Assembly (NCBI GenBank): GCA_900466575.1
Contig: UBMP01000006.1
Span: 62,001 to 126,000, forward strand
DNA from: Hyphomicrobiales bacterium
GTDB taxonomy: Bacteria; Pseudomonadota; Alphaproteobacteria; Rhizobiales; Rhizobiaceae
Direction: 5' to 3'
DNA: 64,000 nucleotides
Shown here: piece by piece, positions 1-64,000 of the stretch
Layout of the letters: the number at the start of each line of letters is the position of its first letter
Position numbering within the stretch: position 1 is the first letter of the stretch
Program-made: the position numbers and the translations under genes
The notes under the pieces: generated by a model
Databases searched by the model: none
What the model was told of the DNA's origin: nothing
Seen by the model: the letters and a program-made list of their open reading frames with translations, nothing else

Positions 1-887
1 TATTTTTCTGCCTCCTGAAACACCTCGTGTTCCGATCCGTTGATCGGGATCAGCTTGCCGGCCCGAAAGTAGCGCGACATCCGCTCGATTTCCGGATAGG
101 AGGCCACCCGGTCGCCTGTGGGACCGAGAACCAGGGTGGGGACCGTAATCGATTGCAGGTAGGTCGGCGAGACCACCTTGCGCGCGGCTTTCAGGCATTC
201 ATGCAGCCAGCGCCAAGTGGGTGGCCCGAGCGCCAGTTCGGGATATGTGTCGAGGATGGCCTGATTGCGCGCGAAACGTTGCGGGTCAGAGGTTACCGCA
301 TTTTCCGAGAAATTCGAATAGTCCTTGTCCTTGCGCGAGGCGCGGCCTCCCAGTCCGATCAGGCACATGACGCGAGCGACCAAACGAACGAGGCGGGGCG
401 AGGGGCTCGTGGAGGCGAGGCCCAGGAAGGGGGCGGAAACCACAATCCGCTCCACCCGGTTGGCGATCCGCCGGGCGCTGGCCAAGGCAATGAGGCCGCC
501 GGTCGAATGGCCGACCAGAAAGAAGGGGAGCTTGGCGTCCGGCAGCACGATCTGCTCGAAGAAGGCATCCAGATCCCTCTGGTAGTCGTCGAAGCGGCGG
601 ACATGGCCGAGCCGCCTGTTCTTGAGGAGACGCGACGAGCCACCTTGTCCGCGCAGGTCGAAGGCGGCGACCCAAAGGCCGGCGGCGGTGATGTCGGCAA
701 TCGTTTCGGCATATTTCTCGATCGTCTCGTTGCGACCCTGCACCAGCACGACCGTTCCCTTGGGTGGCGAGGCCTTGCCCTTGAAAACGGCGTAGCGCAG
801 GTCGAGCCCGTCGTGCGTCTTGAAAGTGCCGACCATATGGACCGGTGGCAGCGGGTTGTCTGGTGTGGCATGCAGGAAATCGGTCAT
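1..887 (-). CDS. Alpha/beta hydrolase (lysophospholipase-like), C-terminus cut by window edge
   Basis: This is a serine hydrolase of the lysophospholipase/monoglyceride-lipase type (Hydrolase_4), probably cytoplasmic because no signal peptide is visible. The 295 codons present read [10 protein letters not shown] at the start. The nucleophile elbow GHSTGG is at residues 126-131 (Ser128), and the likely Asp259 (PTGDRV) and His287 (GSEHEV) complete the triad. The protein is therefore almost full length, and the reading frame runs off the left edge just after the His. The start was chosen at the ATG preceded by GAGAGC. It diverges from hsp20. The true substrate cannot be read from sequence. The family and triad are secure; PldB-like lipid hydrolysis is inference. 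Confidence 0.85.
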
Positions 888-904
888 CGCGCTCTCGATT
901 CAGG

Positions 905-952
905 TAGAGCGTTTCCGGCGAAACCGGTTCCCACTTCCGCGCGAATTGCTCC
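905..952. repeat. Short palindromic intergenic repeat (rhizobial type)
   Basis: The segment begins TAGAGCG, ends with AATTGCTCC, and contains CCGG-CGAAA-CCGG followed by TTCCCACTT. Its ends are imperfectly inverted (GAGCGTTT against AATTGCTC). From memory, elements with a GAGC...ACCGGTTCCCACTT core and inverted GAGC/GCTC ends recur between genes in Rhizobiales. Only one copy was noticed here, so the repeat status rests on recall rather than on a second copy. Confidence 0.4.
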
Positions 953-968
953 AATCTTCTCTTCACCT

Positions 969-996
969 CTTGAAGCGCAAAAATCAATTCCCATCT
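969..996 (+). promoter_or_regulatory. Sigma-32 (RpoH)-like promoter of hsp20
   Basis: CTTGAA at 969-974 and CCCATCT at 990-996 are separated by 15 bases. This matches the classical sigma-32 pattern (CTTGAA, 13-17 bases, CCCAT). The predicted transcription start is about 1002-1005, exactly where the first leader hairpin begins. The match is seen in the sequence; use by RpoH is inferred from the downstream heat-shock gene. Confidence 0.65.
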
Positions 997-1004
997 GTTT
1001 CTCC

Positions 1005-1103
1005 GAAGACGCCAAACGGGTCTTCTTACACCGTCTCCCGTCGCCTGGAATGGGGCGTGAGGCATTGAAAACATTGACTGACGTCGCTTCTCAGGAGGAC
1101 ATC
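1005..1103 (+). promoter_or_regulatory. ROSE-like RNA thermometer in the hsp20 leader
   Basis: Three hairpins precede the start codon. The first pairs GAAGAC (1005-1010) with GTCTTC (1020-1025). The second pairs CGCC (1042-1045) with GGCG (1054-1057). The last runs 1080-1103 and ends at the base before the ATG. In it TCGCT (1084-1088) pairs with the Shine-Dalgarno AGGA bases with one bulged G (1086), the UYGCU hallmark of ROSE elements in rhizobial small heat-shock genes. The outer bases GA.G (1080-1083) pair with C.TC (1100-1103). Melting on heating would expose the AGGAGGA ribosome site. Confidence 0.7.
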
Positions 1104-1568
1104 ATGCGTCACATCGACTACTCTCCCCTTTATCGCTCCACCGTCGGCTTCGACCGCCTTTTCAACATGCTTGACGGCGTCGGCCAGCCCGACCAGTCGC
1201 AGAGCTATCCGCCCTACAATATCGAGCGGACGGGCGAGAATGCCTATCGCATCACCATGGCCGTTGCCGGCTTCGACGAAAGCGAACTTTCCATCGAAGC
1301 GCGCGAACATGCGCTGACCGTGAAGGGTGAAAAATCCGCCGAAACCGATAAGGATGTCGACTATCTTTATCGCGGCATCGCCAAGCGCGCCTTCGAGCGC
1401 CGCTTCCAGCTTGCCGACTATGTCGAAGTGCGTGGTGCCTCGCTGAAGAACGGCCTGCTCCACATCGACCTCGTGCGCGAAATTCCTGAAACGATGAAGC
1501 CGCGCCGCATCGATATCGTCGCCTCGAAGAGCGAAGCTCCCAAGGCGATCGAAGGCCAGCTCAACTAA
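1104..1568 (+). CDS. Small heat-shock protein, Hsp20 (IbpA-like)
   Basis: This ATP-independent holdase chaperone forms oligomers that keep unfolded proteins soluble for DnaK/ClpB. The product is 154 residues, usual for class A rhizobial sHsps. The alpha-crystallin domain covers about residues 40-135 and carries the conserved A-x-L-x-N-G-L-L stretch at 112-119. A short C-terminal extension holds an I-x-I motif (IDI, 136-138) that would dock a neighbouring subunit. The ATG at 1104 was chosen because AGGAGGA lies five bases upstream and the leader hairpin abuts it; the open frame continues far upstream without meaning. Heat control through the RpoH-like promoter and ROSE-like leader is inferred. 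Confidence 0.93.
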
Positions 1569-1608
1569 GCTGGCTTAATTCCGAACATACTCCTCCGGTT
1601 TGATTGGA

Positions 1609-1645
1609 AGAGGCCCCCGGTTTCCCTGCCGGGGGTCTTTTCTTG
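1609..1645 (+). terminator. Rho-independent terminator of hsp20
   Basis: CCCCCGG (1614-1620) pairs with CCGGGGG (1629-1635) around an 8-base loop, followed by TCTTTTCTT. It lies 40 bases after the hsp20 stop and just before the converging DoxX gene ends. Confidence 0.8.
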
Positions 1646-1652
1646 TTCGGGG

Positions 1653-2234
1653 TCAGGCCATGCGAGGCTGCTGCTGTACAAGGCGTGCGAGGAGGGTATC
1701 CAGCGAGATCGCGCCACCGCCCTTGAGTGCCAGGTAGACCAACGGCACGCTCCAGAGCAGGCGCTGGTCGGTAATGAGGCTGTCGGGGAAGCGGTCGAAG
1801 AGCGCGCCGATGGTCTGGGCATCCGCCATGTGGCCGAAGATGTCGGTCAGCGTCTGGACGATGACGAAGCCGATCATGCCGACGGCTGCCACGCGGGTGA
1901 AGAGACCGACCACGACCAGTGCGGGCAAGATGAGTTCCATATAGGTGCCGAGCGGTACAATGATCTTCCAGGGGAAGAAGGGGAGCGCCGACACATCGCC
2001 GCTGACCGCATCCATCGCCTTCGGCGCGATCTGGTAGTAGGCGCCGTCCTGAATCTGAAAGAAGCCGGCAAAGCCTTCGCCGACCTTCGTGCCGAAGGAG
2101 TTCAGGAAGTAGAAATAGAGCACGGCGAAGAAGACGAAGCGGGTGAAGAGGCCGAGAAACCAGCCCTCCGTCAGCTTCTCCGCAAGGCCGAAGATCCCAT
2201 CGTGCAATTGTTTGATCTTCAATAGAAAATTCAT
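1653..2234 (-). CDS. DoxX-family membrane protein of the bufferin operon
   Basis: This is a 193-residue inner-membrane protein of the DoxX/DoxD family. Four hydrophobic segments are visible at about residues 29-46, 95-112, 115-132 and 158-172. DoxX proteins are often the last gene of bufferin (buf) operons, where their role is unclear; links to thiol or copper redox balance have been proposed. Here it begins one base after the DUF2063 gene ends, so it is very likely cotranscribed and translationally coupled. The start is the ATG reading MNFLLKIKQL; the upstream open frame is a shadow of the previous gene. The family call is firm; the function is inferred from context. Confidence 0.85.
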   Translation of the reverse strand: MNFLLKIKQLHDGIFGLAEKLTEGWFLGLFTRFVFFAVLYFYFLNSFGTKVGEGFAGFFQIQDGAYYQIAPKAMDAVSGDVSALPFFPWKIIVPLGTYMELILPALVVVGLFTRVAAVGMIGFVIVQTLTDIFGHMADAQTIGALFDRFPDSLITDQRLLWSVPLVYLALKGGGAISLDTLLARLVQQQPRMA

Positions 2235-2235
2235 A

Positions 2236-3021
2236 TCACGCAACCTCCATCCCCTCAAACAGGACCTTTGAAAAAGCGCCTGCCTCGATGATTGCCGAAA
2301 TTGCGGCGGGCAGGTTGAAATCCGAATCGGCGGATAGGGCGGCACCTGCCGCGTCGCCGAGCGTTTTGCCTGCAATCAGCAAGCCGACGAAATCCGCGCC
2401 GCCCTTGGGCAGATGGCGGATCTGTGGATCGTAGGCTGGGCGGGTGATCAGGCCGTCTTCCTCGATAAAGGGGTCAAAATCGTCCAGCGGTTGGCCGGCA
2501 CGGTCTCGCGCCATGATCGTCACCGCGGCGTGCTTGCCGCGAAAGAGCCGCGTCGCGGGATGGGCGGCGAAGGTGAGACCGGCAAGCTGTTCGGGGGCGA
2601 CGCGTTGCAGGACCGTGCCGGCCAGCGGGGCGGCGTCGGCGGCGTGGAAGCTGTCGAGCCAGAGCCGTTCAAGCCAGGCGACATCGGGCAGGAAAGGCAG
2701 GTCTGCCGCCGGCTCGAACTGGTCCACAAAGGCTGGAAAGGTGGCGCCATATTCAAAGAGGAGGCGCGAGGTCGGCGGATGATCCTGCACGTAGAGCCGG
2801 GCCATGGCGCGGAAAAACTCCTCCCCGACGAGGTTCTGGATGGTCGGGAAGATTTCGGAAAGCGCGTTGACGAGGCTGACCGCCACGTTGTTGCGATAGA
2901 TGCCGAAGCGTTTGCCGGCCGGTCTGCCCTCCGGTGTCACGAGGCCATCCGGCACGTCGCGATCCGGATCGAGAAGGGCGGCGGCAAAGGCCTGTTGCCG
3001 GGATGACGGGGCATCAGCCAT
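2236..3021 (-). CDS. bufC: DUF2063 protein, HvfC/BufC-type partner of the MNIO enzyme
   Basis: The 261-residue soluble protein has the HvfC/BufC N-terminal domain (DUF2063) over roughly residues 8-100, with [17 protein letters not shown] as its recognisable core. The rest matches the variable C-terminal half of these proteins. In MNIO systems this partner binds the precursor leader and helps the DUF692 enzyme modify cysteines; that role is from knowledge of the family. Its ATG overlaps the end of the DUF692 gene by eight bases, which supports the chosen start and translational coupling. The older label putative DNA-binding protein is not supported by anything I see. Confidence 0.85.
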
Positions 3022-3913
3022 GGCGTGCGCCCATGAGATAGGTGCTGGCGTGGCGGGCCAGGATCGCGTCGGCGGCCTGCGCCTCTCGCCGGAGCACCGG
3101 CCATTCGGGAACGTCATTGTCCCATTCGATGAGGGTCGGCAGCGGACCGGTCTGGCTGATGACGATATTGTAGAGATGCCAGACCTCGTCATCCACCGGG
3201 CGGTCGTGGGCATCGATCAGCAGGCGCGCGCCGTCCTCGTCTTCGTCTTCCGCATGGCCTGCAAGGTGGATTTCCTCCACGAGTTCGAGCGGGAAATCGT
3301 GCAGATAGGTGAGCGGCTTGAAGCGGTTGTTGACGGATGAGACGAGAACGTTGTTCACGTCGAGCAGCAGACCGCAGCCGGTGCGGCGGGCGATCTCGCG
3401 AATGAAGTCCGTTTCGCTCATGGTCGAGCGCTCGAAGAGGGCGTAGGTCGAGGGATTTTCGAGCAGGATCTTTCGGCCGATCGCCAACTGCACACTATCT
3501 ATGTGATCGCAGACGCGGTCGAGTGTCTCGCGATCGTAGGGAACCGGCAGAAGATCGTTGAAATAGCTGTCGTCATGCGTCGACCAGGCTAGGTGCTCGG
3601 ACACCTGTTCGGGCTCGTAGCGCTCGACGACGGCCTTGAGACGCGAAAGGTGCATGGCGTCGAGCCCTTTCTCCGAGCCGATCGAGAGACCGACGCCATG
3701 CACAGAGAGCGGAAAATGCTCCCGCATGCGGTTCAGCAGGCGATGCGGGTGACCGCCAGCCCCCATGTAGTTCTCCGCATGCACTTCCAGGAAACCGATC
3801 CGGTAGCCGTCCGCGAGGATCGCGTCGGCATGGACGGATTTGAAGCCGGCGCCAGCGCGAGCGGGCAACGTCTTGCCGTTTCGGGCAGGGTGGCCGAGAG
3901 CTTCCGGTTTCAT
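3014..3913 (-). CDS. bufB: DUF692 multinuclear non-heme iron oxidase (MNIO), BufB-type
   Basis: The enzyme is 299 residues, a TIM-barrel DUF692 protein that uses iron ions to convert cysteines of a precursor peptide into oxidised heterocycles. The typical metal-binding motifs follow in order: [11 protein letters not shown] (41-51), [10 protein letters not shown] (70-79), SEHLAWS (105-111), LLENPSTY (150-157), LLLDVNN (182-188), EIHLAGH (214-220), DAHDRPV (234-240) and LIEWDND (261-267). The conserved His, Glu, Asp and Asn residues are all present, so it should be active. It lies between the precursor gene and the DUF2063 partner on the same strand. Assignment to bufferin synthesis rests on this neighbourhood. 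Confidence 0.9.
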
Positions 3914-4112
3914 GACATTCTTCCTTCAAATGAAATTGGTCATAAAAATGCGACGCCCCAGCCGAGGGTAGCCCGGACGCCGGATTCAAAGGTCAATGCC
4001 ACGCCTCTTCTTGTCCGGGTTCGGAACCGCGGACGGCTGAGGCATCGACACAGGTCTGGTTGTCCGGGCTTCAGACGCTGCAATAAGCGTCTGCCGCTCT
4101 CTCAGGCTGCTC

Positions 4113-4424
4113 TCAGGCCGGCAGATCTCGCTTCAGGGCTTCCAGCGAGCCCTTGCGGTCGCCCGGGAGCTTCATCGTCATGCAGGTGCCCTTGGCGACA
4201 TATTTCCAGGAGTTGCCTTGATAATCGACTTTGGATGTGCCGGCGCAGGTCGTGCCGGGGCCAGCGGCACAGTCGTTCTTGCCGGCCATTGCGACGCCGA
4301 AGCACTTTTCCTTGGCGTCATCGGCTGCAGCCGGGGTGACGGACGAGACAAAGGTCGTGGCGGAAACGGCCATCATGAGGGCGCTGGCTACTGCAGATGC
4401 GCCAATTACAGTCTTGGTGGACAT
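4113..4424 (-). CDS. bufA: DUF2282 bufferin precursor peptide, secreted
   Basis: This 103-residue precursor has a cleavable signal (hydrophobic stretch about residues 7-28, likely cut after PAAA at 31-34). The mature part has four cysteines at 41, 52, 60 and 81, in the bufferin pattern [27 protein letters not shown]. Known bufferins are ribosomally made, MNIO-modified periplasmic peptides that bind copper, with the two central cysteines becoming thiooxazoles and the outer two a disulfide; that chemistry is from the family, not visible here. GAGGAG lies eight bases before the ATG. A short inverted repeat (CGTTTA/TAAACG, 4538-4557) sits upstream and might be regulatory. It is the first gene of the operon. 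Confidence 0.9.
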
Positions 4425-4627
4425 TATGGATCTCCTCAAATTGTTGGGTTCGACGAGGTTGAAATTCCCGCCGCCGGGCCGCTCTGGTCCGGTGAAAAGA
4501 AGCTCGCACATTTCATCTTAAAATGGAAATCAAGCCGCGTTTACCCAGCGATAAACGGCGTGTGATCGCGGCGTGACACATACGTCATCAACAGCGCGTC
4601 TGGCGTGAAGCCTCCGTGATCTCGAGG

Positions 4628-5680
4628 TTACCCAAGAAGCGCGATAAAGCAATCCACGTCCGAAACGTCCGTGGCAAAAGCGGTCACGAGGCGGACAAGC
4701 GTCTCATCGGGTGCCATCGTGTCATGCAGATGCTCGGGAATCTCATGCCAGTCGTAGAACTGGGCGCCGGCGTCCCGCAGGCGCTGTGCGGCATCGTTGC
4801 GCAAGATGGCGAAAACTTCGTTGGCATTCGTTTCCCAGGCGGCGCGGGCATGGGCGCTCGCCGCAATGCCGGCGCGCAGGCGATCGGCCATGGCATTGGC
4901 ATGAGACGCGAGTTCGAGCCAGAGCCCGTCCTCGAAATACGCTTCGAACTGGGCGGCGACGAAGCGCGTCTTGGAGAAGAGTTGGGCCGACTGCTTCCGG
5001 ATGAAGGGCAATTGGCGGGCCTGCTCCGGGTTCATGAAGACGATGGCTTCGGCGCACCAGCAGCCGTTCTTCGTTGCGCCGAAGGAGAGGATATCGACGC
5101 CGCGTTTCCATGTCATTTCGGCTGGCGAGACATCAAGCGCCGTCAGCGCATTGGCGAAGCGCGCGCCATCCATATGAAGCGGGATGTCGTGGCTCTTGGC
5201 GATGCCGGCGATGCGCTCGATTTCTTCCAGAGAATAAAGCGTGCCCGACTCGGTCGATTGGGTCACTGTGACCGCCATTGGCTGACCGGCATGAATGAAG
5301 GCGGGGGGCACGGCGCGGATGCCGCGCTCGAGGCTCAATGGATCGATTTTGCCATCCTTGCCGGCGATCGGCGAAAGGCGGGCGGCGCTGGAAAAGAAGC
5401 CCGGCGCGCCGCACTCGTCGCAGAAGACATGCGCGCTGTCATGGCAGAAGATGACACCGCCGGGCTTGCCGACGCTCGCCAGCGCCAGCGAGTTGGCGGC
5501 CGTCCCCGTCGAGACAAAGAAGACTGCGACCTCACGTTCGAAGATCTCGTTGAAGGTCTGCTCGACCTTTTTGTCGAGTGCGGATGTGCCATAGGCTGAG
5601 GCAAACCCACCGGCTTCGGTCGTCAGCCGCTGAGCAATTTTCGGATGGGCGCCAGCCCAGTTATCGGAGGCAAAAAACAT
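4628..5680 (-). CDS. ltaE: Low-specificity L-threonine aldolase
   Basis: This PLP enzyme of the fold-type I beta-eliminating lyase group cleaves threonine and allo-threonine to glycine and acetaldehyde in the cytoplasm. The 350 residues include FFVSTGTAAN (54-63), which holds the cofactor phosphate, HMDGAR (169-174), and the Schiff-base lysine Lys204 in SFGATKNG. Length and motifs fit the family. It is monocistronic by position, diverging from gltB across a 535-base region. The alternative beta-hydroxyaspartate or phenylserine aldolase activity cannot be excluded, because these families share the fold. Confidence 0.9.
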   Translation of the reverse strand: MFFASDNWAGAHPKIAQRLTTEAGGFASAYGTSALDKKVEQTFNEIFEREVAVFFVSTGTAANSLALASVGKPGGVIFCHDSAHVFCDECGAPGFFSSAARLSPIAGKDGKIDPLSLERGIRAVPPAFIHAGQPMAVTVTQSTESGTLYSLEEIERIAGIAKSHDIPLHMDGARFANALTALDVSPAEMTWKRGVDILSFGATKNGCWCAEAIVFMNPEQARQLPFIRKQSAQLFSKTRFVAAQFEAYFEDGLWLELASHANAMADRLRAGIAASAHARAAWETNANEVFAILRNDAAQRLRDAGAQFYDWHEIPEHLHDTMAPDETLVRLVTAFATDVSDVDCFIALLG

Positions 5681-6215
5681 CGTGAAATCCGGCCGCGTTC
5701 GTGTCTTGTAAACGAGAAGGATCGGACCTTAATCAAATACCTCCGGCGCGACCACCGGTGGGCGCGATAAACCGAGAAATTTGACCATTTGGTAATAATC
5801 CGAGCTTTTGCGCGAGGCTTCCGAAATTTAATTGCGCAGGTTTATAATTTTGCGAAATCTTGTGCAGGGTTACGTTAATATTTTGCCTCAAGGCCCTTGC
5901 AGCTTCGGCGTGTTTCTGGCATAGAACGAATGAAATAGGACAGGTTTGCTGTCCTATTTCGGTCTTGAAGGACCGAAGACGCGGCAATAATGCTGGAAAC
6001 GGCGACAATCCGCGCTATAGTCCGATCGTCACTTGCGGATGCTAAACGTCCGCCGAAGGGCATCAATCAAGGCATGAGAATTCCCCGCTTCCTGCGTCGG
6101 ACGACGAGGCAGGCAAGGCTGAGGGATGCTCGCATGAGGACTTGCGGCGAATTGCTGCGATACGGGAATGAACAGGAGCGTCCGCGCGTGCGGACCAGTT
6201 TTTGGAGGAAGGACG
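5681..6215. other. Long divergent intergenic region between ltaE and gltB
   Basis: This 535-base stretch has no convincing gene; the short open frames have no family resemblance or ribosome sites. It is locally AT-rich (about 5770-5890). It must hold promoters for ltaE and gltB. Its most striking content is a pair of overlapping inverted repeats at 5932-5977, listed separately. The gltB leader from there to 6215 is about 240 bases, long enough for leader-based control. Confidence 0.7.
5932..5977. promoter_or_regulatory. Two overlapping perfect inverted repeats upstream of gltB
   Basis: GAAATAGGACAG (5932-5943) is perfectly inverted as CTGTCCTATTTC (5949-5960) around a five-base loop. The last three bases overlap a second dyad, TTCGGTC (5958-5964) with GACCGAA (5971-5977) around six bases. 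The first is symmetric enough to be a dimeric regulator operator. As RNA the two stems would compete for 5958-5960. No T-run follows, so a simple terminator is unlikely. Confidence 0.55.
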
Positions 6216-9200
6216 ATGACGGATTTGTCGCCATCTCAGGTCATGGGTGTTGAAATCGCGGCTGGTGAGACCACGGCCACGAAAACCCGCGCCTTCGCTC
6301 GAAAACTCCCCGACGCACAAGGGCTCTACGACCCGAAGAACGAGCATGACGCCTGCGGCGTTGGCTTCGTCGCGCATATGAAGGGTGTGAAGTCGCATCA
6401 GATCGTCAAGGATGGCCTGTTCATCCTGGAAAACCTGACGCATCGCGGTGCGGTCGGGGCAGACCCGCTGATGGGCGACGGCGCGGGCATTCTCGTGCAA
6501 ATCCCGGATCGCTTTTTCCGTGAGGAGATGGCGCTGCAGGGCGTCACCCTGCCGAAGGCCGGCGAATATGCCGTTGGCCACATCTTCATGCCGCGCGAGG
6601 GCGACCAGGTCGCACATTTCAAGAAGGTCATCGGCGAGGTGATTGCGGAAGAGGGGCAGGTGCTTCTCGGCTTCCGCGACGTGCCGGTCGACAACTCTTC
6701 GCTTTCCAAGGCCCCCGACATCGCCGCCACCGAGCCGCACCACGTGCAGGTCTTCATCGGCATGGGTGCAGGCGTAGCGTCTGCCGTCGAATTCGAACGC
6801 AGCCTCTTCCTGCTGCGCAAGGTGATCTCCAATCGCATCTATAACGAAGGCGGCGGGCAGGAAAACCGCGACTTCTATCCGGTATCGCTGTCGTCCTCGA
6901 CCATCGTCTACAAGGGCATGTTCCTGGCCTATCAGGTCGGCGCCTATTACAAGGACCTCACCGATCCGCGTTTCGAAAGCGCGGTTGCGCTGGTGCACCA
7001 GCGCTTCTCGACCAACACCTTCCCGTCGTGGAAGCTGGCGCACCCTTACCGCATGGTCGCTCATAACGGCGAAATCAACACGCTGCGCGGCAACGTCAAC
7101 TGGATGGCGGCCCGTCAGGCTTCCGTCTCGTCGCCGCTCTTCGGCGAGGATATCTCCAAGCTCTGGCCGATCTCCTATGAAGGTCAGTCGGACACGGCCT
7201 GCTTCGACAATGCGCTCGAATTCCTCGTGCGCGGCGGCTACTCCATGGCGCATGCCGTGATGATGCTGATCCCGGAAGCATGGTCTGGCAACCAGTCCAT
7301 GTCGCCGGAACGCAAGGCGTTCTACGAATATCACGCCGCGCTCATGGAGCCGTGGGACGGCCCGGCAGCCGTTGCCTTCACCGATGGTCGCCAGATCGGC
7401 GCCACGCTCGACCGCAACGGTCTGCGTCCGGCCCGTTATATCGTCACCTCCGACGATCGCGTCATCATGGCCTCTGAAGCCGGCGTTCTGCCGGTTGACG
7501 AAGAGAAGATCGTCACCAAGTGGCGTCTGCAGCCCGGCAAGATGCTGCTGATCGACATGCAGGAAGGCCGCATCATCTCGGACGAGGAGATCAAGTCCTC
7601 GCTCGCGAACGCGCATCCCTATCGCAACTGGCTGGACAACACGCAGCTCATCCTCGAAGACCTGAAGCCGGTGGAGCCGCGCGCGCTGCGCCGCGACGTT
7701 TCGCTGCTCGATCGTCAGCAGGCCTTTGGCTACACGGTGGAAGACACGAAGATCCTGATGTCGCCCATGGCGACGACGGGTCAGGAAGCCATCGGCTCGA
7801 TGGGCACGGATACGCCGATTTCGGCCATGTCGTCGAAGTCGAAGCTGCTCTACACCTATTTCAAGCAGAACTTCGCGCAGGTCACCAACCCACCGATCGA
7901 CCCAATCCGCGAAGAGCTTGTCATGAGCCTCGTCTCCTTCATCGGGCCGCGGCCGAACATTCTCGACCACAAGGGCGCCTCCAAGGCGAAGCGCCTTGAG
8001 GTTCGCCAGCCGATCCTGACCAATGGCGATCTGGAAAAGATCCGCTCCATCGGCCACACGGAAGACCGTTTCGACACCAAGACGCTCGACTTCACCTATG
8101 AAGCCGAGATGGGTGCCGAAGGTATGCCGGCAATGATCGAGCGGCTCTGCGAACGCGCCGAAGCGGCCGTCACCAGCGGCTATAACATCATCATTCTGTC
8201 GGACCGTCAGATCGGGCCGGACCGCATCGCGATCCCGGCGCTGCTGGCGACCGCCGCCGTGCATCACCACCTGATCCGCAAGGGGCTGCGCACCTCGGTC
8301 GGTCTCGTCGTCGAATCGGGCGAGCCGCGCGAAGTGCATCACTTCTGCTGTCTGGCCGGTTATGGCGCGGAAGCCATCAACCCCTATCTCGCCTTCGATA
8401 CGCTCACCGACATGCATTCGCGCGGCGAGTTCCCGAAGGAAGTCGATGCGTCGGAAGTGGTCTATCGCTATATCAAGGCGGTCGGTAAGGGCATTCTGAA
8501 GGTCATGTCCAAGATGGGCATTTCGACCTACCAGTCCTATTGCGGCGCCCAGATCTTCGACGCCATCGGCCTCAATTCCGAGCTGGTCGAGAAGTTCTTC
8601 TTCGGTACGGCAACGACCATCGAGGGCGTTGGTCTCGAAGAGATTGCCCGCGAGACGGTCGACCGTCACGAGTCGGCCTTCGGCAACGATCCGGTTCTGG
8701 CCGGGACGCTCGATGTCGGCGGCGAATATGCCTTCCGCAAGCGTGGCGAAGGCCATGCCTGGACGCCGGATGCGATTGCCTCGCTGCAACATGCCGCGCG
8801 CGGCAACTCGCGCGACCGGTTCACCGAGTTCTCCCAGCTTGTCAACGACTCGGCGCAGAAGATGAACGCCATCCGTGGCCTCTTCACGATCAAGGATGCC
8901 GCAGCGCTCGGCCGCAAGCCGGTCGCGCTCGATGAAGTCGAGCCGGCGGTGGAAATCGTCAAGCGTTTCGCCACGGGCGCGATGTCCTTCGGCTCGATCA
9001 GCCGCGAGGCGCATACGACGCTGGCGATTGCGATGAACAAGATCGGCGGCAAGTCGAACACCGGCGAGGGCGGCGAAGAGTCCGAACGCTATCTGCCGAA
9101 GCTGGACGGTTCGCTGCCGCTCGAGCGCTCGGCGATCAAGCAGGTCGCTTCCGGTCGCTTCGGCGTGACGACCGAATATCTGGTCAATGCCGATGTGCTG

Positions 9201-10943
9201 CAAATCAAGGTCGCGCAGGGCGCCAAGCCCGGCGAGGGCGGTCAGCTGCCCGGCCACAAGGTGGATGCGACGATTGCCAAGACGCGTCATTCGACGCCGG
9301 GCGTCGGCCTCATCTCGCCGCCGCCGCACCACGACATCTATTCGATCGAAGATCTGGCGCAGCTGATCTACGACCTGAAGAACGTCAACCCGAAGGCCGA
9401 TATCTCGGTCAAGCTCGTCTCGGAAGTCGGCGTCGGCACGGTTGCCGCCGGCGTGGCCAAGGCGCGCGCCGATCATATCACCATCTCCGGCTATGACGGC
9501 GGCACGGGCGCTTCGCCGCTCACCTCGCTGAAGCATGCGGGTTCGCCTTGGGAAATCGGCCTTGCCGAAACGCACCAGACGCTGGTTCTCAACGGCCTGC
9601 GCTCGCGCGTTGCGCTGCAGGTGGACGGTGGTCTGAAGACCGGCCGCGATGTCATCATCGGGGCGCTGCTCGGTGCCGACGAGTTCGGTTTCTCGACCGC
9701 GCCGCTGATTGCCGCCGGCTGCATCATGATGCGCAAGTGCCATCTCAACACCTGCCCCGTGGGCGTTGCGACCCAGGACCCGGTCCTGCGGAAGCGCTTC
9801 AAGGGCACGCCGGAGCATGTCATCAACTTCTTCTTCTTCGTGGCGGAAGAAGTGCGCGAAATTCTTGCCTCCATGGGCTTCACCAAGCTCGACCAGATCA
9901 TCGGCCAGACCGACATGCTCGGCCAGGAAGCAATGATCGCGCATTGGAAGGCCAAGGGTCTCGACTTCAGCCGCATCTTCCACAAGGTCGATGCTCCGAA
10001 GGAAGCGACCTACTGGACAACGCGTCAGCATCACCCGATCGAGCATGTTCTCGACCGGACGCTGATCGAAAAGGCCATGCCGGCTCTGGAATCGAAGACG
10101 CCGACCGCCTTCGACGTGACGATCAAGAACGTCGACCGTTCCGCCGGCGCGATGCTCTCGGGCGAAGTCGCCATGCGCTATGGCCACAAGGGTCTGAAGG
10201 ACGACACGATCGACGTGACGTTGCGCGGCACGGCCGGCCAGTCCTTTGCGGCCTTCCTGGCCCGTGGCGTGACCTTCCGCCTCATCGGCGACGGCAACGA
10301 CTATGTCGGCAAGGGCCTGTCGGGCGGCAAGATCATCGTCCGTCCGCCGGAAAACACGAAGATCGTGGCTGAAAACTCGATCATCGTCGGCAACACGGTT
10401 CTCTACGGCGCAATCGCCGGCGAGTGCTACTTCAACGGCGTCGCCGGCGAACGTTTCGCCGTGCGCAACTCCGGTGCGGTCGCGGTCGTCGAGGGCGTGG
10501 GCGACCACGGCTGCGAATACATGACCGGCGGCGTCGTCGTCGTCATCGGCAAGACGGGCCGCAACTTCGCGGCCGGCATGTCGGGCGGTGTCGCTTACGT
10601 GCTGGACGAGGAAGGCGATTTCGCCAGCCGCTGCAACATGGCCATGGTCGAACTCGAGCCGGTTCCGGAAGAGGACGACATGCTGGAGAAGCTGCACCAC
10701 CATGGCGGCGACCTCATGCACAAGGGGCGCGTCGACGTCTCCGGCGACATGACCCGCCACGACGAGGAGCGCCTCTATCAGCTCATCGCCAACCACCTGC
10801 ATTACACAGGTTCGGCGCGGGCGAAGGCGATCCTGGAACATTGGGCGGATTACCGTCCGAAGTTCCGCAAGGTCATGCCGGTCGAGTATCGTCGTGCGCT
10901 TGAGGACATGGAACGCATGAAGATGGGCGTGGCCGCCGAGTAA
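6216..10943 (+). CDS. gltB: Glutamate synthase (NADPH) large subunit
   Basis: The 1575-residue large subunit of GOGAT makes two glutamates from glutamine and 2-oxoglutarate. A propeptide of about 46 residues precedes the catalytic Cys47 in HDACGVGF, which becomes the N-terminus after processing and frees ammonia from glutamine. An N-terminal amidotransferase, central domain, FMN-binding synthase barrel and C-terminal GXGXG beta-helix follow. The 3Fe-4S ligands Cys1169, Cys1175 and Cys1180 show the expected C-x5-C-x4-C spacing. GGAGGA lies about seven bases before the ATG at 6216. Its partner gltD lies 1.1 kb downstream, beyond a toxin-antitoxin pair and ybjQ. Confidence 0.97.
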
Positions 10944-10966
10944 TTTGTTGCAACTCCGTCTCTGTG

Positions 10967-10986
10967 ATATGACATTGGCATATGAC
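10967..10986. promoter_or_regulatory. Direct repeat in front of the first toxin-antitoxin pair
   Basis: ATATGAC occurs at 10967-10973 and again at 10980-10986, 13 bases apart, in the 66-base gap between gltB and the antitoxin. Antitoxins of this type usually repress their own promoter, so the pair is a candidate operator. The evidence is only the repeat and its position. Confidence 0.35.
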
Positions 10987-11009
10987 GTGAAACAGGGACG
11001 GAGGCTGCG

Positions 11010-11285
11010 ATGAACGATCAGTCGGATGTCGTGAAGATTGCCCAGGTGTTCAACAATGGAAGAAGCCGGGCGATCCGCATTCCAAAGGAGTTTGAGTTCG
11101 AAGAAGAGAGCGTTGAAATCCGCAAGGCTGACAATGGCGATCTGATCATACATCCCGTTCGGAAGAAGTCGCTTCTCGAAGTTCTGCATGAACTGGAGGA
11201 GCTCGATGAAGACGAGATGATGCCGGAGATCGAGGATCCGCCGCCAGAGCCGGTGGAGCTGTTTGATTGGCTCGACGAGAAATGA
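11010..11285 (+). CDS. vapB: VapB-type antitoxin (AbrB/SpoVT fold)
   Basis: The 91-residue product starts with a swapped-hairpin AbrB-like DNA-binding domain (about residues 8-50, with SRAIRIPKEF as the recognisable strand-turn). An acidic, proline-rich tail follows (DEDEMMPEIEDPPPEPVELFDW), which would wrap around and block the toxin. A good ribosome site (ACGGAGG) precedes the ATG. The last four bases overlap the toxin start (ATGA), the usual arrangement of these pairs. It probably autorepresses through the upstream repeat. The family is clear; the VapB name follows from the PIN partner. Confidence 0.88.
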   Translation: MNDQSDVVKIAQVFNNGRSRAIRIPKEFEFEEESVEIRKADNGDLIIHPVRKKSLLEVLHELEELDEDEMMPEIEDPPPEPVELFDWLDEK

Positions 11286-11680
11286 GGTACCTTCTCGACA
11301 CGAATGCCATGTCGGAGCTGATGCGCGGCCCGGTGAACAAGGTGGCAGCCGCCATCGAAAAGGTGGGTCCCGAGGCGGTTTGCACGAGCATCGTGGTCGT
11401 CTGCGAACTGAAATTCGGAGCGGCGCGGAGAGGGTCGGCGAAGTTGACGGCGAACCTCACGAAGGTGCTGGAGACGATCACGATTGAGGATTTCAAGGCG
11501 CCGGCTGATGCCGCCTATGCGGAGCTGCGGGCGGCTCTCGAAAAGGCGGGAACGCCGATCGGGCAGATGGACATGATGATTGCCGCCCATGCGCTTGTGC
11601 TTGGTGCAACCGTGGTCACTGCGAATGAGCGAGAATTTTCCCGGGTGCCGGGGCTGAAGGTCGAGAACTGGATGAAATAG
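11282..11680 (+). CDS. vapC: VapC-type PIN-domain toxin
   Basis: This 132-residue PIN ribonuclease most likely cleaves tRNA or rRNA when freed from its antitoxin. Acidic metal-binding residues are in place: Asp6 (LLDTNAMSE), Glu42 (VVCELKFG), Asp97 ([11 protein letters not shown]), and Glu116 near the usual fourth acidic position (VTANERE). The protein looks intact and full length for the family. The start at the ATGA overlap is supported by the coupling and by removal of five unconserved residues upstream. It sits between gltB and gltD, so it is probably read through from the gltB promoter as well as its own. Confidence 0.9.
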
Positions 11681-11711
11681 GCGCGGCGCTGGCCGCATGA
11701 GGGATGCCGGA

Positions 11712-12038
11712 ATGATCGTCACGACGACGAACACGATAGAGGGACGCGAGATCGTCGAGTACAAGGGCATCGTCACCGGCGAGGCTATCCTTGGCACGAA
11801 TGTGTTTCGCGACTTCTTCGCCAGCATCCGCGATATCGTCGGCGGACGCTCGGGATCCTACGAGCGGGTTCTGCGCGATGCGCGCGAGACGGCTCTTTCC
11901 GAGTTGCAGGGCGAAGCCGCCCGGCTCGGTGCGAATGCAATTGTCGGTGTCGACATCGACTATGAAACGATTTCGCCCGGTTCCAGCGGGTCGATGCTGA
12001 TGGTTTCGGCCTCCGGCACTGCCGTTGTGGTCCGGTAA
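11712..12038 (+). CDS. YbjQ/UPF0145 family protein
   Basis: The 108-residue protein belongs to the YbjQ family, a small pentameric fold of unknown biochemical role, related to heavy-metal-binding-domain annotations. Recognisable stretches are the N-terminal [32 protein letters not shown] and [13 protein letters not shown]. The ATG at 11712 was preferred over one five codons upstream because AGGG lies eight bases before it and family members begin at this Met. It sits 15 bases before gltD and is probably cotranscribed with it. Why it accompanies glutamate synthase is not known. Confidence 0.85.
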
Positions 12039-12053
12039 ACAGGTGGGAGTAAG

Positions 12054-13508
12054 ATGGGCAAGGTAACAGGTTTTCTGGAAATCGACCGGCAGGTGGCGAA
12101 GTATCAGACGGCGTCTGATCGCATCCGCCATTTCCGCGAATTCACGATCCCCATGTCGGATGCGGAAGTGCAGAAACAGGCTGCCCGCTGCATGGATTGC
12201 GGCATTCCCTTCTGTCATGGCGATACGGGCTGCCCGGTTCACAACCAGATCCCGGACTGGAACGACCTCGTCTATAGCGGCAAGTGGAAGGAAGCGATTG
12301 CCAACCTTCACTCGACCAACAATTTCCCGGAATTCACCGGCCGCGTCTGCCCCGCGCCTTGCGAGGAAGCCTGCACGCTGAACCTCGAAGACGTTCCGGT
12401 CACGATCAAGACGGTCGAACAGGCAATCGCCGACAAGGCCTATGAGCTCGGCTATATCGTGCCGCAGCCGGCCACTGTGAAGACCGGCAAGCGCGTTGCC
12501 GTCATCGGTTCAGGCCCGTCCGGTATGGCGGCTGCCCAGCAGCTGGCCCGCGCGGGTCATGAGGTCCATGTCTACGAGCGCGAATCCAAGGCCGGCGGCC
12601 TGCTGCGCTATGGCATTCCGGACTTCAAGATGGAGAAGAACTTCATCGACCGCCGCGTCGAGCAGATGCAGGGCGAGGGCGTGACTTTCCATTACGGCTT
12701 CAATATCGGCGTCGATATCCCGACCGAGAAGCTGATCGCCGAGCATGATGCCGTGCTCTATTGCGGTGGCTCTGAAACGCCGCGCGAAGCGGGCATTCCG
12801 GGTGCGGATCTGGCCGGCGTTCATGACGCCATGCCCTATCTCGTGCAGCAGAACCGCCGCGTCGGCCGCGAAGACATCGACAGCGTCGGCTGGCCGTCCG
12901 ATCCGATCCTTGCTGGCGGCAAGCATGTCGTCGTTGTCGGCGGCGGCGATACGGCCTCCGACTGCGTCGGCACGGCCTTCCGCCAGGGCGCGGTGCGCGT
13001 CACCCAGCTCGACATCCGCCCGCAGCCGCCGGAAAAGGAAGACAAGCTCGCCGTCTGGCCCTATTGGGCGACGAAGATGCGCACCTCCTCTTCGCAGGCT
13101 GAGGGCGCGGTGCGCGAATTCCAGGTGGGCACGCTGGAATTCGTCGGCGAAGACGGTATCCTGACGGGCGTCAAGTGCGTTCAGGTGGACGACAAGCGCA
13201 AGCCGATCGCCGGAACGGAATTCATCATCAAGGCCGATCTCGCCTTCATCGCCATCGGTTTCCGTGGTCCGTTCACGGACAGCGTCGTCAAGGAACTCGA
13301 CGGCAAGATGGCAGTCTCGACCGACAAGCGCGGCTCGCAGAACGTGATTGCCAACACGCGCGACTACAAGACCTCGGTCGACAAGCTCTGGGCCGCAGGC
13401 GACGTGCGTCGCGGCCAGTCGCTCGTTGTCTGGGCGATCCGCGAAGGCCGCCAGGCGGCAGCCGCGATCGACGAGGCGCTGATGGGCTCGACCAACCTGC
13501 CGCGGTAA
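12054..13508 (+). CDS. gltD: Glutamate synthase (NADPH) small subunit
   Basis: The 484-residue FAD flavoprotein passes electrons from NADPH to the FMN and Fe-S centre of the large subunit. The N-terminal Fe-S region has Cys46, Cys49, Cys54, Cys60 and Cys99, Cys103, Cys107 ([15 protein letters not shown] and CPAPCEEAC). FAD binding is marked by [12 protein letters not shown] (150-161) and NADPH binding by [19 protein letters not shown] precedes the ATG. The length fits proteobacterial GltD. A terminator follows directly. Together with gltB it assimilates ammonium captured by glutamine synthetase. Confidence 0.97.
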
Positions 13509-13532
13509 TGGCCGCAGGGATAAAAGATTGAG

Positions 13533-13562
13533 AGGCCGCTCCTTCGGGGGCGGCTTTTATTT
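13533..13562 (+). terminator. Terminator after gltD
   Basis: GCCGC-T-CC (13535-13542) pairs with GG-G-GCGGC (13547-13554) around a TTCG tetraloop and is followed by TTTTATTTT. It lies between convergent gltD and the DUF459 gene and overlaps the edge of the latter. Confidence 0.85.
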
Positions 13563-14744
13563 TGTCCGGATCTTGTAGTCGTCCACGCGGCCTTCCGGTG
13601 GTGTTCCGGTTTCGCCTTGCAGAACGAGCCTGTCGCGGGCGCTCGGCGCTGCCAGCGGTGCGTTCGCGTTTGCCGCGGCTCGGGCGGCCAGCGAATTGCT
13701 GCCATCGAGCGACGGGTCGGTCATGCTGATCGGCTCGGTGCGCGTGATGGCAGCGGGTGCGGGCGCAGACGGCATTGCCAGATCGGGCAGGCCGTAATCC
13801 GACATGGGCGGGTTGGCGGTTGAGAGCGGGGCCGGCGCCGTCGTATCGCCCAGAATGCGACGGAGCGGTTTTTCCACATAGAAGGCCGCCTTGGCCCGGC
13901 CGGCTTTGGTGAGGCTCACGCCATCCGAGCCGCGCAACCGCGCCTGCTGGCCGTCAACGCCGGAGCCCGTCGCCGTGAACTTGCCCTCCGCATCGATAAA
14001 GCCTTCCCAGATATCGATGAACGTACCACCCGCGGCTTCCACCTGTCGGCGCAGCATGAGGTTGATGGTCACGATGTCGGCGGTCAGCGACGGCGACTGG
14101 AAGGGTGGCGCACCCACCCAGAAGAGGGGAACCTGCCGCTTCGCGGCGGCCGATGTCAGTTCGGTGACGCGGCGCTCATATTCCGTCGTCCATTTGGCCG
14201 TGTGAAACTCTTCCTGCGAGCCGTCGATAGCCATCTTCTGCCGGTCGTTCGATCCGAGCGCAACGACGACGGCCGCCGGCTTCATGTCGTCGAGAAGGCC
14301 CGGCAGGGCGGCAACCCAGTCGCGATGGTCGCTGCGCACGAGACCGGACGCGCCATCCGTCTTCTGGTCGATCACGACGCCGGGCTCGCCGGCAAATGTG
14401 TCGACCAGCCCGTCGCCGACAGAACCCGCCATGAAATCGCCGATGACGAGGACGTGCCTGGCGGTATCCAGCTTCTGCGCGGGCTGGTCCGGTTTGCCGG
14501 TCTGGATATTGATGATCGATGACGACTTGGGCTTCGGCTTGGGCTTGCGCTTGACAGGTGCCGCCGGCGCGGGCTGTTCGGGGGCCTTGCGATTGCCGAA
14601 GAGCAGCTCCAGAAGTGTGCGCGGCCGCTCCTGTGCCACTGCCGGGAAACTTCCCACCAGCAAGATGGCAAGAAAGCCGAGCGCAAACGAGGCGGCAAGG
14701 CAGACAGGCGTCAATCTGGGCATGAAAAATCCGGCACGTTTCAT
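13557..14744 (-). CDS. DUF459 SGNH-like secreted protein, catalytic residues replaced
   Basis: The 395-residue exported protein has a hydrophobic N-terminal segment (about residues 13-37, cut after AVAQ possible), a Pro/Lys-rich linker (55-73) and a DUF459 SGNH-hydrolase-like domain (about 93-300). Block III GSND is intact ([12 protein letters not shown]). Block I reads IGDFMAGS, with Phe where the family nucleophile Ser of GDS is expected. Block V reads [10 protein letters not shown], with Ser in place of the catalytic His. It may therefore be a binding protein rather than an esterase. It is in series with the MltB-like transglycosylase, suggesting a role at peptidoglycan or envelope polysaccharide. 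The start is uncertain; Met8 is an alternative. Confidence 0.8.
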
Positions 14745-14801
14745 TGTGCCGGATGTCTTATCATGGAACAGCTTGCAATCAAACGGGAAGAACGAAACAC
14801 A

Positions 14802-16025
14802 TCAACGCCGCAGATGCTGCAGCAACGTCTTCGAGGGTTCGGGCTCCCCATTCAGGCCCTTCCGCTTCATGAAGGCCTCGATGGCCGACTTGGAGCCGGA
14901 GCCGAGATTGCCGTCGACCTCGCCGCTGTAATAGCCAAGCGCCTTCAGGCGCGACTGGATTTCGAACTTCTCGTTCGCATCCAATGCGCCTGCCGGACGG
15001 GGCCAGCTCTGGACGAGACCGCTTGCGCCGGCCAGGCGGTCGGCGAGCATGCCAACGCCGAGTGCATAATTGTCGGACGCGTTATAGCGCTTGATGACAT
15101 AGAAATTCTTGGTCAGCAGAAAGGCGGGACCGCCTTCGCCGGCAGGCATTTTCAGCGTCGCGCGTTCGTCCTTGAACCTGAAGCCGCGTTCCCCGGGACG
15201 GCGGAAGCCGAGCTTTTCCCATTCGGCGATCGTCTTCGTCTTTCCTTCGAGGCTGCCGGCGCGGCCAGGTGCTACGACTTCATAACCCCATGTCCGGCCC
15301 GTCTGCCAGCCGTTCTTGTGCAGCAGGTTGGCGGCGGTTGCGAGCGCATCGGGCACCGAGTTCCAGATGTCGCGCTTGCCGTTGCCGTCGGCATCGACGC
15401 CGTAGAGCAGGTAGCTCGTCGGAATGAACTGGGTGTGGCCCATGGCGCCAGCCCAGGAGCCGGTCATTTGCGAAGGCTTGATGTCGCCTGCCTGGATAAT
15501 CTTCAATGCGGCGATCAGCTGCTTCTTGGCATAGCCGGCGCGCTTCGGGTCGGCATAGGCAAGCGTTGCCAGCGCCTGCGGCACGTAATGCAGCTTCTCG
15601 GTCTTGCCGAGGATCGCGCCATAGTTCGATTCCATCGACCAGATGGCAACGAGGATATTGCGGTCGACGCCGAAATATTTCTCGATGGATTGGAGCGAGC
15701 GCATATTCTTCGCTTCGGCGTCCTTGCCCATCTTGACGGTGTAGGGGTTCACCCGGCTGTCGAGATAGTCCCAGATCTGCGTCGTGAACTCGGGCTGGTA
15801 CTGCGCCTTCTGCAGGACATCCGGATCGGGATTGGTGATCCCGGCAAAGGCAGCGTTATAGGTCTGCGTCGTGATGCCTGCCCTGGCGGCTTCCGGGTAA
15901 AACCCGCGTATCCATTTCTCGAAGCGAGCATCGGCGAGTGCACCGGTTGGGGCCAGCGCAAGAAAAACGGCTGTAATTCCGCCCAACAGAACGGATGTCA
16001 TGGAATTGCCTTGTGCATGCTTCAT
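14802..16025 (-). CDS. Lytic murein transglycosylase, MltB/SLT2 family
   Basis: The enzyme cleaves peptidoglycan glycan strands to 1,6-anhydromuropeptides in the periplasm. The 407 residues have an N-terminal signal (about 10-32, ending GALA). The SLT2 catalytic domain covers about 35-325, with the catalytic Glu132 in WSMESNYG and the following GHTQFIPTSY motif. A C-terminal PG_binding_1 repeat (about 345-405, KALGYYSGEVDGNLGSGSK) completes it. No lipobox Cys is present, so it is soluble rather than lipid-anchored like MltB of enterics. It follows galU divergently and precedes the DUF459 gene on the same strand. Confidence 0.92.
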   Translation of the reverse strand: MKHAQGNSMTSVLLGGITAVFLALAPTGALADARFEKWIRGFYPEAARAGITTQTYNAAFAGITNPDPDVLQKAQYQPEFTTQIWDYLDSRVNPYTVKMGKDAEAKNMRSLQSIEKYFGVDRNILVAIWSMESNYGAILGKTEKLHYVPQALATLAYADPKRAGYAKKQLIAALKIIQAGDIKPSQMTGSWAGAMGHTQFIPTSYLLYGVDADGNGKRDIWNSVPDALATAANLLHKNGWQTGRTWGYEVVAPGRAGSLEGKTKTIAEWEKLGFRRPGERGFRFKDERATLKMPAGEGGPAFLLTKNFYVIKRYNASDNYALGVGMLADRLAGASGLVQSWPRPAGALDANEKFEIQSRLKALGYYSGEVDGNLGSGSKSAIEAFMKRKGLNGEPEPSKTLLQHLRR

Positions 16026-16216
16026 TGGATCGCTCCTGTGTTTGGGACACCGGGTGAGACACGCAAAGTTACAAACAGGACCTCAACAAATTCTTTACCA
16101 TGGTGAAGATTTTTTGTTAGGTCTCGTTTTTAAGAGAGGGTTCCAATCCTGGTTTTTTAAACATGCAAGCTTATCGAGAGCTTGCAACGCGTATGATTCT
16201 TGCACAAGGCCACTTC

Positions 16217-17104
16217 ATGTCTCAGACGAATAAAGTCCGTAAAGCTGTATTTCCGGTCGCCGGTTTCGGGACCCGCATGCTGCCCGCTACCAAGGCCATG
16301 CCAAAGGAAATGATCACTGTCGTCGACAAGCCCGTATTGCAATACGTTGTTGATGAGGCGATCGAGGCCGGTATTGAACATTTCGTGTTCGTGACGGGAC
16401 GAAACAAGGCTGCCATCGAGGATTATTTCGATATCCAGTACGAGCTGGAGCAGACGCTGAAGGAGCGCAACAAGAAAGCCGAGCTTTCGCTGCTCGAGCA
16501 CCATCGCCTCCCGGCAGGTGCGGCCAGCTTCACGCGTCAGCAGGAGGCTCTGGGCCTCGGCCACGCCGTCTGGTGCGCACGCGACATCATCGGCGATGAA
16601 CCCTTTGCGCTGCTGCTGCCGGACATGCTGATGAAGGGCGATGTCGCCTGCATGAAGGGCATGATGGACCTGTTCGCGAAGACGGGCGGAAACATCGTCG
16701 CCGTTGAGGAATGCGATCCGGCTCTGGCGCATAAATATGGCATCGTCGGCGTTGGCGACGAGATGGATGGCGGGTTCCGCATCACAGGCATGGTCGAAAA
16801 GCCGCCGCAGGGCACGGCTCCGTCGAACCTCTACATCAACGGCCGCTATATCCTGCAGCCGGAAATCTTCCAGATCCTGTCCACGCAGGAGCGCGGCGCG
16901 GGCAACGAAATCCAGTTGACCGATGGCATGCTCAAGCTTGCCAAGACCCAGGAGTTCTTCGGCTACCGCTTCAAGGGCCGCACGTTCGATTGCGGCATGA
17001 AGGAAGGCTATGTGCTTGCCAATGTCGCCTATGCGCTGGCGCGCGACGACATCCGCGTGAGCGTGGAAGCTGATCTCAAGGCCCTGCTAGCCACGCTGAA
17101 ATAA
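16217..17104 (+). CDS. galU: UTP-glucose-1-phosphate uridylyltransferase
   Basis: GalU makes UDP-glucose, the donor for exopolysaccharide, LPS core and cyclic glucans. The 295-residue product has the nucleotide-binding signature [20 protein letters not shown] (12-31), the GLGHAVWCA loop and the lysine of MVEKP. The length is normal. The start at 16217 (MSQTNKVRK) was preferred because AAGG lies eight bases upstream and homologues begin here; 18 codons upstream are open but unconserved. Its stop codon directly abuts the end of the convergent outer-membrane gene with no gap. Confidence 0.95.
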
Positions 17105-18637
17105 TCAGCGCTTGACGCGAAGCTCCGCAATGGCGCTCCAAGACCGGGTGTCGGGCCCGGTCTTTACGTCGGTATAGTTCCAAGCGACCGTACCGGCGAG
17201 TTCCAGATAACGGCTCAGCGACCATGTAAGGCCTGCCGTTGCAGCCCATTCGGTCTGATCCGAGGCAACGCCGGTCGGGGCGAAATGACGGAAGGTCGTC
17301 GCGCCGCCCAATGTACCGACCAGGTTGTCGATCATCTGCTGCGAAACAGCCGTGCTGATCGTGTAGTAGGTCGAGCCGCTGACGCCGGCGGTGGTCGAGG
17401 GGTCGATGCCTGTGATCAGAGTGAAATTGACATCCGTTCCCCGGATCGGCGACCAGTCTACCTTTCCATCCACCGTGAATGCATCGATCTTGGAGAGACG
17501 CGCATCAAAATAGCGCACCTGCTTGTACCCGGCCGCGACTTCGCCGCGCAGCTTTTCCGTGAAGTCGAGCTGCACGCCAGCCTTGGCGGCATAGGTGTTC
17601 GCATTGCGGTTATAGCCGTTGCGGTCGAGCGTCTGGTCGCTGATCGCGCGACCGATCGAGGCTTCGACAAAGGGGATCAGCGCAGGCGAAACCTGATAAC
17701 CGAGACGGAGACGGCCCTCGGCGGTCGTCTGATTGCGATCGCTCATTGACATCAGGGAGCCGTCAGCCAGCGTCGCCGCGGTGTAAACGTTGCGCGTGAC
17801 GGTGCCGGCAACCGTTCCGCGGAAGTCGCCGAACTCGCGGGTAATATCCGCGCCGCCCTTGAACGTGTGGACCCCCGACTGCGTCGTCGCTCCGACGATC
17901 GAATTGGGGTCGGTCGAGCTTTCGCGCACGAAGCTGTAGCCCGCCGTCAGGTTGGCGATGGTCAGCCGGTCGACATCCAGCCGCAACTTGGCATCGACAT
18001 TGGCGGTGGGCTTGGTCTCGCCGCTGCCGCCGATATTGGTCTGCCAGACGCCGGCGGCGGAAATGCTCAGCTGGTGCAGCGACCAATCGGAAATGATGTC
18101 GGCCTTGCCGGTGGTCTGCAGAAAGCTGCGGGTCGTGGTCGTCCCGCCATAGCTCGTGCTTTCGACGCCGATGCCTTCACCGACGCTCGGGCGGATGATG
18201 AACGTGCCGACGCGTATGCCCGGCGCATCGATATCCTCGCGGCGCGGGCGCAGATTGTCGATCGAGCCGGTGCGCGTATTGTCGGCCGGTTCGCGGAAAT
18301 TCATGCGGCCGAACATGTCCGGATCCGGGCTCGCAGCCGCCGTTGTGGTGGCGGTTGCTGCCGTGCGGACCGGCGTCGTCGGTGCGGGGGTTGATGTGTC
18401 CGCCGCACCGTCATCAGCCGGCGCTCCGGTATCGCCGGTACGGAGCGCAAATGTGGAGGACGTATTGCCGAAGTCTCCGGCAGGCGCCGCAGCGTTCGAC
18501 GCTGCATCCTGCGGAGCCGGGAGAGGTGTTGCGGTCTGTGCTTGCGCCACAGTTGCCACAAAGAACGTCGCAGCACCGGCAAGAAGACCTCTTGTCAGAG
18601 CTGGCAGGCGAAGCTTGGTGCGATTTTCGGTCGGCAT
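17105..18637 (-). CDS. Outer-membrane beta-barrel protein (BBP2-type)
   Basis: The 510-residue precursor has a signal peptide (hydrophobic about 15-32, cut after AQAQ likely). A low-complexity Ala/Thr/Pro/Asp linker (about 35-105) leads to a region of alternating polar and hydrophobic strands from about 140 to the end, finishing with a beta-signal-like IAELRVKR. This matches the putative beta-barrel porin 2 family (PF10082), often near exopolysaccharide genes in Rhizobiales. The neighbours galU and kpsF fit a polysaccharide or envelope link, but substrate and function are unknown. The N-terminal linker looks variable and periplasmic or surface exposed. Confidence 0.75.
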   Translation of the reverse strand: MPTENRTKLRLPALTRGLLAGAATFFVATVAQAQTATPLPAPQDAASNAAAPAGDFGNTSSTFALRTGDTGAPADDGAADTSTPAPTTPVRTAATATTTAAASPDPDMFGRMNFREPADNTRTGSIDNLRPRREDIDAPGIRVGTFIIRPSVGEGIGVESTSYGGTTTTRSFLQTTGKADIISDWSLHQLSISAAGVWQTNIGGSGETKPTANVDAKLRLDVDRLTIANLTAGYSFVRESSTDPNSIVGATTQSGVHTFKGGADITREFGDFRGTVAGTVTRNVYTAATLADGSLMSMSDRNQTTAEGRLRLGYQVSPALIPFVEASIGRAISDQTLDRNGYNRNANTYAAKAGVQLDFTEKLRGEVAAGYKQVRYFDARLSKIDAFTVDGKVDWSPIRGTDVNFTLITGIDPSTTAGVSGSTYYTISTAVSQQMIDNLVGTLGGATTFRHFAPTGVASDQTEWAATAGLTWSLSRYLELAGTVAWNYTDVKTGPDTRSWSAIAELRVKR

Positions 18638-18923
18638 GAGACGGCGCAGCTTTCAGTATGATTTGTTTTCAAACGCGAAATTATTTCAACATGGTAAACA
18701 GTCGGTTGACGCGGGCCGCCGGAGGGGAGAAAAACAGTTGAATTCTCGGGTTCGCGACCTGCTGCAAGCCTTGTAATTTTGACAGGCGCAACGAAGAGAC
18801 TATATAGAAGCTCGCTTGCCCGGGCCTGTCGCAGGAGTTGCAGGCAAGAGAGAGTATTCCCGCCGAAGACCCGGACATCATGGTCCGTATGTCGCCGAGG
18901 GCGGGCGCAAAGGGCGCGCACGC

Positions 18924-19916
18924 ATGATCGACAAGCCATTCACGACCGATAGGGTAGACATCACCGCTGCCGGCAAGCGCACTGTGGAAACCGGCATGGC
19001 CGGCCTTGCGGCGCTCGCGCGGGCGATGGACGGGTCGTTGGGCGACGCCTTTGCCAGGGCCGTCACCGTGATCGGCCAGAGCAAGGGCCGTGTGATCGTG
19101 ACGGGCGTCGGCAAGAGCGGCCATATCGGGTCGAAAATCGCCGCGACCTTTGCTTCGACAGGCACGCCTTCGTTCTTCGTGCATCCGGCGGAAGCCAATC
19201 ACGGTGACCTCGGCATGATCACCCGTGACGACGCGATCCTGGCGATGTCGTGGAGCGGCGAAACGGCTGAAATGCAGGGCATCATCGCCTTTTCCCGTCG
19301 CTTCTCCATTCCGCTGATTGCCGTCACCTCTGGCGAAAAGTCGGCCCTGGCACGCGCAGCCGACGTCGTCCTGCTGCTGCCGAAGGAAAAAGAAGCCTGC
19401 CCGCACGGGCTCGCCCCGACCACGTCGACCATGATGCAGCTCTCCATCGGCGATGCTCTGGCCATTGCGCTTCTGGAAGCGCGCGGCTTCTCGGCGTCCG
19501 ATTTCCGCACCTTCCATCCGGGCGGCAAGCTTGGCGCATCGCTGACGCATGTGTCTGAAATCATGCATATGGGCGAGGAAATCCCGCTGGTCGGGCTCGG
19601 CACGCTCGTGCCGCACGCGGCCATGGTTCTTTCCGAAAAGCGCTTCGGCTGCGTGGGAGTTGTCGATGGCGACGGATGCCTCGTTGGCATCGTCACCAAT
19701 GGCGACATGGCCCGCAACATGAGCCGAAACCTTCGCGATACGAAGGTGGAGGAGATCATGACGCGGGGGCCGAAGACAGTGGCGCCGGATACGCTCGCCA
19801 TGACCGCCATGGCCATGCTCAACGATCACAACATCTCAGCGCTACTGGTCATGCAGGACCGCAAGGCCATCGGGATCGTGCATTTCCACGATCTGCTCAG
19901 GATTGGGGTGGCTTGA
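18924..19916 (+). CDS. kpsF: KpsF/GutQ-type arabinose-5-phosphate isomerase
   Basis: This enzyme interconverts ribulose 5-phosphate and arabinose 5-phosphate, the first step toward Kdo for LPS or capsule. The 330 residues comprise a SIS domain (about 40-175; TGVGKSGHIGSK and MSWSGETAEM bind the sugar phosphate) and two CBS domains (about 205-325; VGIVTNGDMAR). The ATG reading MIDKPFTTDR was chosen; the preceding open frame is not conserved. The 286-base region upstream is shared with the divergent outer-membrane gene and shows no other feature I can name. It could serve as the sole KdsD here, which cannot be judged from one window. Confidence 0.93.
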   Translation: MIDKPFTTDRVDITAAGKRTVETGMAGLAALARAMDGSLGDAFARAVTVIGQSKGRVIVTGVGKSGHIGSKIAATFASTGTPSFFVHPAEANHGDLGMITRDDAILAMSWSGETAEMQGIIAFSRRFSIPLIAVTSGEKSALARAADVVLLLPKEKEACPHGLAPTTSTMMQLSIGDALAIALLEARGFSASDFRTFHPGGKLGASLTHVSEIMHMGEEIPLVGLGTLVPHAAMVLSEKRFGCVGVVDGDGCLVGIVTNGDMARNMSRNLRDTKVEEIMTRGPKTVAPDTLAMTAMAMLNDHNISALLVMQDRKAIGIVHFHDLLRIGVA

Positions 19917-19945
19917 GCAGCTCAACTCTCTTCGCGGAGGGACGA

Positions 19946-20416
19946 TTGGCCGGCTCCGACTATCTTGTATCTGACATCTTCGAAACCTATCGCCGGAAGC
20001 TGATAGGTCTGCCTCTCTCCATGATATGGCGAGGTTATGGCTCTGCGATCTTTCTGGAACTTGATGCGGTAGGCCCTCTTGATGCAAAGGGCAGACTTCA
20101 AGGGCGGTTTTCAATCATGATCGAATGGAGCTGGCGCATTTCGTCCCGGACAGAAATCCTGACCGGAAGCTGGGGCGAAGAGGACACTTGGCCTTCGTAT
20201 TTTGATGACTTGAAGGGAAACACGGTTACTGATGTCACCCTTTTCGGGACACCGCTGGAAGTGGCGATATCCTTTTCGAATGGTCTTCAATTGGCGTCGT
20301 TCATGACCGCAGAGGGATCACCCGCGTGGACTATCTTTGATCAGTCCGACAAGGAGGTCAGGAGATGGATTTCGATCGAGAACGGGGAGATTTCCGAGGG
20401 CGGAAAATCCGATTAG
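19946..20416 (+). CDS. Conserved hypothetical protein with TTG start
   Basis: The 156-residue protein has no motif I can tie to a function. It reads LAGSDYLVSDIFETYRRK at its start and contains GLPLSMIWRGYGSAIFLEL, which looks like an alpha-beta ligand or immunity-type small domain. The only strong ribosome site (GGAGGG, 19938-19943) lies three bases before TTG at 19946, so this rare start is preferred. Another in-frame TTG at 19913 overlaps the kpsF stop and would also couple translation. No ATG fits the beginning of the conserved-looking region. Codon use resembles lower-expression genes, with more AT than its neighbours. Confidence 0.65.
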   Translation: MAGSDYLVSDIFETYRRKLIGLPLSMIWRGYGSAIFLELDAVGPLDAKGRLQGRFSIMIEWSWRISSRTEILTGSWGEEDTWPSYFDDLKGNTVTDVTLFGTPLEVAISFSNGLQLASFMTAEGSPAWTIFDQSDKEVRRWISIENGEISEGGKSD

Positions 20417-20422
20417 ACGCCC

Positions 20423-20881
20423 TTACTCCGCCTCCACTCGCAGTTCACTCCCCAACGCGCTGACAATTCTCATTTTCGCCCCGGCGGGCGCATCCGGTCC
20501 AGAAACGCTCCAAGTCGTATCGCCAACCTTCACGCGCCCGCGCCCGTTCTCGATCGCGTCCGTCACCGTCACCACGCGACCCACGAGACTTTCGCTGCGG
20601 CGGTTGAGGTGGGGTTCGTCGCTCGTCGTTTCACCGCGCTTCAGGACGCTGCGGCCAATAAGAACGGTGACGAAGGACAGGGCGACAAACACGACGACCT
20701 GAACCTGCCAGGCCCAGATCGCGGAGCCCCAGAGGAGGAGCGACAAGAGGCCGGTCGCGATGCCGGCGATGCCGATCCAGAACAGGAAAACGCCTGGGAT
20801 GACGATTTCCAGGATCAGCAGGACGACACCGAGAACCCACCAGCTCCAGGGTCCCGCCCGCGCGACAAGATCGGTGATCAT
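20423..20881 (-). CDS. NfeD family membrane protein
   Basis: The 152-residue protein has two or three membrane segments (about residues 12-34, 35-55 and 58-76) and a soluble C-terminal OB-fold typical of NfeD (LVGRVVTVTDAIENGRGRVKVGDTTWSV). Short NfeD proteins partner stomatin-like SPFH proteins in membrane quality control. The SPFH gene lies only four bases upstream on the same strand, the classical QmcA/YbbK-YbbL type arrangement. The partner and fold are clear; the physiological role is not. Confidence 0.9.
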   Translation of the reverse strand: MITDLVARAGPWSWWVLGVVLLILEIVIPGVFLFWIGIAGIATGLLSLLLWGSAIWAWQVQVVVFVALSFVTVLIGRSVLKRGETTSDEPHLNRRSESLVGRVVTVTDAIENGRGRVKVGDTTWSVSGPDAPAGAKMRIVSALGSELRVEAE

Positions 20882-20885
20882 GGTG

Positions 20886-21899
20886 TCAGCTTTCGCGGGT
20901 CGGGGTGATGGGTGGCGTCACGACGGGCGTGGTGCGTGGACGTGCCGCCGGAGCCGGGGCGCGGGGTGTCGCTGCGGGCTGATCGCCGAAGACCTCGCGG
21001 GCAATCTGGCCGATGCCACCGAGCGAACCGATCAGCGAGGAGGCTTCCATTGGCATCAGCACGACCTTGGAGTTCGGGCCGGAGCCGATGGCCTGCATGG
21101 CTTCGGTGTATTTCTGCGCCACGAAATAGTTGATCGCCTGCACGTCGCCCGACGCGATGGCTTCCGAGACCATCTGCGTGGCTTTGGCTTCGGCTTCGGC
21201 CTGGCGTTCGCGGGCTTCGGCATTGAGGAAGGCGGCCTGTCGCTGACCTTCGGCCTCCAGAACGGCGGCCTGCTTGGCGCCTTCGGCGCGCAGGATTTGG
21301 GCGTTGCGCGAGCCTTCGGCTTCCAGCACCTGCGCGCGTTTCTCGCGCTCCGCCTTCATCTGGCGCGCCATGGCGTCCACGAGGTCCTTCGGGGGACGGA
21401 TGTCCTTGATCTCGACGCGGGTGATCTTCAGACCCCATGGGCTTGCCGCATCGTCCACGACATGCAGCAGCCGGTCGTTGATCTTGTCGCGGTTCGACAG
21501 CAGTTCGTCGAGGTCCATCGAACCCATCACGGAGCGGATGTTGGTCATCGTCAGGTTGAGGATGGCTTGTTCGAGATTGGCGACCTGATAGGCGGCCTGA
21601 GCGGCGTTCAAGACCTGATAGAAGGCGACGGCATCCGCGGTTACCGAGGCGTTGTCCTTGGTGATGACTTCCTGGGTCGGCACGTCCAGCACCTGTTCCA
21701 TGACGTTCATCTTCGCGCCCAGGCGATCGATGAAGGGAATGATGAGATTGAGGCCGGGCTCCAGCGTGCGCGTGTAGCGGCCGAAGCGCTCGACCGTGTA
21801 GCGATAGCCCTGCGGCACGGTCTTGATGCCGGAATAGAGGAAGATGATCGCCAGCACCACGATGGCGATGACGGTGATGTCCGAACCGGTGAAGTCCAT
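20886..21899 (-). CDS. SPFH/stomatin-like protein (QmcA/YbbK)
   Basis: The 337-residue inner-membrane protein has one N-terminal transmembrane segment (about 8-24). An SPFH/band 7 domain (about 25-190; [20 protein letters not shown]) and a long Ala/Glu coiled coil (about 190-270) follow. The C-terminus is Pro/Ala/Arg rich and variable. Such proteins form large membrane-associated cages that recruit proteases such as FtsH. The ATG reading [10 protein letters not shown] was selected; GGAGGG lies five bases upstream. It is coupled to the following NfeD gene. Confidence 0.92.
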
Positions 21900-22056
21900 G
21901 GGTATCCCTCCAGCCTGCGTCGCGCGTCTTCGCGCGGTTGACGGCGCAGGTTGTAGCATGAACGTGGGAATGGCGAGGGCTATTTCAAGGAGAGGAGTGG
22001 GGAAATCGGCGCTGGCTGGGGCTTTGGTGCAAATCCGCAAGGGCCACGGGCCGGAG

Positions 22057-22190
22057 CGCCCCTCATCCGGCCCTTCGGGCCACCTTCTCCCCGATGGGAG
22101 AAGAGGGAGTTTGCCGCAGCGCTTATCGACATCCTCGCCCCAGCGGGGAGAGGTCCGCCGAGCGTTAGCGGAGGCGGGGTGAGGGGGGCG
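22057..22190. repeat. RIME-like palindromic intergenic element
   Basis: The 134-base element starts CGCCCCTCA and ends TGAGGGGGGCG. It contains nested palindromes: GCCC-TTC-GGGC, TTCTCCCC-GAT-GGGAGAA, CCCC-AGC-GGGG and TCCGC...GCGGA. It fills almost the whole gap between hemH and qmcA, ending two bases from the hemH stop codon. Two-palindrome mosaics of this type are the Rhizobium intergenic mosaic elements (RIME). A related half-element lies inside pabB at 29664-29750. Confidence 0.75.
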
Positions 22191-22192
22191 TC

Positions 22193-23221
22193 TTACACCC
22201 AGCCCTGCAATTCCCGCCGCAGAACCTTCTCCAGCACGTTCATGCCATCCACGCTGTCATTCAGGCAGGGGATATGCGTGAAGTGTTCGCCACCATTATG
22301 CTCGAAGCTTTCCTTCGCCTGTTCGGCGATTTCTTCGAGTGTTTCCAGGCAGTCGGAGACGAAGCCGGGGTTGAGGACGGCGATGCGTTTCGTGCCGGTC
22401 TTGGCCAGTTCCTCGACCGTCTTGTCGGTGTAGGGCTGCAGCCATTCTTCCGGTCCGAAACGCGACTGGAAGGTGACGCGGAACTTTTCCTTCGACCAGC
22501 CAAGCTTTTCGCGTACCAGCCGCGCGGTCTTCATGCACTGGCAGTGATAGGGATCGCCGGCCTTGAAATAGGATTGCGGGATGCCGTGGAAGGAGGCGAG
22601 CACCACCTCCGGCTCCCAGTCGAGCGTGGCGAGATGCGCCGTGATCGAATTGGCCAGCGCCTCGATATAGCCGGGCTCGTCGTGATAGGGCGGCACGGTG
22701 CGGATGGCGGGCTGCCAGCGCATCTTCTGCAGCTTTTCAAACGCCTTGTCGTTGACGGTGGCGGTGGTCGCGGCAGCATATTGCGGGTAGAGCGGGAAGA
22801 GCACGATCCGCTCGCATCCTGCGGCCTGCAGCGCTTCGATGCGCGAGGCGATCGACGGATTGCCGTAGCGCATGGCCCAGTCGACCACGACATTGGGCAG
22901 GTCCTTGAGCCGCTCGGCCATCAGCTCCCCTTGCGAGCGGGTGTAGGTGCGCAGATAGCTTTCGTTGCGCTCCTTGTTCCAGATCGTCTCATAGGCCTTG
23001 CCGACCTTGGCGGGGCGACGGTTGAGGACGATGCCGTAGAGGATCGGATACCAGAAGAGGCGAGACCATTCGATGACGCGGCGGTCGGTGAGGAACTCTT
23101 CCAGATAGCGACGCATGGAGGCCTTGTCGGTGCCGTCGGGCGTGCCGAGGTTGACGAGGAGGACGCCGACCTTTCCGAAGGCGACTTTCGGGTGATCGGC
23201 AGGGAGCGCGCCAGACATCAT
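22193..23221 (-). CDS. hemH: Ferrochelatase
   Basis: Ferrochelatase inserts Fe(II) into protoporphyrin IX, the last step of haem synthesis, at the inner membrane surface. The 342-residue protein carries the signature [18 protein letters not shown] with the metal-site His. It also has [10 protein letters not shown] near the N-terminus and the usual downstream [16 protein letters not shown]. The length is normal for proteobacteria. No Fe-S cysteine cluster is evident at the C-terminus. The start was kept at [10 protein letters not shown]; the second Met is equally possible. Confidence 0.96.
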
Positions 23222-23307
23222 GGACTCTATCTTCCGCTTTCAAATTTCTCTGTCGCCCATATAGGCGAATTCGGTGCCATTTGTATCGCTGGCACACCGC
23301 ATTACGA

Positions 23308-23337
23308 CAAAAAAGCGCGGATGGTTGTCCGCGCTTT
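23308..23337 (-). terminator. Terminator of the Omp10-like lipoprotein gene
   Basis: AGCGCGGA (23314-23321) pairs with TCCGCGCT (23328-23335). On the minus strand it is followed by TTTTTT, giving an efficient rho-independent terminator about 30 bases past the lipoprotein stop. Confidence 0.85.
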
Positions 23338-23365
23338 CCCGAATTCAGATCGGATTGTGTGCCGT

Positions 23366-23737
23366 TCAGATCGCCTTGCGGGCGAGCGAGAACTGCGCGC
23401 CGGAATCCGTGGTGCAGTTGAGCTGGTTTGGCGTGACGAGCGCGCAGTTGACGCGCGACTGGGTGTTGCGCACCAGCGAGGTCATGTTGATCTCGACCAC
23501 TTTCGGCGCGCTGCTCGTGTATGTGCCGGAGGCGAGCAGCTGGTTGGTGTCGGTCGTGCGTGTCGTGAACGTGCCGGCCTGGAAGCTCGAAACGATCCCG
23601 TTCGGGTCGATCCATTGACCTTCGACGCTGGTCGGCTGCTGCTGGATCGGCGGCAGCGCGCGCGGCGCCGGCGACGACATGCAGCCTGCGAGCGCAAGGC
23701 TGGAGCCAAGGATAAGGCAGATGGACGATTTCTTCAT
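23366..23737 (-). CDS. Omp10-like outer-membrane lipoprotein
   Basis: The 123-residue precursor has a lipoprotein signal with lipobox LALAGC (acylated Cys19). A short Pro/Gln-rich spacer is followed by a small beta-sandwich-like domain (GQWIDPNGIVSSFQAGTFTT) containing two cysteines near the C-terminus (NCALVTPNQLNC). This resembles Brucella Omp10, a surface lipoprotein needed for envelope integrity and virulence. The ATG at 23737 was chosen because it gives a perfect lipoprotein signal; a Met seven codons upstream is possible. It sits alone with its own terminator. Confidence 0.82.
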   Translation of the reverse strand: MKKSSICLILGSSLALAGCMSSPAPRALPPIQQQPTSVEGQWIDPNGIVSSFQAGTFTTRTTDTNQLLASGTYTSSAPKVVEINMTSLVRNTQSRVNCALVTPNQLNCTTDSGAQFSLARKAI

Positions 23738-23890
23738 GGCATTCTCCGGCATGTTCATGGGCCATGAAAGGCTGACGCTCGCGGCGTCTTTATGGCCTTT
23801 CCGGCGAATTAAACGTGTCAGCGCACAATTTTGCGCAATTGCATTGGTGCGCCCTGGATGCGATTCCTGTCCCGTGACCCAAAGATGCAG

Positions 23891-23924
23891 CGCCGCCCCG
23901 GTCAAAGCAAGGCCGGGGCGGCGA
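23891..23924. other. Strong hairpin between lipoprotein and hss genes
   Basis: CGCCGCCCCGG is inverted as CCGGGGCGGCG around an 11-base loop, forming an 11-base-pair GC-rich stem. No T-run flanks it on either strand, so it is probably an mRNA-stabilising 3-prime structure of hss or a rho-dependent end rather than a typical terminator. Confidence 0.5.
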
Positions 23925-23968
23925 ATTTACATATTATCCTATGTATTTCAAAGGCCACTCGTCGCCGC

Positions 23969-25414
23969 TCAATGAACGAGGATGTTCTTGAACTGCCAAG
24001 GGTCCTTCTCATCCAGCTTCTCCGGGAAGAGGCCGGGTCGCCCGTCAAGCGGGGTCCAGTCGGTGTAGTGACCTTCGACCGGGCCGAGATAGGGAAGCTG
24101 GACTTCGAGGCAGCGCTTGTAATCCATCTCGTCGGCCTCGACGATGCCAGCCTTCGGGTTTTCCAGCGCCCAGACCATGCCGGCCAGAACGGCCGAGGTC
24201 ACCTGCAGGCCGGTGGCGTTCTGGTAGGGCGCGATGCGGCGGGTTTCTTCCAGCGACAGGCGCGAACCGTACCAGTAGGCGTTCTTTTCGTGACCGTAGA
24301 GCAGCACGCCGAGTTCGTCGACGCCGTCGACCAGTTCGTTCTCGTCGAGAACGTGGAGAACCGGCTGCTGGTGGCCGCCATTGCCGAACATTTCGTGCAG
24401 CGACAGAACCGCGTCATTGGCCGGATGATAGGCGTAATGGCAGGTCGGGCGGAATTCGGCTTCGCCGTCCTTGTCCTTCACGGTGAAATAGTCGGCGATC
24501 GAAATCGACTCGTTGTGGGTGACCAGGAAACCGTATTGCGGGCCCGGCGTCGGGCACCAGGTGCGCACGCGGGTGTTGGCGCCGGGCTGTTCCAGATAGA
24601 TCGCGGCCTTGCAGCCCTTCTTGTGCTTCTTGGCGTTCTTCGGCATCCACTTTTCATGCGTGCCCCAGCCGAGTTCGGAGGGCTGCAGGCCTTCCGAGAT
24701 GAAGCCTTCGGCCGACCAGGTGTTCCAGAAGACGTTCATCGGCTTCGGGTTGATCGTGCGCTGCGTGTCACGCTCGGCAATGTGGACGCCCTTGACGCCC
24801 AGCGTCTGCATGAGCTTTGCCCAGCCTTCGCGGTCATCGGCGGACGGCTCGTCGATCTTGGTGCCGGTATCCTTGGCGAGATTGACCAGCGCCTGCTTGA
24901 CGAACCAGGAGACCATGCCAGGGTTCGCGCCGCAGCAGGAAACGGCCGTCGTGCCGCCTGGGTTCTTGGCCTTTTCCTTGCGCACGGTTTCGCGCAGCGC
25001 ATAGTTGGTGCGCGCTTCGTTGCCGAGCGAGTTGTCGAAATAGAAGCCGAGCCAGGGTTCGACCACAGTGTCGATGTAGAGAACATCGAGCTTGCGGCAG
25101 AACTTGATCATGTCGAGCGAGCCGGTGTCGACCGAAAGGTTGACGCAGAAGCCCTGGCCCTTGCCTTCGGTCAGAAGCGGCTTCAGCAGTTCCTTGTAAT
25201 TGTCCTTGGTGACATGGGCCTTGATGAAGCGGATGCCGCGCTCTTCCAGCAGATGCGCATCTTCGCCGCGCGGGTCGATGACGACCATGCGGGACTTGTC
25301 GAACTTGAAGTGACGTTCGATGAGCGGCAGCGTGCCGCGGCCGATCGAGCCGAAGCCGATCATGACGATCGGGCCGGTGATTTCGCCATAGATCGGATAT
25401 TGAACGTCAGACAT
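23969..25414 (-). CDS. hss: Homospermidine synthase
   Basis: The enzyme makes sym-homospermidine from putrescine (or putrescine and spermidine) in an NAD-dependent reaction; this polyamine is characteristic of alphaproteobacteria including rhizobia. The 481-residue protein starts with an NAD-binding Rossmann motif GFGSIGRG (20-27). It continues with the saccharopine-dehydrogenase-like fold, with DTVVEPWLGFYF and GANPGMVSWF as recognisable blocks. The length is as expected. No antizyme, riboswitch or partner gene is visible nearby. Confidence 0.95.
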   Translation of the reverse strand: MSDVQYPIYGEITGPIVMIGFGSIGRGTLPLIERHFKFDKSRMVVIDPRGEDAHLLEERGIRFIKAHVTKDNYKELLKPLLTEGKGQGFCVNLSVDTGSLDMIKFCRKLDVLYIDTVVEPWLGFYFDNSLGNEARTNYALRETVRKEKAKNPGGTTAVSCCGANPGMVSWFVKQALVNLAKDTGTKIDEPSADDREGWAKLMQTLGVKGVHIAERDTQRTINPKPMNVFWNTWSAEGFISEGLQPSELGWGTHEKWMPKNAKKHKKGCKAAIYLEQPGANTRVRTWCPTPGPQYGFLVTHNESISIADYFTVKDKDGEAEFRPTCHYAYHPANDAVLSLHEMFGNGGHQQPVLHVLDENELVDGVDELGVLLYGHEKNAYWYGSRLSLEETRRIAPYQNATGLQVTSAVLAGMVWALENPKAGIVEADEMDYKRCLEVQLPYLGPVEGHYTDWTPLDGRPGLFPEKLDEKDPWQFKNILVH

Positions 25415-25568
25415 CGGGTCCGTGCTCCTGAAGATGCGCCTGCGAGGAATGCAGGACAGGTTGGCGGGCCCCGTTATCGGGACCTGTGCGCGCTCTAATC
25501 ACAGAATCGAGTCACAATAAAGTACAAACGAAGGTTCCGATGGACGCAGCGCCCGGAAACTCCGGTCT

Positions 25569-26441
25569 TCACTGCAGATTTCGCAGAAATGTCATGAGCT
25601 TCGCGCGTTTCTCCGTCATCCCCTTGTAGGCGAGTTGCGCCGTGCTCATCGCCTCAAGCCGCGCCGCAAGTTGATGGCCAAGTTCGGGATGCGCGGTGAC
25701 GGCTGCAATCGGGTCCTGATAGATGCGTATGGTGAAGAGCATCGCGCCGGTCTCCGGCAGCTTGCGCAGCGTCTGGCGCTCGACCCGGATGAAGTTCGAG
25801 GCGGGGTCGAAGCTTTTGCGTGCGACCCTCGCGCCCTTTTCCGGCGGCCAGTCGAGATCGGCTTCCGGGTAGATCGACCAGTTGAAGCGCTCGACGACAC
25901 GGCCAGACGCAATGCGATCGAACATGCGGTTGATCAACCCGTCATTGCGGCTGCCGGGCTCGAAATCCGGAACGGGACCATGGATTTCGCCGATCGTCCT
26001 GCCAGCCTTTTCCTTCAAGGACCAGGAGGAGGGGAAGGCGACATAGCCGGCCGTCACCCGCCAGCCACCGTCGCGGTTTTCGAGGAGCACGAGATCGTCG
26101 GCGACGAGTGCGCCTGCGGTGAGGAGCGGCAGTTCGGCGGCGTCGAGGGCGACATGCCGGTTCAGGAAGGCGAGGGTGCTGTCGTCCCGGGAATAGAGAG
26201 CGCTGTGGTCGTCAAGGAGATGCGCGACGATCGTGTTCAGCGCTTCGGCCTGCGCCATCTCCGATCCCGCCACGGCCTGAAACACGGCGTCGCGGTCTTC
26301 GCCCAGCAACCGGTCCTTCTCCGCCAGATACCGCTCCAGATCCCCATCCGTTTCGATCCAAAGCTCCGGCGCAATCTGCGTCAGGCCGATGGCAAAAGGT
26401 TCGGAGGAGCCGTCATAGGGTGTGAAGCGGGGCTTTTGCAT
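25569..26441 (-). CDS. DUF3445 haem-dependent oxidative N-demethylase-like protein
   Basis: The 290-residue protein belongs to DUF3445, a family whose characterised member demethylates dimethylamine with a haem cofactor. Recognisable stretches are the central WRVTAGYVAFPSSWSLKEKAG, IGEIHGPVP and the RFNWSIYPEADLDWP region. Many alphaproteobacterial members have no known substrate. It lies three bases after the YciI-like gene and is probably cotranscribed with it. I call the family with good confidence, but demethylase activity is only inferred. Confidence 0.82.
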   Translation of the reverse strand: MQKPRFTPYDGSSEPFAIGLTQIAPELWIETDGDLERYLAEKDRLLGEDRDAVFQAVAGSEMAQAEALNTIVAHLLDDHSALYSRDDSTLAFLNRHVALDAAELPLLTAGALVADDLVLLENRDGGWRVTAGYVAFPSSWSLKEKAGRTIGEIHGPVPDFEPGSRNDGLINRMFDRIASGRVVERFNWSIYPEADLDWPPEKGARVARKSFDPASNFIRVERQTLRKLPETGAMLFTIRIYQDPIAAVTAHPELGHQLAARLEAMSTAQLAYKGMTEKRAKLMTFLRNLQ

Positions 26442-26444
26442 TCT

Positions 26445-26729
26445 TCAGCCCTTCAATCCCTCGAAACCCTCTGCCGTCGTGGTGAAGTTCACCTCGGTGA
26501 CCTCGATATCGGCGATTTCGTGGATCACGAACGGGTCTTGTGCGCATAGTGCTTCGATCTCCGCGCGCTCGCCGCGGGCGATGATGACGCCGCCAGTTCG
26601 GGGAACCTTGCGGCCGGAGGCGAGGAAGGTGCCGTTCGCGAAGGCGTTCTTTACCCAGTCCATATGGGCCGCCATGTGCTTGTCGGCCTCCTCGAGGGGC
26701 TTCTTATAGGTGAGCGAAATGATGAACAT
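26445..26729 (-). CDS. YciI-like protein
   Basis: The 94-residue protein has the ferredoxin-like YciI/YCII fold with MFIISLTYKKPLEEADKHM at the N-terminus and the Asp/His-containing core around HMDWVKNAF. Some relatives act as dehydrochlorinases or hydrolases, but most are uncharacterised. The position immediately upstream of the DUF3445 gene suggests a shared pathway. A good ribosome site (AAAGGGAAAG) precedes the start. Confidence 0.85.
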   Translation of the reverse strand: MFIISLTYKKPLEEADKHMAAHMDWVKNAFANGTFLASGRKVPRTGGVIIARGERAEIEALCAQDPFVIHEIADIEVTEVNFTTTAEGFEGLKG

Positions 26730-26757
26730 GGCTGGCTCTTTCCCTTGATAGCGGGCG

Positions 26758-28134
26758 TCAGCTGATCGCTTGCGCTCCAGCAGCGGCCCGTGTTCTCGCG
26801 CTCCACGCGATCATCAGTGCGAGTGCTGCGATCGGCAGAATGCGGTGGTGGTAGCGGTCCGGCGGCCCCGAGACAATGGCAAACAGGATGTCGTTGGCGA
26901 GGCAGAGCAAAAGGATCGCGCCGATCCAGCGGATGTCCGCCCCCTTGAGGTCGCCTCTGCGGATAACCAGCGCGGCGATCAGGAAGAGGTAGAAGCCAAA
27001 GCGGAGGATCGTTGCTGCCGTCGTGACCGGCGGGCTTTCCATCATGCCTCGTTTTTGCAGCGAGGTGTCATAGGCCTGTGGCATCGGTTCGCCCAGCCTG
27101 GCGCGAAAGTCGAACACCGTTCCGGGCGTGTAGAAGCTCAGCCAGTCATCCAGTGCGACCTGCGCGAATTTCCAAGGTTGCTTTGCCAGGCCGTGAAGGA
27201 TGATGGGCAGCGCATGGAGGCGCTCGAATGTGGCCAGATCGAAGCGGCTTCCCATCTTGTCCTGGAGATCCCAGAACAGATCGCGCCTTCCGGCATTGCC
27301 CGGCTCGGCCTTCAGCTGCTCCAGTTCCGTCTGCGCTGTGCACAGCGCCTGATCGCCGCTTCGGTCGCATTCGTCGGCCAGCAGGGACGGTTCGACAGAA
27401 AACAGCCTCGCGGCCAGAAAGGTCTTGCCCAGCTGCGGCGTGTCGGGCGTGAACCGTGCCTGAAGGGCGATGCCGCAGGCAAGCGTCGTCGCCAGCGCCA
27501 GTCCTCCATAGAGAAGGGCGCTGCGGGTTCTGAAGAACGCGACCAGAATCAATGCGAAGACGGCTGCGAGGATCGCGCCGCTGCCGTGGCAGGAGAGCAG
27601 GATGCCGGCCAGAAGCGCGAATGCGGGACTTCGTCGTTTGATGGCGACCATCAAGAAGACAATGGCTGGAAAAAACAGCGCGTCCGTCAGCACGGCGCTC
27701 GTATAGACCGGCTGGAGCGTCAGCACCGCGACGGGAAGCGCTAGCGGTAGCCAGCGTTCCGCCTCGAAGGTGACGCAAAAGATGATCCATGCCGCGGCGG
27801 CAAGAACGGCGCTGATGACCGGCAGGCTCCAGTAACCGAGGGCGGGATAAAGCGGGGATGCCAGCACAGCAGCCGTTGGCGGGCGCATCCAGTTGATGCC
27901 CTGTCCGGAATAGGCGATCGAGTCCTCCATAACGAAGGGAAAGCCGTTCAGCAGGGCAGGTAACAGGAAGAGTGCGGCAAGCAGCGAGAACCAGAGCCCG
28001 CGCCGCGCCCATGTGCCGGGGCTGCTGGCTTCCATGGCAGTGGACTTGGCGGCAGGCGCGCTGATGGCAGTCTCCTGGGTCAGCTTCGGCGAAACGATCG
28101 TTAGCCGGTGGTGTATCAGTCTGTTTTGACGCAT
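26758..28134 (-). CDS. Polytopic membrane protein of unknown function
   Basis: The 458-residue protein has roughly nine to ten hydrophobic segments (first near residues 49-66, then about 86-103, 108-124, 131-148, 160-172, 178-196, 202-218, and three near the C-terminus after about 375). A soluble loop of about 130 residues (about 225-360) separates the last group. The first loop carries an acidic MEDSIAY, reminiscent of GT-C glycosyltransferases, which place an Asp/Glu there, but I cannot assign it to a named family. The start is uncertain because the first 40 residues are hydrophilic and no strong ribosome site is seen. Confidence 0.7.
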   Translation of the reverse strand: MRQNRLIHHRLTIVSPKLTQETAISAPAAKSTAMEASSPGTWARRGLWFSLLAALFLLPALLNGFPFVMEDSIAYSGQGINWMRPPTAAVLASPLYPALGYWSLPVISAVLAAAAWIIFCVTFEAERWLPLALPVAVLTLQPVYTSAVLTDALFFPAIVFLMVAIKRRSPAFALLAGILLSCHGSGAILAAVFALILVAFFRTRSALLYGGLALATTLACGIALQARFTPDTPQLGKTFLAARLFSVEPSLLADECDRSGDQALCTAQTELEQLKAEPGNAGRRDLFWDLQDKMGSRFDLATFERLHALPIILHGLAKQPWKFAQVALDDWLSFYTPGTVFDFRARLGEPMPQAYDTSLQKRGMMESPPVTTAATILRFGFYLFLIAALVIRRGDLKGADIRWIGAILLLCLANDILFAIVSGPPDRYHHRILPIAALALMIAWSARTRAAAGAQAIS

Positions 28135-28173
28135 TTGCGGGCGGAAAGCGGGGTGCGCCTTTCCCGAATACGT

Positions 28174-28803
28174 TCAGCTCCCCAGCTCTGCCCGGATCAG
28201 GCCGCGCAGGGAATTCCCGACATAAAGCGTGCGGCCCGCAAGTTCTTCCGGCCGCAGCCGCCGGTTATAGGCTTTTCTGACGCAGATGAGCGAGCTGCGC
28301 AAGACGCCGGCGAGGCAGCCGGAGGAGATCGGCGGAGTCATCAGGCGGCCGTCCTCATCTTCAACGAAGAGATTGGTGATGGTGCCTTCTGCGAGTTCGC
28401 CTTTTTCGTTCAGCAGGATGACTTCGTTGATTAGATCTGCCGGAAACTCGGCGCGGGCGGCTTCGTAGAGGGCGCGGCGGGTGGTTTTGTGGCGGATCAG
28501 CGTGTCGGCCGAGGCGGTGCGGGTCTTTGCGATGGCGATGCGCCAGACGGTGTCGTCGGGCTGGAGGGTGAAGGGGGCGGAAGTAATGGTGATATTGCCC
28601 GTCGAAGAGAGTTCGAGGCGAAGGCGTTGTAGCGTGTCCGGCGGGGTTTCAAGATAGGGCGCCAGTGCCTCTGCCGCCTTGTCCGCACCGGCAAAGCCTA
28701 AGCGTCTCGCCGAGGTCTCCAGGCGTTTCAGATGGAGGCTCAGCCGCGCGATGCCTTCGCCCGGCGTGTAGCGCATCGTCTCGAAGAGCGAGAAATCCGT
28801 CAT
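28174..28803 (-). CDS. Aminotransferase class IV, aminodeoxychorismate lyase-like
   Basis: The 209-residue PLP enzyme probably converts 4-amino-4-deoxychorismate to p-aminobenzoate and pyruvate for folate synthesis. Features are SLFETMRYTPGEG at the N-terminus, the likely Schiff-base lysine in IRHKTTRR, and the NEVILLNEKGELAEGTITNLFV block conserved in class IV aminotransferases. The family is shared by branched-chain and D-amino-acid aminotransferases, but overlap by four bases with pabB makes the pabC role very likely. It is short for PabC (usual about 270), as is common in this PabB-linked type. Confidence 0.85.
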   Translation of the reverse strand: MTDFSLFETMRYTPGEGIARLSLHLKRLETSARRLGFAGADKAAEALAPYLETPPDTLQRLRLELSSTGNITITSAPFTLQPDDTVWRIAIAKTRTASADTLIRHKTTRRALYEAARAEFPADLINEVILLNEKGELAEGTITNLFVEDEDGRLMTPPISSGCLAGVLRSSLICVRKAYNRRLRPEELAGRTLYVGNSLRGLIRAELGS

Positions 28804-30026
28804 CGTGCGATCTCCTCGTCGCCGACGGCGAAGCGGGCCTTGAGGAGCGCTTCGGCATATTCGTCTTCGGCCCTGGAATCGAAGACGATGCCGCCGCCGA
28901 CGTTGAAGGTGGCCTTGCCGTCGTCGAAGAGGGTGATCGTGCGGATCGCGACGTTGAAGAGCATTTCTCCGGTCGGAGCGATGTGGCCGATGGAGCCGCA
29001 ATAGGCGCCGCGCGGCGTCTGTTCGATCCTGTGGAGGATTTCCATGGTCCACATTTTCGGCGCGCCGGTGATCGAGCCGCAGGGGAAGAGGGCGGCGAAG
29101 ATGTCGGTCAGCGTCGTTTCCGGCAGGAGCTTCGCGCGGACGTGGCTCACCATCTGGTGCAGCGTCGGATAGGTTTCGACCTCGAAGAGTTTGGGGACAG
29201 AGAGCGTTCCGACCTCGGTGATGCGCGAGATGTCGTTGCGCAGCAGATCGACGATCATGCGGTTTTCGGCCTGCGTCTTCTCGTCCGCCTTCATGGCCTC
29301 GATGATGGCCTCGTCCTCTTGAGGGTTCGCGCCGCGCGGGGCGGTGCCCTTCATCGGATGGGTTTCGATCCAGCCGTCTTTATCCACCTTGAAGAAGAGT
29401 TCGGGCGAGCGCGACAGGATGACCGGGCCGCCGAGATTAACCAGCGCGCCGTATTTCACCGGCTGGCGCTCGGCGAGCGCGTGGAACGCCTCCAGCGGGT
29501 CGCCATGCCATTCGGCGTCGACGGGGAAAGTCAGGTTGCCCTGATAGCTGTCGCCCTTGCGCAGGTGGTGATGGAGCACGTCGAAACGGGATTGGTAGGT
29601 TTCGAAATTCCAGCGGGCTTTGGGGGAGGTTAGGAAGGGGAGGTTGGAGCCCGTCTCGGAAGAGCCCCTCATCGGGCGCTCTGCCTGTTTGGGGACTTGC
29701 CGAGGGCCAGCCCCCGGGGCGCCACCTTCTCCCCAGGGGGAAAAGGGGCCTTCGGCATCTGTCGGCGCATCGAAGATGCCGAAGAGAAGGTAGGGCACTT
29801 GGCCGTTATCCCCGGCCAGTTTCTCGATGCGGGGCTCGAAGAGGTGGCCAGCTTCATAGGACATGTAACCGGCCAGCCAGTGGCCAGCCTTATGCGCCGC
29901 CTGCAATTTCTCCAGCGCCGAAAAGAAATCTGTCTTGCGATCCACCCGAACGATTTCGCGCGGGCGGGCGAACAGAAGTGTCCGATCGGCGGGATCGTCG
30001 CGAAGGAGGATGAAGGGCGTTTCCAT
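28800..30026 (-). CDS. pabB: Aminodeoxychorismate synthase component I, with repeat-derived linker
   Basis: PabB aminates chorismate to aminodeoxychorismate. The 408-residue protein has the chorismate-binding domain from about 140 on, with HPMKGTAPRG, RNDISRITEVG, LFPCGSITGAPK and the last signature FNVGGGIVFDS all present. Residues about 93-122 (GPFSPWGEGG and on to MRGSS) are low-complexity and are encoded by a repeat related to the RIME element beside hemH; the unit fits 29 codons. The insert falls between the N-terminal lobe and the catalytic domain. Glutaminase PabA is absent here. Start and stop overlap pepF and the lyase gene, forming a tight operon. Confidence 0.92.
   Translation of the reverse strand: METPFILLRDDPADRTLLFARPREIVRVDRKTDFFSALEKLQAAHKAGHWLAGYMSYEAGHLFEPRIEKLAGDNGQVPYLLFGIFDAPTDAEGPFSPWGEGGAPGAGPRQVPKQAERPMRGSSETGSNLPFLTSPKARWNFETYQSRFDVLHHHLRKGDSYQGNLTFPVDAEWHGDPLEAFHALAERQPVKYGALVNLGGPVILSRSPELFFKVDKDGWIETHPMKGTAPRGANPQEDEAIIEAMKADEKTQAENRMIVDLLRNDISRITEVGTLSVPKLFEVETYPTLHQMVSHVRAKLLPETTLTDIFAALFPCGSITGAPKMWTMEILHRIEQTPRGAYCGSIGHIAPTGEMLFNVAIRTITLFDDGKATFNVGGGIVFDSRAEDEYAEALLKARFAVGDEEIAR
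29664..29750. repeat. RIME-like half element inside pabB coding sequence
   Basis: Read on the plus strand the segment has GCCCCTCATC, an inner variable part, then GCCACCTTCTCCCC. The same two blocks occur in the same order in the element beside hemH (22057-22190). It is 87 bases long, exactly 29 codons, and contains no stop in the pabB frame. Confidence 0.65.
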
Positions 30027-31888
30027 TACGCCTTATCTAAAGCCTCCAGCTCGTCGATCAGCCCTTCGATCATCGACAGTCCCTTGCTCCAGAACGACGG
30101 GTCGGAGGCGTCGAGGCCGAAGGGGGCGAGGAGTTCGGAGTGGTGCTTGGTGCCGCCGGCCTTGAGCAGGGCGAAATACTTGTCCTGGAAGCCTTCCGCT
30201 GCGTTCTGGTAGACGGCGTAGAGCGAGTTCACCAGGCAGTCGCCAAACGCATAGGCGTAGACGTAGAAGGGCGAATGGATGAAGTGGGGGATATAGGACC
30301 AGAAGGTCTCGTATCCGCCGCCCGAGAGGTCGATGGCCGGACCGAGGCTCTCGGCCTGCACCGACATCCAGAGTTCGCCGATCTGGTCGGAGGTCAGCTC
30401 GCCTTCCTTGCGGGCCGTGTGAACCTTGCGTTCGAATTCGTAGAAGGCGATCTGGCGAACGACCGTGTTGATCATGTCCTCGACCTTCTGGGCCAGCATG
30501 GCCTTGCGTTCGCGCTTGTCCTTCGTCTTGTCGAGCAGGGCGCGGAAGGTCAGCATTTCGCCGAAGACGGAGGCGGTTTCGGCGAGCGTCAGCGGCGTTG
30601 CGCACATCAGCGCGCCCTGGCCACCGGCGAGAACCTGATGAACCCCGTGGCCGAGTTCATGCGCCAGCGTCATCACGTCGCGCGGCTTGCCCATGTAGTT
30701 GACCAGCACATAGGGGTGCGCGGAGGGGACGGTCGGATGCGCGAAGGCACCCGGCGCCTTGCCGGAGCGGACGGGCGCGTCGATCCAGTTGCGGTCGAAG
30801 AAGGTCTTCGCGATGCCGGCCATGTCGGGGGAGAAAGCACCGTAGGCGGAGAGAACAGTTTCGCGGGCCTCATCCCAGGAGATCGTCGCGTCCGGTGTTT
30901 CGGGCAGCGGCGCGTTGCGGTCCCAGAATTGCATCTTGTCCATGCCCAGCCACTTCGCCTTCATCGCGTAATAGCGATGCGACAGGCGCGGATAGGCGTC
31001 CTTGACGGCAGCGGCCAGTGCATCGACCACTTCGCGTTCCACGCGGTTGGCCAGATGGCGGCTATCTGCAATGTCCTCGAACTTGTGCCAGCGGTCGGAA
31101 ATTTCCTTGTCCTTCGCCAGCGTGTTGGTGATCAGCGTGAAGGTGCGGATGTTGGCTGCGAAGGTGGCGGCAAGTGCGCGGGCGGCACTTTCGCGCTTCT
31201 TCGGGTCGGCGCTCTGCAGGAGGCTCAATGTCGCCTCAAGCCCTAGCGTTTCGCCGTCGACCTCAAAGGTCAGCGTCGCCATGGTCTCATCGAAGAGGCG
31301 GTTGAAGGCCGCGGCCCCCGTCATCGACTTTTCCATGAAGAGCTGTTCGATGCGGTCTTCCAGCTGGTGCGGCTTTTCCTTGCGCAGGTCGCGGATCCAC
31401 GGGGCGTAGTGGGCGGCGAGTGTATCGTTCGCAATCGCTTTTTCAATGACGGCGTCGTCGATGCGGTTCAGTTCCAGCGTGAAGAACAGCAGGTGGCTGC
31501 CAAGATCGGTGAGCTTCGCCTGCACGTCGCCATAGAGCTTGCCGTTGGCGGGATCTGCGGTGTTGGAGAAATAGGTGAGGCCAGCGAAGGAGGCGATGCG
31601 GCCGAGAATGTCGTCCAGCGCATCGTAGTCGCGGATGGCAGCGCCGAGGCCCTCATCGCCGGATTTCGTGGCGGCGTCTGCCAGCTTGTCCTTCCAGCGA
31701 GCCTCAAAGGCGATGGAGTCAGCGGTTGCCGTTTCCAGAGCGGCCTTGAATTCCGGGCTGTCCTTTGAGGGGAAGAGATCGGCGAGGTTCCAGGCGGGCA
31801 GGTCGCCCAGTTCCGGCTTGATCGCGGTGCCTGCCGTTGCGCTTGTTGAAACGATTTTGCCCAAGCCTTCAAAGGTCCGGTTCTGCAT
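30026..31888 (-). CDS. pepF: M3 family oligoendopeptidase F
   Basis: This cytoplasmic zinc metallopeptidase degrades oligopeptides. The HELGH zinc motif is at residues 410-414 (AHELGHGVHQ), with the third ligand Glu further on in LAETASVFGEM. The length of 620 residues matches the family. The start at 31888 (MQNRTF) was preferred over an ATG four codons upstream, because AGGG abuts the latter too closely. It is the first gene of a coupled set: its stop overlaps the pabB start by one base. The association with p-aminobenzoate genes is probably only cotranscription. Confidence 0.92.
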   Translation of the reverse strand: MQNRTFEGLGKIVSTSATAGTAIKPELGDLPAWNLADLFPSKDSPEFKAALETATADSIAFEARWKDKLADAATKSGDEGLGAAIRDYDALDDILGRIASFAGLTYFSNTADPANGKLYGDVQAKLTDLGSHLLFFTLELNRIDDAVIEKAIANDTLAAHYAPWIRDLRKEKPHQLEDRIEQLFMEKSMTGAAAFNRLFDETMATLTFEVDGETLGLEATLSLLQSADPKKRESAARALAATFAANIRTFTLITNTLAKDKEISDRWHKFEDIADSRHLANRVEREVVDALAAAVKDAYPRLSHRYYAMKAKWLGMDKMQFWDRNAPLPETPDATISWDEARETVLSAYGAFSPDMAGIAKTFFDRNWIDAPVRSGKAPGAFAHPTVPSAHPYVLVNYMGKPRDVMTLAHELGHGVHQVLAGGQGALMCATPLTLAETASVFGEMLTFRALLDKTKDKRERKAMLAQKVEDMINTVVRQIAFYEFERKVHTARKEGELTSDQIGELWMSVQAESLGPAIDLSGGGYETFWSYIPHFIHSPFYVYAYAFGDCLVNSLYAVYQNAAEGFQDKYFALLKAGGTKHHSELLAPFGLDASDPSFWSKGLSMIEGLIDELEALDKA

Positions 31889-32046
31889 GTCGCCGCTCAT
31901 CCCTGTGTCATGTGTCGTTACGTCGATTGAATGCGTTGCGGATCGATAAAATGCAAGCATTTCCGAAAATGGGGTGTTTAGGGGTGCTGTGCCAAGGTGA
32001 GGCGACGAAAAAAGCAACGTGCATCCAAGAAACGCACGAAGGGAGA

Positions 32047-33600
32047 ATGTCCGTGGTAGCCCAGATTCTTGTTGTGGATGACGATCCGGTTCAGCGCCGC
32101 CTTCTCAAACACGCAATCGAGCAACATGGCCATGAGCCCCATATGGCCGAAAACGGCCGCGTGGGCCTGGAATATCTCAAAGACGTGGTCGACCGCATCG
32201 ACGTCGTCGTGCTCGACCTGATGATGCCCGAGATGAACGGGCTGGAATTCATGGCGGCGCTTGCCAATCTCGGCACCGACATTCCGGTGATCGTGCAGAC
32301 GGGCCAAGGCGGTATCGAGACGGTTGTCGAGGCCATGCGCGCCGGCGCCTTCGATTTCGTCGTCAAACCGGTCTCGCCCGAGCGTCTCGCCTCGGCGATT
32401 GGTAATGCTCTCAAGCTCGACCAGAAGGAAGCGCGGGCCAAGGCCGGCCGCCGGTCGCGCTCCTCTCATGTTCGTTTCAGTGACATCGTCTCGGCAAGCC
32501 CGGCGATGGATCGTGTCATCGATCTCGCGCGCCGCGCCGCCCATTCCGACATTCCGGTCGTGCTGGAAGGCGAATCGGGTGTCGGCAAGGAGATGATCGC
32601 CAAGGCGATCCAGGCGGCGTCCGACCGCTCGGGCAAGCCGTTCATCACCGTCAACTGCGGGGCGATCCCGGCCAATCTGGTTGAAAGTATTCTCTTCGGT
32701 CATGAGAAGGGCGCGTTTACCGGCGCGACCGAGCGGCATATCGGCAAGTTCGCCGAGGCCGATGGCGGCACGCTGTTTCTTGACGAGATCGGCGACCTGC
32801 CGCTCGACACGCAGGTGAAGCTGCTGCGCGCCGTGCAATCCGGCGAAATCGAGACGGTCGGCGCGCGCCAGACCCAGAAGGTCGATGTCCGACTGATCTC
32901 GGCAACCAACAAGGATCTGATCGAAGAGGTCAAGGCCGGGCGCTTCCGTGAGGACCTTTACTATCGCCTCAACGTCTTTCCGATCGCCATCCCCTCGCTG
33001 CGCAAGCGCAAGGAGGATGTTCCGGTTCTCGTTCGTGCACTGGCTGAACGTCTGGCGCATGAACAGAAGTTGCCGCAGCCACTCGGTGTATCACCGCGGG
33101 CGCTGGCGCTGCTGACCGCCTATGACTGGCCCGGCAATATTCGCCAATTGGAAAACGCCATGTTCCGTGCCGTTGTTCTGGCACAGGGGCATGAACTGGA
33201 CGTCGAGGACTTCCCGCAGATCGCGGCGCAGGTCCCCGGCTATTCGATCAACGCCGATGGCGCGATCTCGTGGGGCGGGCCGGTGCGCCATCACTCCCCC
33301 ATGCTGGTCGAGAAGCCGCCGCGCGTCTTCCCCGATTTTGGTGACCGATACGATACGCAGGAGGCAGCAGTGCCCGTATCAGGAGACAAACATGCCGATA
33401 TCATCCCGAGCCTTGGCGAAGACGGTGACGTCCGTACGCTGGCGGAGGTCGAGGAACAGCTCATCCGCTTCGCGCTGAAATTCTACCATGGCCAGATGAG
33501 CCAGGTGGCGCGAAAGCTCGGAATCGGCCGCTCCACATTGTACCGGAAGCTCAAGGATTACGACATTGATCCCGATCATCCGTTCCGCGACGTTGCCTAA
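32047..33600 (+). CDS. Sigma-54-dependent response regulator (NtrC family)
   Basis: The 517-residue protein has a receiver domain (1-125; phospho-acceptor Asp57 in [11 protein letters not shown], Thr85 and Lys107 in the switch). A AAA+ domain (about 145-385) has Walker A GESGVGKE (175-182) and the sigma-54-contacting loop GAFTGA (222-227). A FIS-type helix-turn-helix lies at the C-terminus ([19 protein letters not shown]). It should activate sigma-54 promoters when phosphorylated. No histidine kinase is adjacent, so it is an orphan here. Between the AAA+ domain and the HTH is an unconserved linker of about 70 residues. The target genes are unknown. Confidence 0.93.
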
Positions 33601-33804
33601 GATTAACTAGGCCCTGAAGAATCCGGTCGATAGGCCGGGTTCGTCGTTTCCATTTGACGAATTTTTCACTATATAACTATCGCGGTGTTGACTGTGGCGT
33701 TTCTGCCATCGTCTTACCGCATTTCCATCCCATGTGGGATGCGAGGGAAATTCGCTTTTAATGGGGACGTGCATTTGTCGGTCATTTCAGATGCCAAAGG
33801 GCGG

Positions 33805-35586
33805 ATGCGTTGGGTTGCGCCCTTACGGTCTGTGACGTCAAGAATGCGTGGCATGGTCGTCCGCGGCATCGCAGGCCTGACCCTGGCCGTTGGCCTCACG
33901 GCGGCAGTCGCCGGGGCTGCTCAGGCGGAAACCCGTTCCCTGAAGCTTTATTTCGTCCATACCGGCGAGCGCGCCACGATCACCTTCAAGCGTAACGGTA
34001 AATTCGATCCGGACGGGCTTGCCAAGCTGAACCGCTTCCTGCGTGACTGGCGTCGCAATGAGCCGACGAAGATGGACCCCCGCCTGTTCGACCTGATCTG
34101 GTCCGTCTATCAGAAGAGTGGATCGAGCGACTATATCAACGTCCTTTGCGGCTATCGTTCTCCCGGCACCAATGAAATGCTGCGCAACCGCTCGCGTCAC
34201 ACGGGCGTTGCCAAGGAAAGCCAGCATATTCTCGGCAAGGCGATGGATTTCTACATTCCCGGCGTTCCGCTGGAGCGGCTTCGCGAGATCGGCCTGAAGC
34301 TGCAGATGGGCGGCGTCGGCTATTATCCGACCTCCGGCTCGCCCTTCGTTCACATGGACGTCGGCGGCGTTCGTGCCTGGCCGCGCGCCTCCCGCGAGAC
34401 GCTGGTACGCCTCTTCCCCGACGGCAAGACGATCCACGTGCCGCCGGATGGCAAGCCGTTGCCGGGCTATGAGGCCGCCATGGCGGACTACAAGCGCCGC
34501 ATGGGCTCCAATATCGAGATTGCCTCCTCGGGTGGCCGCAAGAACCTCTTCCAGATGCTGTTTGGCGGTGGGGACGAGGACGAAAGCCCGGAAGCGATTA
34601 CGGATGACAGCGCGCCCGCCAAGGCGCAGCCGCCGAAGGCCGCACCGGCTGCCGAGCCTCCTGTTCAGGTTGCGACGGCCGAGCCGGCGCCTCAGCCAAA
34701 GCAGACCTTTATCGAGAATATTCCGAGCACGACGGTGGCGAACGCGCCGGTACCGAATGTTCGACCGTCTGTTGCCGGCGCGCAGAGCGCCGATCTGGAA
34801 ACGGCTCTCGTTTCGCCTGCCAGAAGCTCCGCCAGTGATGCCATGGCCTCTGTTCTTCAGCCGCCGGCTGCAGGAAACGGCGATTATGCCGATCTTGGCG
34901 ACTACAAGATCCCGGTTCCGCAATTGCTCGGCGATCGCAAGCAGCCGGGTGAGGCCGATCTCGAGGCAGTTCCGCTGCCGGGAACGCGGCCGGATTATCA
35001 GATTGCCTCGGTCGCACCGGAGGCCGCAGCTGCTCCCGTGCCGGTTCCCGCTGCCCAGCCCCAGACCGCCGATGCGGGCGGCACTGTGCCGAACCCGGCA
35101 GATGGTGCGGACAAGGGCAAGGACGAGATTGCCGCGATGATCCGGCGAATGTCTGGCGAGGGCGCTTCAGCTCCTACTGCCGTTGCGCCCGCCGCCAGGC
35201 CGCAGCAGGTTGCGCTTGCCGAACCGCCGGCGGCTTCGAACAAACAACTGACCCGCTCGCTGAAGGCGGATATCCGTCCGGCACTGGCCGAACAGGCCTA
35301 CCAGCCGAAGAAGGGTGCACGCCCGAACAAGACGGATGCAATCGCGGCCCTGCGCGGCTCGCATTCGCAGCCAACGCAACTGACGGGCGAGATGATCGAG
35401 AAATGGGCGCTCGCCGCCAACAATGCGCAGATCGTGGCGCCGAAGCCGGTCGACGGTGCCAACGGTCGTGACCGCGATGCGGACGGAAAGCCGGCTGCCG
35501 TTGCGAGCAGCCAGTCTGATGCCGCTGGAGCGAAATTCGACCCGGCGCGGTTCTCCGGGCCGGCGCCGGTGGCAAGGCCGCAGTAA
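33805..35586 (+). CDS. DUF882 peptidase M15-like exported protein with long tail
   Basis: The precursor is 593 residues. A signal peptide (hydrophobic about 18-36, cut after AQA) leads to a DUF882 (YcbK-like, peptidase M15 fold) domain at about 40-190. Metal-binding residues typical of M15 peptidases are visible in SQHILGKAMDFYIPG and FVHMDVGG. The remaining 400 residues are Pro/Ala-rich and variable, with repeated PAPVP-like pieces. Members of the family cleave or bind peptidoglycan stems; here that is inference. Starts at 33844 or 33739 are also possible; 33805 has an AAAGG upstream. A bidirectional terminator follows. Confidence 0.8.
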   Translation: MRWVAPLRSVTSRMRGMVVRGIAGLTLAVGLTAAVAGAAQAETRSLKLYFVHTGERATITFKRNGKFDPDGLAKLNRFLRDWRRNEPTKMDPRLFDLIWSVYQKSGSSDYINVLCGYRSPGTNEMLRNRSRHTGVAKESQHILGKAMDFYIPGVPLERLREIGLKLQMGGVGYYPTSGSPFVHMDVGGVRAWPRASRETLVRLFPDGKTIHVPPDGKPLPGYEAAMADYKRRMGSNIEIASSGGRKNLFQMLFGGGDEDESPEAITDDSAPAKAQPPKAAPAAEPPVQVATAEPAPQPKQTFIENIPSTTVANAPVPNVRPSVAGAQSADLETALVSPARSSASDAMASVLQPPAAGNGDYADLGDYKIPVPQLLGDRKQPGEADLEAVPLPGTRPDYQIASVAPEAAAAPVPVPAAQPQTADAGGTVPNPADGADKGKDEIAAMIRRMSGEGASAPTAVAPAARPQQVALAEPPAASNKQLTRSLKADIRPALAEQAYQPKKGARPNKTDAIAALRGSHSQPTQLTGEMIEKWALAANNAQIVAPKPVDGANGRDRDADGKPAAVASSQSDAAGAKFDPARFSGPAPVARPQ

Positions 35587-35618
35587 TACACGGGTGCAGC
35601 CGCCCAACCGAACAAAAG

Positions 35619-35647
35619 AAAAAGGCCCGCTTCAAGCGGGCCTTTTG
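35619..35647. terminator. Bidirectional terminator
   Basis: AAGGCCCGCTT (35622-35632) is perfectly inverted as AAGCGGGCCTT (35633-35643 region) with T/A runs on both sides (AAAAGAAAAA before, TTTTGC after). It serves the DUF882 gene and the convergent DUF2312 gene. Confidence 0.88.
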
Positions 35648-35675
35648 CATAAGCAGACTTCGCGGTGAACGCGGC

Positions 35676-35933
35676 TTATTCCATTCCGAGAGCGGCCATA
35701 TAGGTCTGGAGGATTGTTTCTTCCTCGATACGCTCGTTGGCGTCCTTCTTGCGGAGGCGAACGATCGTGCGCATGGCCTTGGTGTCGTAGCCGCGGCCCT
35801 TGGCTTCGCCGTAGACGTCCTTGATGTCGTCGCTGATCGAGGCCTTTTCTTCTTCGAGGCGCTCGATGCGCTCGATGAGCTGGCGCAGTTCTGCGGCGGC
35901 GACGTTTTCTACGGCTTTGGTTTCTTCTTCCAT
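35676..35933 (-). CDS. DUF2312 protein
   Basis: The 85-residue protein belongs to DUF2312 (GapR-like in Caulobacter, a DNA-binding protein that recognises overtwisted DNA). It is almost entirely helical and charged, with [19 protein letters not shown] and [25 protein letters not shown] as the core. AGGAG six bases before the ATG at 35933 sets the start. GapR-like proteins are essential or nearly so in many alphaproteobacteria. The GapR role is from family knowledge; the DNA-contacting Lys/Arg of the second block are present. Confidence 0.9.
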
Positions 35934-36183
35934 GTCATGCTCCTGCATTGGCACCGGCCGCATGAGGTCGGGCTTGGGGTCTTGAGCTTGGCGTCTTACG
36001 GTCTGGGGTATTGCCGGATGGTAAACTGTTTGACAATTTTCCTGGAAATACGCATCGCCCGCCAAGGGATGCGGTGACGTGCCGCGAAGCCCGTTCGAGG
36101 TCAAGGGGGATGTTGCAGTTCTCCGCGTTATTCTTCTCTACGCTGTCCGATCCGGCTGCAGGACCGGCGCCTCACCCGTCTGA

Positions 36184-36489
36184 CTATTCCTTCGGCCGGT
36201 TCACCTCGAAGGCGGCCTGCTGATCGGCGCTGGCTTCGCGCTGATGCAACTTCTTCCAGTCGTCATAGGACATGCCATAGACGGCTTCGCGGGACTGGTC
36301 CTTGGTCAGCGGCAGGCCTGACTGGTTGGCCGCTTCCAGATACCAGTTGGACAGGCAGTTGCGGCAGAAACCGGCCAGGTTCATGAGGTCGATATTCTGC
36401 ACGTCCGGGCGATGCTGGAGATGGGAGACGAGGCGGCGAAAGGCGGCGGCCTCGAGTTCGGTCTGCTGTTCTCTGGTCAGTTCGGCCAT
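36184..36489 (-). CDS. DUF1244 protein
   Basis: The 101-residue protein is a DUF1244 member, a small helical dimer of unknown function common to alpha- and gammaproteobacteria. The FRRLVSHLQHRPDVQNIDLMNLAGFCRNCLSNWY region is typical, including the paired cysteines FCRNC. It is read in the same direction as the N-formylglutamate amidohydrolase gene 25 bases upstream, so the two are likely cotranscribed. GGAAGGAG precedes the start. Confidence 0.88.
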   Translation of the reverse strand: MAELTREQQTELEAAAFRRLVSHLQHRPDVQNIDLMNLAGFCRNCLSNWYLEAANQSGLPLTKDQSREAVYGMSYDDWKKLHQREASADQQAAFEVNRPKE

Positions 36490-36514
36490 GGGGCGTCTCC
36501 TTCCTCTGTTTCCG

Positions 36515-37303
36515 TTATTCGTAGGGGCCGGTGCGGGACGGGAATATCCGGTACTCGTGCAGCTCGGGCATGGCGTTCATTTCGGTAAAAATCGGCGCGA
36601 GGATGCTGGCCCATTCGTCCACGCCCCTCCGGTCGGCGATCAGGTCCTGCCGGACTTCCAGTAGCACGTGCGGTATGCCATTTCGCATGCAGTGGCGATA
36701 CATCGTATCGCCTTTCAGCGCACCGTCATAGGGTTCGTTGTCGCCGGTCATATAGCCGCGGTTTTCCAGCGCGCGGATGAGCGGGTGAACGGCACGGTGG
36801 TCCGTGTCCCAAAGGACTCCCGCCTGCCAGGGACGCTTGAAGCCCTTCCAGTAGGGCGTGAAGGAATGCAGCGACAGAACCAGAGGGGCCTTGCCTGCCG
36901 CCATGGCGACCTCGGCAATCGCCTTGTCGACGGCCATGTGATAGGGGCGGTGCCAGGTGTCGATGCGGCGGCGACGCTCGGCAGGGCTCAGCGGATGGTT
37001 CGCGGGAATGATCGCGCCATCGGACAATTTCATGATGAGGGTCGGATCGTCCTCGCCGCGATTGGGATCGATGAGGAGGCGCGAGAAGCAGGAGAGCACT
37101 GCCGGCGCGTCCAGCATGGCTGCCAGCCGTTCGGTCAGCGGCTCGATCCCGATATCGTAGGCGATATGCCGGCCGAATGCTTCCTTTGGCAGGCCGAGTG
37201 CGTCATAGTCAGCCGGAACGTGATTCGTGGCGTGATCGGCAAGGATCAGGAGCCCGGCGGCGGAGTTTCCGCCGATTCTTCGGTAGGCCTGGTGTTGAGT
37301 CAT
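36515..37303 (-). CDS. N-formylglutamate amidohydrolase
   Basis: The 262-residue enzyme of the FGase family (HutG-like) hydrolyses N-formylglutamate to glutamate and formate. Conserved blocks include ILADHATNHVP, DIGIEPLTERL, LIDPNRGEDDP and the metal-binding LSLHSFTPYW. It is not surrounded by histidine-utilisation genes, so it may act on other N-formyl or peptidoglycan-derived amides. The neighbour DUF1244 is a constant companion in related genomes by recollection. Confidence 0.85.
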   Translation of the reverse strand: MTQHQAYRRIGGNSAAGLLILADHATNHVPADYDALGLPKEAFGRHIAYDIGIEPLTERLAAMLDAPAVLSCFSRLLIDPNRGEDDPTLIMKLSDGAIIPANHPLSPAERRRRIDTWHRPYHMAVDKAIAEVAMAAGKAPLVLSLHSFTPYWKGFKRPWQAGVLWDTDHRAVHPLIRALENRGYMTGDNEPYDGALKGDTMYRHCMRNGIPHVLLEVRQDLIADRRGVDEWASILAPIFTEMNAMPELHEYRIFPSRTGPYE

Positions 37304-37465
37304 GAAGCGCCCGTGACCGGTATTGCAAGATTGTCATTTTATCGACAATGAGTGATGGCATGGCAGGGAGTGTGGTTCAAGGCCAGAAATGGCTCGTTGA
37401 CTTCGGCGCGCTTTCTCGACCGGACGCAATACTAATCGATTGAAACTCTCATTGACATTCGGGCT

Positions 37466-38002
37466 ATGGCAGCGCACAACGACAAGACCACCCATCATGG
37501 AGCCACAACGGAAACCGTGACCCGTTCAACTCGAAATCCATCCCCGAACCGTTTCGCCAAGCGCCTCGCTGCGCCTGCCGTGCTGTTCACGCTCGCGTTT
37601 GCGCCTGCCTTCCTCCCGGCAAGCGAGGCGCGCGCAGATTTCCGGGTTTGTAACGGGACGCAGAATCTTGTCGGCGTCGCCATCGGCTATCGTGCCAGCG
37701 AAGGCTGGATCACGGAGGGCTGGTGGCAGGTGCCGGCAACGACCTGCGCCACGCTGATCGAAGGCGAACTGAAATCGCGCTACTATTATCTTTATGCCGA
37801 GGACGCGGCCCGTGGGGGGCGCTGGACCGGTGACGTGAAGATGTGCGTGGCCGAAAACGAGTTCAAGATCGTCGGCGTCAAGGATTGTTTCGCGCGCGGT
37901 TACCAGCAGATGGGCTTCAAGGAATATGACACCGGCAAGCAGGGGAGCTGGATGGTTCAGCTTACCGACACGTCCGGAACCCAGGAAAGCCAGAGCAAAT
38001 GA
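37466..38002 (+). CDS. DUF1036 exported protein
   Basis: The 178-residue precursor has a long basic N-terminus, a hydrophobic segment (about residues 35-50) and a likely cut after EARA, then the DUF1036 domain (DFRVCNGTQNLVGVAIGYR to the C-terminus). Four cysteines in the mature part may form disulfides. The domain has unknown function. The n-region before the hydrophobic part is unusually long (about 34 residues), so a downstream GTG start at about 37517 is possible. Its final four bases overlap the pyruvate kinase start, a coupling commonly found in this group. Confidence 0.85.
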   Translation: MAAHNDKTTHHGATTETVTRSTRNPSPNRFAKRLAAPAVLFTLAFAPAFLPASEARADFRVCNGTQNLVGVAIGYRASEGWITEGWWQVPATTCATLIEGELKSRYYYLYAEDAARGGRWTGDVKMCVAENEFKIVGVKDCFARGYQQMGFKEYDTGKQGSWMVQLTDTSGTQESQSK

Positions 38003-39438
38003 GACGCAACCGCAAGGTCAAGATTCTAGCCACCCTCGGCCCCGCTTCTTCTGAAGAGGCCATGATCGAAAAGCTGTTCCTGGCCGGCGCGGACCTTTTC
38101 CGCATCAATATGAGCCATGCGAGCCACGACACGATGCGGACGCTGATTTCGCGCATCCGCAATGTCGAGAAGCGCATGGGCCGTCCTATCGGTATTCTGG
38201 CCGACATTCAGGGGCCGAAGCTGCGCGTCGGCAAGTTCGCCAACACAAAAGTGACGCTGACGCCCGGCCAGACCTTCACGCTCGATAACAATGAAGCGCC
38301 CGGCGACGAAACCCGTGTCTTCCTGCCGCATCCGGAAATCCTCGAATCGGTGAAGGTGGGCGACCGTCTCCTGATCGATGATGGCAAGCTGCATCTGAAG
38401 GCGGTCAAGTGCGACGGCAAGAGCATTGTCACGGAAGTGATCTCCGGAACGTCGATCTCCGACCGCAAGGGTGTCAGTCTGCCCGACACGCTGCTCGCTG
38501 TTGGCGTGCTGACCGAGAAGGACCGCTCCGACATCGAAGCCGTGCTGGCAACCAATGATGTCGACTGGGTGGCGCTCTCCTTCATCCAAAGGCCGGAAGA
38601 TCTGGCGGAAGTGCGCAAGCTGGCGCGCGGCCGCGTCGGCATCATGTCCAAGATCGAGAAGCCGCAGGCCCTGGAGCGCATCGAGGAGATCATTGAACTC
38701 TCCGACGCGCTGATGGTCGCTCGTGGCGACCTTGGCGTGGAAATGCCGCTGGAATCCGTTCCCGGCATCCAGAAGCAGCTGACGCGTGCCTGCCGCAAGG
38801 CTGGCAAGCCTGTCGTTGTGGCAACCCAGATGCTGGAATCGATGATCACCGCGCCGGTTCCCACCCGCGCGGAAGTCTCGGACGTTGCCACCGCCGTGTT
38901 CGAAGGCGCCGACGCCGTGATGCTGTCTGCCGAATCCGCTTCCGGCGCCTATCCGGTCGAGGCCGTCGCAACCATGGCTTCCATCGCCCAGAAGGTCGAG
39001 GAAGACCAGTATTTTACTGGCATCATCCATGCCCAGCGCTCCGAACCGAACCCGACGGGTGCCGATGCGATTTCGCTCGCTGCCCGACAGATCGCCGAGA
39101 CGCTCAAGCTCAACGCCATCGTCTGCTATACGGCCTCCGGCACGACCGGCCTTCGCGCCTCGCGTGAGCGTCCGGCCATGCCGATCCTGACGCTCTCGCC
39201 GATCGTCAAGACGGCGCGTCGCCTGTCGCTCGCCTGGGGTCTGCATTGCGTCGTCACGGAAGATGCGACGGACCTGGACGATATGGTCAATCGTGCCTGC
39301 CGCATCGTGGTCAGCGAAGGCTTTGGCGGCCCGGGCGACCGGATCATCATCACGGCCGGCGTTCCGCTCGGCACGCCCGGTTCGACCAACATGTTGCGCA
39401 TCGCCTATATCGGTTCGGACGGCGTAACAGGAATCTGA
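37999..39438 (+). CDS. pyk: Pyruvate kinase
   Basis: This glycolytic enzyme makes pyruvate and ATP from phosphoenolpyruvate and ADP. The 479 residues have ILATLGPAS at the N-terminus (the expected RTKIVATIGPAS-like start), the active-site LADIQGPKLRVG, the PK signature IMSKIEKPQALERIEEII with its Lys, and the C-terminal allosteric domain. The length is normal. It overlaps the DUF1036 gene by four bases, and a strong terminator lies 20 bases past its stop. Confidence 0.96.
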   Translation: MRRNRKVKILATLGPASSEEAMIEKLFLAGADLFRINMSHASHDTMRTLISRIRNVEKRMGRPIGILADIQGPKLRVGKFANTKVTLTPGQTFTLDNNEAPGDETRVFLPHPEILESVKVGDRLLIDDGKLHLKAVKCDGKSIVTEVISGTSISDRKGVSLPDTLLAVGVLTEKDRSDIEAVLATNDVDWVALSFIQRPEDLAEVRKLARGRVGIMSKIEKPQALERIEEIIELSDALMVARGDLGVEMPLESVPGIQKQLTRACRKAGKPVVVATQMLESMITAPVPTRAEVSDVATAVFEGADAVMLSAESASGAYPVEAVATMASIAQKVEEDQYFTGIIHAQRSEPNPTGADAISLAARQIAETLKLNAIVCYTASGTTGLRASRERPAMPILTLSPIVKTARRLSLAWGLHCVVTEDATDLDDMVNRACRIVVSEGFGGPGDRIIITAGVPLGTPGSTNMLRIAYIGSDGVTGI

Positions 39439-39458
39439 GAAGACATACCATCACACTT

Positions 39459-39495
39459 CAAGGGCCGTGCGTTCTGCCGAACGCGCGGCCTTTTC
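39459..39495. terminator. Terminator between pyk and the lipid kinase gene
   Basis: AGGGCCG.GCGTTC (39460-39473) pairs with GAACGCGCGGCCT (39479-39491) and is followed by TTTT. It terminates pyk and, because the stem is flanked by A/T on both sides, probably also the convergent gene. Confidence 0.8.
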
Positions 39496-40414
39496 AGTCT
39501 GGATGTCGGGTCGGCACGGGTGCAGGCCCCAGCACTTTCAGCGCGCCGGGATGGATGCAGATGCGGATATCACGCGGCAGGGGCAGGAGCTCGCCGTCGA
39601 GCACGCAACGCGCGGTGGGGGTGCGGCGGGGGAAGTGCAGTTCGACCTGCTGGACCAGTTCGGAGTGAACGGCAACATTCTCCTTCAGCTTTCCGCGGAA
39701 GAGGTCGAAGGCGAGGTGGACCGCGCCCTTCCAGTTGAGGCGCTTGGCCAGGTAAAGCCCGAGATGGCCCCCGTCCAGACGTTCGGAGATGAGCATGGGG
39801 CTCGGGCCGAAGGCGTTGTTGGAGACCGAAATCGCCGAGACCTTCATGCTCTCCTCGCGACCGTTGATCTTGTAAGTCACATCGAAGGCCGGCGGGTCGA
39901 GAAGCACGCCGAAGGACGCGCGGATGTTGGCGGCAATCTTGCCGAGGCGCGACTTGTAGGCAATCTTTTCGCGCAGGCGGATCATGCGTGCATGCATGCC
40001 GGCGCTGAACTGATGGACGAAGGGGTTGCCGTTGGCATCGCCGATATCGGCGGCCATGACATTCCATTCGGCAAGCACGGCGGGCACCCTATTGACATCG
40101 AGCGGGATGCCAATGGCGCGGGCGAAGAGGTTCATCGTACCTGCGGGGATGACGCCGAGCGGGAGGCCGGTTTTCCAGGCAATTGCGGCTGCGGCCGATA
40201 CGGATCCATCACCACCGGCAACGATCAGCGCGTCGGTGCCCGGCTCTTCTGCTGCAGCCTTCAGGGATTTCACCACGTCGCGGCCGGCCACGATCCGGCA
40301 ATCGACATCGTGGCCCTCGGCGCTAAACGAGGTTTCGAGCATGCTGACATAGGCCCCGAGGTCCATGGTCCTCAGGGTCCCGGCATCCTCGTTCAGAACA
40401 GCAATCGCCCGCAT
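39494..40414 (-). CDS. Diacylglycerol kinase catalytic-domain protein
   Basis: The 306-residue soluble lipid kinase of the DagK/YegS/LCB5 family has the nucleotide-binding GGDGSVSAAA and the conserved PLGVIPAGTMNLFAR stretch. It probably phosphorylates a diacylglycerol or related lipid at the membrane; the actual lipid is unknown. The start at 40414 is set by GAGGTGAC just upstream. The family usually has about 300 residues. It lies convergent with pyk and upstream of nothing on its strand, so it is likely a single gene. Confidence 0.88.
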   Translation of the reverse strand: MRAIAVLNEDAGTLRTMDLGAYVSMLETSFSAEGHDVDCRIVAGRDVVKSLKAAAEEPGTDALIVAGGDGSVSAAAAIAWKTGLPLGVIPAGTMNLFARAIGIPLDVNRVPAVLAEWNVMAADIGDANGNPFVHQFSAGMHARMIRLREKIAYKSRLGKIAANIRASFGVLLDPPAFDVTYKINGREESMKVSAISVSNNAFGPSPMLISERLDGGHLGLYLAKRLNWKGAVHLAFDLFRGKLKENVAVHSELVQQVELHFPRRTPTARCVLDGELLPLPRDIRICIHPGALKVLGPAPVPTRHPD

Positions 40415-40592
40415 GTCACCTCTGCCGCTTCGATCCGAGAGCCGGATGCATCTCCCGCAAGACCCGAACGCGAAGACCTGACAGTTAGTGCGCGCGTTCG
40501 GCATCTGCAAGGATGCCGGCGATCAAACGCCGTGGTGGAGTTCAGGTTCCGGCCGCAATCAGGGAATAGATTGCGGCAGGGGCCCGCGTGCC

Positions 40593-41393
40593 TCAGCCCT
40601 TCGGGATCGGGCGGTGCGTGACTTCAAGCAGTTGCTTGTGAATATATTCGTTGCCCGCAATGACGGAGCCGGTTTCGAGCATGTCGGTCTTGCCGTTGAA
40701 GTCCGAGATCCAGCCGCCCGCTTCCTTGATCAGAAGAATGCCGGCAGCGATGTCCCAGGCGGCAAGGCCGGTTTCCCAATAGCCGTCGCAGCGACCCGCT
40801 GCGACATAGGCGAGGTCGAGCGAAGCCGCGCCGAAGCGGCGAATGCCGGAGACTTCTCCCATGACGTGGCGCAGTTCGACCAGGAACTTGCCGTGGTTGC
40901 CGCGTCCGAGATGCGGCACGCCGCAGGTGATTACGCTGTCGGAGAGTTCCTTGCGGGCGGCTACGCGCAGGCGACGATCATTGAGGAAGGCGCCGCCGCC
41001 CTTTTCGGCCGTATAGAGTTCGTCCGTTGCCGGGTTGAAGACGACGCCGGCGACGATCTCGTTGTTGCGCTCCAAGGCAATGGAGACGGCAAATTGCGGA
41101 ATGCCGTGCAGGAAGTTCGTGGTGCCGTCGAGCGGATCGACGATCCAGCGATGTGCGCCGTCCGTGCCCTTGATCTCGTCGCTCTCCTCACCGAGAAAGC
41201 CATAGGTCGGGCGCGCCTTCAGGAGTTCGTCCTTGACGATCTTCTCGGCCTTGCGGTCTGCTTGCGAAACGTAATCGCTCGGTCCCTTGACCGAGACCTG
41301 GAGGTTCTGAACCTCGCCGAAGTCGCGCGACAGCGACTTGCCGGCCTTGAAGGCGGCCTGGACCATGACGTTAAGAAGGGCTGAACGAGCCAT
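40593..41393 (-). CDS. suhB: Inositol monophosphatase family protein
   Basis: The 266-residue Mg2+-dependent phosphatase (SuhB/IMPase) has metal ligands in GEES (68-71) and DPLDGTT (86-92) and the C-terminal WDIAAGILLIKEAGG. In bacteria it can dephosphorylate inositol phosphates or act on RNA polymerase and rRNA maturation. It is separated by 72 bases from efp upstream, on the same strand, so the two may be cotranscribed. The Rfam suhB RNA expected near some alphaproteobacterial suhB genes was looked for by eye and not convincingly found. Confidence 0.93.
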   Translation of the reverse strand: MARSALLNVMVQAAFKAGKSLSRDFGEVQNLQVSVKGPSDYVSQADRKAEKIVKDELLKARPTYGFLGEESDEIKGTDGAHRWIVDPLDGTTNFLHGIPQFAVSIALERNNEIVAGVVFNPATDELYTAEKGGGAFLNDRRLRVAARKELSDSVITCGVPHLGRGNHGKFLVELRHVMGEVSGIRRFGAASLDLAYVAAGRCDGYWETGLAAWDIAAGILLIKEAGGWISDFNGKTDMLETGSVIAGNEYIHKQLLEVTHRPIPKG

Positions 41394-41465
41394 GAGACGA
41401 ATTCCTTTGTCAAAAAACAGACTGGGCTAGGCGCGACGGCCTGCCCGGTCGGGTCGCACCCGAGA

Positions 41466-42029
41466 TCAGTCGGCGCGGCGGAGGTAGATGAGTTCGTTGG
41501 TGTCGACGAGAACGCGCTCGCCGGCTGCGATGAAGGGCGGAACGAGGATGCGGACGCCGTTCTCAAGAATGGCGGGCTTGTAGGACGAGGCTGCTGTCTG
41601 GCCCTTGACGACCGGATCGGCTTCCACGATTTCCAGAACCAGCTGGTCGGGCAGCGCAATGCCGATCGGCTTTTCGCCGTAGAGCTGGACCGTGACCATC
41701 ATGCCGTCTTTCAGGAAGCGCGCGCGGTCGCCGACGAATTCCTGCGGCAATTCCAGCTGTTCGTAGGTTTCGACATCCATGAAGACGAGGGCGTCGCCCT
41801 GTTCATAAAGGTACTGGAAGTCCTTCTTTTCCAGAAGCACCTGCTCGACCGTATCGACGGTCCGGAAACGCTCGTTGAGCTTGGTGCCGTCGATCAGGTT
41901 CTTCATCTCGACCTGATTGAACGCGCCGCCCTTTCCGGGCTTGACCGTGTTGCACTTGACTGCCACCCAGAGCCCGCCGTTATGCTCGATAACGCTGCCC
42001 GGACGGATTTCGCCGCCGCTGATTTTCAT
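41466..42029 (-). CDS. efp: Elongation factor P
   Basis: EF-P rescues ribosomes stalled at polyproline motifs. The 187-residue protein has the three beta-barrel domains of the family, with the modifiable lysine in [11 protein letters not shown] (Lys33). The start ATG at 42029 matches the family N-terminus ([19 protein letters not shown]). Downstream, suhB follows after 72 bases. Proteins rich in prolines, such as the DUF882 and DUF459 products nearby, would be typical clients, but that is inference. Confidence 0.96.
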
Positions 42030-42384
42030 TCCTGAATGTCCATGCTGATGTCTTGCGGCCATCGGACCGCATCGTGCGGCTTCCATGACCATAAAACGAT
42101 GAAATATTCAAGCTGAAAGAGTCGGCCGAAAGAGCGGTCGGCCTGGCCGTGCCGGCCGCTCTCCGGCTCAGCATCAAGGCGGCGATAGCCTTGTTGCCGA
42201 AGCAGGCAAATGAAGGCGCCGCAGAATATTGCGGAGAGCGAGGCTTCAAAACGTTCGCTCGCTCCATGACCTTGGCCAGCCATGCCACCCCACCCGAAGG
42301 CACGGCATTTCTCTCAAATTGGCGCAGATTTTTCAACGTAAACAGATTTTTAACCTTAAGCGTCAGCCTTAACGCGGCGAGGCT
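42030..42384. other. Intergenic region between efp and the Sel1 gene
   Basis: This 355-base stretch has no gene I can support. The short frame reading through from efp has no family match. One strong hairpin is present: AGAGCGGTCGGC (42131-42142) pairs with GCCGGCCGCTCT (42151-42162) around eight bases, allowing one T-G pair. No T-run follows. It would lie in the efp leader or just upstream of it. Confidence 0.6.
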
Positions 42385-43590
42385 TCAGCGAAGGCGGATC
42401 AGGCGCTGCTGCTTGTTGGCCGCCTCGATGGCTGCTTTCTGCTGCTGGTCGGTCAGGCCCTGGAAGGCGTCTTCGAGATATTTGTCCTCGCGGCCGGCGC
42501 GTCGCGACATGACATACCATTTGCCGGCTTCCGCCACGTCCTGCCTGGTGCCGATGCCCTGAATCAGCATATGCGCCAGCTTGTTCTGCGCCACGACATT
42601 GCCGGCGGAAGCGGCGCGATACATCCAGGCGAAACCGGCGTCCTGGTCGCGCGGGAACTGGATGCCGTCGATCAGCCAGATGGCCATGTCGAGTTCGGCG
42701 GTGTCGTAGCCGGCCTTGGCGGCGCGTTGCAGCCAGTCCTTGGCGCTGTCGCGCTTTTCCTTGGGCAGGTCGGGCAGGTTCAGGTAGATCTGCGACAGGG
42801 CGTATTCGGCGTCCGCAATGCCCTTGGCTGCGGATTTCTCGTAATAGGGCAGGGCGTTGCGCAGGCCTTCTTCCCCGGGTTTCTGCGAGACGAGGATCTG
42901 CGCCCAGTTGAACGCGGCCAGCGGATTGCCCGCATCCGCAGCCTTGTGCATCAACTCGTCGGCGCGTGCCTTATCCTGCTTGACCAGACGGCCCTCCATC
43001 AGGATCAGCGCATAACGGAACATGGCCGAGGGGTCACCGCCCTCTGCCGCTTTCGAATACCAGAAGAGCGCCTTCTGAATGTCCTGCTTGACGCCCATGC
43101 CGCGCGCCAGAAGTTCGGCGATGAGCGTTTGGGCCGCGGGATCGCCCAATTGCGCACGCGGCAGCGCCTTGTCGAGCGCGGTGATATAATAGCCGCGCTG
43201 GAAGGCCCCGTAAGCCTCGTCGACCTTGCCGGCAAACGGTTTTTCCGGCGGAAGGTCGGGCAGGCGTAGGCCCATGCGGTCATATAGCCCGGTGCCGGCG
43301 GAGGGAGCCTCATCCGGCTTCGAGAGCTGGTCTACCGGCTTGCCATCGGGGCCGATCACCTTTCCATCAAGCGGCGCGTCCTTTGCTATGGCCGGAGCGC
43401 CTGTCGTCTGGGTCACGCGGCCTGTCTTGACCGATTCGCCATCGGCTGTGCTGTCATCGTCTCCCACACCGTCCTGCAGATTGACGCCGGGCAGGTCGTC
43501 AGTTGCAAAAGCAGATTGCACCGGGGCACTTAAAAGGGCTGCCAGCGCCACTGCGATTGCCGATCGACGAATAAGAAGGTTCCCACGCAT
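42385..43590 (-). CDS. Exported SEL1-like repeat protein
   Basis: The 401-residue precursor has a signal peptide (about 9-29, SAFA then cut), a variable region to about 115, then about six Sel1/TPR-like repeats (about 125-380; pattern A-x2-Y-A-x-G-x-G-x4-D-x4-A-x2-W). Sel1 proteins scaffold protein contacts; in rhizobia the exported regulator ExoR is of this class, but this protein is longer and lacks enough similarity by eye to call it ExoR. It lies 13 bases downstream of the thiamine-phosphate-synthase-like gene and is probably cotranscribed with it. Confidence 0.85.
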   Translation of the reverse strand: MRGNLLIRRSAIAVALAALLSAPVQSAFATDDLPGVNLQDGVGDDDSTADGESVKTGRVTQTTGAPAIAKDAPLDGKVIGPDGKPVDQLSKPDEAPSAGTGLYDRMGLRLPDLPPEKPFAGKVDEAYGAFQRGYYITALDKALPRAQLGDPAAQTLIAELLARGMGVKQDIQKALFWYSKAAEGGDPSAMFRYALILMEGRLVKQDKARADELMHKAADAGNPLAAFNWAQILVSQKPGEEGLRNALPYYEKSAAKGIADAEYALSQIYLNLPDLPKEKRDSAKDWLQRAAKAGYDTAELDMAIWLIDGIQFPRDQDAGFAWMYRAASAGNVVAQNKLAHMLIQGIGTRQDVAEAGKWYVMSRRAGREDKYLEDAFQGLTDQQQKAAIEAANKQQRLIRLR

Positions 43591-43602
43591 GGTGACTATA
43601 TC

Positions 43603-44253
43603 TTACTCAAACCTTGGCGCTTTTTCGTCAAGAAGCGCATTAGCCTCCGCAACCACGATCGCGGCGCGTCCGGGCTCTGCGAAGACGGCTGAAGACAGGG
43701 CCGCGAATTCCGCGCCAGTCTCGGCAATTGCCAATACCGAGGCCGGATCCGTGCCGCCCATGACGATGCAGGGGATGGAGACCATCGAGGCCCACCATTC
43801 GCCAAGCGCGAGGTTCTTTGGATGAGGTTCCGGCTTGATGTCGCCGCCGATCTTGCCGAAAAAGACATAATCCGGATCAAGTTCGCCAACTTCAAGCGCC
43901 TGATGGCGGTCGGCCACGCGCCCCGCGCCAACGATGAGCTTTGGCCTGAATTTCTCCACGGCGTCGGCGAGTTCGGCGAACGGGCCGTCTATGTGAAGGC
44001 CATCGGCCTTTGCGCGGCCTGCAACGCGGCTGTCATTGGCAATGAGGGCTGCGGCGCCCGCGGCCTGGATGACGGGCACCAGGGCTTCGGCACGACGCTG
44101 GAAATCGTCATCGGAACGTCCGTAACCGGGCACGATGACCGTTGCGACGTCACCGCCCTTGAGCGCGCCACCGACCACGCGAGCCTGCTCGTCCGCATCT
44201 TCAATGTCTGGCGCAATCAGTACGAGGCGGCAGCGGTCTCTCAAGTTCGACAT
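43603..44253 (-). CDS. Thiamine phosphate synthase-like protein
   Basis: The 216-residue TIM-barrel protein resembles ThiE/TenI: VADRHQALEVGELDPDYVFFGKIG followed by SIPCIVMGG matches the phosphate and product loop region. The usual N-terminal substrate loop (HLGQ-type) appears altered (DGLHIDGPF), so activity is uncertain. There are no other thiamine genes or a TPP riboswitch nearby. It may be a paralogue used in another pathway. Cotranscription with the Sel1 gene is suggested by the 13-base gap. Confidence 0.75.
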   Translation of the reverse strand: MSNLRDRCRLVLIAPDIEDADEQARVVGGALKGGDVATVIVPGYGRSDDDFQRRAEALVPVIQAAGAAALIANDSRVAGRAKADGLHIDGPFAELADAVEKFRPKLIVGAGRVADRHQALEVGELDPDYVFFGKIGGDIKPEPHPKNLALGEWWASMVSIPCIVMGGTDPASVLAIAETGAEFAALSSAVFAEPGRAAIVVAEANALLDEKAPRFE

Positions 44254-44548
44254 GTGTGATGCAATCCTTTGGACGTCCGGTCCCGGTGGGCATGGGCTTG
44301 ATTCGCTTCAAGACCCACTGGCGTTCACCCGATCTCGAAACGATATCCTTGATGATCTCATATACAAGCTTCGCCGTCGTCGCAAAGGTCTCATTGCATC
44401 CGGCGACGACTCAAGTTTATACTGCAGGTGCTCACGATCTGGGCAGGCCGATTGAGAAAGGTGCAAGTCTCTCAAAACGCCTCACTTTTTTGGTTTGCAG
44501 CGCACAAATTCTCTTGCTCGTCCCCAGGGTTTATTTTACGGTCCGCGC

Positions 44549-44809
44549 ATGTCGAAGCCCGATGCATTTTCAGCGATTGCCGATCCGAACAGGCGCTACC
44601 TGCTTGAGGAGCTGCGCCGCACCCCGCGTACCGTCAACGAACTGGCGGAGGGGCTTCCCATCAGCCGGCCTGCCGTCTCACAACATCTGAAGGCGCTGCT
44701 CGACAGCGATCTTGTCAATGTGACGGCGAAGGGAACGAAGCGGATCTATTCGATCAACGCGCAAGGCTTCAACAAGCTGAACCTCTGGCTGGACCAGTTC
44801 TGGGCTTGA
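44549..44809 (+). CDS. ArsR-family transcription regulator
   Basis: The 86-residue winged-helix regulator begins MSKPDAFSAIADPNRRYLLEEL and has the recognition helix in NELAEGLPISRPAVSQHLKALLDS. No metal-binding CVC box is visible, so it is the metal-independent (SdpR-like, non-metal) kind. No obvious target gene is adjacent; ArsR members of this type often control a START-domain protein nearby, which is not found here. The upstream 295 bases contain no other gene. Confidence 0.88.
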   Translation: MSKPDAFSAIADPNRRYLLEELRRTPRTVNELAEGLPISRPAVSQHLKALLDSDLVNVTAKGTKRIYSINAQGFNKLNLWLDQFWA

Positions 44810-45015
44810 GAACGTAAGGTGGCTTCGACGAGCCACGCGGCTGATACACATCTTCCATCAATAAAAAACCACCGGAACCGTCGCGCCGTAAGAGCGCATA
44901 ACCGAGTCCCGATGGCGTGTGTCAAGTCTGTCCGGGGCCGGTCTCACTGCATGAACATCATGCCGGCCCCTGATCTGGTTCTATTCGCCGTTCAGGCGAA
45001 GGATGAATGCTTGTG

Positions 45016-45189
45016 TCAATGAACGGATGAGCGAATACGCTCGATTTCATCCTTAATGCGCAACTTGCGCCGCTTGATTTCCATGATCTTCGTGGCATCA
45101 GATGAAGGTTGGTTCATCGCAGAGTGGAGTTCCTCCTCAAGATCTCCATGTCTCTTCGTAAGCGTTGCAAGATGAGCCTCAATATTCAT
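45016..45189 (-). CDS. DUF465 (YdcH-like) small protein
   Basis: The 57-residue helical protein belongs to DUF465. It has MNIEAHLATLTKRHGDLEEEL at the N-terminus and IKRRKLRIKDEIERI near the C-terminus. The fold is a coiled-coil hairpin of unknown function. GGAAGGACG lies before the ATG. It diverges from a second DUF465 gene 212 bases away. Confidence 0.85.
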   Translation of the reverse strand: MNIEAHLATLTKRHGDLEEELHSAMNQPSSDATKIMEIKRRKLRIKDEIERIRSSVH

Positions 45190-45401
45190 GTGGCACGTCC
45201 TTCCTTCCCTTGTGGCCCGCACCCTGTATCGCCTCAGGGTACCCCAAGCCGTAACACTCAAGAGTGTGTCATAGAATTGTAATCTTGTCGAAGGCGAAAA
45301 CGTGGCGAGGGATAACTTCCCGTAAACGCATTTTTTGTGATAGGAGCGGCGGGCGCAAAATTTGTGTATGATGTTAAGGCGCTACAGAACGGGGAATGGG
45401 G

Positions 45402-45605
45402 ATGGCAGACCAGGATCAGGCGGAACTGCGGATGTCGGCTGCGAAGCTCAGGCAGGAGCATGAAGATTACGACGCCGCGATCAATGCCATGATCACCGTC
45501 GGCTGTGACGCGCTTCGCATCCAGCGGATGAAAAAGAAGAAACTGGCGATCAAGGACGTCCTGACCAAGATCGAGGACCAGATCATCCCCGATATCATCG
45601 CCTGA
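45402..45605 (+). CDS. DUF465 small protein, second copy
   Basis: The 67-residue helical protein reads [24 protein letters not shown], and its [18 protein letters not shown] end corresponds to the KLRIKDEI end of the divergent paralogue. A Met two codons upstream is a possible start, but the GGGGA site fits better with 45402. The gene lies 13 bases before purE and is probably cotranscribed with purEK. Confidence 0.85.
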
Positions 45606-45618
45606 GATGGAGCGCGAC

Positions 45619-46119
45619 ATGACCTATGCCGGCCCGCCACCCGTCGCCATCATCATGGGAAGCCAGTCCGACTGGGAGACCATGAAGAATGCCGCCGACA
45701 CGCTGGATATGCTTGGAATTCCATATGAATCCCGGATCATTTCGGCACATCGTACACCCGATCGCCTGGTGTCTTTCGCCAAGGGCGCACGCGAAGAAGG
45801 TTTCAAGGTGATTATTGCCGGAGCCGGCGGTGCTGCGCACCTGCCGGGCATGGCGGCAGCCATGACTCCGCTTCCGGTGTTCGGCGTTCCGGTCCAGTCG
45901 AAGGCGCTTTCCGGCCAGGACAGTCTCCTGTCCATCGTGCAGATGCCGGCCGGCATTCCGGTTGGCACGCTCGCCATCGGGCGTGCAGGCGCCGTAAATG
46001 CCGCGCTTCTGGCCGCCGCCGTGCTTGCACTGTCCGACGAGGACATCGCTTTGAAGCTCGATGACTATCGTGCGCGGCAGACCGCCTCGGTCGCAGACTA
46101 CCCTGTGGATAATAGTTAA
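45619..46119 (+). CDS. purE: N5-carboxyaminoimidazole ribonucleotide mutase
   Basis: PurE class I rearranges N5-CAIR to CAIR in purine synthesis. The 166 residues have the P-loop-like [11 protein letters not shown] (9-19), the catalytic His in ISAHRTPDR (41-49) and the [11 protein letters not shown] and [10 protein letters not shown] loops. The start at 45619 is set by GGAG seven bases upstream. Its stop codon overlaps purK by one base. Confidence 0.95.
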
Positions 46120-47174
46120 TGTCTATGAAGACCATCGGCATCATCGGGGGCGGGCAGCTCGGTCGCATGCTGGCTATGGCTGCCGCCCGCCTCAATTTCC
46201 GGACTGTCATCCTCGAACCGCAGGCCGATTGTCCCGCCGCGCAAGTTGCCAACCGGCAGATTGTCGGCGCCTACAACAATCCGCATGCGCTGGCCGAACT
46301 GGCGGATGCCTGCGACATTGTCACCTATGAGTTCGAGAACGTGCCGGTCGATGCTGCCGCGACTCTTGCGGCATCGCGGCCGGTCTATCCGCCACCGCAG
46401 GCGCTGGAGGTCTCGCAGGACCGTCTGACGGAAAAGGAGTTCCTGGCGTCTTGCGGCATCCCGACCGCTCAGTTCCGCCGCATCGACAGCCAGGACGATC
46501 TGGTCGCGGCGCTCGTCGAATTCGGCGGGGCGGGCGTCTTGAAGACCCGCCGCATGGGCTATGACGGCAAGGGCCAGCGCGTGTTTCGCAAGGGCGACGA
46601 TCCGGCCGGGGCGTATGAAGCGCTTGGAAGCGTGCCGCTGATTCTCGAAAGCTTCGTCGCGTTCGAGCGGGAAATCTCTGTGATCGCCGCGCGTGGCGTG
46701 GATGGCAGCTTCGCGGCCTATGATCCGGCGGAGAATGTCCACACGAACGGCATTCTCCACACATCCACGCTTCCAGCCTCAGTTTCCTCGGCCGCCGCAG
46801 CGGCTGCGACGGAAGCGGCAAAAGCGATTCTTGAAAAACTCTCCTATGTCGGCGTCGTTGGCGTGGAATTCTTCGTCGGCGCTGACGGTTCGTTGATTGC
46901 GAACGAAATGGCGCCGCGCGTGCACAATTCCGGCCATTGGACGGAGGCGGCCTGCATCGTTTCGCAGTTCGAGCAGCATATTCGCGCGGTGGCCGGCCTG
47001 CCGCTGGGGGATTCGTCGCGCCATTCGGACTGCGTGATGCAGAACCTGATTGGCGACGATATCGAGACGGTCCATGACTGGCTGAAGACCAAGGATGCGC
47101 TGGTCCATCTCTACGGCAAGGCCGAGGCGCGGCCGGGCCGAAAGATGGGGCATGTCACCGTTCTGAAACGTTGA
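46119..47174 (+). CDS. purK: N5-carboxyaminoimidazole ribonucleotide synthase
   Basis: PurK uses ATP and bicarbonate to carboxylate AIR, feeding PurE. The 351-residue ATP-grasp protein has GIIGGGQLGRMLA near the N-terminus, the TYEFENVP block, LKTRRMGYDGKGQ, and the late NEMAPRVHNSGHWT. The length is usual. Translation is coupled to purE (TAATG). A rho-independent terminator lies about 70 bases past its stop. Confidence 0.96.
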   Translation: MSMKTIGIIGGGQLGRMLAMAAARLNFRTVILEPQADCPAAQVANRQIVGAYNNPHALAELADACDIVTYEFENVPVDAAATLAASRPVYPPPQALEVSQDRLTEKEFLASCGIPTAQFRRIDSQDDLVAALVEFGGAGVLKTRRMGYDGKGQRVFRKGDDPAGAYEALGSVPLILESFVAFEREISVIAARGVDGSFAAYDPAENVHTNGILHTSTLPASVSSAAAAAATEAAKAILEKLSYVGVVGVEFFVGADGSLIANEMAPRVHNSGHWTEAACIVSQFEQHIRAVAGLPLGDSSRHSDCVMQNLIGDDIETVHDWLKTKDALVHLYGKAEARPGRKMGHVTVLKR

Positions 47175-47245
47175 AAATGCAGTGTTACAGGTTCATGACC
47201 GTTGACATGGCGGTTTGGGAACTGTATCACGCCGCCAACCTGAAG

Positions 47246-47270
47246 AGCGCGCCCGTCGGCGCGCTTTTGA
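47246..47270 (+). terminator. Terminator of purEK
   Basis: AGCGCGC (47246-47252) pairs with GCGCGCT (47259-47265) around CCGTCG and is followed by TTTTGATTGT. It lies between purK and the ribosomal protein gene. Confidence 0.85.
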
Positions 47271-47328
47271 TTGTATAGATTGTGATGAAGGGACGGAGAC
47301 GTTTCTTCCAACCACGCGGATCAGAAAA

Positions 47329-47454
47329 ATGAAGATCAAGAATTCGCTCAAGTCGCTGAAGGCCCGCCATCGCGAAAACCGTCTGGTTCGCCGTAAGGGC
47401 CGCATTTACATCATCAACAAGCTGAACCCGCGCTACAAGGCTCGTCAGGGCTGA
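47329..47454 (+). CDS. rpmJ: 50S ribosomal protein bL36, cysteine-free form
   Basis: The 41-residue protein reads [19 protein letters not shown] and ends [11 protein letters not shown]. It lacks the zinc-binding Cys/His residues of the C+ form, so it is the YkgO-type bL36. In alphaproteobacteria this is usually the only copy, so zinc control need not be involved. The start at 47329 is the ATG that matches the family N-terminus. Confidence 0.95.
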
Positions 47455-47548
47455 TTGCGCGTCGCGCGCCCTCGAAAGGCTTTCGGTCTCGGGCGTGATA
47501 CAGCATAATTCTGTTGATATTCGACCATGGCGGAGTACGATCTCCGCC

Positions 47549-48142
47549 ATGCGTTTTCTTGCGACATCGATCCTGCCTCTACTGATTCTGACGGCTGCCG
47601 CTCAACCGCCGGCAACGACGCCAACCCCGCAGGAGCCGCCGCCCCTTGCGGCTATTTCTCCCTCCCAGAAACTGGATGCGCTGTTTGCTCAGTTGAAGCG
47701 CTTGCGCGATCCGTCGGCCGCCGAGGGCATAGTCGCGCAAATCTGGGGCGTCTGGAATTCATCGGGCAGCGCCACCGTCGATATGATGCTACGTGCGGCC
47801 GATGCCGCGGCGGGCAAGCAACAGTATGCCGCGGCGCTCGACTATCTGGATGAGGCCATCGCGCTCAAGCCGGACTATGCGGAGAGCTGGAACAAGCGCG
47901 CAACGCTGCATTTCAAGACCGGCAATTACGAACGCTCCATGTCCGATATCGCGCAGGTGCTGGCGCGCGAGCCGCGACATTTCGGTGCGCTGTCGGGCAT
48001 GGCTGCGATCCTTGAAGATTCAGGCCAGGATGCTGCGGCGCTGGATGTGTGGCAGCGGGTGATCGATCTCTATCCCGCCAACCGTGACGCTCAGGGCCAT
48101 GTGCGCACGCTTTCGGAAAAGCTTGACGGCAACAAGACCTGA
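47549..48142 (+). CDS. Exported TPR-repeat protein
   Basis: The 197-residue precursor has a signal-like N-terminus (MRFLATSILPLLILTAAAQ). After a Pro-rich linker come TPR-like repeats (about 80-185: AALDYLDEAIALKPDYAESWNKRA, then a second and third unit). TPR proteins mediate protein contacts; no enzyme function is visible. It is monocistronic by spacing (95 bases after rpmJ, 69 before the next gene). The function is unknown. Confidence 0.82.
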   Translation: MRFLATSILPLLILTAAAQPPATTPTPQEPPPLAAISPSQKLDALFAQLKRLRDPSAAEGIVAQIWGVWNSSGSATVDMMLRAADAAAGKQQYAAALDYLDEAIALKPDYAESWNKRATLHFKTGNYERSMSDIAQVLAREPRHFGALSGMAAILEDSGQDAAALDVWQRVIDLYPANRDAQGHVRTLSEKLDGNKT

Positions 48143-48210
48143 TCAGCGATCCATTTCTTGCCGCTGCCCGTATTCCAAAGACTGTTTCCGAGAATCGAAT
48201 CGCTCCCGAT

Positions 48211-49236
48211 ATGTTGAAAATCCTTCTGGCGCTGGTCGTCCTTGTTCCGATGGTGGCGCTCGCCGGCGGATTTGTATTTACCGAGTGGAAGACTTCGCAA
48301 TTCGAGGCCGCCTATCCGAATATCGGCACGCGGACGGATATCGGCGGCTATTCACTGAACAGCGTCGACCTGCCCGCAGGACCGCAGGCCGACCTTCCGC
48401 CGATTGTTTTCATACACGGCGCGAGCGGTAATCTACGCGATCAGCTCTTCGCCTTCCGGAAGCCGCTGGAGGGCCGTGCGCGGCTGATTTTCGTCGACCG
48501 GCCGGGCTATGGCTATTCGGATCGCGGTGGGCCGGAGAACGATACGCCGGCGGGTCAGGCGGATGCGATTGCGCGACTGCTGGAGAAGAAGGGAATTGAT
48601 CGCGCCATCATCGTCGGTCATTCGCTGGGGGGTGCCATTGCGGCGAGCTTCGGCGTGCGTCATCCGGACAAGACGGCAGGGCTCCTCTTCCTCTCGGCTG
48701 CCACGCATCCCTGGAGCGGCGGCGTCGACTGGTATTACGATCTTGCGGCTGCCCCCGTCGCCGGGACGATTTTCCGCTACACGATGCTCCTGCCGGTGGG
48801 GCTGGGGCGGATTGAGAGCGGGAGCCAGGCCGTCTTTGCGCCCAATCGGATGCCGAGAGACTATGTCAGGGATACAATGCCGGGCATGATCCTGCGGCCG
48901 GGCGCATTCTATGCCAATGCCGTGGATGTCTCCGGGCTCAATACCTTCGTCAAGACCATGGAGCCGCACTACAAGGACATCACCGCGCCGACAGTGATCA
49001 TAACCGGTGACAGCGACGATATCGTCGCGGAAGAAATCCACTCCGTTGGCCTCAAGCGCGACATCCCGAATTCGGAACTCCTGTGGTTGAAGGGCGTTGG
49101 GCACAAGACGGATTATGTGGCGAACGGATTGGCCGTGGCGGCGATCGAAAAGCTGGCGGGCCAGCCGCGCGATCTCCAAGCCATGGCGGCCGGATTCCGC
49201 GCCCCGCAGAGCCTGCAGGCGGCCATGGCGAAATAG
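48211..49236 (+). CDS. Membrane-anchored alpha/beta hydrolase
   Basis: The 341-residue protein has one N-terminal membrane segment (about 3-24) and an alpha/beta hydrolase domain. The oxyanion loop PPIVFIHGASGN and the nucleophile elbow IIVGHSLGGAIA (Ser in GHSLGG) are clear. The Asp of IITGDSDD and the His of GVGHKTDY complete the triad. It is probably anchored facing the periplasm. The substrate is unknown. It precedes the MotA/MotB-like pair by 115 bases but reads as its own unit. Confidence 0.88.
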   Translation: MLKILLALVVLVPMVALAGGFVFTEWKTSQFEAAYPNIGTRTDIGGYSLNSVDLPAGPQADLPPIVFIHGASGNLRDQLFAFRKPLEGRARLIFVDRPGYGYSDRGGPENDTPAGQADAIARLLEKKGIDRAIIVGHSLGGAIAASFGVRHPDKTAGLLFLSAATHPWSGGVDWYYDLAAAPVAGTIFRYTMLLPVGLGRIESGSQAVFAPNRMPRDYVRDTMPGMILRPGAFYANAVDVSGLNTFVKTMEPHYKDITAPTVIITGDSDDIVAEEIHSVGLKRDIPNSELLWLKGVGHKTDYVANGLAVAAIEKLAGQPRDLQAMAAGFRAPQSLQAAMAK

Positions 49237-49351
49237 AACGCTGCCGGCGTAAACCAAGCTGTGCAAGGCCTTGAGGCGCTGGTACTTTTGCGCTTCATTT
49301 CACCGCAGTCTTCCACTAACCTCGCCTGAAATTGCTGGAGGTGCATAGTCT

Positions 49352-50395
49352 ATGTCGGATCTGGATGTGGCAGTGGAGCGGGATCGGGTCGCCCAGAACG
49401 AAGGCTACATCCAGAAGCTGTCGAGCCCGATGGCCTATTTCTGGCCGATGGCGATCTTCATCATCCTGGCCGCCTTTGTCGCCGCCATTCTCTACCGCCA
49501 GGCCCATGCGGCCTTCATCTCCAATCCGGGTTTGAACAGCCTCATCCTCGGTGTGCTGGTTATCGGCATTATCCTGAATTTCAGCCATGTGCTGAGGCTC
49601 CGCCCCGAGGTCAGGTGGTTCAATGCCTTCCGCGCCGCGGGCAGCATCGAGAAAGCGGGCCGCGCGCCGGTTCTCCTGGCGCCCATGCGGGTGCTGCTCG
49701 CCGGCAGCCGTAACATGGCGATCTCTGCCGTGGCGCTCCGTTCCATCCTTGATTCCATTGCCAGCCGTCTCGATGAGTCGCGCGATACGACGCGCTATCT
49801 GACCGGCTTGCTCGTCTTCCTCGGTCTGCTCGGCACGTTCTGGGGTCTCCTGGGAACGATCGGCTCCATCAGTTCCGTCATCCAGTCGCTGAGTGTTGGC
49901 TCGGGCGATACGGCGGACGTTCTGAGCGCGCTGAAAGAGGGGCTTTCGGCGCCGCTTTCGGGCATGTCGACGGCCTTTTCGTCCTCGCTCTTCGGTCTCT
50001 CCGGCTCGCTGGTCCTGGGCTTCCTGGATCTGCAGGCCGGCCGCGCGCAGAACCGGTTCTATAACGAGCTGGAAGAGTGGCTCTCCTCGGTCACGGATGT
50101 CTCCAGCGATATGGGCGTCCAGGCCGTCGGCGGGGCCTCGCCGCTGATGCCGCTGCAGGCGCAGGACGAAATCCGGCTTGTGACCCAGCAGTTGTCTCGG
50201 CTCGCCAGCGAAAGTGCATCCAACCAGCGCGCAACCACCGCCATGGCCAATCTTGCCGAAGGCATCCAGGGGCTGGTGAAGAACATGCGCACGGAGCAGC
50301 AGATGCTGCGCGACTGGATCGAGGCGCATCAGTCCGAGTCGCGCGACCTGCGCGTGGCGCTCGAGCGTCTCGTGAAGGCGCTGGAGGAGAAGTAG
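49352..50395 (+). CDS. MotA/TolQ/ExbB-like membrane stator protein
   Basis: The 347-residue protein has two N-terminal membrane segments (about 30-47, 61-79). A central pair (about 147-165 and 205-225) is interspersed with the FLGLLGTFWGLLGTIGSI motif typical of MotA/ExbB proton channels. A helical C-terminus (about 270-345) ends in a charged coiled coil. It sits one base before the MotB/OmpA-like partner. No flagellar gene is nearby. It should form the channel part of a proton-driven complex in the inner membrane, by family knowledge. The exact task is unknown. Confidence 0.85.
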   Translation: MSDLDVAVERDRVAQNEGYIQKLSSPMAYFWPMAIFIILAAFVAAILYRQAHAAFISNPGLNSLILGVLVIGIILNFSHVLRLRPEVRWFNAFRAAGSIEKAGRAPVLLAPMRVLLAGSRNMAISAVALRSILDSIASRLDESRDTTRYLTGLLVFLGLLGTFWGLLGTIGSISSVIQSLSVGSGDTADVLSALKEGLSAPLSGMSTAFSSSLFGLSGSLVLGFLDLQAGRAQNRFYNELEEWLSSVTDVSSDMGVQAVGGASPLMPLQAQDEIRLVTQQLSRLASESASNQRATTAMANLAEGIQGLVKNMRTEQQMLRDWIEAHQSESRDLRVALERLVKALEEK

Positions 50396-50396
50396 C

Positions 50397-51425
50397 ATGG
50401 CGCTCGCTCGCCGCCGCCAGCAGCGGCACATCGATTACTGGCCCGGCTTTGTCGACGCGCTCTCGACGCTGCTCTTGGCCATCATGTTCCTCCTGACGGT
50501 CTTCGTGCTGGGGCAGTTTTTCCTGAGCCGTGAGATTTCAGGCAAGGACGAAGTGCTGAACCGGCTCAACAGCCAGATCAACGAATTGACCCAGCTTCTG
50601 GCGCTTGAGAAGGGCAGCAAGCAGGACATGGAGGATCAGCTTGCCTCCCTCCAGGCGTCGCTTTCTCAATCCGAAGGTGAGAAGTCGCGACTGCAGAAGC
50701 TGCTCGACGCCGGCTCGGGCATTGCTTCGGGCGCGCAGGCGCGTATCGGCCAGCTTTCGGGCGAGCTGGATGCCGAGAAGCAGGTTTCCGCGCGGGCGAT
50801 GAGCCAGGTCGAGCTGCTGAATCAGCAGATCGCCGCGCTCCGGGCGCAGATCGCTGCGGTCGAAGGCGCACTGCAGGCAGCCGAGTCGAAAGATCAGGCG
50901 TCGCAGGCGCAGATTGCCGATCTCGGGCGGCGGCTGAACGTGGCGCTGGCGCAGAAGGTTCAGGAACTGAACCGATATCGCTCCGACTTCTTTGGCCGTT
51001 TGCGTGAAATTCTGTCGGACCGCGAGAATATCCGCATCGTCGGAGACCGCTTCGTCTTTCAGTCGGAGGTGCTTTTCCCATCCGGTGGTGCGGATCTGAA
51101 TGATGCCGGCAAGGCGGAAATGCAGAAGCTGGCGCAGGCGATCATCGAGCTGGCCAAGGAAATTCCCCCGGAAATCAACTGGGTGCTGCGCGTCGATGGC
51201 CACACGGACAACGTGAAGCTTTCGGGCTCCGGCAAATACGCCGACAACTGGGAGCTTTCGTCAGGCCGTGCGACCTCGGTGGTGAAATATCTGATCAGTC
51301 AGGGCGTGCCGGCCGATCGTTTGGTGGCGGCGGGCTTCGGCGAATATCAGCCGATTGCGCCGGGCGACACGCCGGAAGCACGCGCGCAGAACCGCCGTAT
51401 CGAGCTGAAGTTGACGGAGAAGTAA
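50397..51425 (+). CDS. MotB/OmpA-like peptidoglycan-binding partner
   Basis: The 342-residue protein has one membrane segment (about 17-40) that includes Asp20 (GFVDALSTLLLAIMF), the likely proton-carrying residue. A long Gln/Ala/Glu-rich coiled coil (about 50-190) follows, then a C-terminal OmpA domain (about 210-340) with VDGHTDN and the peptidoglycan-binding NWELSSGRA stretch. This is a MotB/TolR-like design with an unusually long periplasmic coiled coil. The stop abuts the end of the convergent thioesterase gene. Zorya-like or gliding-like roles are conceivable but have no further support here. Confidence 0.88.
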   Translation: MALARRRQQRHIDYWPGFVDALSTLLLAIMFLLTVFVLGQFFLSREISGKDEVLNRLNSQINELTQLLALEKGSKQDMEDQLASLQASLSQSEGEKSRLQKLLDAGSGIASGAQARIGQLSGELDAEKQVSARAMSQVELLNQQIAALRAQIAAVEGALQAAESKDQASQAQIADLGRRLNVALAQKVQELNRYRSDFFGRLREILSDRENIRIVGDRFVFQSEVLFPSGGADLNDAGKAEMQKLAQAIIELAKEIPPEINWVLRVDGHTDNVKLSGSGKYADNWELSSGRATSVVKYLISQGVPADRLVAAGFGEYQPIAPGDTPEARAQNRRIELKLTEK

Positions 51426-51872
51426 TCAGGCCTCGCCGAGGAAGGACTTGGCGAGCTCTTCCGGCAGGCGACGCGGGCGGCCTGAGGCGTTGACGACGGC
51501 AATGATGACCTTGGCCGCGATCAGCAGCGTTTCGCCGCGCAGGATTTTCTGGTTCAACACCATCTTTGCGCCGCCGGCCTTTTCCGTGACGGTTTCGATG
51601 GTCAGGACATTGTCCATGCGCGCAGGCGACTTGAAGTCGATTTCCATGCGGTGGACGACGAACATCAAGCCTTCGCCATCCATCTGATGCAGCGCGCTCT
51701 GCTCGACGCCGAGGCTACGCAGATAATCCGTGCGGGCACGTTCCATGAAATGCAGATAGCGCGCATGATACACGAAGCCGGAGAAATCCGTGTCTTCATA
51801 ATAGACGCGCTGGGTCAGCCGGTGGCTACCATCGGCGGCAAGTTCGCCGGAAAGGGAAAAGGTCTCAGTCAT
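51426..51872 (-). CDS. ybgC: YbgC-type acyl-CoA thioesterase
   Basis: The 148-residue hotdog-fold thioesterase has the catalytic motif YYEDTDFSGFVYHARYLHFMERART (Asp28, His36). In most proteobacteria it sits before tolQRAB-pal and may act on short or medium acyl-CoA near the inner membrane. The ATG at 51872 overlaps the NUDIX stop by four bases, which sets the start. The convergent neighbour is the MotB-like gene, in place of the usual tolQ. Confidence 0.9.
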   Translation of the reverse strand: MTETFSLSGELAADGSHRLTQRVYYEDTDFSGFVYHARYLHFMERARTDYLRSLGVEQSALHQMDGEGLMFVVHRMEIDFKSPARMDNVLTIETVTEKAGGAKMVLNQKILRGETLLIAAKVIIAVVNASGRPRRLPEELAKSFLGEA

Positions 51873-52369
51873 TCGGGCACGCTCTTGCGGTGGATCAGGT
51901 GTTCGCTTGTCTGGGGCAGGTCTGCGATACGCGCCGGAATGAAATCCGGCTGCAGCGGCAATGCCTCGAGCCGGGTTTTTTCGGCCGGAACCCACTTGAA
52001 TTCAAGATCGTTCCTGGCGTCGCGCACCCTGTGGACGATCGCTGCCTCATGAAATGGGAAGTGCAGAGGCATCTGCATGAGATAATAGACGCCGATCTCG
52101 TGCCACTTGCGGCCTTCGAAGGCGAAGAAGTTTTCGACCGTCCAGAGATGACGGATGAGCGTCACATCGCAGTTCGTCTCTTCCTTCATTTCGCGGACGA
52201 GCGTCTCGGCGGAGCTTTCGCCCACCTCCGCCGTGCCGCCGGGAAAGGTCCAGAACTTTTCATGCGTCGCGCGATGGACGAGGACATGGCCGTCGCGGAA
52301 GGCGAGGCCGGCGATGCGCATGTTGAAGAGGCGCCTGGCGAGCTTGATGCGGATGGTCTTGCGCGTCAT
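51869..52369 (-). CDS. NUDIX hydrolase
   Basis: The 166-residue protein carries the Nudix box beginning GGTAEVGESSAETLVREMKE, with the catalytic REMKEE. The usual final Gly of the box is replaced (ETNCDV), but the metal-binding Glu residues remain. It should hydrolyse a nucleoside diphosphate derivative; the substrate is unknown. It overlaps ybgC by four bases and lies four bases after the phosphoesterase gene, so the set is cotranscribed. Confidence 0.85.
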   Translation of the reverse strand: MTRKTIRIKLARRLFNMRIAGLAFRDGHVLVHRATHEKFWTFPGGTAEVGESSAETLVREMKEETNCDVTLIRHLWTVENFFAFEGRKWHEIGVYYLMQMPLHFPFHEAAIVHRVRDARNDLEFKWVPAEKTRLEALPLQPDFIPARIADLPQTSEHLIHRKSVPE

Positions 52370-52373
52370 GTCA

Positions 52374-53276
52374 TCAGCCTATGTCGAGAACCACGATTTC
52401 CGGCCATGCCCCGAGGCGGAAAGGTATCTCCGTGCATCCGAGGCCGCGAGACACGACAAGATGCCTGCCATTCTCGACGATATGTCCACCGCGATAGCGG
52501 GTTCCGAAGCGTGAATTCATGGCCGGGGACCAGCCGAATATGTTGACCTGGCCGCCATGAGTGTGACCCGAGAGGGTTAATGAAACACGGTCAGGCACGT
52601 CCGGAAAGACATCCGGTTCATGCGCCATGAGGATAACGGGGGCATCATCGACGATCTTCTCCAATGTTGCCGGCAGATCATCGACGCCGCCTCGCGTTTT
52701 CCGTCCCGGTGTATGCTGGAAGATAAACGCGAGCTGATCCCCGAGACCGGCGAGCCAGAAGGGTCGACCGTCCTTCTCCAGACGGCGGGCGTCGTTGATG
52801 AGGAGGGAGATGCCCGCTTTCTCAAAGGCGTGGCCGATCTTCGGCATCAGACGTGGATCGCTCGCGAAATTCCAGGATTGCCAGTAATCGTGATTTCCCA
52901 GAATGGCGTGGATGCCGAGCGGTGCGGACAATCGGCTGAGGCAGGCGGCGATGTCGTCTTCGGGCAGTGGCACGCCCAGTTTCGGCATGGCGTTCACATA
53001 ATCGCCGAGCAGCAGGATCATGTCGCCACCGAGGCTGTTGGCCGTGTCGCAGATGCCGGCCACCCGATCGAGTTCCATCCAGCGCTTGGTCGTGTGGATG
53101 TCGCTCAAGAGGACGAGCCGGAGCTTTAGACCCGTGGTCCAGCCGGGCGGTGTGAATGTGTATGTCCTGATGCGGGGCGTTCCCATGGCTTCGGCCACAG
53201 TGCCATAGCCGAGGAGCGCAGCCGCGGAGGCGAAGGCCGTCGCCGCGAGCTTGAAGAAACCGCGTCTTGTGATCAC
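52374..53276 (-). CDS. Tat-exported metallophosphoesterase
   Basis: The 300-residue calcineurin-like phosphoesterase begins with a Tat-like signal ([22 protein letters not shown]). The metal motifs follow: [31 protein letters not shown] and LSGHTHGGQ, all intact. It is probably attached to or active outside the inner membrane. Some relatives are UDP-2,3-diacylglucosamine or general phosphodiesterases; the substrate is not readable here. It overlaps the ruvB end by four bases. Confidence 0.9.
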
Positions 53277-54316
53277 TCGTTATCGTCCTGGAAGAGGCTT
53301 ATCTGGGTTTTTTCGATATCTTTAGGCGGGTTAAGGCCCAGATGCTTCCATGCATTTGCGGTGAGAATGCGACCGCGCGGCGTGCGCTGGATGAAACCCT
53401 GCTGGATCATGTAGGGCTCGATGATATCCTCGATGGCGTCGCGCGGTTCGGAAAGGCCGGCGGCGATCGTTTCGATGCCCACGGGACCCCCGCCGAAGTT
53501 GTGCGCGATCATCGCGAGATAGCGCCGGTCGAGCTGGTCGAGCCCCATGTTGTCGACATGAAGGCGCGTCAGCGCCTCGTCGGCAATCACGCGGGTGACG
53601 GCATCGGCGCGTGCAACTTCGGCAAAGTCGCGAACCCGGCGCAGCAGGCGGCCGGCGATGCGCGGCGTACCGCGGGCGCGGCGGGCAATTTCGCGCGCGC
53701 CGTCATCCGTCATCCCCAGGCCCAGCAACCGTGCGCCGCGACGGACGATCGATTCCAGCTCCTCGACGGTGTAAAAGTTCAGCCGCACCGGAATGCCGAA
53801 GCGGTCGCGCAGCGGCGTGGTGAGCAGCCCGAGGCGCGTTGTCGCGGCGACCAGCGTGAACTTCGAGAGGTCGATCTTGACCGAACGCGCGGCCGGGCCT
53901 TCGCCGATGATCAGGTCGAGCTGAAAATCTTCCATCGCTGGATAGAGGATTTCCTCGACCGCCGGATTGAGGCGATGGATTTCATCGATGAAAAGGACGT
54001 CGCGCTCTTCCAGATTGGTCAGAAGGGCCGCGAGATCGCCGGCTTTCGCAATGACCGGACCGGAGGTCGAACGAAAATTGACGCCGAGTTCCTTCGCCAT
54101 GATCTGCGCCAGCGTCGTCTTGCCGAGACCGGGCGGGCCGACGAAGAGCACATGGTCGAGAGCCTCCCCACGGTTCTTCGCCGCTTCTATGAAGATCTTG
54201 AGATTGGCGCGCGCTTCCGCCTGGCCGGTGAACTCGTCCAGTGACTGCGGGCGTAGAGCCGTGTCGAGGTCTTCGCCGCGCTTTTCAGGGCTCAAGAGCG
54301 GATTTGGCTGGTTCAT
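53273..54316 (-). CDS. ruvB: Holliday junction branch migration ATPase RuvB
   Basis: RuvB is the hexameric motor that migrates Holliday junctions with RuvA. The 347 residues contain Walker [10 protein letters not shown] (60-68), Walker B DEIH (111-114), and the C-terminal winged helix ([11 protein letters not shown]). The length is normal. The gene is preceded by ruvA with 61 bases in between. Confidence 0.97.
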
Positions 54317-54377
54317 GTGGTCGGTCCCGTTTCGACAACGGCTTTAGCCCCGAATGGGGACGAAGGAAAGGCCGGCC

Positions 54378-54989
54378 TCACCGGGACAGTTCCTTCAGGC
54401 CCAGACGGATGAGCTTCGCGCTGTCGGCCCCTTCGCCGCCGTTCTTCAGCGCGGCGGCCACGGCATTTGCAGCCTGGTCGCGGGAATAGCCGAGATTGGT
54501 GAGCGCCGAGACGGCATCGGAAACCGGGGCGCTGGCGACGCCTTCGCCAAGCTCCTGCTTGAGGCCCATGTTTGCCGCTTCGCCGGCGAAGGCGGGGGCC
54601 TTGTTCTTCAGTTCAGTCAGGATGCGGATGGCCACCTTCGGACCCACGCCGGGGGCGCGGGAGATCGCGGTCTTGTCCTGTAGCGCGATCGCATTGGCGA
54701 GTTCGGAGGGCGTCAACGTCGAAAGGACCGCCAGCGCCACCTTGGAGCCGATGCCCTGCACCACCTGCAGAAGCCGGAACCATTCGCGCTCCAGAGGGGT
54801 CGTGAAGCCGAAGAGCTTCAACTGGTCTTCGCGGACATAGGTCTCGATGAACAGGATGACGGCCTCGCCGGCATTGAGCTTGGAGAGGGTGCGCGCCGAG
54901 CAGAAGGCGAGGTAGCAGACGCCATGAACATCGACGAGCACGTAATCTTCGCCGATTTCGTCCACGGTGCCTTTGAGTTTGCCGATCAT
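54378..54989 (-). CDS. ruvA: Holliday junction DNA-binding subunit RuvA
   Basis: The tetrameric RuvA binds four-way junctions and loads RuvB. The 203-residue protein has the N-terminal OB-fold ([21 protein letters not shown]), two helix-hairpin-helix motifs ([14 protein letters not shown] and [17 protein letters not shown]), and the C-terminal RuvB-contacting domain ([19 protein letters not shown]). It begins 12 bases after the vapC stop, so the toxin-antitoxin pair is probably transcribed into it. Confidence 0.97.
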
Positions 54990-55001
54990 GGGAAAAGTCT
55001 T

Positions 55002-55418
55002 TCAGGGATGGGTTTCAGGCGAGATGATGTCGAGGTCGGGGAAGTAGACGCGGTAGCCCTCGGGATCGCGCGTTAGGAGACTGTAACCGCGCAGATAGGC
55101 ATGCGCGCCGATAAGAAAGTCCGGCAGGACACGCTCCCTTATTGTGCCGCCATTGCGGCGATAGGCGCCGTAGGCGCGGCCGGCGGCGAAGGAGGAGAGC
55201 CACGGCAAGCTTTCCCGCAGGAATTCATCTGCAGGCAGAAGCGCTTCGACTGTTTCGACCTTGTCGTAACGCACCGAGAACTCGGAAAACACAATCTGAT
55301 TTATGACAAGCGTGCCGCGCGCCGCGGCCTCTGCGATCTTACGCCGCGACCAGCCGAGCCATTTTGGATCCCGCACGGCGACATCGACCAGTACATTCGT
55401 GTCGATCATCGTCGCCAT
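55002..55418 (-). CDS. vapC: VapC-type PIN toxin inside the ruv cluster
   Basis: The 138-residue PIN ribonuclease has Asp6 (MIDTNVL), Glu46 (FSEFSV), Asp100 (LPDFLIGAHA) and Asp118 (TRDPEG), so the metal site is intact. Its ATG overlaps the antitoxin stop by one base. It separates ruvC from ruvA, whereas these are normally consecutive. It is a different type from the pair in the glt region, so not a duplication. Toxicity is inferred from the family. Confidence 0.9.
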   Translation of the reverse strand: MATMIDTNVLVDVAVRDPKWLGWSRRKIAEAAARGTLVINQIVFSEFSVRYDKVETVEALLPADEFLRESLPWLSSFAAGRAYGAYRRNGGTIRERVLPDFLIGAHAYLRGYSLLTRDPEGYRVYFPDLDIISPETHP

Positions 55419-55672
55419 CAGTCGCGATCCCGCGTGAGCGCCATAAGGGCATCTGCATTGAGCCTCTGATCGCCGGTGCCTTCCAGCCGATCCAGGACCG
55501 CGCTCAACCGGTCAAGGCGCTGCCGCTCCAGCGCGGCATGAGGATCAGCCTTTGGCGCGACCACCAGCTTTCCATTCTCGATGGAGAAAATAACCTCGCT
55601 GTTGGGCTCGATACCGGCCAATTGCCGCAGATCCCGCGGAATCGTGACCTGACCTTTGGAGGTGACGCGCAT
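55418..55672 (-). CDS. vapB: VapB-type antitoxin (AbrB fold) inside the ruv cluster
   Basis: The 84-residue antitoxin starts with the AbrB DNA-binding motif MRVTSKGQVTIPRDLRQLAG and ends in an acidic/basic tail that would wrap the toxin. The ATG at 55672 was chosen because GAGGACGGGAAG lies directly upstream and it fits the family start; 21 residues upstream are unconserved and come from ruvC-proximal DNA. The palindrome at 55691-55719 lies 19 bases upstream and is the expected operator. It overlaps vapC by one base. Confidence 0.9.
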   Translation of the reverse strand: MRVTSKGQVTIPRDLRQLAGIEPNSEVIFSIENGKLVVAPKADPHAALERQRLDRLSAVLDRLEGTGDQRLNADALMALTRDRD

Positions 55673-55690
55673 CTTCCCGTCCTCTTCATT

Positions 55691-55719
55691 CTCAAGGTAA
55701 GAAATAATCTTACTTTGAG
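55691..55719 (-). promoter_or_regulatory. Palindromic operator candidate of the ruv-linked vapBC
   Basis: CTCAAGGTAAG (55691-55701) is inverted as CTTACTTTGAG (55709-55719) with one mismatch around seven A/T-rich bases. It lies between the ruvC stop and the vapB start. AbrB-type antitoxins bind such palindromes to repress their own genes. Confidence 0.7.
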
Positions 55720-55734
55720 AACAAGTCAAGAACA

Positions 55735-56247
55735 CTAGCCCGCGAGCATTGCGAGCCGGCTGGCGGCCGCGCCGCGATTATGGGCGTGGCAGATGGCGAT
55801 TGCCAGTGCGTCGGCGGCGTCATTGCCCTTGAACTCGGCCTTGGGCATCAGAACTTTCAGCATCATGTGAATCTGCTGCTTCTCGCCGTGTCCGACGCCG
55901 ATCACGGATTTCTTCACCGCATTTGGCGCGTATTCGGCGACCTTCAGGCCGGCGCGGGCCGGAACCAGCATGGCAATGCCGCGCGCCTGTCCGAGCTTCA
56001 GCGTGGCGACCGCATCCTTGTTGACGAAGGTCTGCTCCACCGCTGCTTCATGCGGCTGATAGGCGTGAATGATCTCGGCCAGGCCGTCGTGCAACTGGCA
56101 GAGCCGTGAGGCGAGGTCCATGTCGCCATCGCTGGTGACCGTGCCGGAGGCGACGAAGCGCAGCGAATTGCCCAGACTTTCGACAATGCCCCATCCTGTG
56201 CGGCGGAGCCCGGGATCGATGCCGATGATGCGAATCAGATCTTTCAT
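55735..56247 (-). CDS. ruvC: Holliday junction resolvase RuvC
   Basis: RuvC cleaves Holliday junctions symmetrically. The 170-residue nuclease has catalytic Asp11 ([10 protein letters not shown]), Glu71 (AVEQTFVN), Asp143 and Asp146 (GNDAADALA). The length is normal. It is separated from ruvA by the vapBC pair, and from the yebC end by about 7.7 kb that hold transport and signalling genes. Confidence 0.97.
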
Positions 56248-56485
56248 GCGGCGACGTTAGGACAGAAATTGTGCTCTGCCCATGTCATGGGCTGTCAAAG
56301 CCGGTTTGAGCGGGGCTCATCGCGCGTCAAAGACCTCAAATATCGATTTTCCCTAATTTAATCGCTTGTCGTTAACCATGAAGTAAGCGCAGCCGGTGGA
56401 AGAATGATCTCAACAAGGTGTGGTTCGATTGCTCCTGCAGCGAAGCGATGCATCGGGAAGTTTCTTGAGCGTGGACGATAAATCG

Positions 56486-58783
56486 ATGAGCCGGATATTC
56501 CATTCAGTCAGAGCTCGGGTCACCGGCCTGTTCATGCTTTTCACGGTGCTGTCCGTTGCAGTGCTCATGGCCATAGCCTATCTCGGCAGCGTCGGCGTCT
56601 TTCAGCAACAGGCTTCGGTTGCGCGCCAGGCGACGCTGACTTTCCGTGCCGACATGCTCTCCGAAAAGCTTGCGCAATTGCGCGGTCAGGCAGAATCGAT
56701 CGCGCGTATCGAAGCGCTCCAGCAGGACCTCACGAATCTCAAGAGTGGCTGGAAAACGGTCGAGAAGAGTACCGGCGATGCAGCCAAGGCTCTGATCGAT
56801 GTCTATGTCACCCGCAACCCCAACCCCGCCGACAAGCGCGAACTCCTCGTCAAGACGGAGGGGCAGAGCGGCTTCTACTTCTCCTCGCATGAGAAGACGC
56901 AAGCCGATGTGCAGACCTATCTCGCAAATGGGCCGTTCTCCGATCTACTGATGGCGGACACGCAGGGCAACATCATCTATTCCTATAAAAAGACCGAAAC
57001 CTTTGCACGCAACGTCGCCTCGGGCGATCTCGCAAAGTCGGGTCTCGGCGCCGTCTACAGCCTTGCCAACAAGGCGATCTCGGCATCGAAGGATGGAGAA
57101 ACGGCGGAAACGGTGTTCTCGGGCCTTGCGATTTCTCCTCTGACCAACAAGACAGACATCTATTTCGCCGTTCCATTGCTGAAGCTCGGCTCCGCGCGCG
57201 GCTTTGTCATCTTCAAGGTCGCGGATGCGGCGATTGCGGACGTCATGACGAAAGCGCTCCCCGTCGGTGAGCAGGAGCGGGTAAACATCATCGGCGGCGA
57301 TGGGCACGCGCTGGGCGTTTCGCCAGACGGCGCGATCGTCGCGGTCGACGCGCAGCCCTTCACATTCACAGCCGAGGCTCTTGCCGCGCAAGAGGTCGTG
57401 CAGGCAGATTTTCAACGTGCCGACGGTGCTGCGCGCGCCTTCACGAAGCGGGTTGACGTCTACGGCTACCGTTATCTCATTGCCGAAAGCGACAGCATTC
57501 GGGCGCTGGAAGCGGGCTCCAAGCATATCGCCACTCTGATGGCAGGTGTCGGTGCTCTTGTCATGCTGGCCGGGCTTCTTGCGTCAAGCTTCTTCCTCAA
57601 GCGCATGCTTTCGCCGCTTGGAGCGCTGGCGGATGCCACACAGGCCGTCTCCTCGGGCGATCTTGGGGCCACGATCCGCTTCCAGGATCGCGGTGACGAA
57701 ATCGGGCTCATGTCTCGCGCGCTGAACAGTTTCCGCCAGTCTCTGCAGCGCCAGAAGGAGATGGAGGCTGAAGCCGCGCAGATGGCTACCGATGCGGCGC
57801 GCGAGCGCGAGGCGCGGCAGGCCGAGCGTGAGGCGCAGGCTGCGGAACTGCAGGGCGTCGTCAGCGCGCTCGGTTCAGGCTTGGGCCGGCTGGCTGGTGG
57901 TGATCTTGCTTGCACCATCGATCGCCGTTTCCCCGGCGAGCTGGAGTTGTTGCGGCTCGATTTCAACCGTTCGGTCGAGCAGTTGCGCGACGCGATGCTG
58001 GCCATCGGCGGCAACTCGGCGGCCGTGCGCGAAGGGTCGAGCGAAATGCGGTCCTCCGCAGATCAGCTCGCAGCCCGTACGGAGCGCCAGTCCATATCCA
58101 TCAGCCAGGCTGCCGCAGCCATCGATCAGGTGACGAAGGCGGTGCGGGAGCAATTGGCGCGTGCGGAGGACGCCGCACGGATTGCCAAGACGGCGCGCGA
58201 CGGCGCTGACGATTCCGCCGGTATCATGCGCAGCATGATCGAGGCGATGGAAAACATTCAGGGCTCCTCGCAGAAGATCAACCAGATTATCGGCGTCATC
58301 GACGAGATTGCCTTCCAGACCAACCTGCTGGCGCTCAACGCAGGGGTCGAAGCAGCCCGCGCCGGGGAAAGCGGCAAGGGCTTTGCCGTCGTCGCGCAGG
58401 AAGTCCGTGAACTGGCCCAGCGCTCGGCCCATGCGGCCAAGGAAATTACCGCATTGCTTGCGAAATCGACGAGTGATGTGGAGGCCGGGGTGTCCTTGGT
58501 GGAAAAGGCCGGTACCGCGATTGGAGCGATCGGCGGGCATGTGGCTGATATCGACGGGCGCATCCGTTCCATCATGGAATCCACCCGCGAGGAAGCGGAA
58601 TCCCTGCGCGCCATCAATGCATCGGTGGGCGAGCTGGAACACGCCACGCAGCAAAATGCCGCCATGGTCGAGGAGACCACCGCTGCCGTTCACAAGCTGG
58701 CCCACGAGGCCGGCGAGATGGATCAGCGCCTCGGCCAGTTCCGGCTGGAAGACGATCGCGGCGGATATCGAATGGCGGGGTGA
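56486..58783 (+). CDS. Methyl-accepting chemotaxis protein
   Basis: The 765-residue chemoreceptor has an N-terminal membrane segment (about 12-35), a large periplasmic Cache-like sensor domain (about 40-345), and a second membrane segment (about 350-375). A HAMP domain (about 375-430) and a signalling domain with [21 protein letters not shown] follow near the C-terminus. There is no CheR-docking pentapeptide at the end. The ATG at 56486 gives a proper basic-then-hydrophobic start; 22 codons upstream are open but have no ribosome site. The ligand is unknown. No che genes are adjacent. Confidence 0.92.
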
Positions 58784-58940
58784 GGGCTACCTTTTCGCTG
58801 CGTGCCGATCGTTCGGGCTCGGGCCGGAGTGGGCCGGCTTGCGCAAATCGTGCCGCTGACGCATTCTTCCATGGTTGTGGGAAGACGTTTTAAGAACCGT
58901 CTTGCTTCCGCGTGAGGTCAACGTTTCGAGGGGGACGGGC

Positions 58941-59573
58941 GTGCCAGGTATCGACATCTTGATCGCCTTCGTTCTGACGACGGCGGCGTTTGCCTTCATT
59001 CCCGGACCGGCCATGCTCTATGCCGCTGCACGGACGATGGCTGGCGGTCGCAAGGCCGGATTGATGGCGGTGCTGGGCATCCATATCGGGGCCTATGCGC
59101 ATATTATTGCGGCGGCAGCGGGATTGTCGGTTCTCTTCCATGCGGTCCCGATGCTTTACGCTGCGGTCAAGCTTGCGGGTGCGGCCTATCTGGTCTGGCT
59201 CGGGATTTCGCTGTTTCGCGCGAAGGAGGCGCTGCAGGGCGATCTTCATCCGAAGACTGAGAAGACGGCGCGCAAAGCCTTTATGCAGAGCATTGGCGTC
59301 GAGGTCCTGAACCCCAAGACGGCCATCTTCTTCATGGCCTTCCTGCCGCAATTCATCGACAGTGCGGCTCATTTCCCGATCTGGCTGCAACTGGCCATTC
59401 TGGGTGTTGTGGTGAACGTGATTTTCACTCTGGCGGACATTGTCTGCGTTCTGCTGGCCGGTCTGATCGTGTCGCGGCTCAAGCAATCCTCAACCGCGCA
59501 AAGGCTTGTGCAGCGAACCGGCGGCGTGGTCCTCGTGGGATTGGGCACGCATCTGGCCCTGCAAAGGGGCTAG
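58941..59573 (+). CDS. LysE/RhtB-family exporter
   Basis: The 210-residue inner-membrane protein has about six membrane helices and the typical FAFIPGPAMLYAAARTMAGGRKAG near the N-terminus, plus VEVLNPKTAIFFMAFLPQF in the middle. Members export amino acids such as lysine, threonine or homoserine lactones. The start is GTG at 58941, set by GAGGGGG four to ten bases upstream. The substrate is unknown. Confidence 0.9.
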   Translation: MPGIDILIAFVLTTAAFAFIPGPAMLYAAARTMAGGRKAGLMAVLGIHIGAYAHIIAAAAGLSVLFHAVPMLYAAVKLAGAAYLVWLGISLFRAKEALQGDLHPKTEKTARKAFMQSIGVEVLNPKTAIFFMAFLPQFIDSAAHFPIWLQLAILGVVVNVIFTLADIVCVLLAGLIVSRLKQSSTAQRLVQRTGGVVLVGLGTHLALQRG

Positions 59574-59699
59574 GAATCGTGCGGCGGGTTCCTCATCATC
59601 AAACGCAGGCCATTTTTTCGTGAAGTAAGTCGGCCTGACGACTTGGGTTCGCGGGGTTCGGTGCCTAGATAGAGGCTTCCATCCCGAAGGGCCCCTCCG

Positions 59700-60695
59700 A
59701 TGACCTCCTTTTCCATTCTTGATCTCTCCACCGTCAGCGAAGGCACGACCGTTTCGGACGCGCTGGAGAATACGCGGCGCATGGCAATTGCGGCGGACGA
59801 CGCGGGCTACAAGCGCTTCTGGCTCGCCGAGCATCACGGCATGGCGGGGATTGCCAGTGCGGCAACCTCGATCGTCATCGGGCATGTGGGCCATGCCACG
59901 AAACGCATTCGCATCGGCTCTGGCGGTGTCATGCTGCCCAACCACTCCCCCTATATCATTGCCGAGCAGTTCGGCACGCTGGCGGCGCTCTTCCCCGGCC
60001 GCGTCGATCTCGGATTGGGGCGCGCGCCTGGCACCGACATGGCAACGGCGCGGGCGCTTCGGCGCGACATGCAAGCGGCCTCGGAGCGGTTTCCGGATGA
60101 CATCCTCGAACTGAAGGCCTGGCTCGGGCCGCGTGCGGAAGGCCAGCGGGTCATTGCCGTGCCGGGAATGGGAACGCAGGTGCCGCTCTATATCCTGGGT
60201 TCAAGTCTCTACAGCGCACATCTGGCGGCGGCCCTCGGGCTGCCTTACGCCTTTGCCTCGCATTTTGCCCCGGACCAGCTTTTCGAAGCCATTGATATCT
60301 ACCGCAACCGTTTCGAGCCGTCGGACCAGCTTGACCAGCCCTACGTGATGGCGGGCGTCATGGGCGTGGTGGCGGACACGGACGAGGCGGCGGCCTATTA
60401 CTTCACCTCCGCGCAGCAACAATTCGTCAACCTGCGCCGGGGTCGGCCGGGGCAATATCCGCCGCCGGTCGCCGACATGGACGAGCACTGGACCCCCATG
60501 GAACGGACCATGGTCGAACATACGCTGCAATTCGCCGTCGTCGGGGCGAAAGATACCGTGGAGACGAAGCTGAAACGCTTCATCAAGGACACCGGCGCCG
60601 ACGAGATCATCGTATCCTTCACTATTTTCGACGTCGAGAAGCGGCTTGCGGCGGTGAAGGCTGTTTCCGAGATGGGCATTTTTGAGCGGGTCTGA
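59700..60695 (+). CDS. LLM-class flavin-dependent oxidoreductase
   Basis: The 331-residue luciferase-like monooxygenase-fold protein begins [13 protein letters not shown]. It has the flavin-binding [15 protein letters not shown], and GLGRAPGTD and [25 protein letters not shown] blocks. It resembles the YhbW family of unknown-function flavin oxidoreductases that are linked by annotation to alkane or sulfonate use, which I cannot confirm. GGGGCCCCTCCG lies upstream. It is monocistronic. Confidence 0.9.
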
Positions 60696-60715
60696 GGGTT
60701 CTGCTTCAGGCTTTC

Positions 60716-61156
60716 TCAGATATCCGAGGCGAACGCGGGTCTTTTCCTTTTCAGCCTCACACGGCCCCGCTTTCCTGAAAACTCGACCAGCCGGCGGAAG
60801 GTCGGGCATTCCATATGCGAAGGCGCCTTGCAGTCGGCAACGTGACGCAGAGTGTCGCGCAACGCGCTCAACTGCTGGATTTTATCGTCGATCTCGTCGG
60901 CCTTCCTATGCAAGACATCGCGGGGCAGATCGGCTCTGCCGTCGCGGCCGAACATGCCAGCTATTTCCTCGAGCGAGAAGCCTGCCGCCTGACCCATGGT
61001 GATCAGCTTGATCTGCAAGAGAACGTCGGAAGAGAACTGCCGGCGCAGACCATGCCGGAAAAGCGACTCGATCAGCCCGATTTCCTCGTAATAGCGCAAT
61101 GCCGAGGGTTTGACGCCGGTCCTCGCCGAAACCTCGCCAATATCCAGAAATTTCAT
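60716..61156 (-). CDS. MerR-family regulator
   Basis: The 146-residue regulator has the MerR winged-helix N-terminus (MKFLDIGEVSARTGVKPSALRYYEEIGLI) and a coiled-coil dimer helix. Two cysteines lie in its C-terminal tail (ADCKAPSHMEC), spaced CX7C. It is not SoxR, which has four clustered cysteines, but the tail could sense metal or redox. It diverges from the MFS gene across a 68-base region holding a MerR-type promoter. The start at 61156 matches the family; four codons upstream are excluded. Confidence 0.88.
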   Translation of the reverse strand: MKFLDIGEVSARTGVKPSALRYYEEIGLIESLFRHGLRRQFSSDVLLQIKLITMGQAAGFSLEEIAGMFGRDGRADLPRDVLHRKADEIDDKIQQLSALRDTLRHVADCKAPSHMECPTFRRLVEFSGKRGRVRLKRKRPAFASDI

Positions 61157-61158
61157 AC

Positions 61159-61189
61159 TTGACCTCAAGTTGGCTTGAATTCGTAGCCT
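61159..61189 (+). promoter_or_regulatory. MerR-type promoter with 19-base spacer in front of the MFS gene
   Basis: TTGACC (61159-61164) and TAGCCT (61184-61189) are separated by 19 bases. Inside the spacer is the inverted repeat TCAAG-TTGG-CTTGA (61165-61178). This is the signature of promoters twisted open by MerR/SoxR regulators. Confidence 0.72.
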
Positions 61190-61224
61190 GCTCCCGAATG
61201 CTGTTCAGGACAAGGGTTGACAAC

Positions 61225-62478
61225 ATGAGTGAGTACAAAAAATCGGATACAGACGGCGCATCGGGTTGGGTCAAAGCAGCGCTTGCGCTCGTCGCGCTTC
61301 TGGCGTCGCTCGGTACAAGCATTGCCAATATCGCGCTGCCAGCCTTAGCGAAGGCCTTTGCCGCGCCTTTGACCGAGGTGCAGGCGGTTGTCGTGGCCTA
61401 TCTGGCGGCATTGACGGTCTTCGTCATAGCCGCGGGGCGGTTGGGTGACCGGTTCGGGCTGAAGCGAATGCTGCTTGCCGGGATTGTCATCTTTGCTGCC
61501 GCCTCGCTTTCATGCGCCCTTGCGGCGAACCTCTGGTTCCTGATTGTCGCGCGATTTCTGCAAGGCGTGGGCGCGGCCTTTCTGATGACGCTTGCGATGG
61601 CTTTGATGCGTGAGGTGGTGGGTGAGGCGCGGTTGGGGCGGGCGATGGGTCTGCTCGGCACGGTTTCGGCGCTGGGCACTGCGCTCGGCCCCTCGCTTGG
61701 TGGGGTATTGCTGCCGGTGACAGGGTGGCGGGGCATATTCGCGGTGCAGGTTCCGCTAGCGCTGCTGGCCTTGCTACTGGCGCTCATGCTGCTGCCGGAG
61801 ACGGGGCGGAAGCCAGCTGCGAAAGGCCGCTCGCTTTTCTCCATGCTGGAACGGCAGCTTATGCCGGGCCTTGCCGTCAACTTTCTGGTCGCTGCAGTGA
61901 TGATGACGACGCTGGTTGTGGGACCGTTCTTTCTCGGTCTGGCGCTCGGGCTTCAGCCCGCAATGGTCGGGCTGGTCATGACCGTGGGACCGGTGATTTC
62001 CATCCTCGGCGGCGTGCCGGCTGGGCGGCTTGTCGACCTGGCTGGAAGCGGGCGCGTGCTGGGTGTCGGACTTGCACTCTTGTGCCTGGGAACCTTTCTT
62101 CTGGCATGGTTGCCGGAAAGTGCCGGTGTGGCCGGCTATGTGGCGGCCATTGCAGTGCTGACCCCCGGCTATCAGCTCTTCCAGGCGGCCAACAATACGC
62201 AGGTCCTCGCCGATGTCGCCTCGGAGCGGCGCGGTACCGTCTCAGGACTTCTCAGCCTGTCACGAAATGCGGGGCTTGTGGCCGGTGCTTCGGGAATGGG
62301 TGCCCTCTTCGCGTTCGGGGTCGGACGAAACGATATTGCTTTGGCGAGCGCTGCGGCGATCTCCAGCGGCACGCGCCTGACCTTTCTGGTCGCAACCGCG
62401 ATGATGGTTCTCTCCCTGGCGGCCTTTGGCGTGGGTCTGTCCAGGGGGCGTTCAGGTCGATCGAGCAAGGCTTCCTGA
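61225..62478 (+). CDS. MFS transporter (DHA2-like drug efflux)
   Basis: The 417-residue transporter has about 12-14 membrane segments. MFS motif A is recognisable as GRLGDRFGLKRM between the second and third helices, and motif C as GTALGPSLGGVLLP in helix 5. The N-terminus is short and soluble (MSEYKKSDTD). It is probably a drug or toxic-compound efflux pump. The divergent MerR gene and 19-base-spacer promoter indicate inducible expression. The substrate is unknown. Confidence 0.88.
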   Translation: MSEYKKSDTDGASGWVKAALALVALLASLGTSIANIALPALAKAFAAPLTEVQAVVVAYLAALTVFVIAAGRLGDRFGLKRMLLAGIVIFAAASLSCALAANLWFLIVARFLQGVGAAFLMTLAMALMREVVGEARLGRAMGLLGTVSALGTALGPSLGGVLLPVTGWRGIFAVQVPLALLALLLALMLLPETGRKPAAKGRSLFSMLERQLMPGLAVNFLVAAVMMTTLVVGPFFLGLALGLQPAMVGLVMTVGPVISILGGVPAGRLVDLAGSGRVLGVGLALLCLGTFLLAWLPESAGVAGYVAAIAVLTPGYQLFQAANNTQVLADVASERRGTVSGLLSLSRNAGLVAGASGMGALFAFGVGRNDIALASAAAISSGTRLTFLVATAMMVLSLAAFGVGLSRGRSGRSSKAS

Positions 62479-62481
62479 TGC

Positions 62482-62757
62482 CTATTTCAAATAGGCCCTG
62501 ACGACATCCACCAGTTCTCCCGCGGCTTCGTTGCGGTCCGGCTGCGTCAGGTCGGCTGCGGCGAGGTGGTGGTGGATATGGTCCTCGATCACCTCGGCCA
62601 TCAGGCCGTTCACCGCGCCGCGGATGCCGGCGATGAGCTGCATCACCTCGGCGCAACCCTTTTCCTCTTCGAGCATCCGTTCAACCGCCTCCATCTGCCC
62701 ACGCAGGCGGCGCACGCGGTTGATGAGCTTCTGCTTCTCGCGGATCGTGTGCGTCAT
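62482..62757 (-). CDS. dmeR: RcnR/DmeR-type Ni/Co repressor
   Basis: The 91-residue helical CsoR/RcnR-family repressor reads MTHTIREKQKLINRVRRLRG. The Ni/Co ligand set of RcnR is present: His3, Cys35 (EKGCAEV), His60 and His64 (DHIHHHL), all at E. coli RcnR positions. It therefore fits the nickel/cobalt class rather than copper or formaldehyde sensors. It lies downstream of dmeF in the same direction, 24 bases apart. The likely operator precedes dmeF. Confidence 0.9.
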   Translation of the reverse strand: MTHTIREKQKLINRVRRLRGQMEAVERMLEEEKGCAEVMQLIAGIRGAVNGLMAEVIEDHIHHHLAAADLTQPDRNEAAGELVDVVRAYLK

Positions 62758-62781
62758 GATTTCAGCCTGTTCCCCCGAGTG

Positions 62782-63762
62782 TCACGCGGCGCGTGCTTCC
62801 ACTTCGACCGTCACATGCGACAGATCGTGGATCGCTGCAAGCTTTTCGCGGTAGTAGGAGGGGGCCTTGGGGTGATCCGCGAGGAGTGATACGATGGCGC
62901 CGTGGTGGCCTGGGCCGAGCTGCCAGACATGCAGATCGACGATCTCGGCGCCTTCGCGGGCAACGATTTCCCGGATTTCCTCCGGCAGATCCTCGTCTTC
63001 CGGTACATAGTCGAGCAGCGTCGCACCGGTATCGCGGATCAGGCTCCAAGACCAGTTGGCGATGACGAGCGAGCCGACAATGCCCATCACCGGATCGAGC
63101 CAGGACCAGCCATAAAGGCTGCCGAGCGTCAGGGCGAGAATGGCGAGCACGGACGTGAAGGCATCTGCGAGAACATGCAGGTAGGCGGCGCGCAGGTTTT
63201 GGTCCTTGCCGCCGTCGTCATGATGATGATGGTGTCCATGATCATGCCCATGGGAGTGACCGTGATGGTGGTGATCGTCCTTTAGCAGCCAGGCGCAGAC
63301 GAGGTTCACGGCAAGACCGATGACGGCGATCAGGATCGCCTCACGAAAGTTGATCGAGACCGGCGCGCGTAGGCGCATGAAGCTTTCCCATGCGATCAGC
63401 AGGGCGATCATTGCCAGAACAATGGCGCTGGTGAAGCCGGCGAGATCGCCGAGCTTGCCGGTGCCGAAGGTGAAACGCGGATTTCTTGCATGGCGGCGCG
63501 CGTAGAAATAGGCAAGAGCCGCGATCAGCATGGCCGCCGCATGGGTGGACATGTGCCAGCCATCGGCGACCAGCGCCATCGAGCCGTAGACATTCCCCGC
63601 GACGATCTCGATCACCATCATCGTGGCGGTGACGGCAATCACGATCCAGGTTCGCTTCTCGTTGCGGGCATGACCCTCGCCAAGGAACACATGCTCGTGT
63701 TGCGCGGGCAGAGCATGGTGCGGGTGGTCGTGGTGAATGTCGTGCGGATGATGGTCGCTCAT
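62782..63762 (-). CDS. dmeF: DmeF-type cation diffusion facilitator
   Basis: The 326-residue CDF transporter has six membrane helices. Metal-site motifs are ALVADGWHMSTHA (helix 2) and HVLADAFTSV (helix 5). Histidine-rich segments stand at the N-terminus (SDHHPHDIHHDHPHH) and in the helix 4-5 loop (DDHHHHGHSHGHDHG), the DmeF hallmark, followed by a cytoplasmic C-terminal domain. It should export Co or Ni into the periplasm. The start at 63762 is the ATG with GGAGCGCCACC upstream. It precedes dmeR; in described rhizobial operons dmeR comes first. Confidence 0.92.
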   Translation of the reverse strand: MSDHHPHDIHHDHPHHALPAQHEHVFLGEGHARNEKRTWIVIAVTATMMVIEIVAGNVYGSMALVADGWHMSTHAAAMLIAALAYFYARRHARNPRFTFGTGKLGDLAGFTSAIVLAMIALLIAWESFMRLRAPVSINFREAILIAVIGLAVNLVCAWLLKDDHHHHGHSHGHDHGHHHHHDDGGKDQNLRAAYLHVLADAFTSVLAILALTLGSLYGWSWLDPVMGIVGSLVIANWSWSLIRDTGATLLDYVPEDEDLPEEIREIVAREGAEIVDLHVWQLGPGHHGAIVSLLADHPKAPSYYREKLAAIHDLSHVTVEVEARAA

Positions 63763-63782
63763 GGTGGCGCTCCTGTCTTTAC

Positions 63783-63801
63783 TATAGGGGGGTACCCTAT
63801 A
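63783..63801 (-). promoter_or_regulatory. DmeR/RcnR-type operator candidate upstream of dmeF
   Basis: TATAGGG (63783-63789) and CCCTATA (63795-63801) form an inverted repeat around GGGTA, with a central G/C tract flanked by A/T. Such a G-tract with AT-rich arms is the known RcnR/DmeR binding pattern. It lies 21 bases before the dmeF start. Confidence 0.72.
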
Positions 63802-63854
63802 TGGCGTCCCGAGGCAACCGGCCTTTTGTCGCATGGCCAATCCTGCGACGGCCC

Positions 63855-63889
63855 ACAAAAAAGCAAATCCCCGGACGAGCCGGGGATTG
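63855..63889 (-). terminator. Terminator of the yebC gene
   Basis: AATCCCCGG (63866-63874) pairs with CCGGGGATT (63880-63888). On the minus strand the stem is followed by TGCTTTTTTG. It lies 27 bases past the yebC stop. Confidence 0.88.
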
Positions 63890-63915
63890 CGCAGCAGAAG
63901 AATGCTGGATGGGGA

Positions 63916-64000
63916 TCAGGCCGAGAGCTTGGCCATGACTTCATCCGACACTTCGAAGTTCGAATAGACGTTCTGCACGTCGTCGTCGTCTTCGAGGTTG
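63916..64000 (-). CDS. yebC: YebC/PmpR family regulator, C-terminal end only
   Basis: Only the last 27 residues are inside the window. They read LEDDDDVQNVYSNFEVSDEV and on to AKLSA, which is the typical YebC/PmpR C-terminus. YebC-type proteins regulate transcription or help translation of proline-rich peptides. In relatives yebC precedes ruvC directly; here about 7.7 kb lie between. The gene continues beyond the right edge. Confidence 0.88.
   Translation of the reverse strand, partial: NLEDDDDVQNVYSNFEVSDEVMAKLSA

Follow-up and report, generated by a model that had tools for sequence, protein, structure and literature searches.

A Buf1-type bufferin operon from a Rhizobium-like bacterium and candidate cis elements for its control

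The four genes and their products

The stretch of DNA analysed here, 64,000 nt long and called the window below, carried four intact reading frames on its minus strand: bufA (4113-4424), which encodes a precursor of the Buf1 (DUF2282) type of 103 aa, bufB (3014-3913) for an MNIO enzyme of 299 aa, bufC (2236-3021) for a DUF2063 partner protein and doxX (1653-2234) for a DoxX-family membrane protein. According to the gene coordinates, bufA and bufB were separated by 199 bp, bufB and bufC overlapped by 8 bp and the bufC-doxX junction measured 1 bp. An earlier reading made from the letters alone (the sequence-only reading) had proposed a bufABC-doxX operon of four genes on one strand, with overlapping or 1-base junctions after the enzyme gene. 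Both statements were borne out; the coordinates were exact and the family cut-offs were passed. Genes for a precursor, an MNIO, a DUF2063 protein and a DoxX protein also make up the core of the bufferin clusters described in PMC12452194 (papers are cited by PMC number and for the parts of their text covered here).

BufA scored 87.9 bits against PF10048 (DUF2282; cut-off 22.4). Translation placed its cysteines at positions 41, 52, 60 and 81, as the sequence-only reading had listed them. Inspected by eye, the N-terminus showed a basic start, a hydrophobic run and AAA before DD, and resembled a Sec signal. The sequence GAGGAG was found just 5' of the bufA ATG in all six genomes of the genus. With four cysteines and 18.9 bits against the NCBIfam BufA2 model (cut-off 60), the precursor fell outside the Buf2 class, whose members have six or twelve cysteines. 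BufB scored 342.5 bits against PF05114 and cleared the NCBIfam bufferin-maturase model NF050167 (MNIO_BufB) with 372.6 bits (cut-off 310). The sequence-only reading had named a match of the precursor to the DUF2282 model as the check on its bufferin assignment, and the scores of BufA and BufB together support that assignment.

The other two products were assigned at general Pfam cut-offs only: BufC by 97.7 bits against PF09836 (DUF2063; cut-off 27.2) and DoxX by 29.2 bits against PF07681 (cut-off 23.6). Both stayed under the cut-offs of the corresponding NCBIfam models, BufC with 36.5 bits against 142 for HvfC and DoxX with 22 bits against 80 for HvfX. When solved structures were searched by sequence, the closest to BufB was PDB 3bww (E 5e-36); nothing was retrieved for BufA at E up to 0.1 or for BufC at E up to 0.01. 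A search of the source genome gave a single DUF2282 match and a single MNIO match.

Conservation of the operon and its chromosomal site

DUF2282 was found in 157 of 297 sampled genomes of the family, which the named relatives point to as Rhizobiaceae, and in 106 of 199 sampled genomes of the order, and MNIO in all six genomes of the genus, the source genome counted. Scanning named genomes gave 259 confirmed BufB relatives, and the loci of the best 80 were kept. Among these 80 the nearest BufB proteins were those of Rhizobium sp. C1 (93% identical), isolate AFS022961 (91%) and Rhizobium sp. C4 (90%). In 78 of the 80 loci bufA lay directly upstream of bufB, with bufC next, all on the same strand. 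The two exceptions, L073 and L089, end at a contig edge and were left out of further comparisons. The association of the genes therefore goes beyond chance. The set of 80 operons used from here on consists of the 78 complete loci, the window and L037, another genome of the genus.

The spacing of the precursor cysteines was 11-8-21 in 78 of these operons, the window counted, and 11-7-21 in the remaining two. Since DUF2282 is present in about half of the family genomes sampled, the cysteine spacing is common to nearly all operons and the gene set has already been published (PMC12452194), the locus is, as judged from its sequence, an ordinary Buf1 bufferin operon. The family is widespread and well described, and the four genes, being one further example of it, carry little weight alone. 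A characterised rhizobial bufferin was not found in the open-access literature covered, and the main texts of PMC12452194, PMC12668002 and PMC13097082 do not mention rhizobia. A tandem pair of bufA genes 5' of bufB was seen in 15 of the 80 operons, mostly in records titled Rhizobium (L075, L092, L097, L098, L100, L104-L107, L109, L111-L113, L116 and L117). Plasmid records with partial matches to the operon DNA numbered 223, and none of them covered more than 80% of the operon.

In the window the operon is flanked by a threonine aldolase gene (4628-5680, minus strand) and by the small heat-shock gene ibpA (1104-1568, plus strand). By tblastn over the 80 operons DoxX was detected in 45, the aldolase in 44, ibpA in 44 and all three in 40. 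The aldolase gene lay mostly upstream of bufA; in three more distant loci (L080, L093 and L118) it was situated after doxX on the same strand. We considered the aldolase as a partner of the operon and rejected it for this locus on the basis of a survey of the 30 best-scoring aldolase loci among the matches in 106 family genomes. In 16 of these ibpA was nearby with no bufA seen, six had bufA, and eight had neither within about 1.5 kb. Most simply, aldolase and ibpA would form the background to the operon, and we infer from this arrangement that the operon occupies a site where it has been gained or lost.

Candidate control elements upstream of bufA and in the bufA-bufB interval

All elements described in this section lie on the operon strand. 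The one proximal to the putative promoter is the TTGATTTCCATTT box (4521-4533), conserved as TTGATTT. Of the 44 aldolase-linked operons, 42 had this motif within 200 nt of bufA, as did 3 of the 36 others and 2.7% of shuffles; these counts, like those of the repeat below, overstate the evidence because related genomes are not independent. In the aldolase-linked operons it sits 82 to 135 nt before the bufA start. A clear sigma-70 partner hexamer to the TTGATTTCCATTT box was not seen by eye, and no sigma-70-type promoters were found in 1500-4800.

Further upstream there are two direct repeats, a proximal TCAC-N7-TCAC (4562-4576) and a distal TCACG-N6-TCACG (4604-4619; TCACGGAGGCTTCACG, contig 66604-66619). 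Within 320 nt of bufA, TCAC-N7-TCAC was present on the coding strand of 19 of the 80 operons and on the opposite strand of two; the 19 comprise all six genomes of the genus, eight of the nine loci titled Hoeflea and five others. As controls, 18 of 4000 shuffled upstream regions contained the repeat, and 239,826 downstream bases gave two coding-strand matches. Two TCAC repeats were found per locus in five of the six genus genomes, and one each in the sixth (L042) and in eight of the nine Hoeflea loci. Over the whole genome TCACG-N6-TCACG had nine matches against two for its reversed control, and TTGATTTCCAWTT, one mismatch being allowed, had 12 against three for its control. When the open frames near the 12 TTGATTTCCAWTT sites were read by eye, no pattern of metal genes was seen. 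The CenR motif, TGA-N8-TGA (PMC9275681), was considered for the TCAC repeat and differs from it. From a direct repeat with an 11-bp period one might guess at an OmpR-type response regulator. If this is true, periplasmic copper buffering would be tied to an envelope two-component system.

A search of the source genome for NrsF (PF06532), the anti-sigma factor of Caulobacter SigF, returned no matches at E up to 0.001, while the Caulobacter positive control was detected. Because NrsF was not found, the regulation of this bufferin probably differs from that in Caulobacter, and the copper induction known from Caulobacter is therefore not transferable to this operon.

A hairpin in the 5' untranslated region, seen by eye in several genera, was rejected for the window, where 4425-4580 had a z of -0.60 and 52 of 200 shuffles folded as low. 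Elsewhere z fell below -1.5 in this region in 15 of the 44 aldolase-linked operons and in 2 of the 36 others. For the hairpin of the Rhizobium group nine sequences were picked by eye; they showed no both-side change relative to the commonest pair, one pair held UA, UG and CG, and the covariation score was matched by 210 of 500 shuffles, which is uninformative either way.

The sequence-only reading had taken the gap of 200 bases between precursor and enzyme genes as a sign that the precursor is made in excess. Gap length lends this no support. With bufB starts assigned by script, the gap measured 199-215 bp in four of the six genomes of the genus (the window and three others), the other two having gaps of about 80 bp, and it ranged from 3 to 215 bp over the 80 operons (median 71.5). 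The idea may be kept alive by the predicted structure of the gap RNA instead. In the window the interval (3914-4112, 199 nt) is predicted to fold into an 8-bp stem close behind the bufA stop codon, followed by a larger nested hairpin, at -81.4 kcal/mol (z -3.83; none of 200 shuffles as low).

Covariation was assessed in the four long-gap genomes by mapping them onto the window's own fold, a procedure which favours that fold. Paired cells amounted to 76.1% against 71.9% in shuffles (0 of 500 as high), and versions slid along the sequence reached at most 51.8%. Pairs changed on both sides numbered eight against 3.8 in shuffles (9 of 500 as high), in four sequences only, and the control slid by +2 gave nine. 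In the first stem (helix 2) both-side changes were found at six of the eight pairs, although only 68.8% of its cells pair in the four sequences.

Other genera also have strong stems, of different sequence, between bufA and bufB. Of the 80 operons, 24 have a perfect stem containing seven or more G-C pairs within the 110 nt that follow bufA, compared with 1.8% of 1580 shuffles; 19 of these belong to the 44 aldolase-linked operons and 5 to the 36 others. The window's own first stem has five G-C pairs, fails this rule and is thus among the 56 operons without such a stem. Gaps of 27-44 bp were found in seven of the nine loci titled Hoeflea and in eight of the ten titled Mesorhizobium, and among these 19 loci only L043, with a gap of 73 bp, has a stem of this kind. 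In two other genomes of the genus, L039 and L040, a single terminator-like stem with a T run (4949-4964 in each) lies about 36 bp before bufB; it was scored in three overlapping versions each, and L039 has a further, fourth site on the opposite strand. A pattern scan of the window's gap found nothing resembling a terminator on the operon strand. The gap was rejected as a dispersed repeat, a 151-bp query matching the genome once, at itself, at E up to 0.01, and likewise as a known RNA, there being no Rfam match in it at E up to 1. The sole Rfam match in 1500-4800 at that threshold lies at 1607-1642 on the other strand and, at 21.9 bits, fell short of its gathering score of 72.2.

A rival to a role for this interval is that the long structured gap is a functionless change at the level of the genus, with bufA and bufB co-transcribed at similar levels. 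The occurrence of gaps of about 200 bp in four of the six genomes of the genus, the count from the +2 slid control and the lack of an Rfam match all favour this reading, to which we give somewhat less than an even chance. Against it stand the fold, which is far stronger than that of shuffles, the both-side changes in helix 2 and the strong stems in the same interval of other genera. It is plausible that part of the family processes or stabilises a separate bufA message, and a gap RNA structure modelled in this way could raise the precursor over the enzyme.

Taken together, the elements permit a broader, tentative proposal, in our view rather unlikely as a whole. It holds that where bufferin operons of Rhizobiaceae occupy the aldolase-ibpA site they are controlled by the TTGATTT box and, in the genus and in Hoeflea, by a tandem TCAC-N7-TCAC operator that replaces SigF/NrsF, joined in part of the family by an intercistronic RNA that sets precursor over enzyme. 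Such a layer of control is not described in the parts of the literature covered. The cis elements are new leads, and modest ones. The operon's shared chromosomal site in many Rhizobiaceae, the conserved upstream DNA and the failure to find NrsF offer a start for work on bufferin sensing and on the balance of peptide and enzyme.

Proposed function and comparison with known systems

As a whole the locus is best explained, with high confidence, as a Buf1 bufferin operon from a Rhizobium-like bacterium, with a putative copper-binding, modified peptide as its product. Genes, families, cysteine pattern, gene order and conservation were observed here; the modification sites, the disulfide and copper binding are taken over from characterised relatives. 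In Buf1 bufferins the central cysteines are modified and the first and last are joined in a disulfide, and the thiooxazoles sequester copper in the periplasm (PMC12452194). By analogy, BufA would be synthesised with a Sec signal and would still be cytoplasmic when BufB, docked via BufC, turns its Cys52 and Cys60 into 5-thiooxazoles; BufB belongs to the multinuclear non-haem iron oxidative enzymes. After modification BufA would be exported, the Cys41-Cys81 disulfide would form, and the mature peptide would bind excess copper in the periplasm. DoxX would act as a conserved accessory membrane protein. Two further steps are put forward weakly: the RNA structure of the 199-nt gap might set or protect the end of the bufA message and so favour precursor over enzyme, and transcription might be set by the locus-specific promoter box and not by SigF/NrsF.

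The same peptide might serve mainly in the response to a metal other than copper (gold, silver, chromate or cadmium) or to oxidative or sulfur stress, copper buffering being secondary. Relatives in Caulobacter are part of a chromate and cadmium response (PMC3511200), a Cupriavidus cluster is raised by gold, silver and copper (PMC8224329), DoxX has been tied to oxidative or sulfur stress (PMC12452194), and NrsF was not found in the source genome. We nevertheless consider this improbable, for PMC12452194 describes bufferins as binding copper and a copper-independent function of a Buf1 peptide was not found in the covered parts of the literature. That the genes survive as a non-functional remnant, or that this BufB does not act on the precursor, is very improbable: some precursor genes elsewhere are separate from MNIO genes (PMC12452194), but direct support for a remnant was not found, the four frames are intact and conserved, and DUF2282 and MNIO each match the source genome once.

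The Buf1 assignment also sets the locus apart from other MNIO systems. Oxazolin, fontiphorin and gonophorin, the EGKCG captophorins (PMC12668002), are likewise made into thiooxazoles by an MNIO with a DUF2063-type partner. Their precursors carry EGKCG repeats, whereas this motif is absent from BufA, which has four single cysteines and matches DUF2282. For the two-repeat FonA peptide a mass loss of 8 Da is given (PMC13097082), which we read as about 4 Da for each modified cysteine. Methanobactin is a copper-binding product of the same MNIO superfamily, but BufB, with 52.4 bits against the MbnB model (cut-off 325), did not qualify as an MbnB-type MNIO. The gig operon of Cupriavidus metallidurans and Legionella pneumophila, which belong to other classes of Pseudomonadota, has a related gene set and is responsive to gold and copper in those hosts. 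Gold-linked operons that belong to the bufferin clusters are mentioned in PMC12452194, and the Caulobacter cluster has also been studied in C. metallidurans (PMC8224329).

A further close relative is the four-gene operon of Caulobacter, CC3254-CC3257, beside sigF (CC3253), where the same four families are encoded in the same order with the DUF2282 precursor first. The Caulobacter operon is induced by copper and a sigF mutant is copper sensitive (PMC8224329); induction by chromate and cadmium and a SigF site, GTAACC-N16-CGAA, have been reported as well (PMC3511200). The present operon differs from it as follows: NrsF was not found in the genome, bufA is preceded by the TTGATTT box and the TCAC repeats, and bufA and bufB are separated by a 199-nt gap with a predicted RNA structure.
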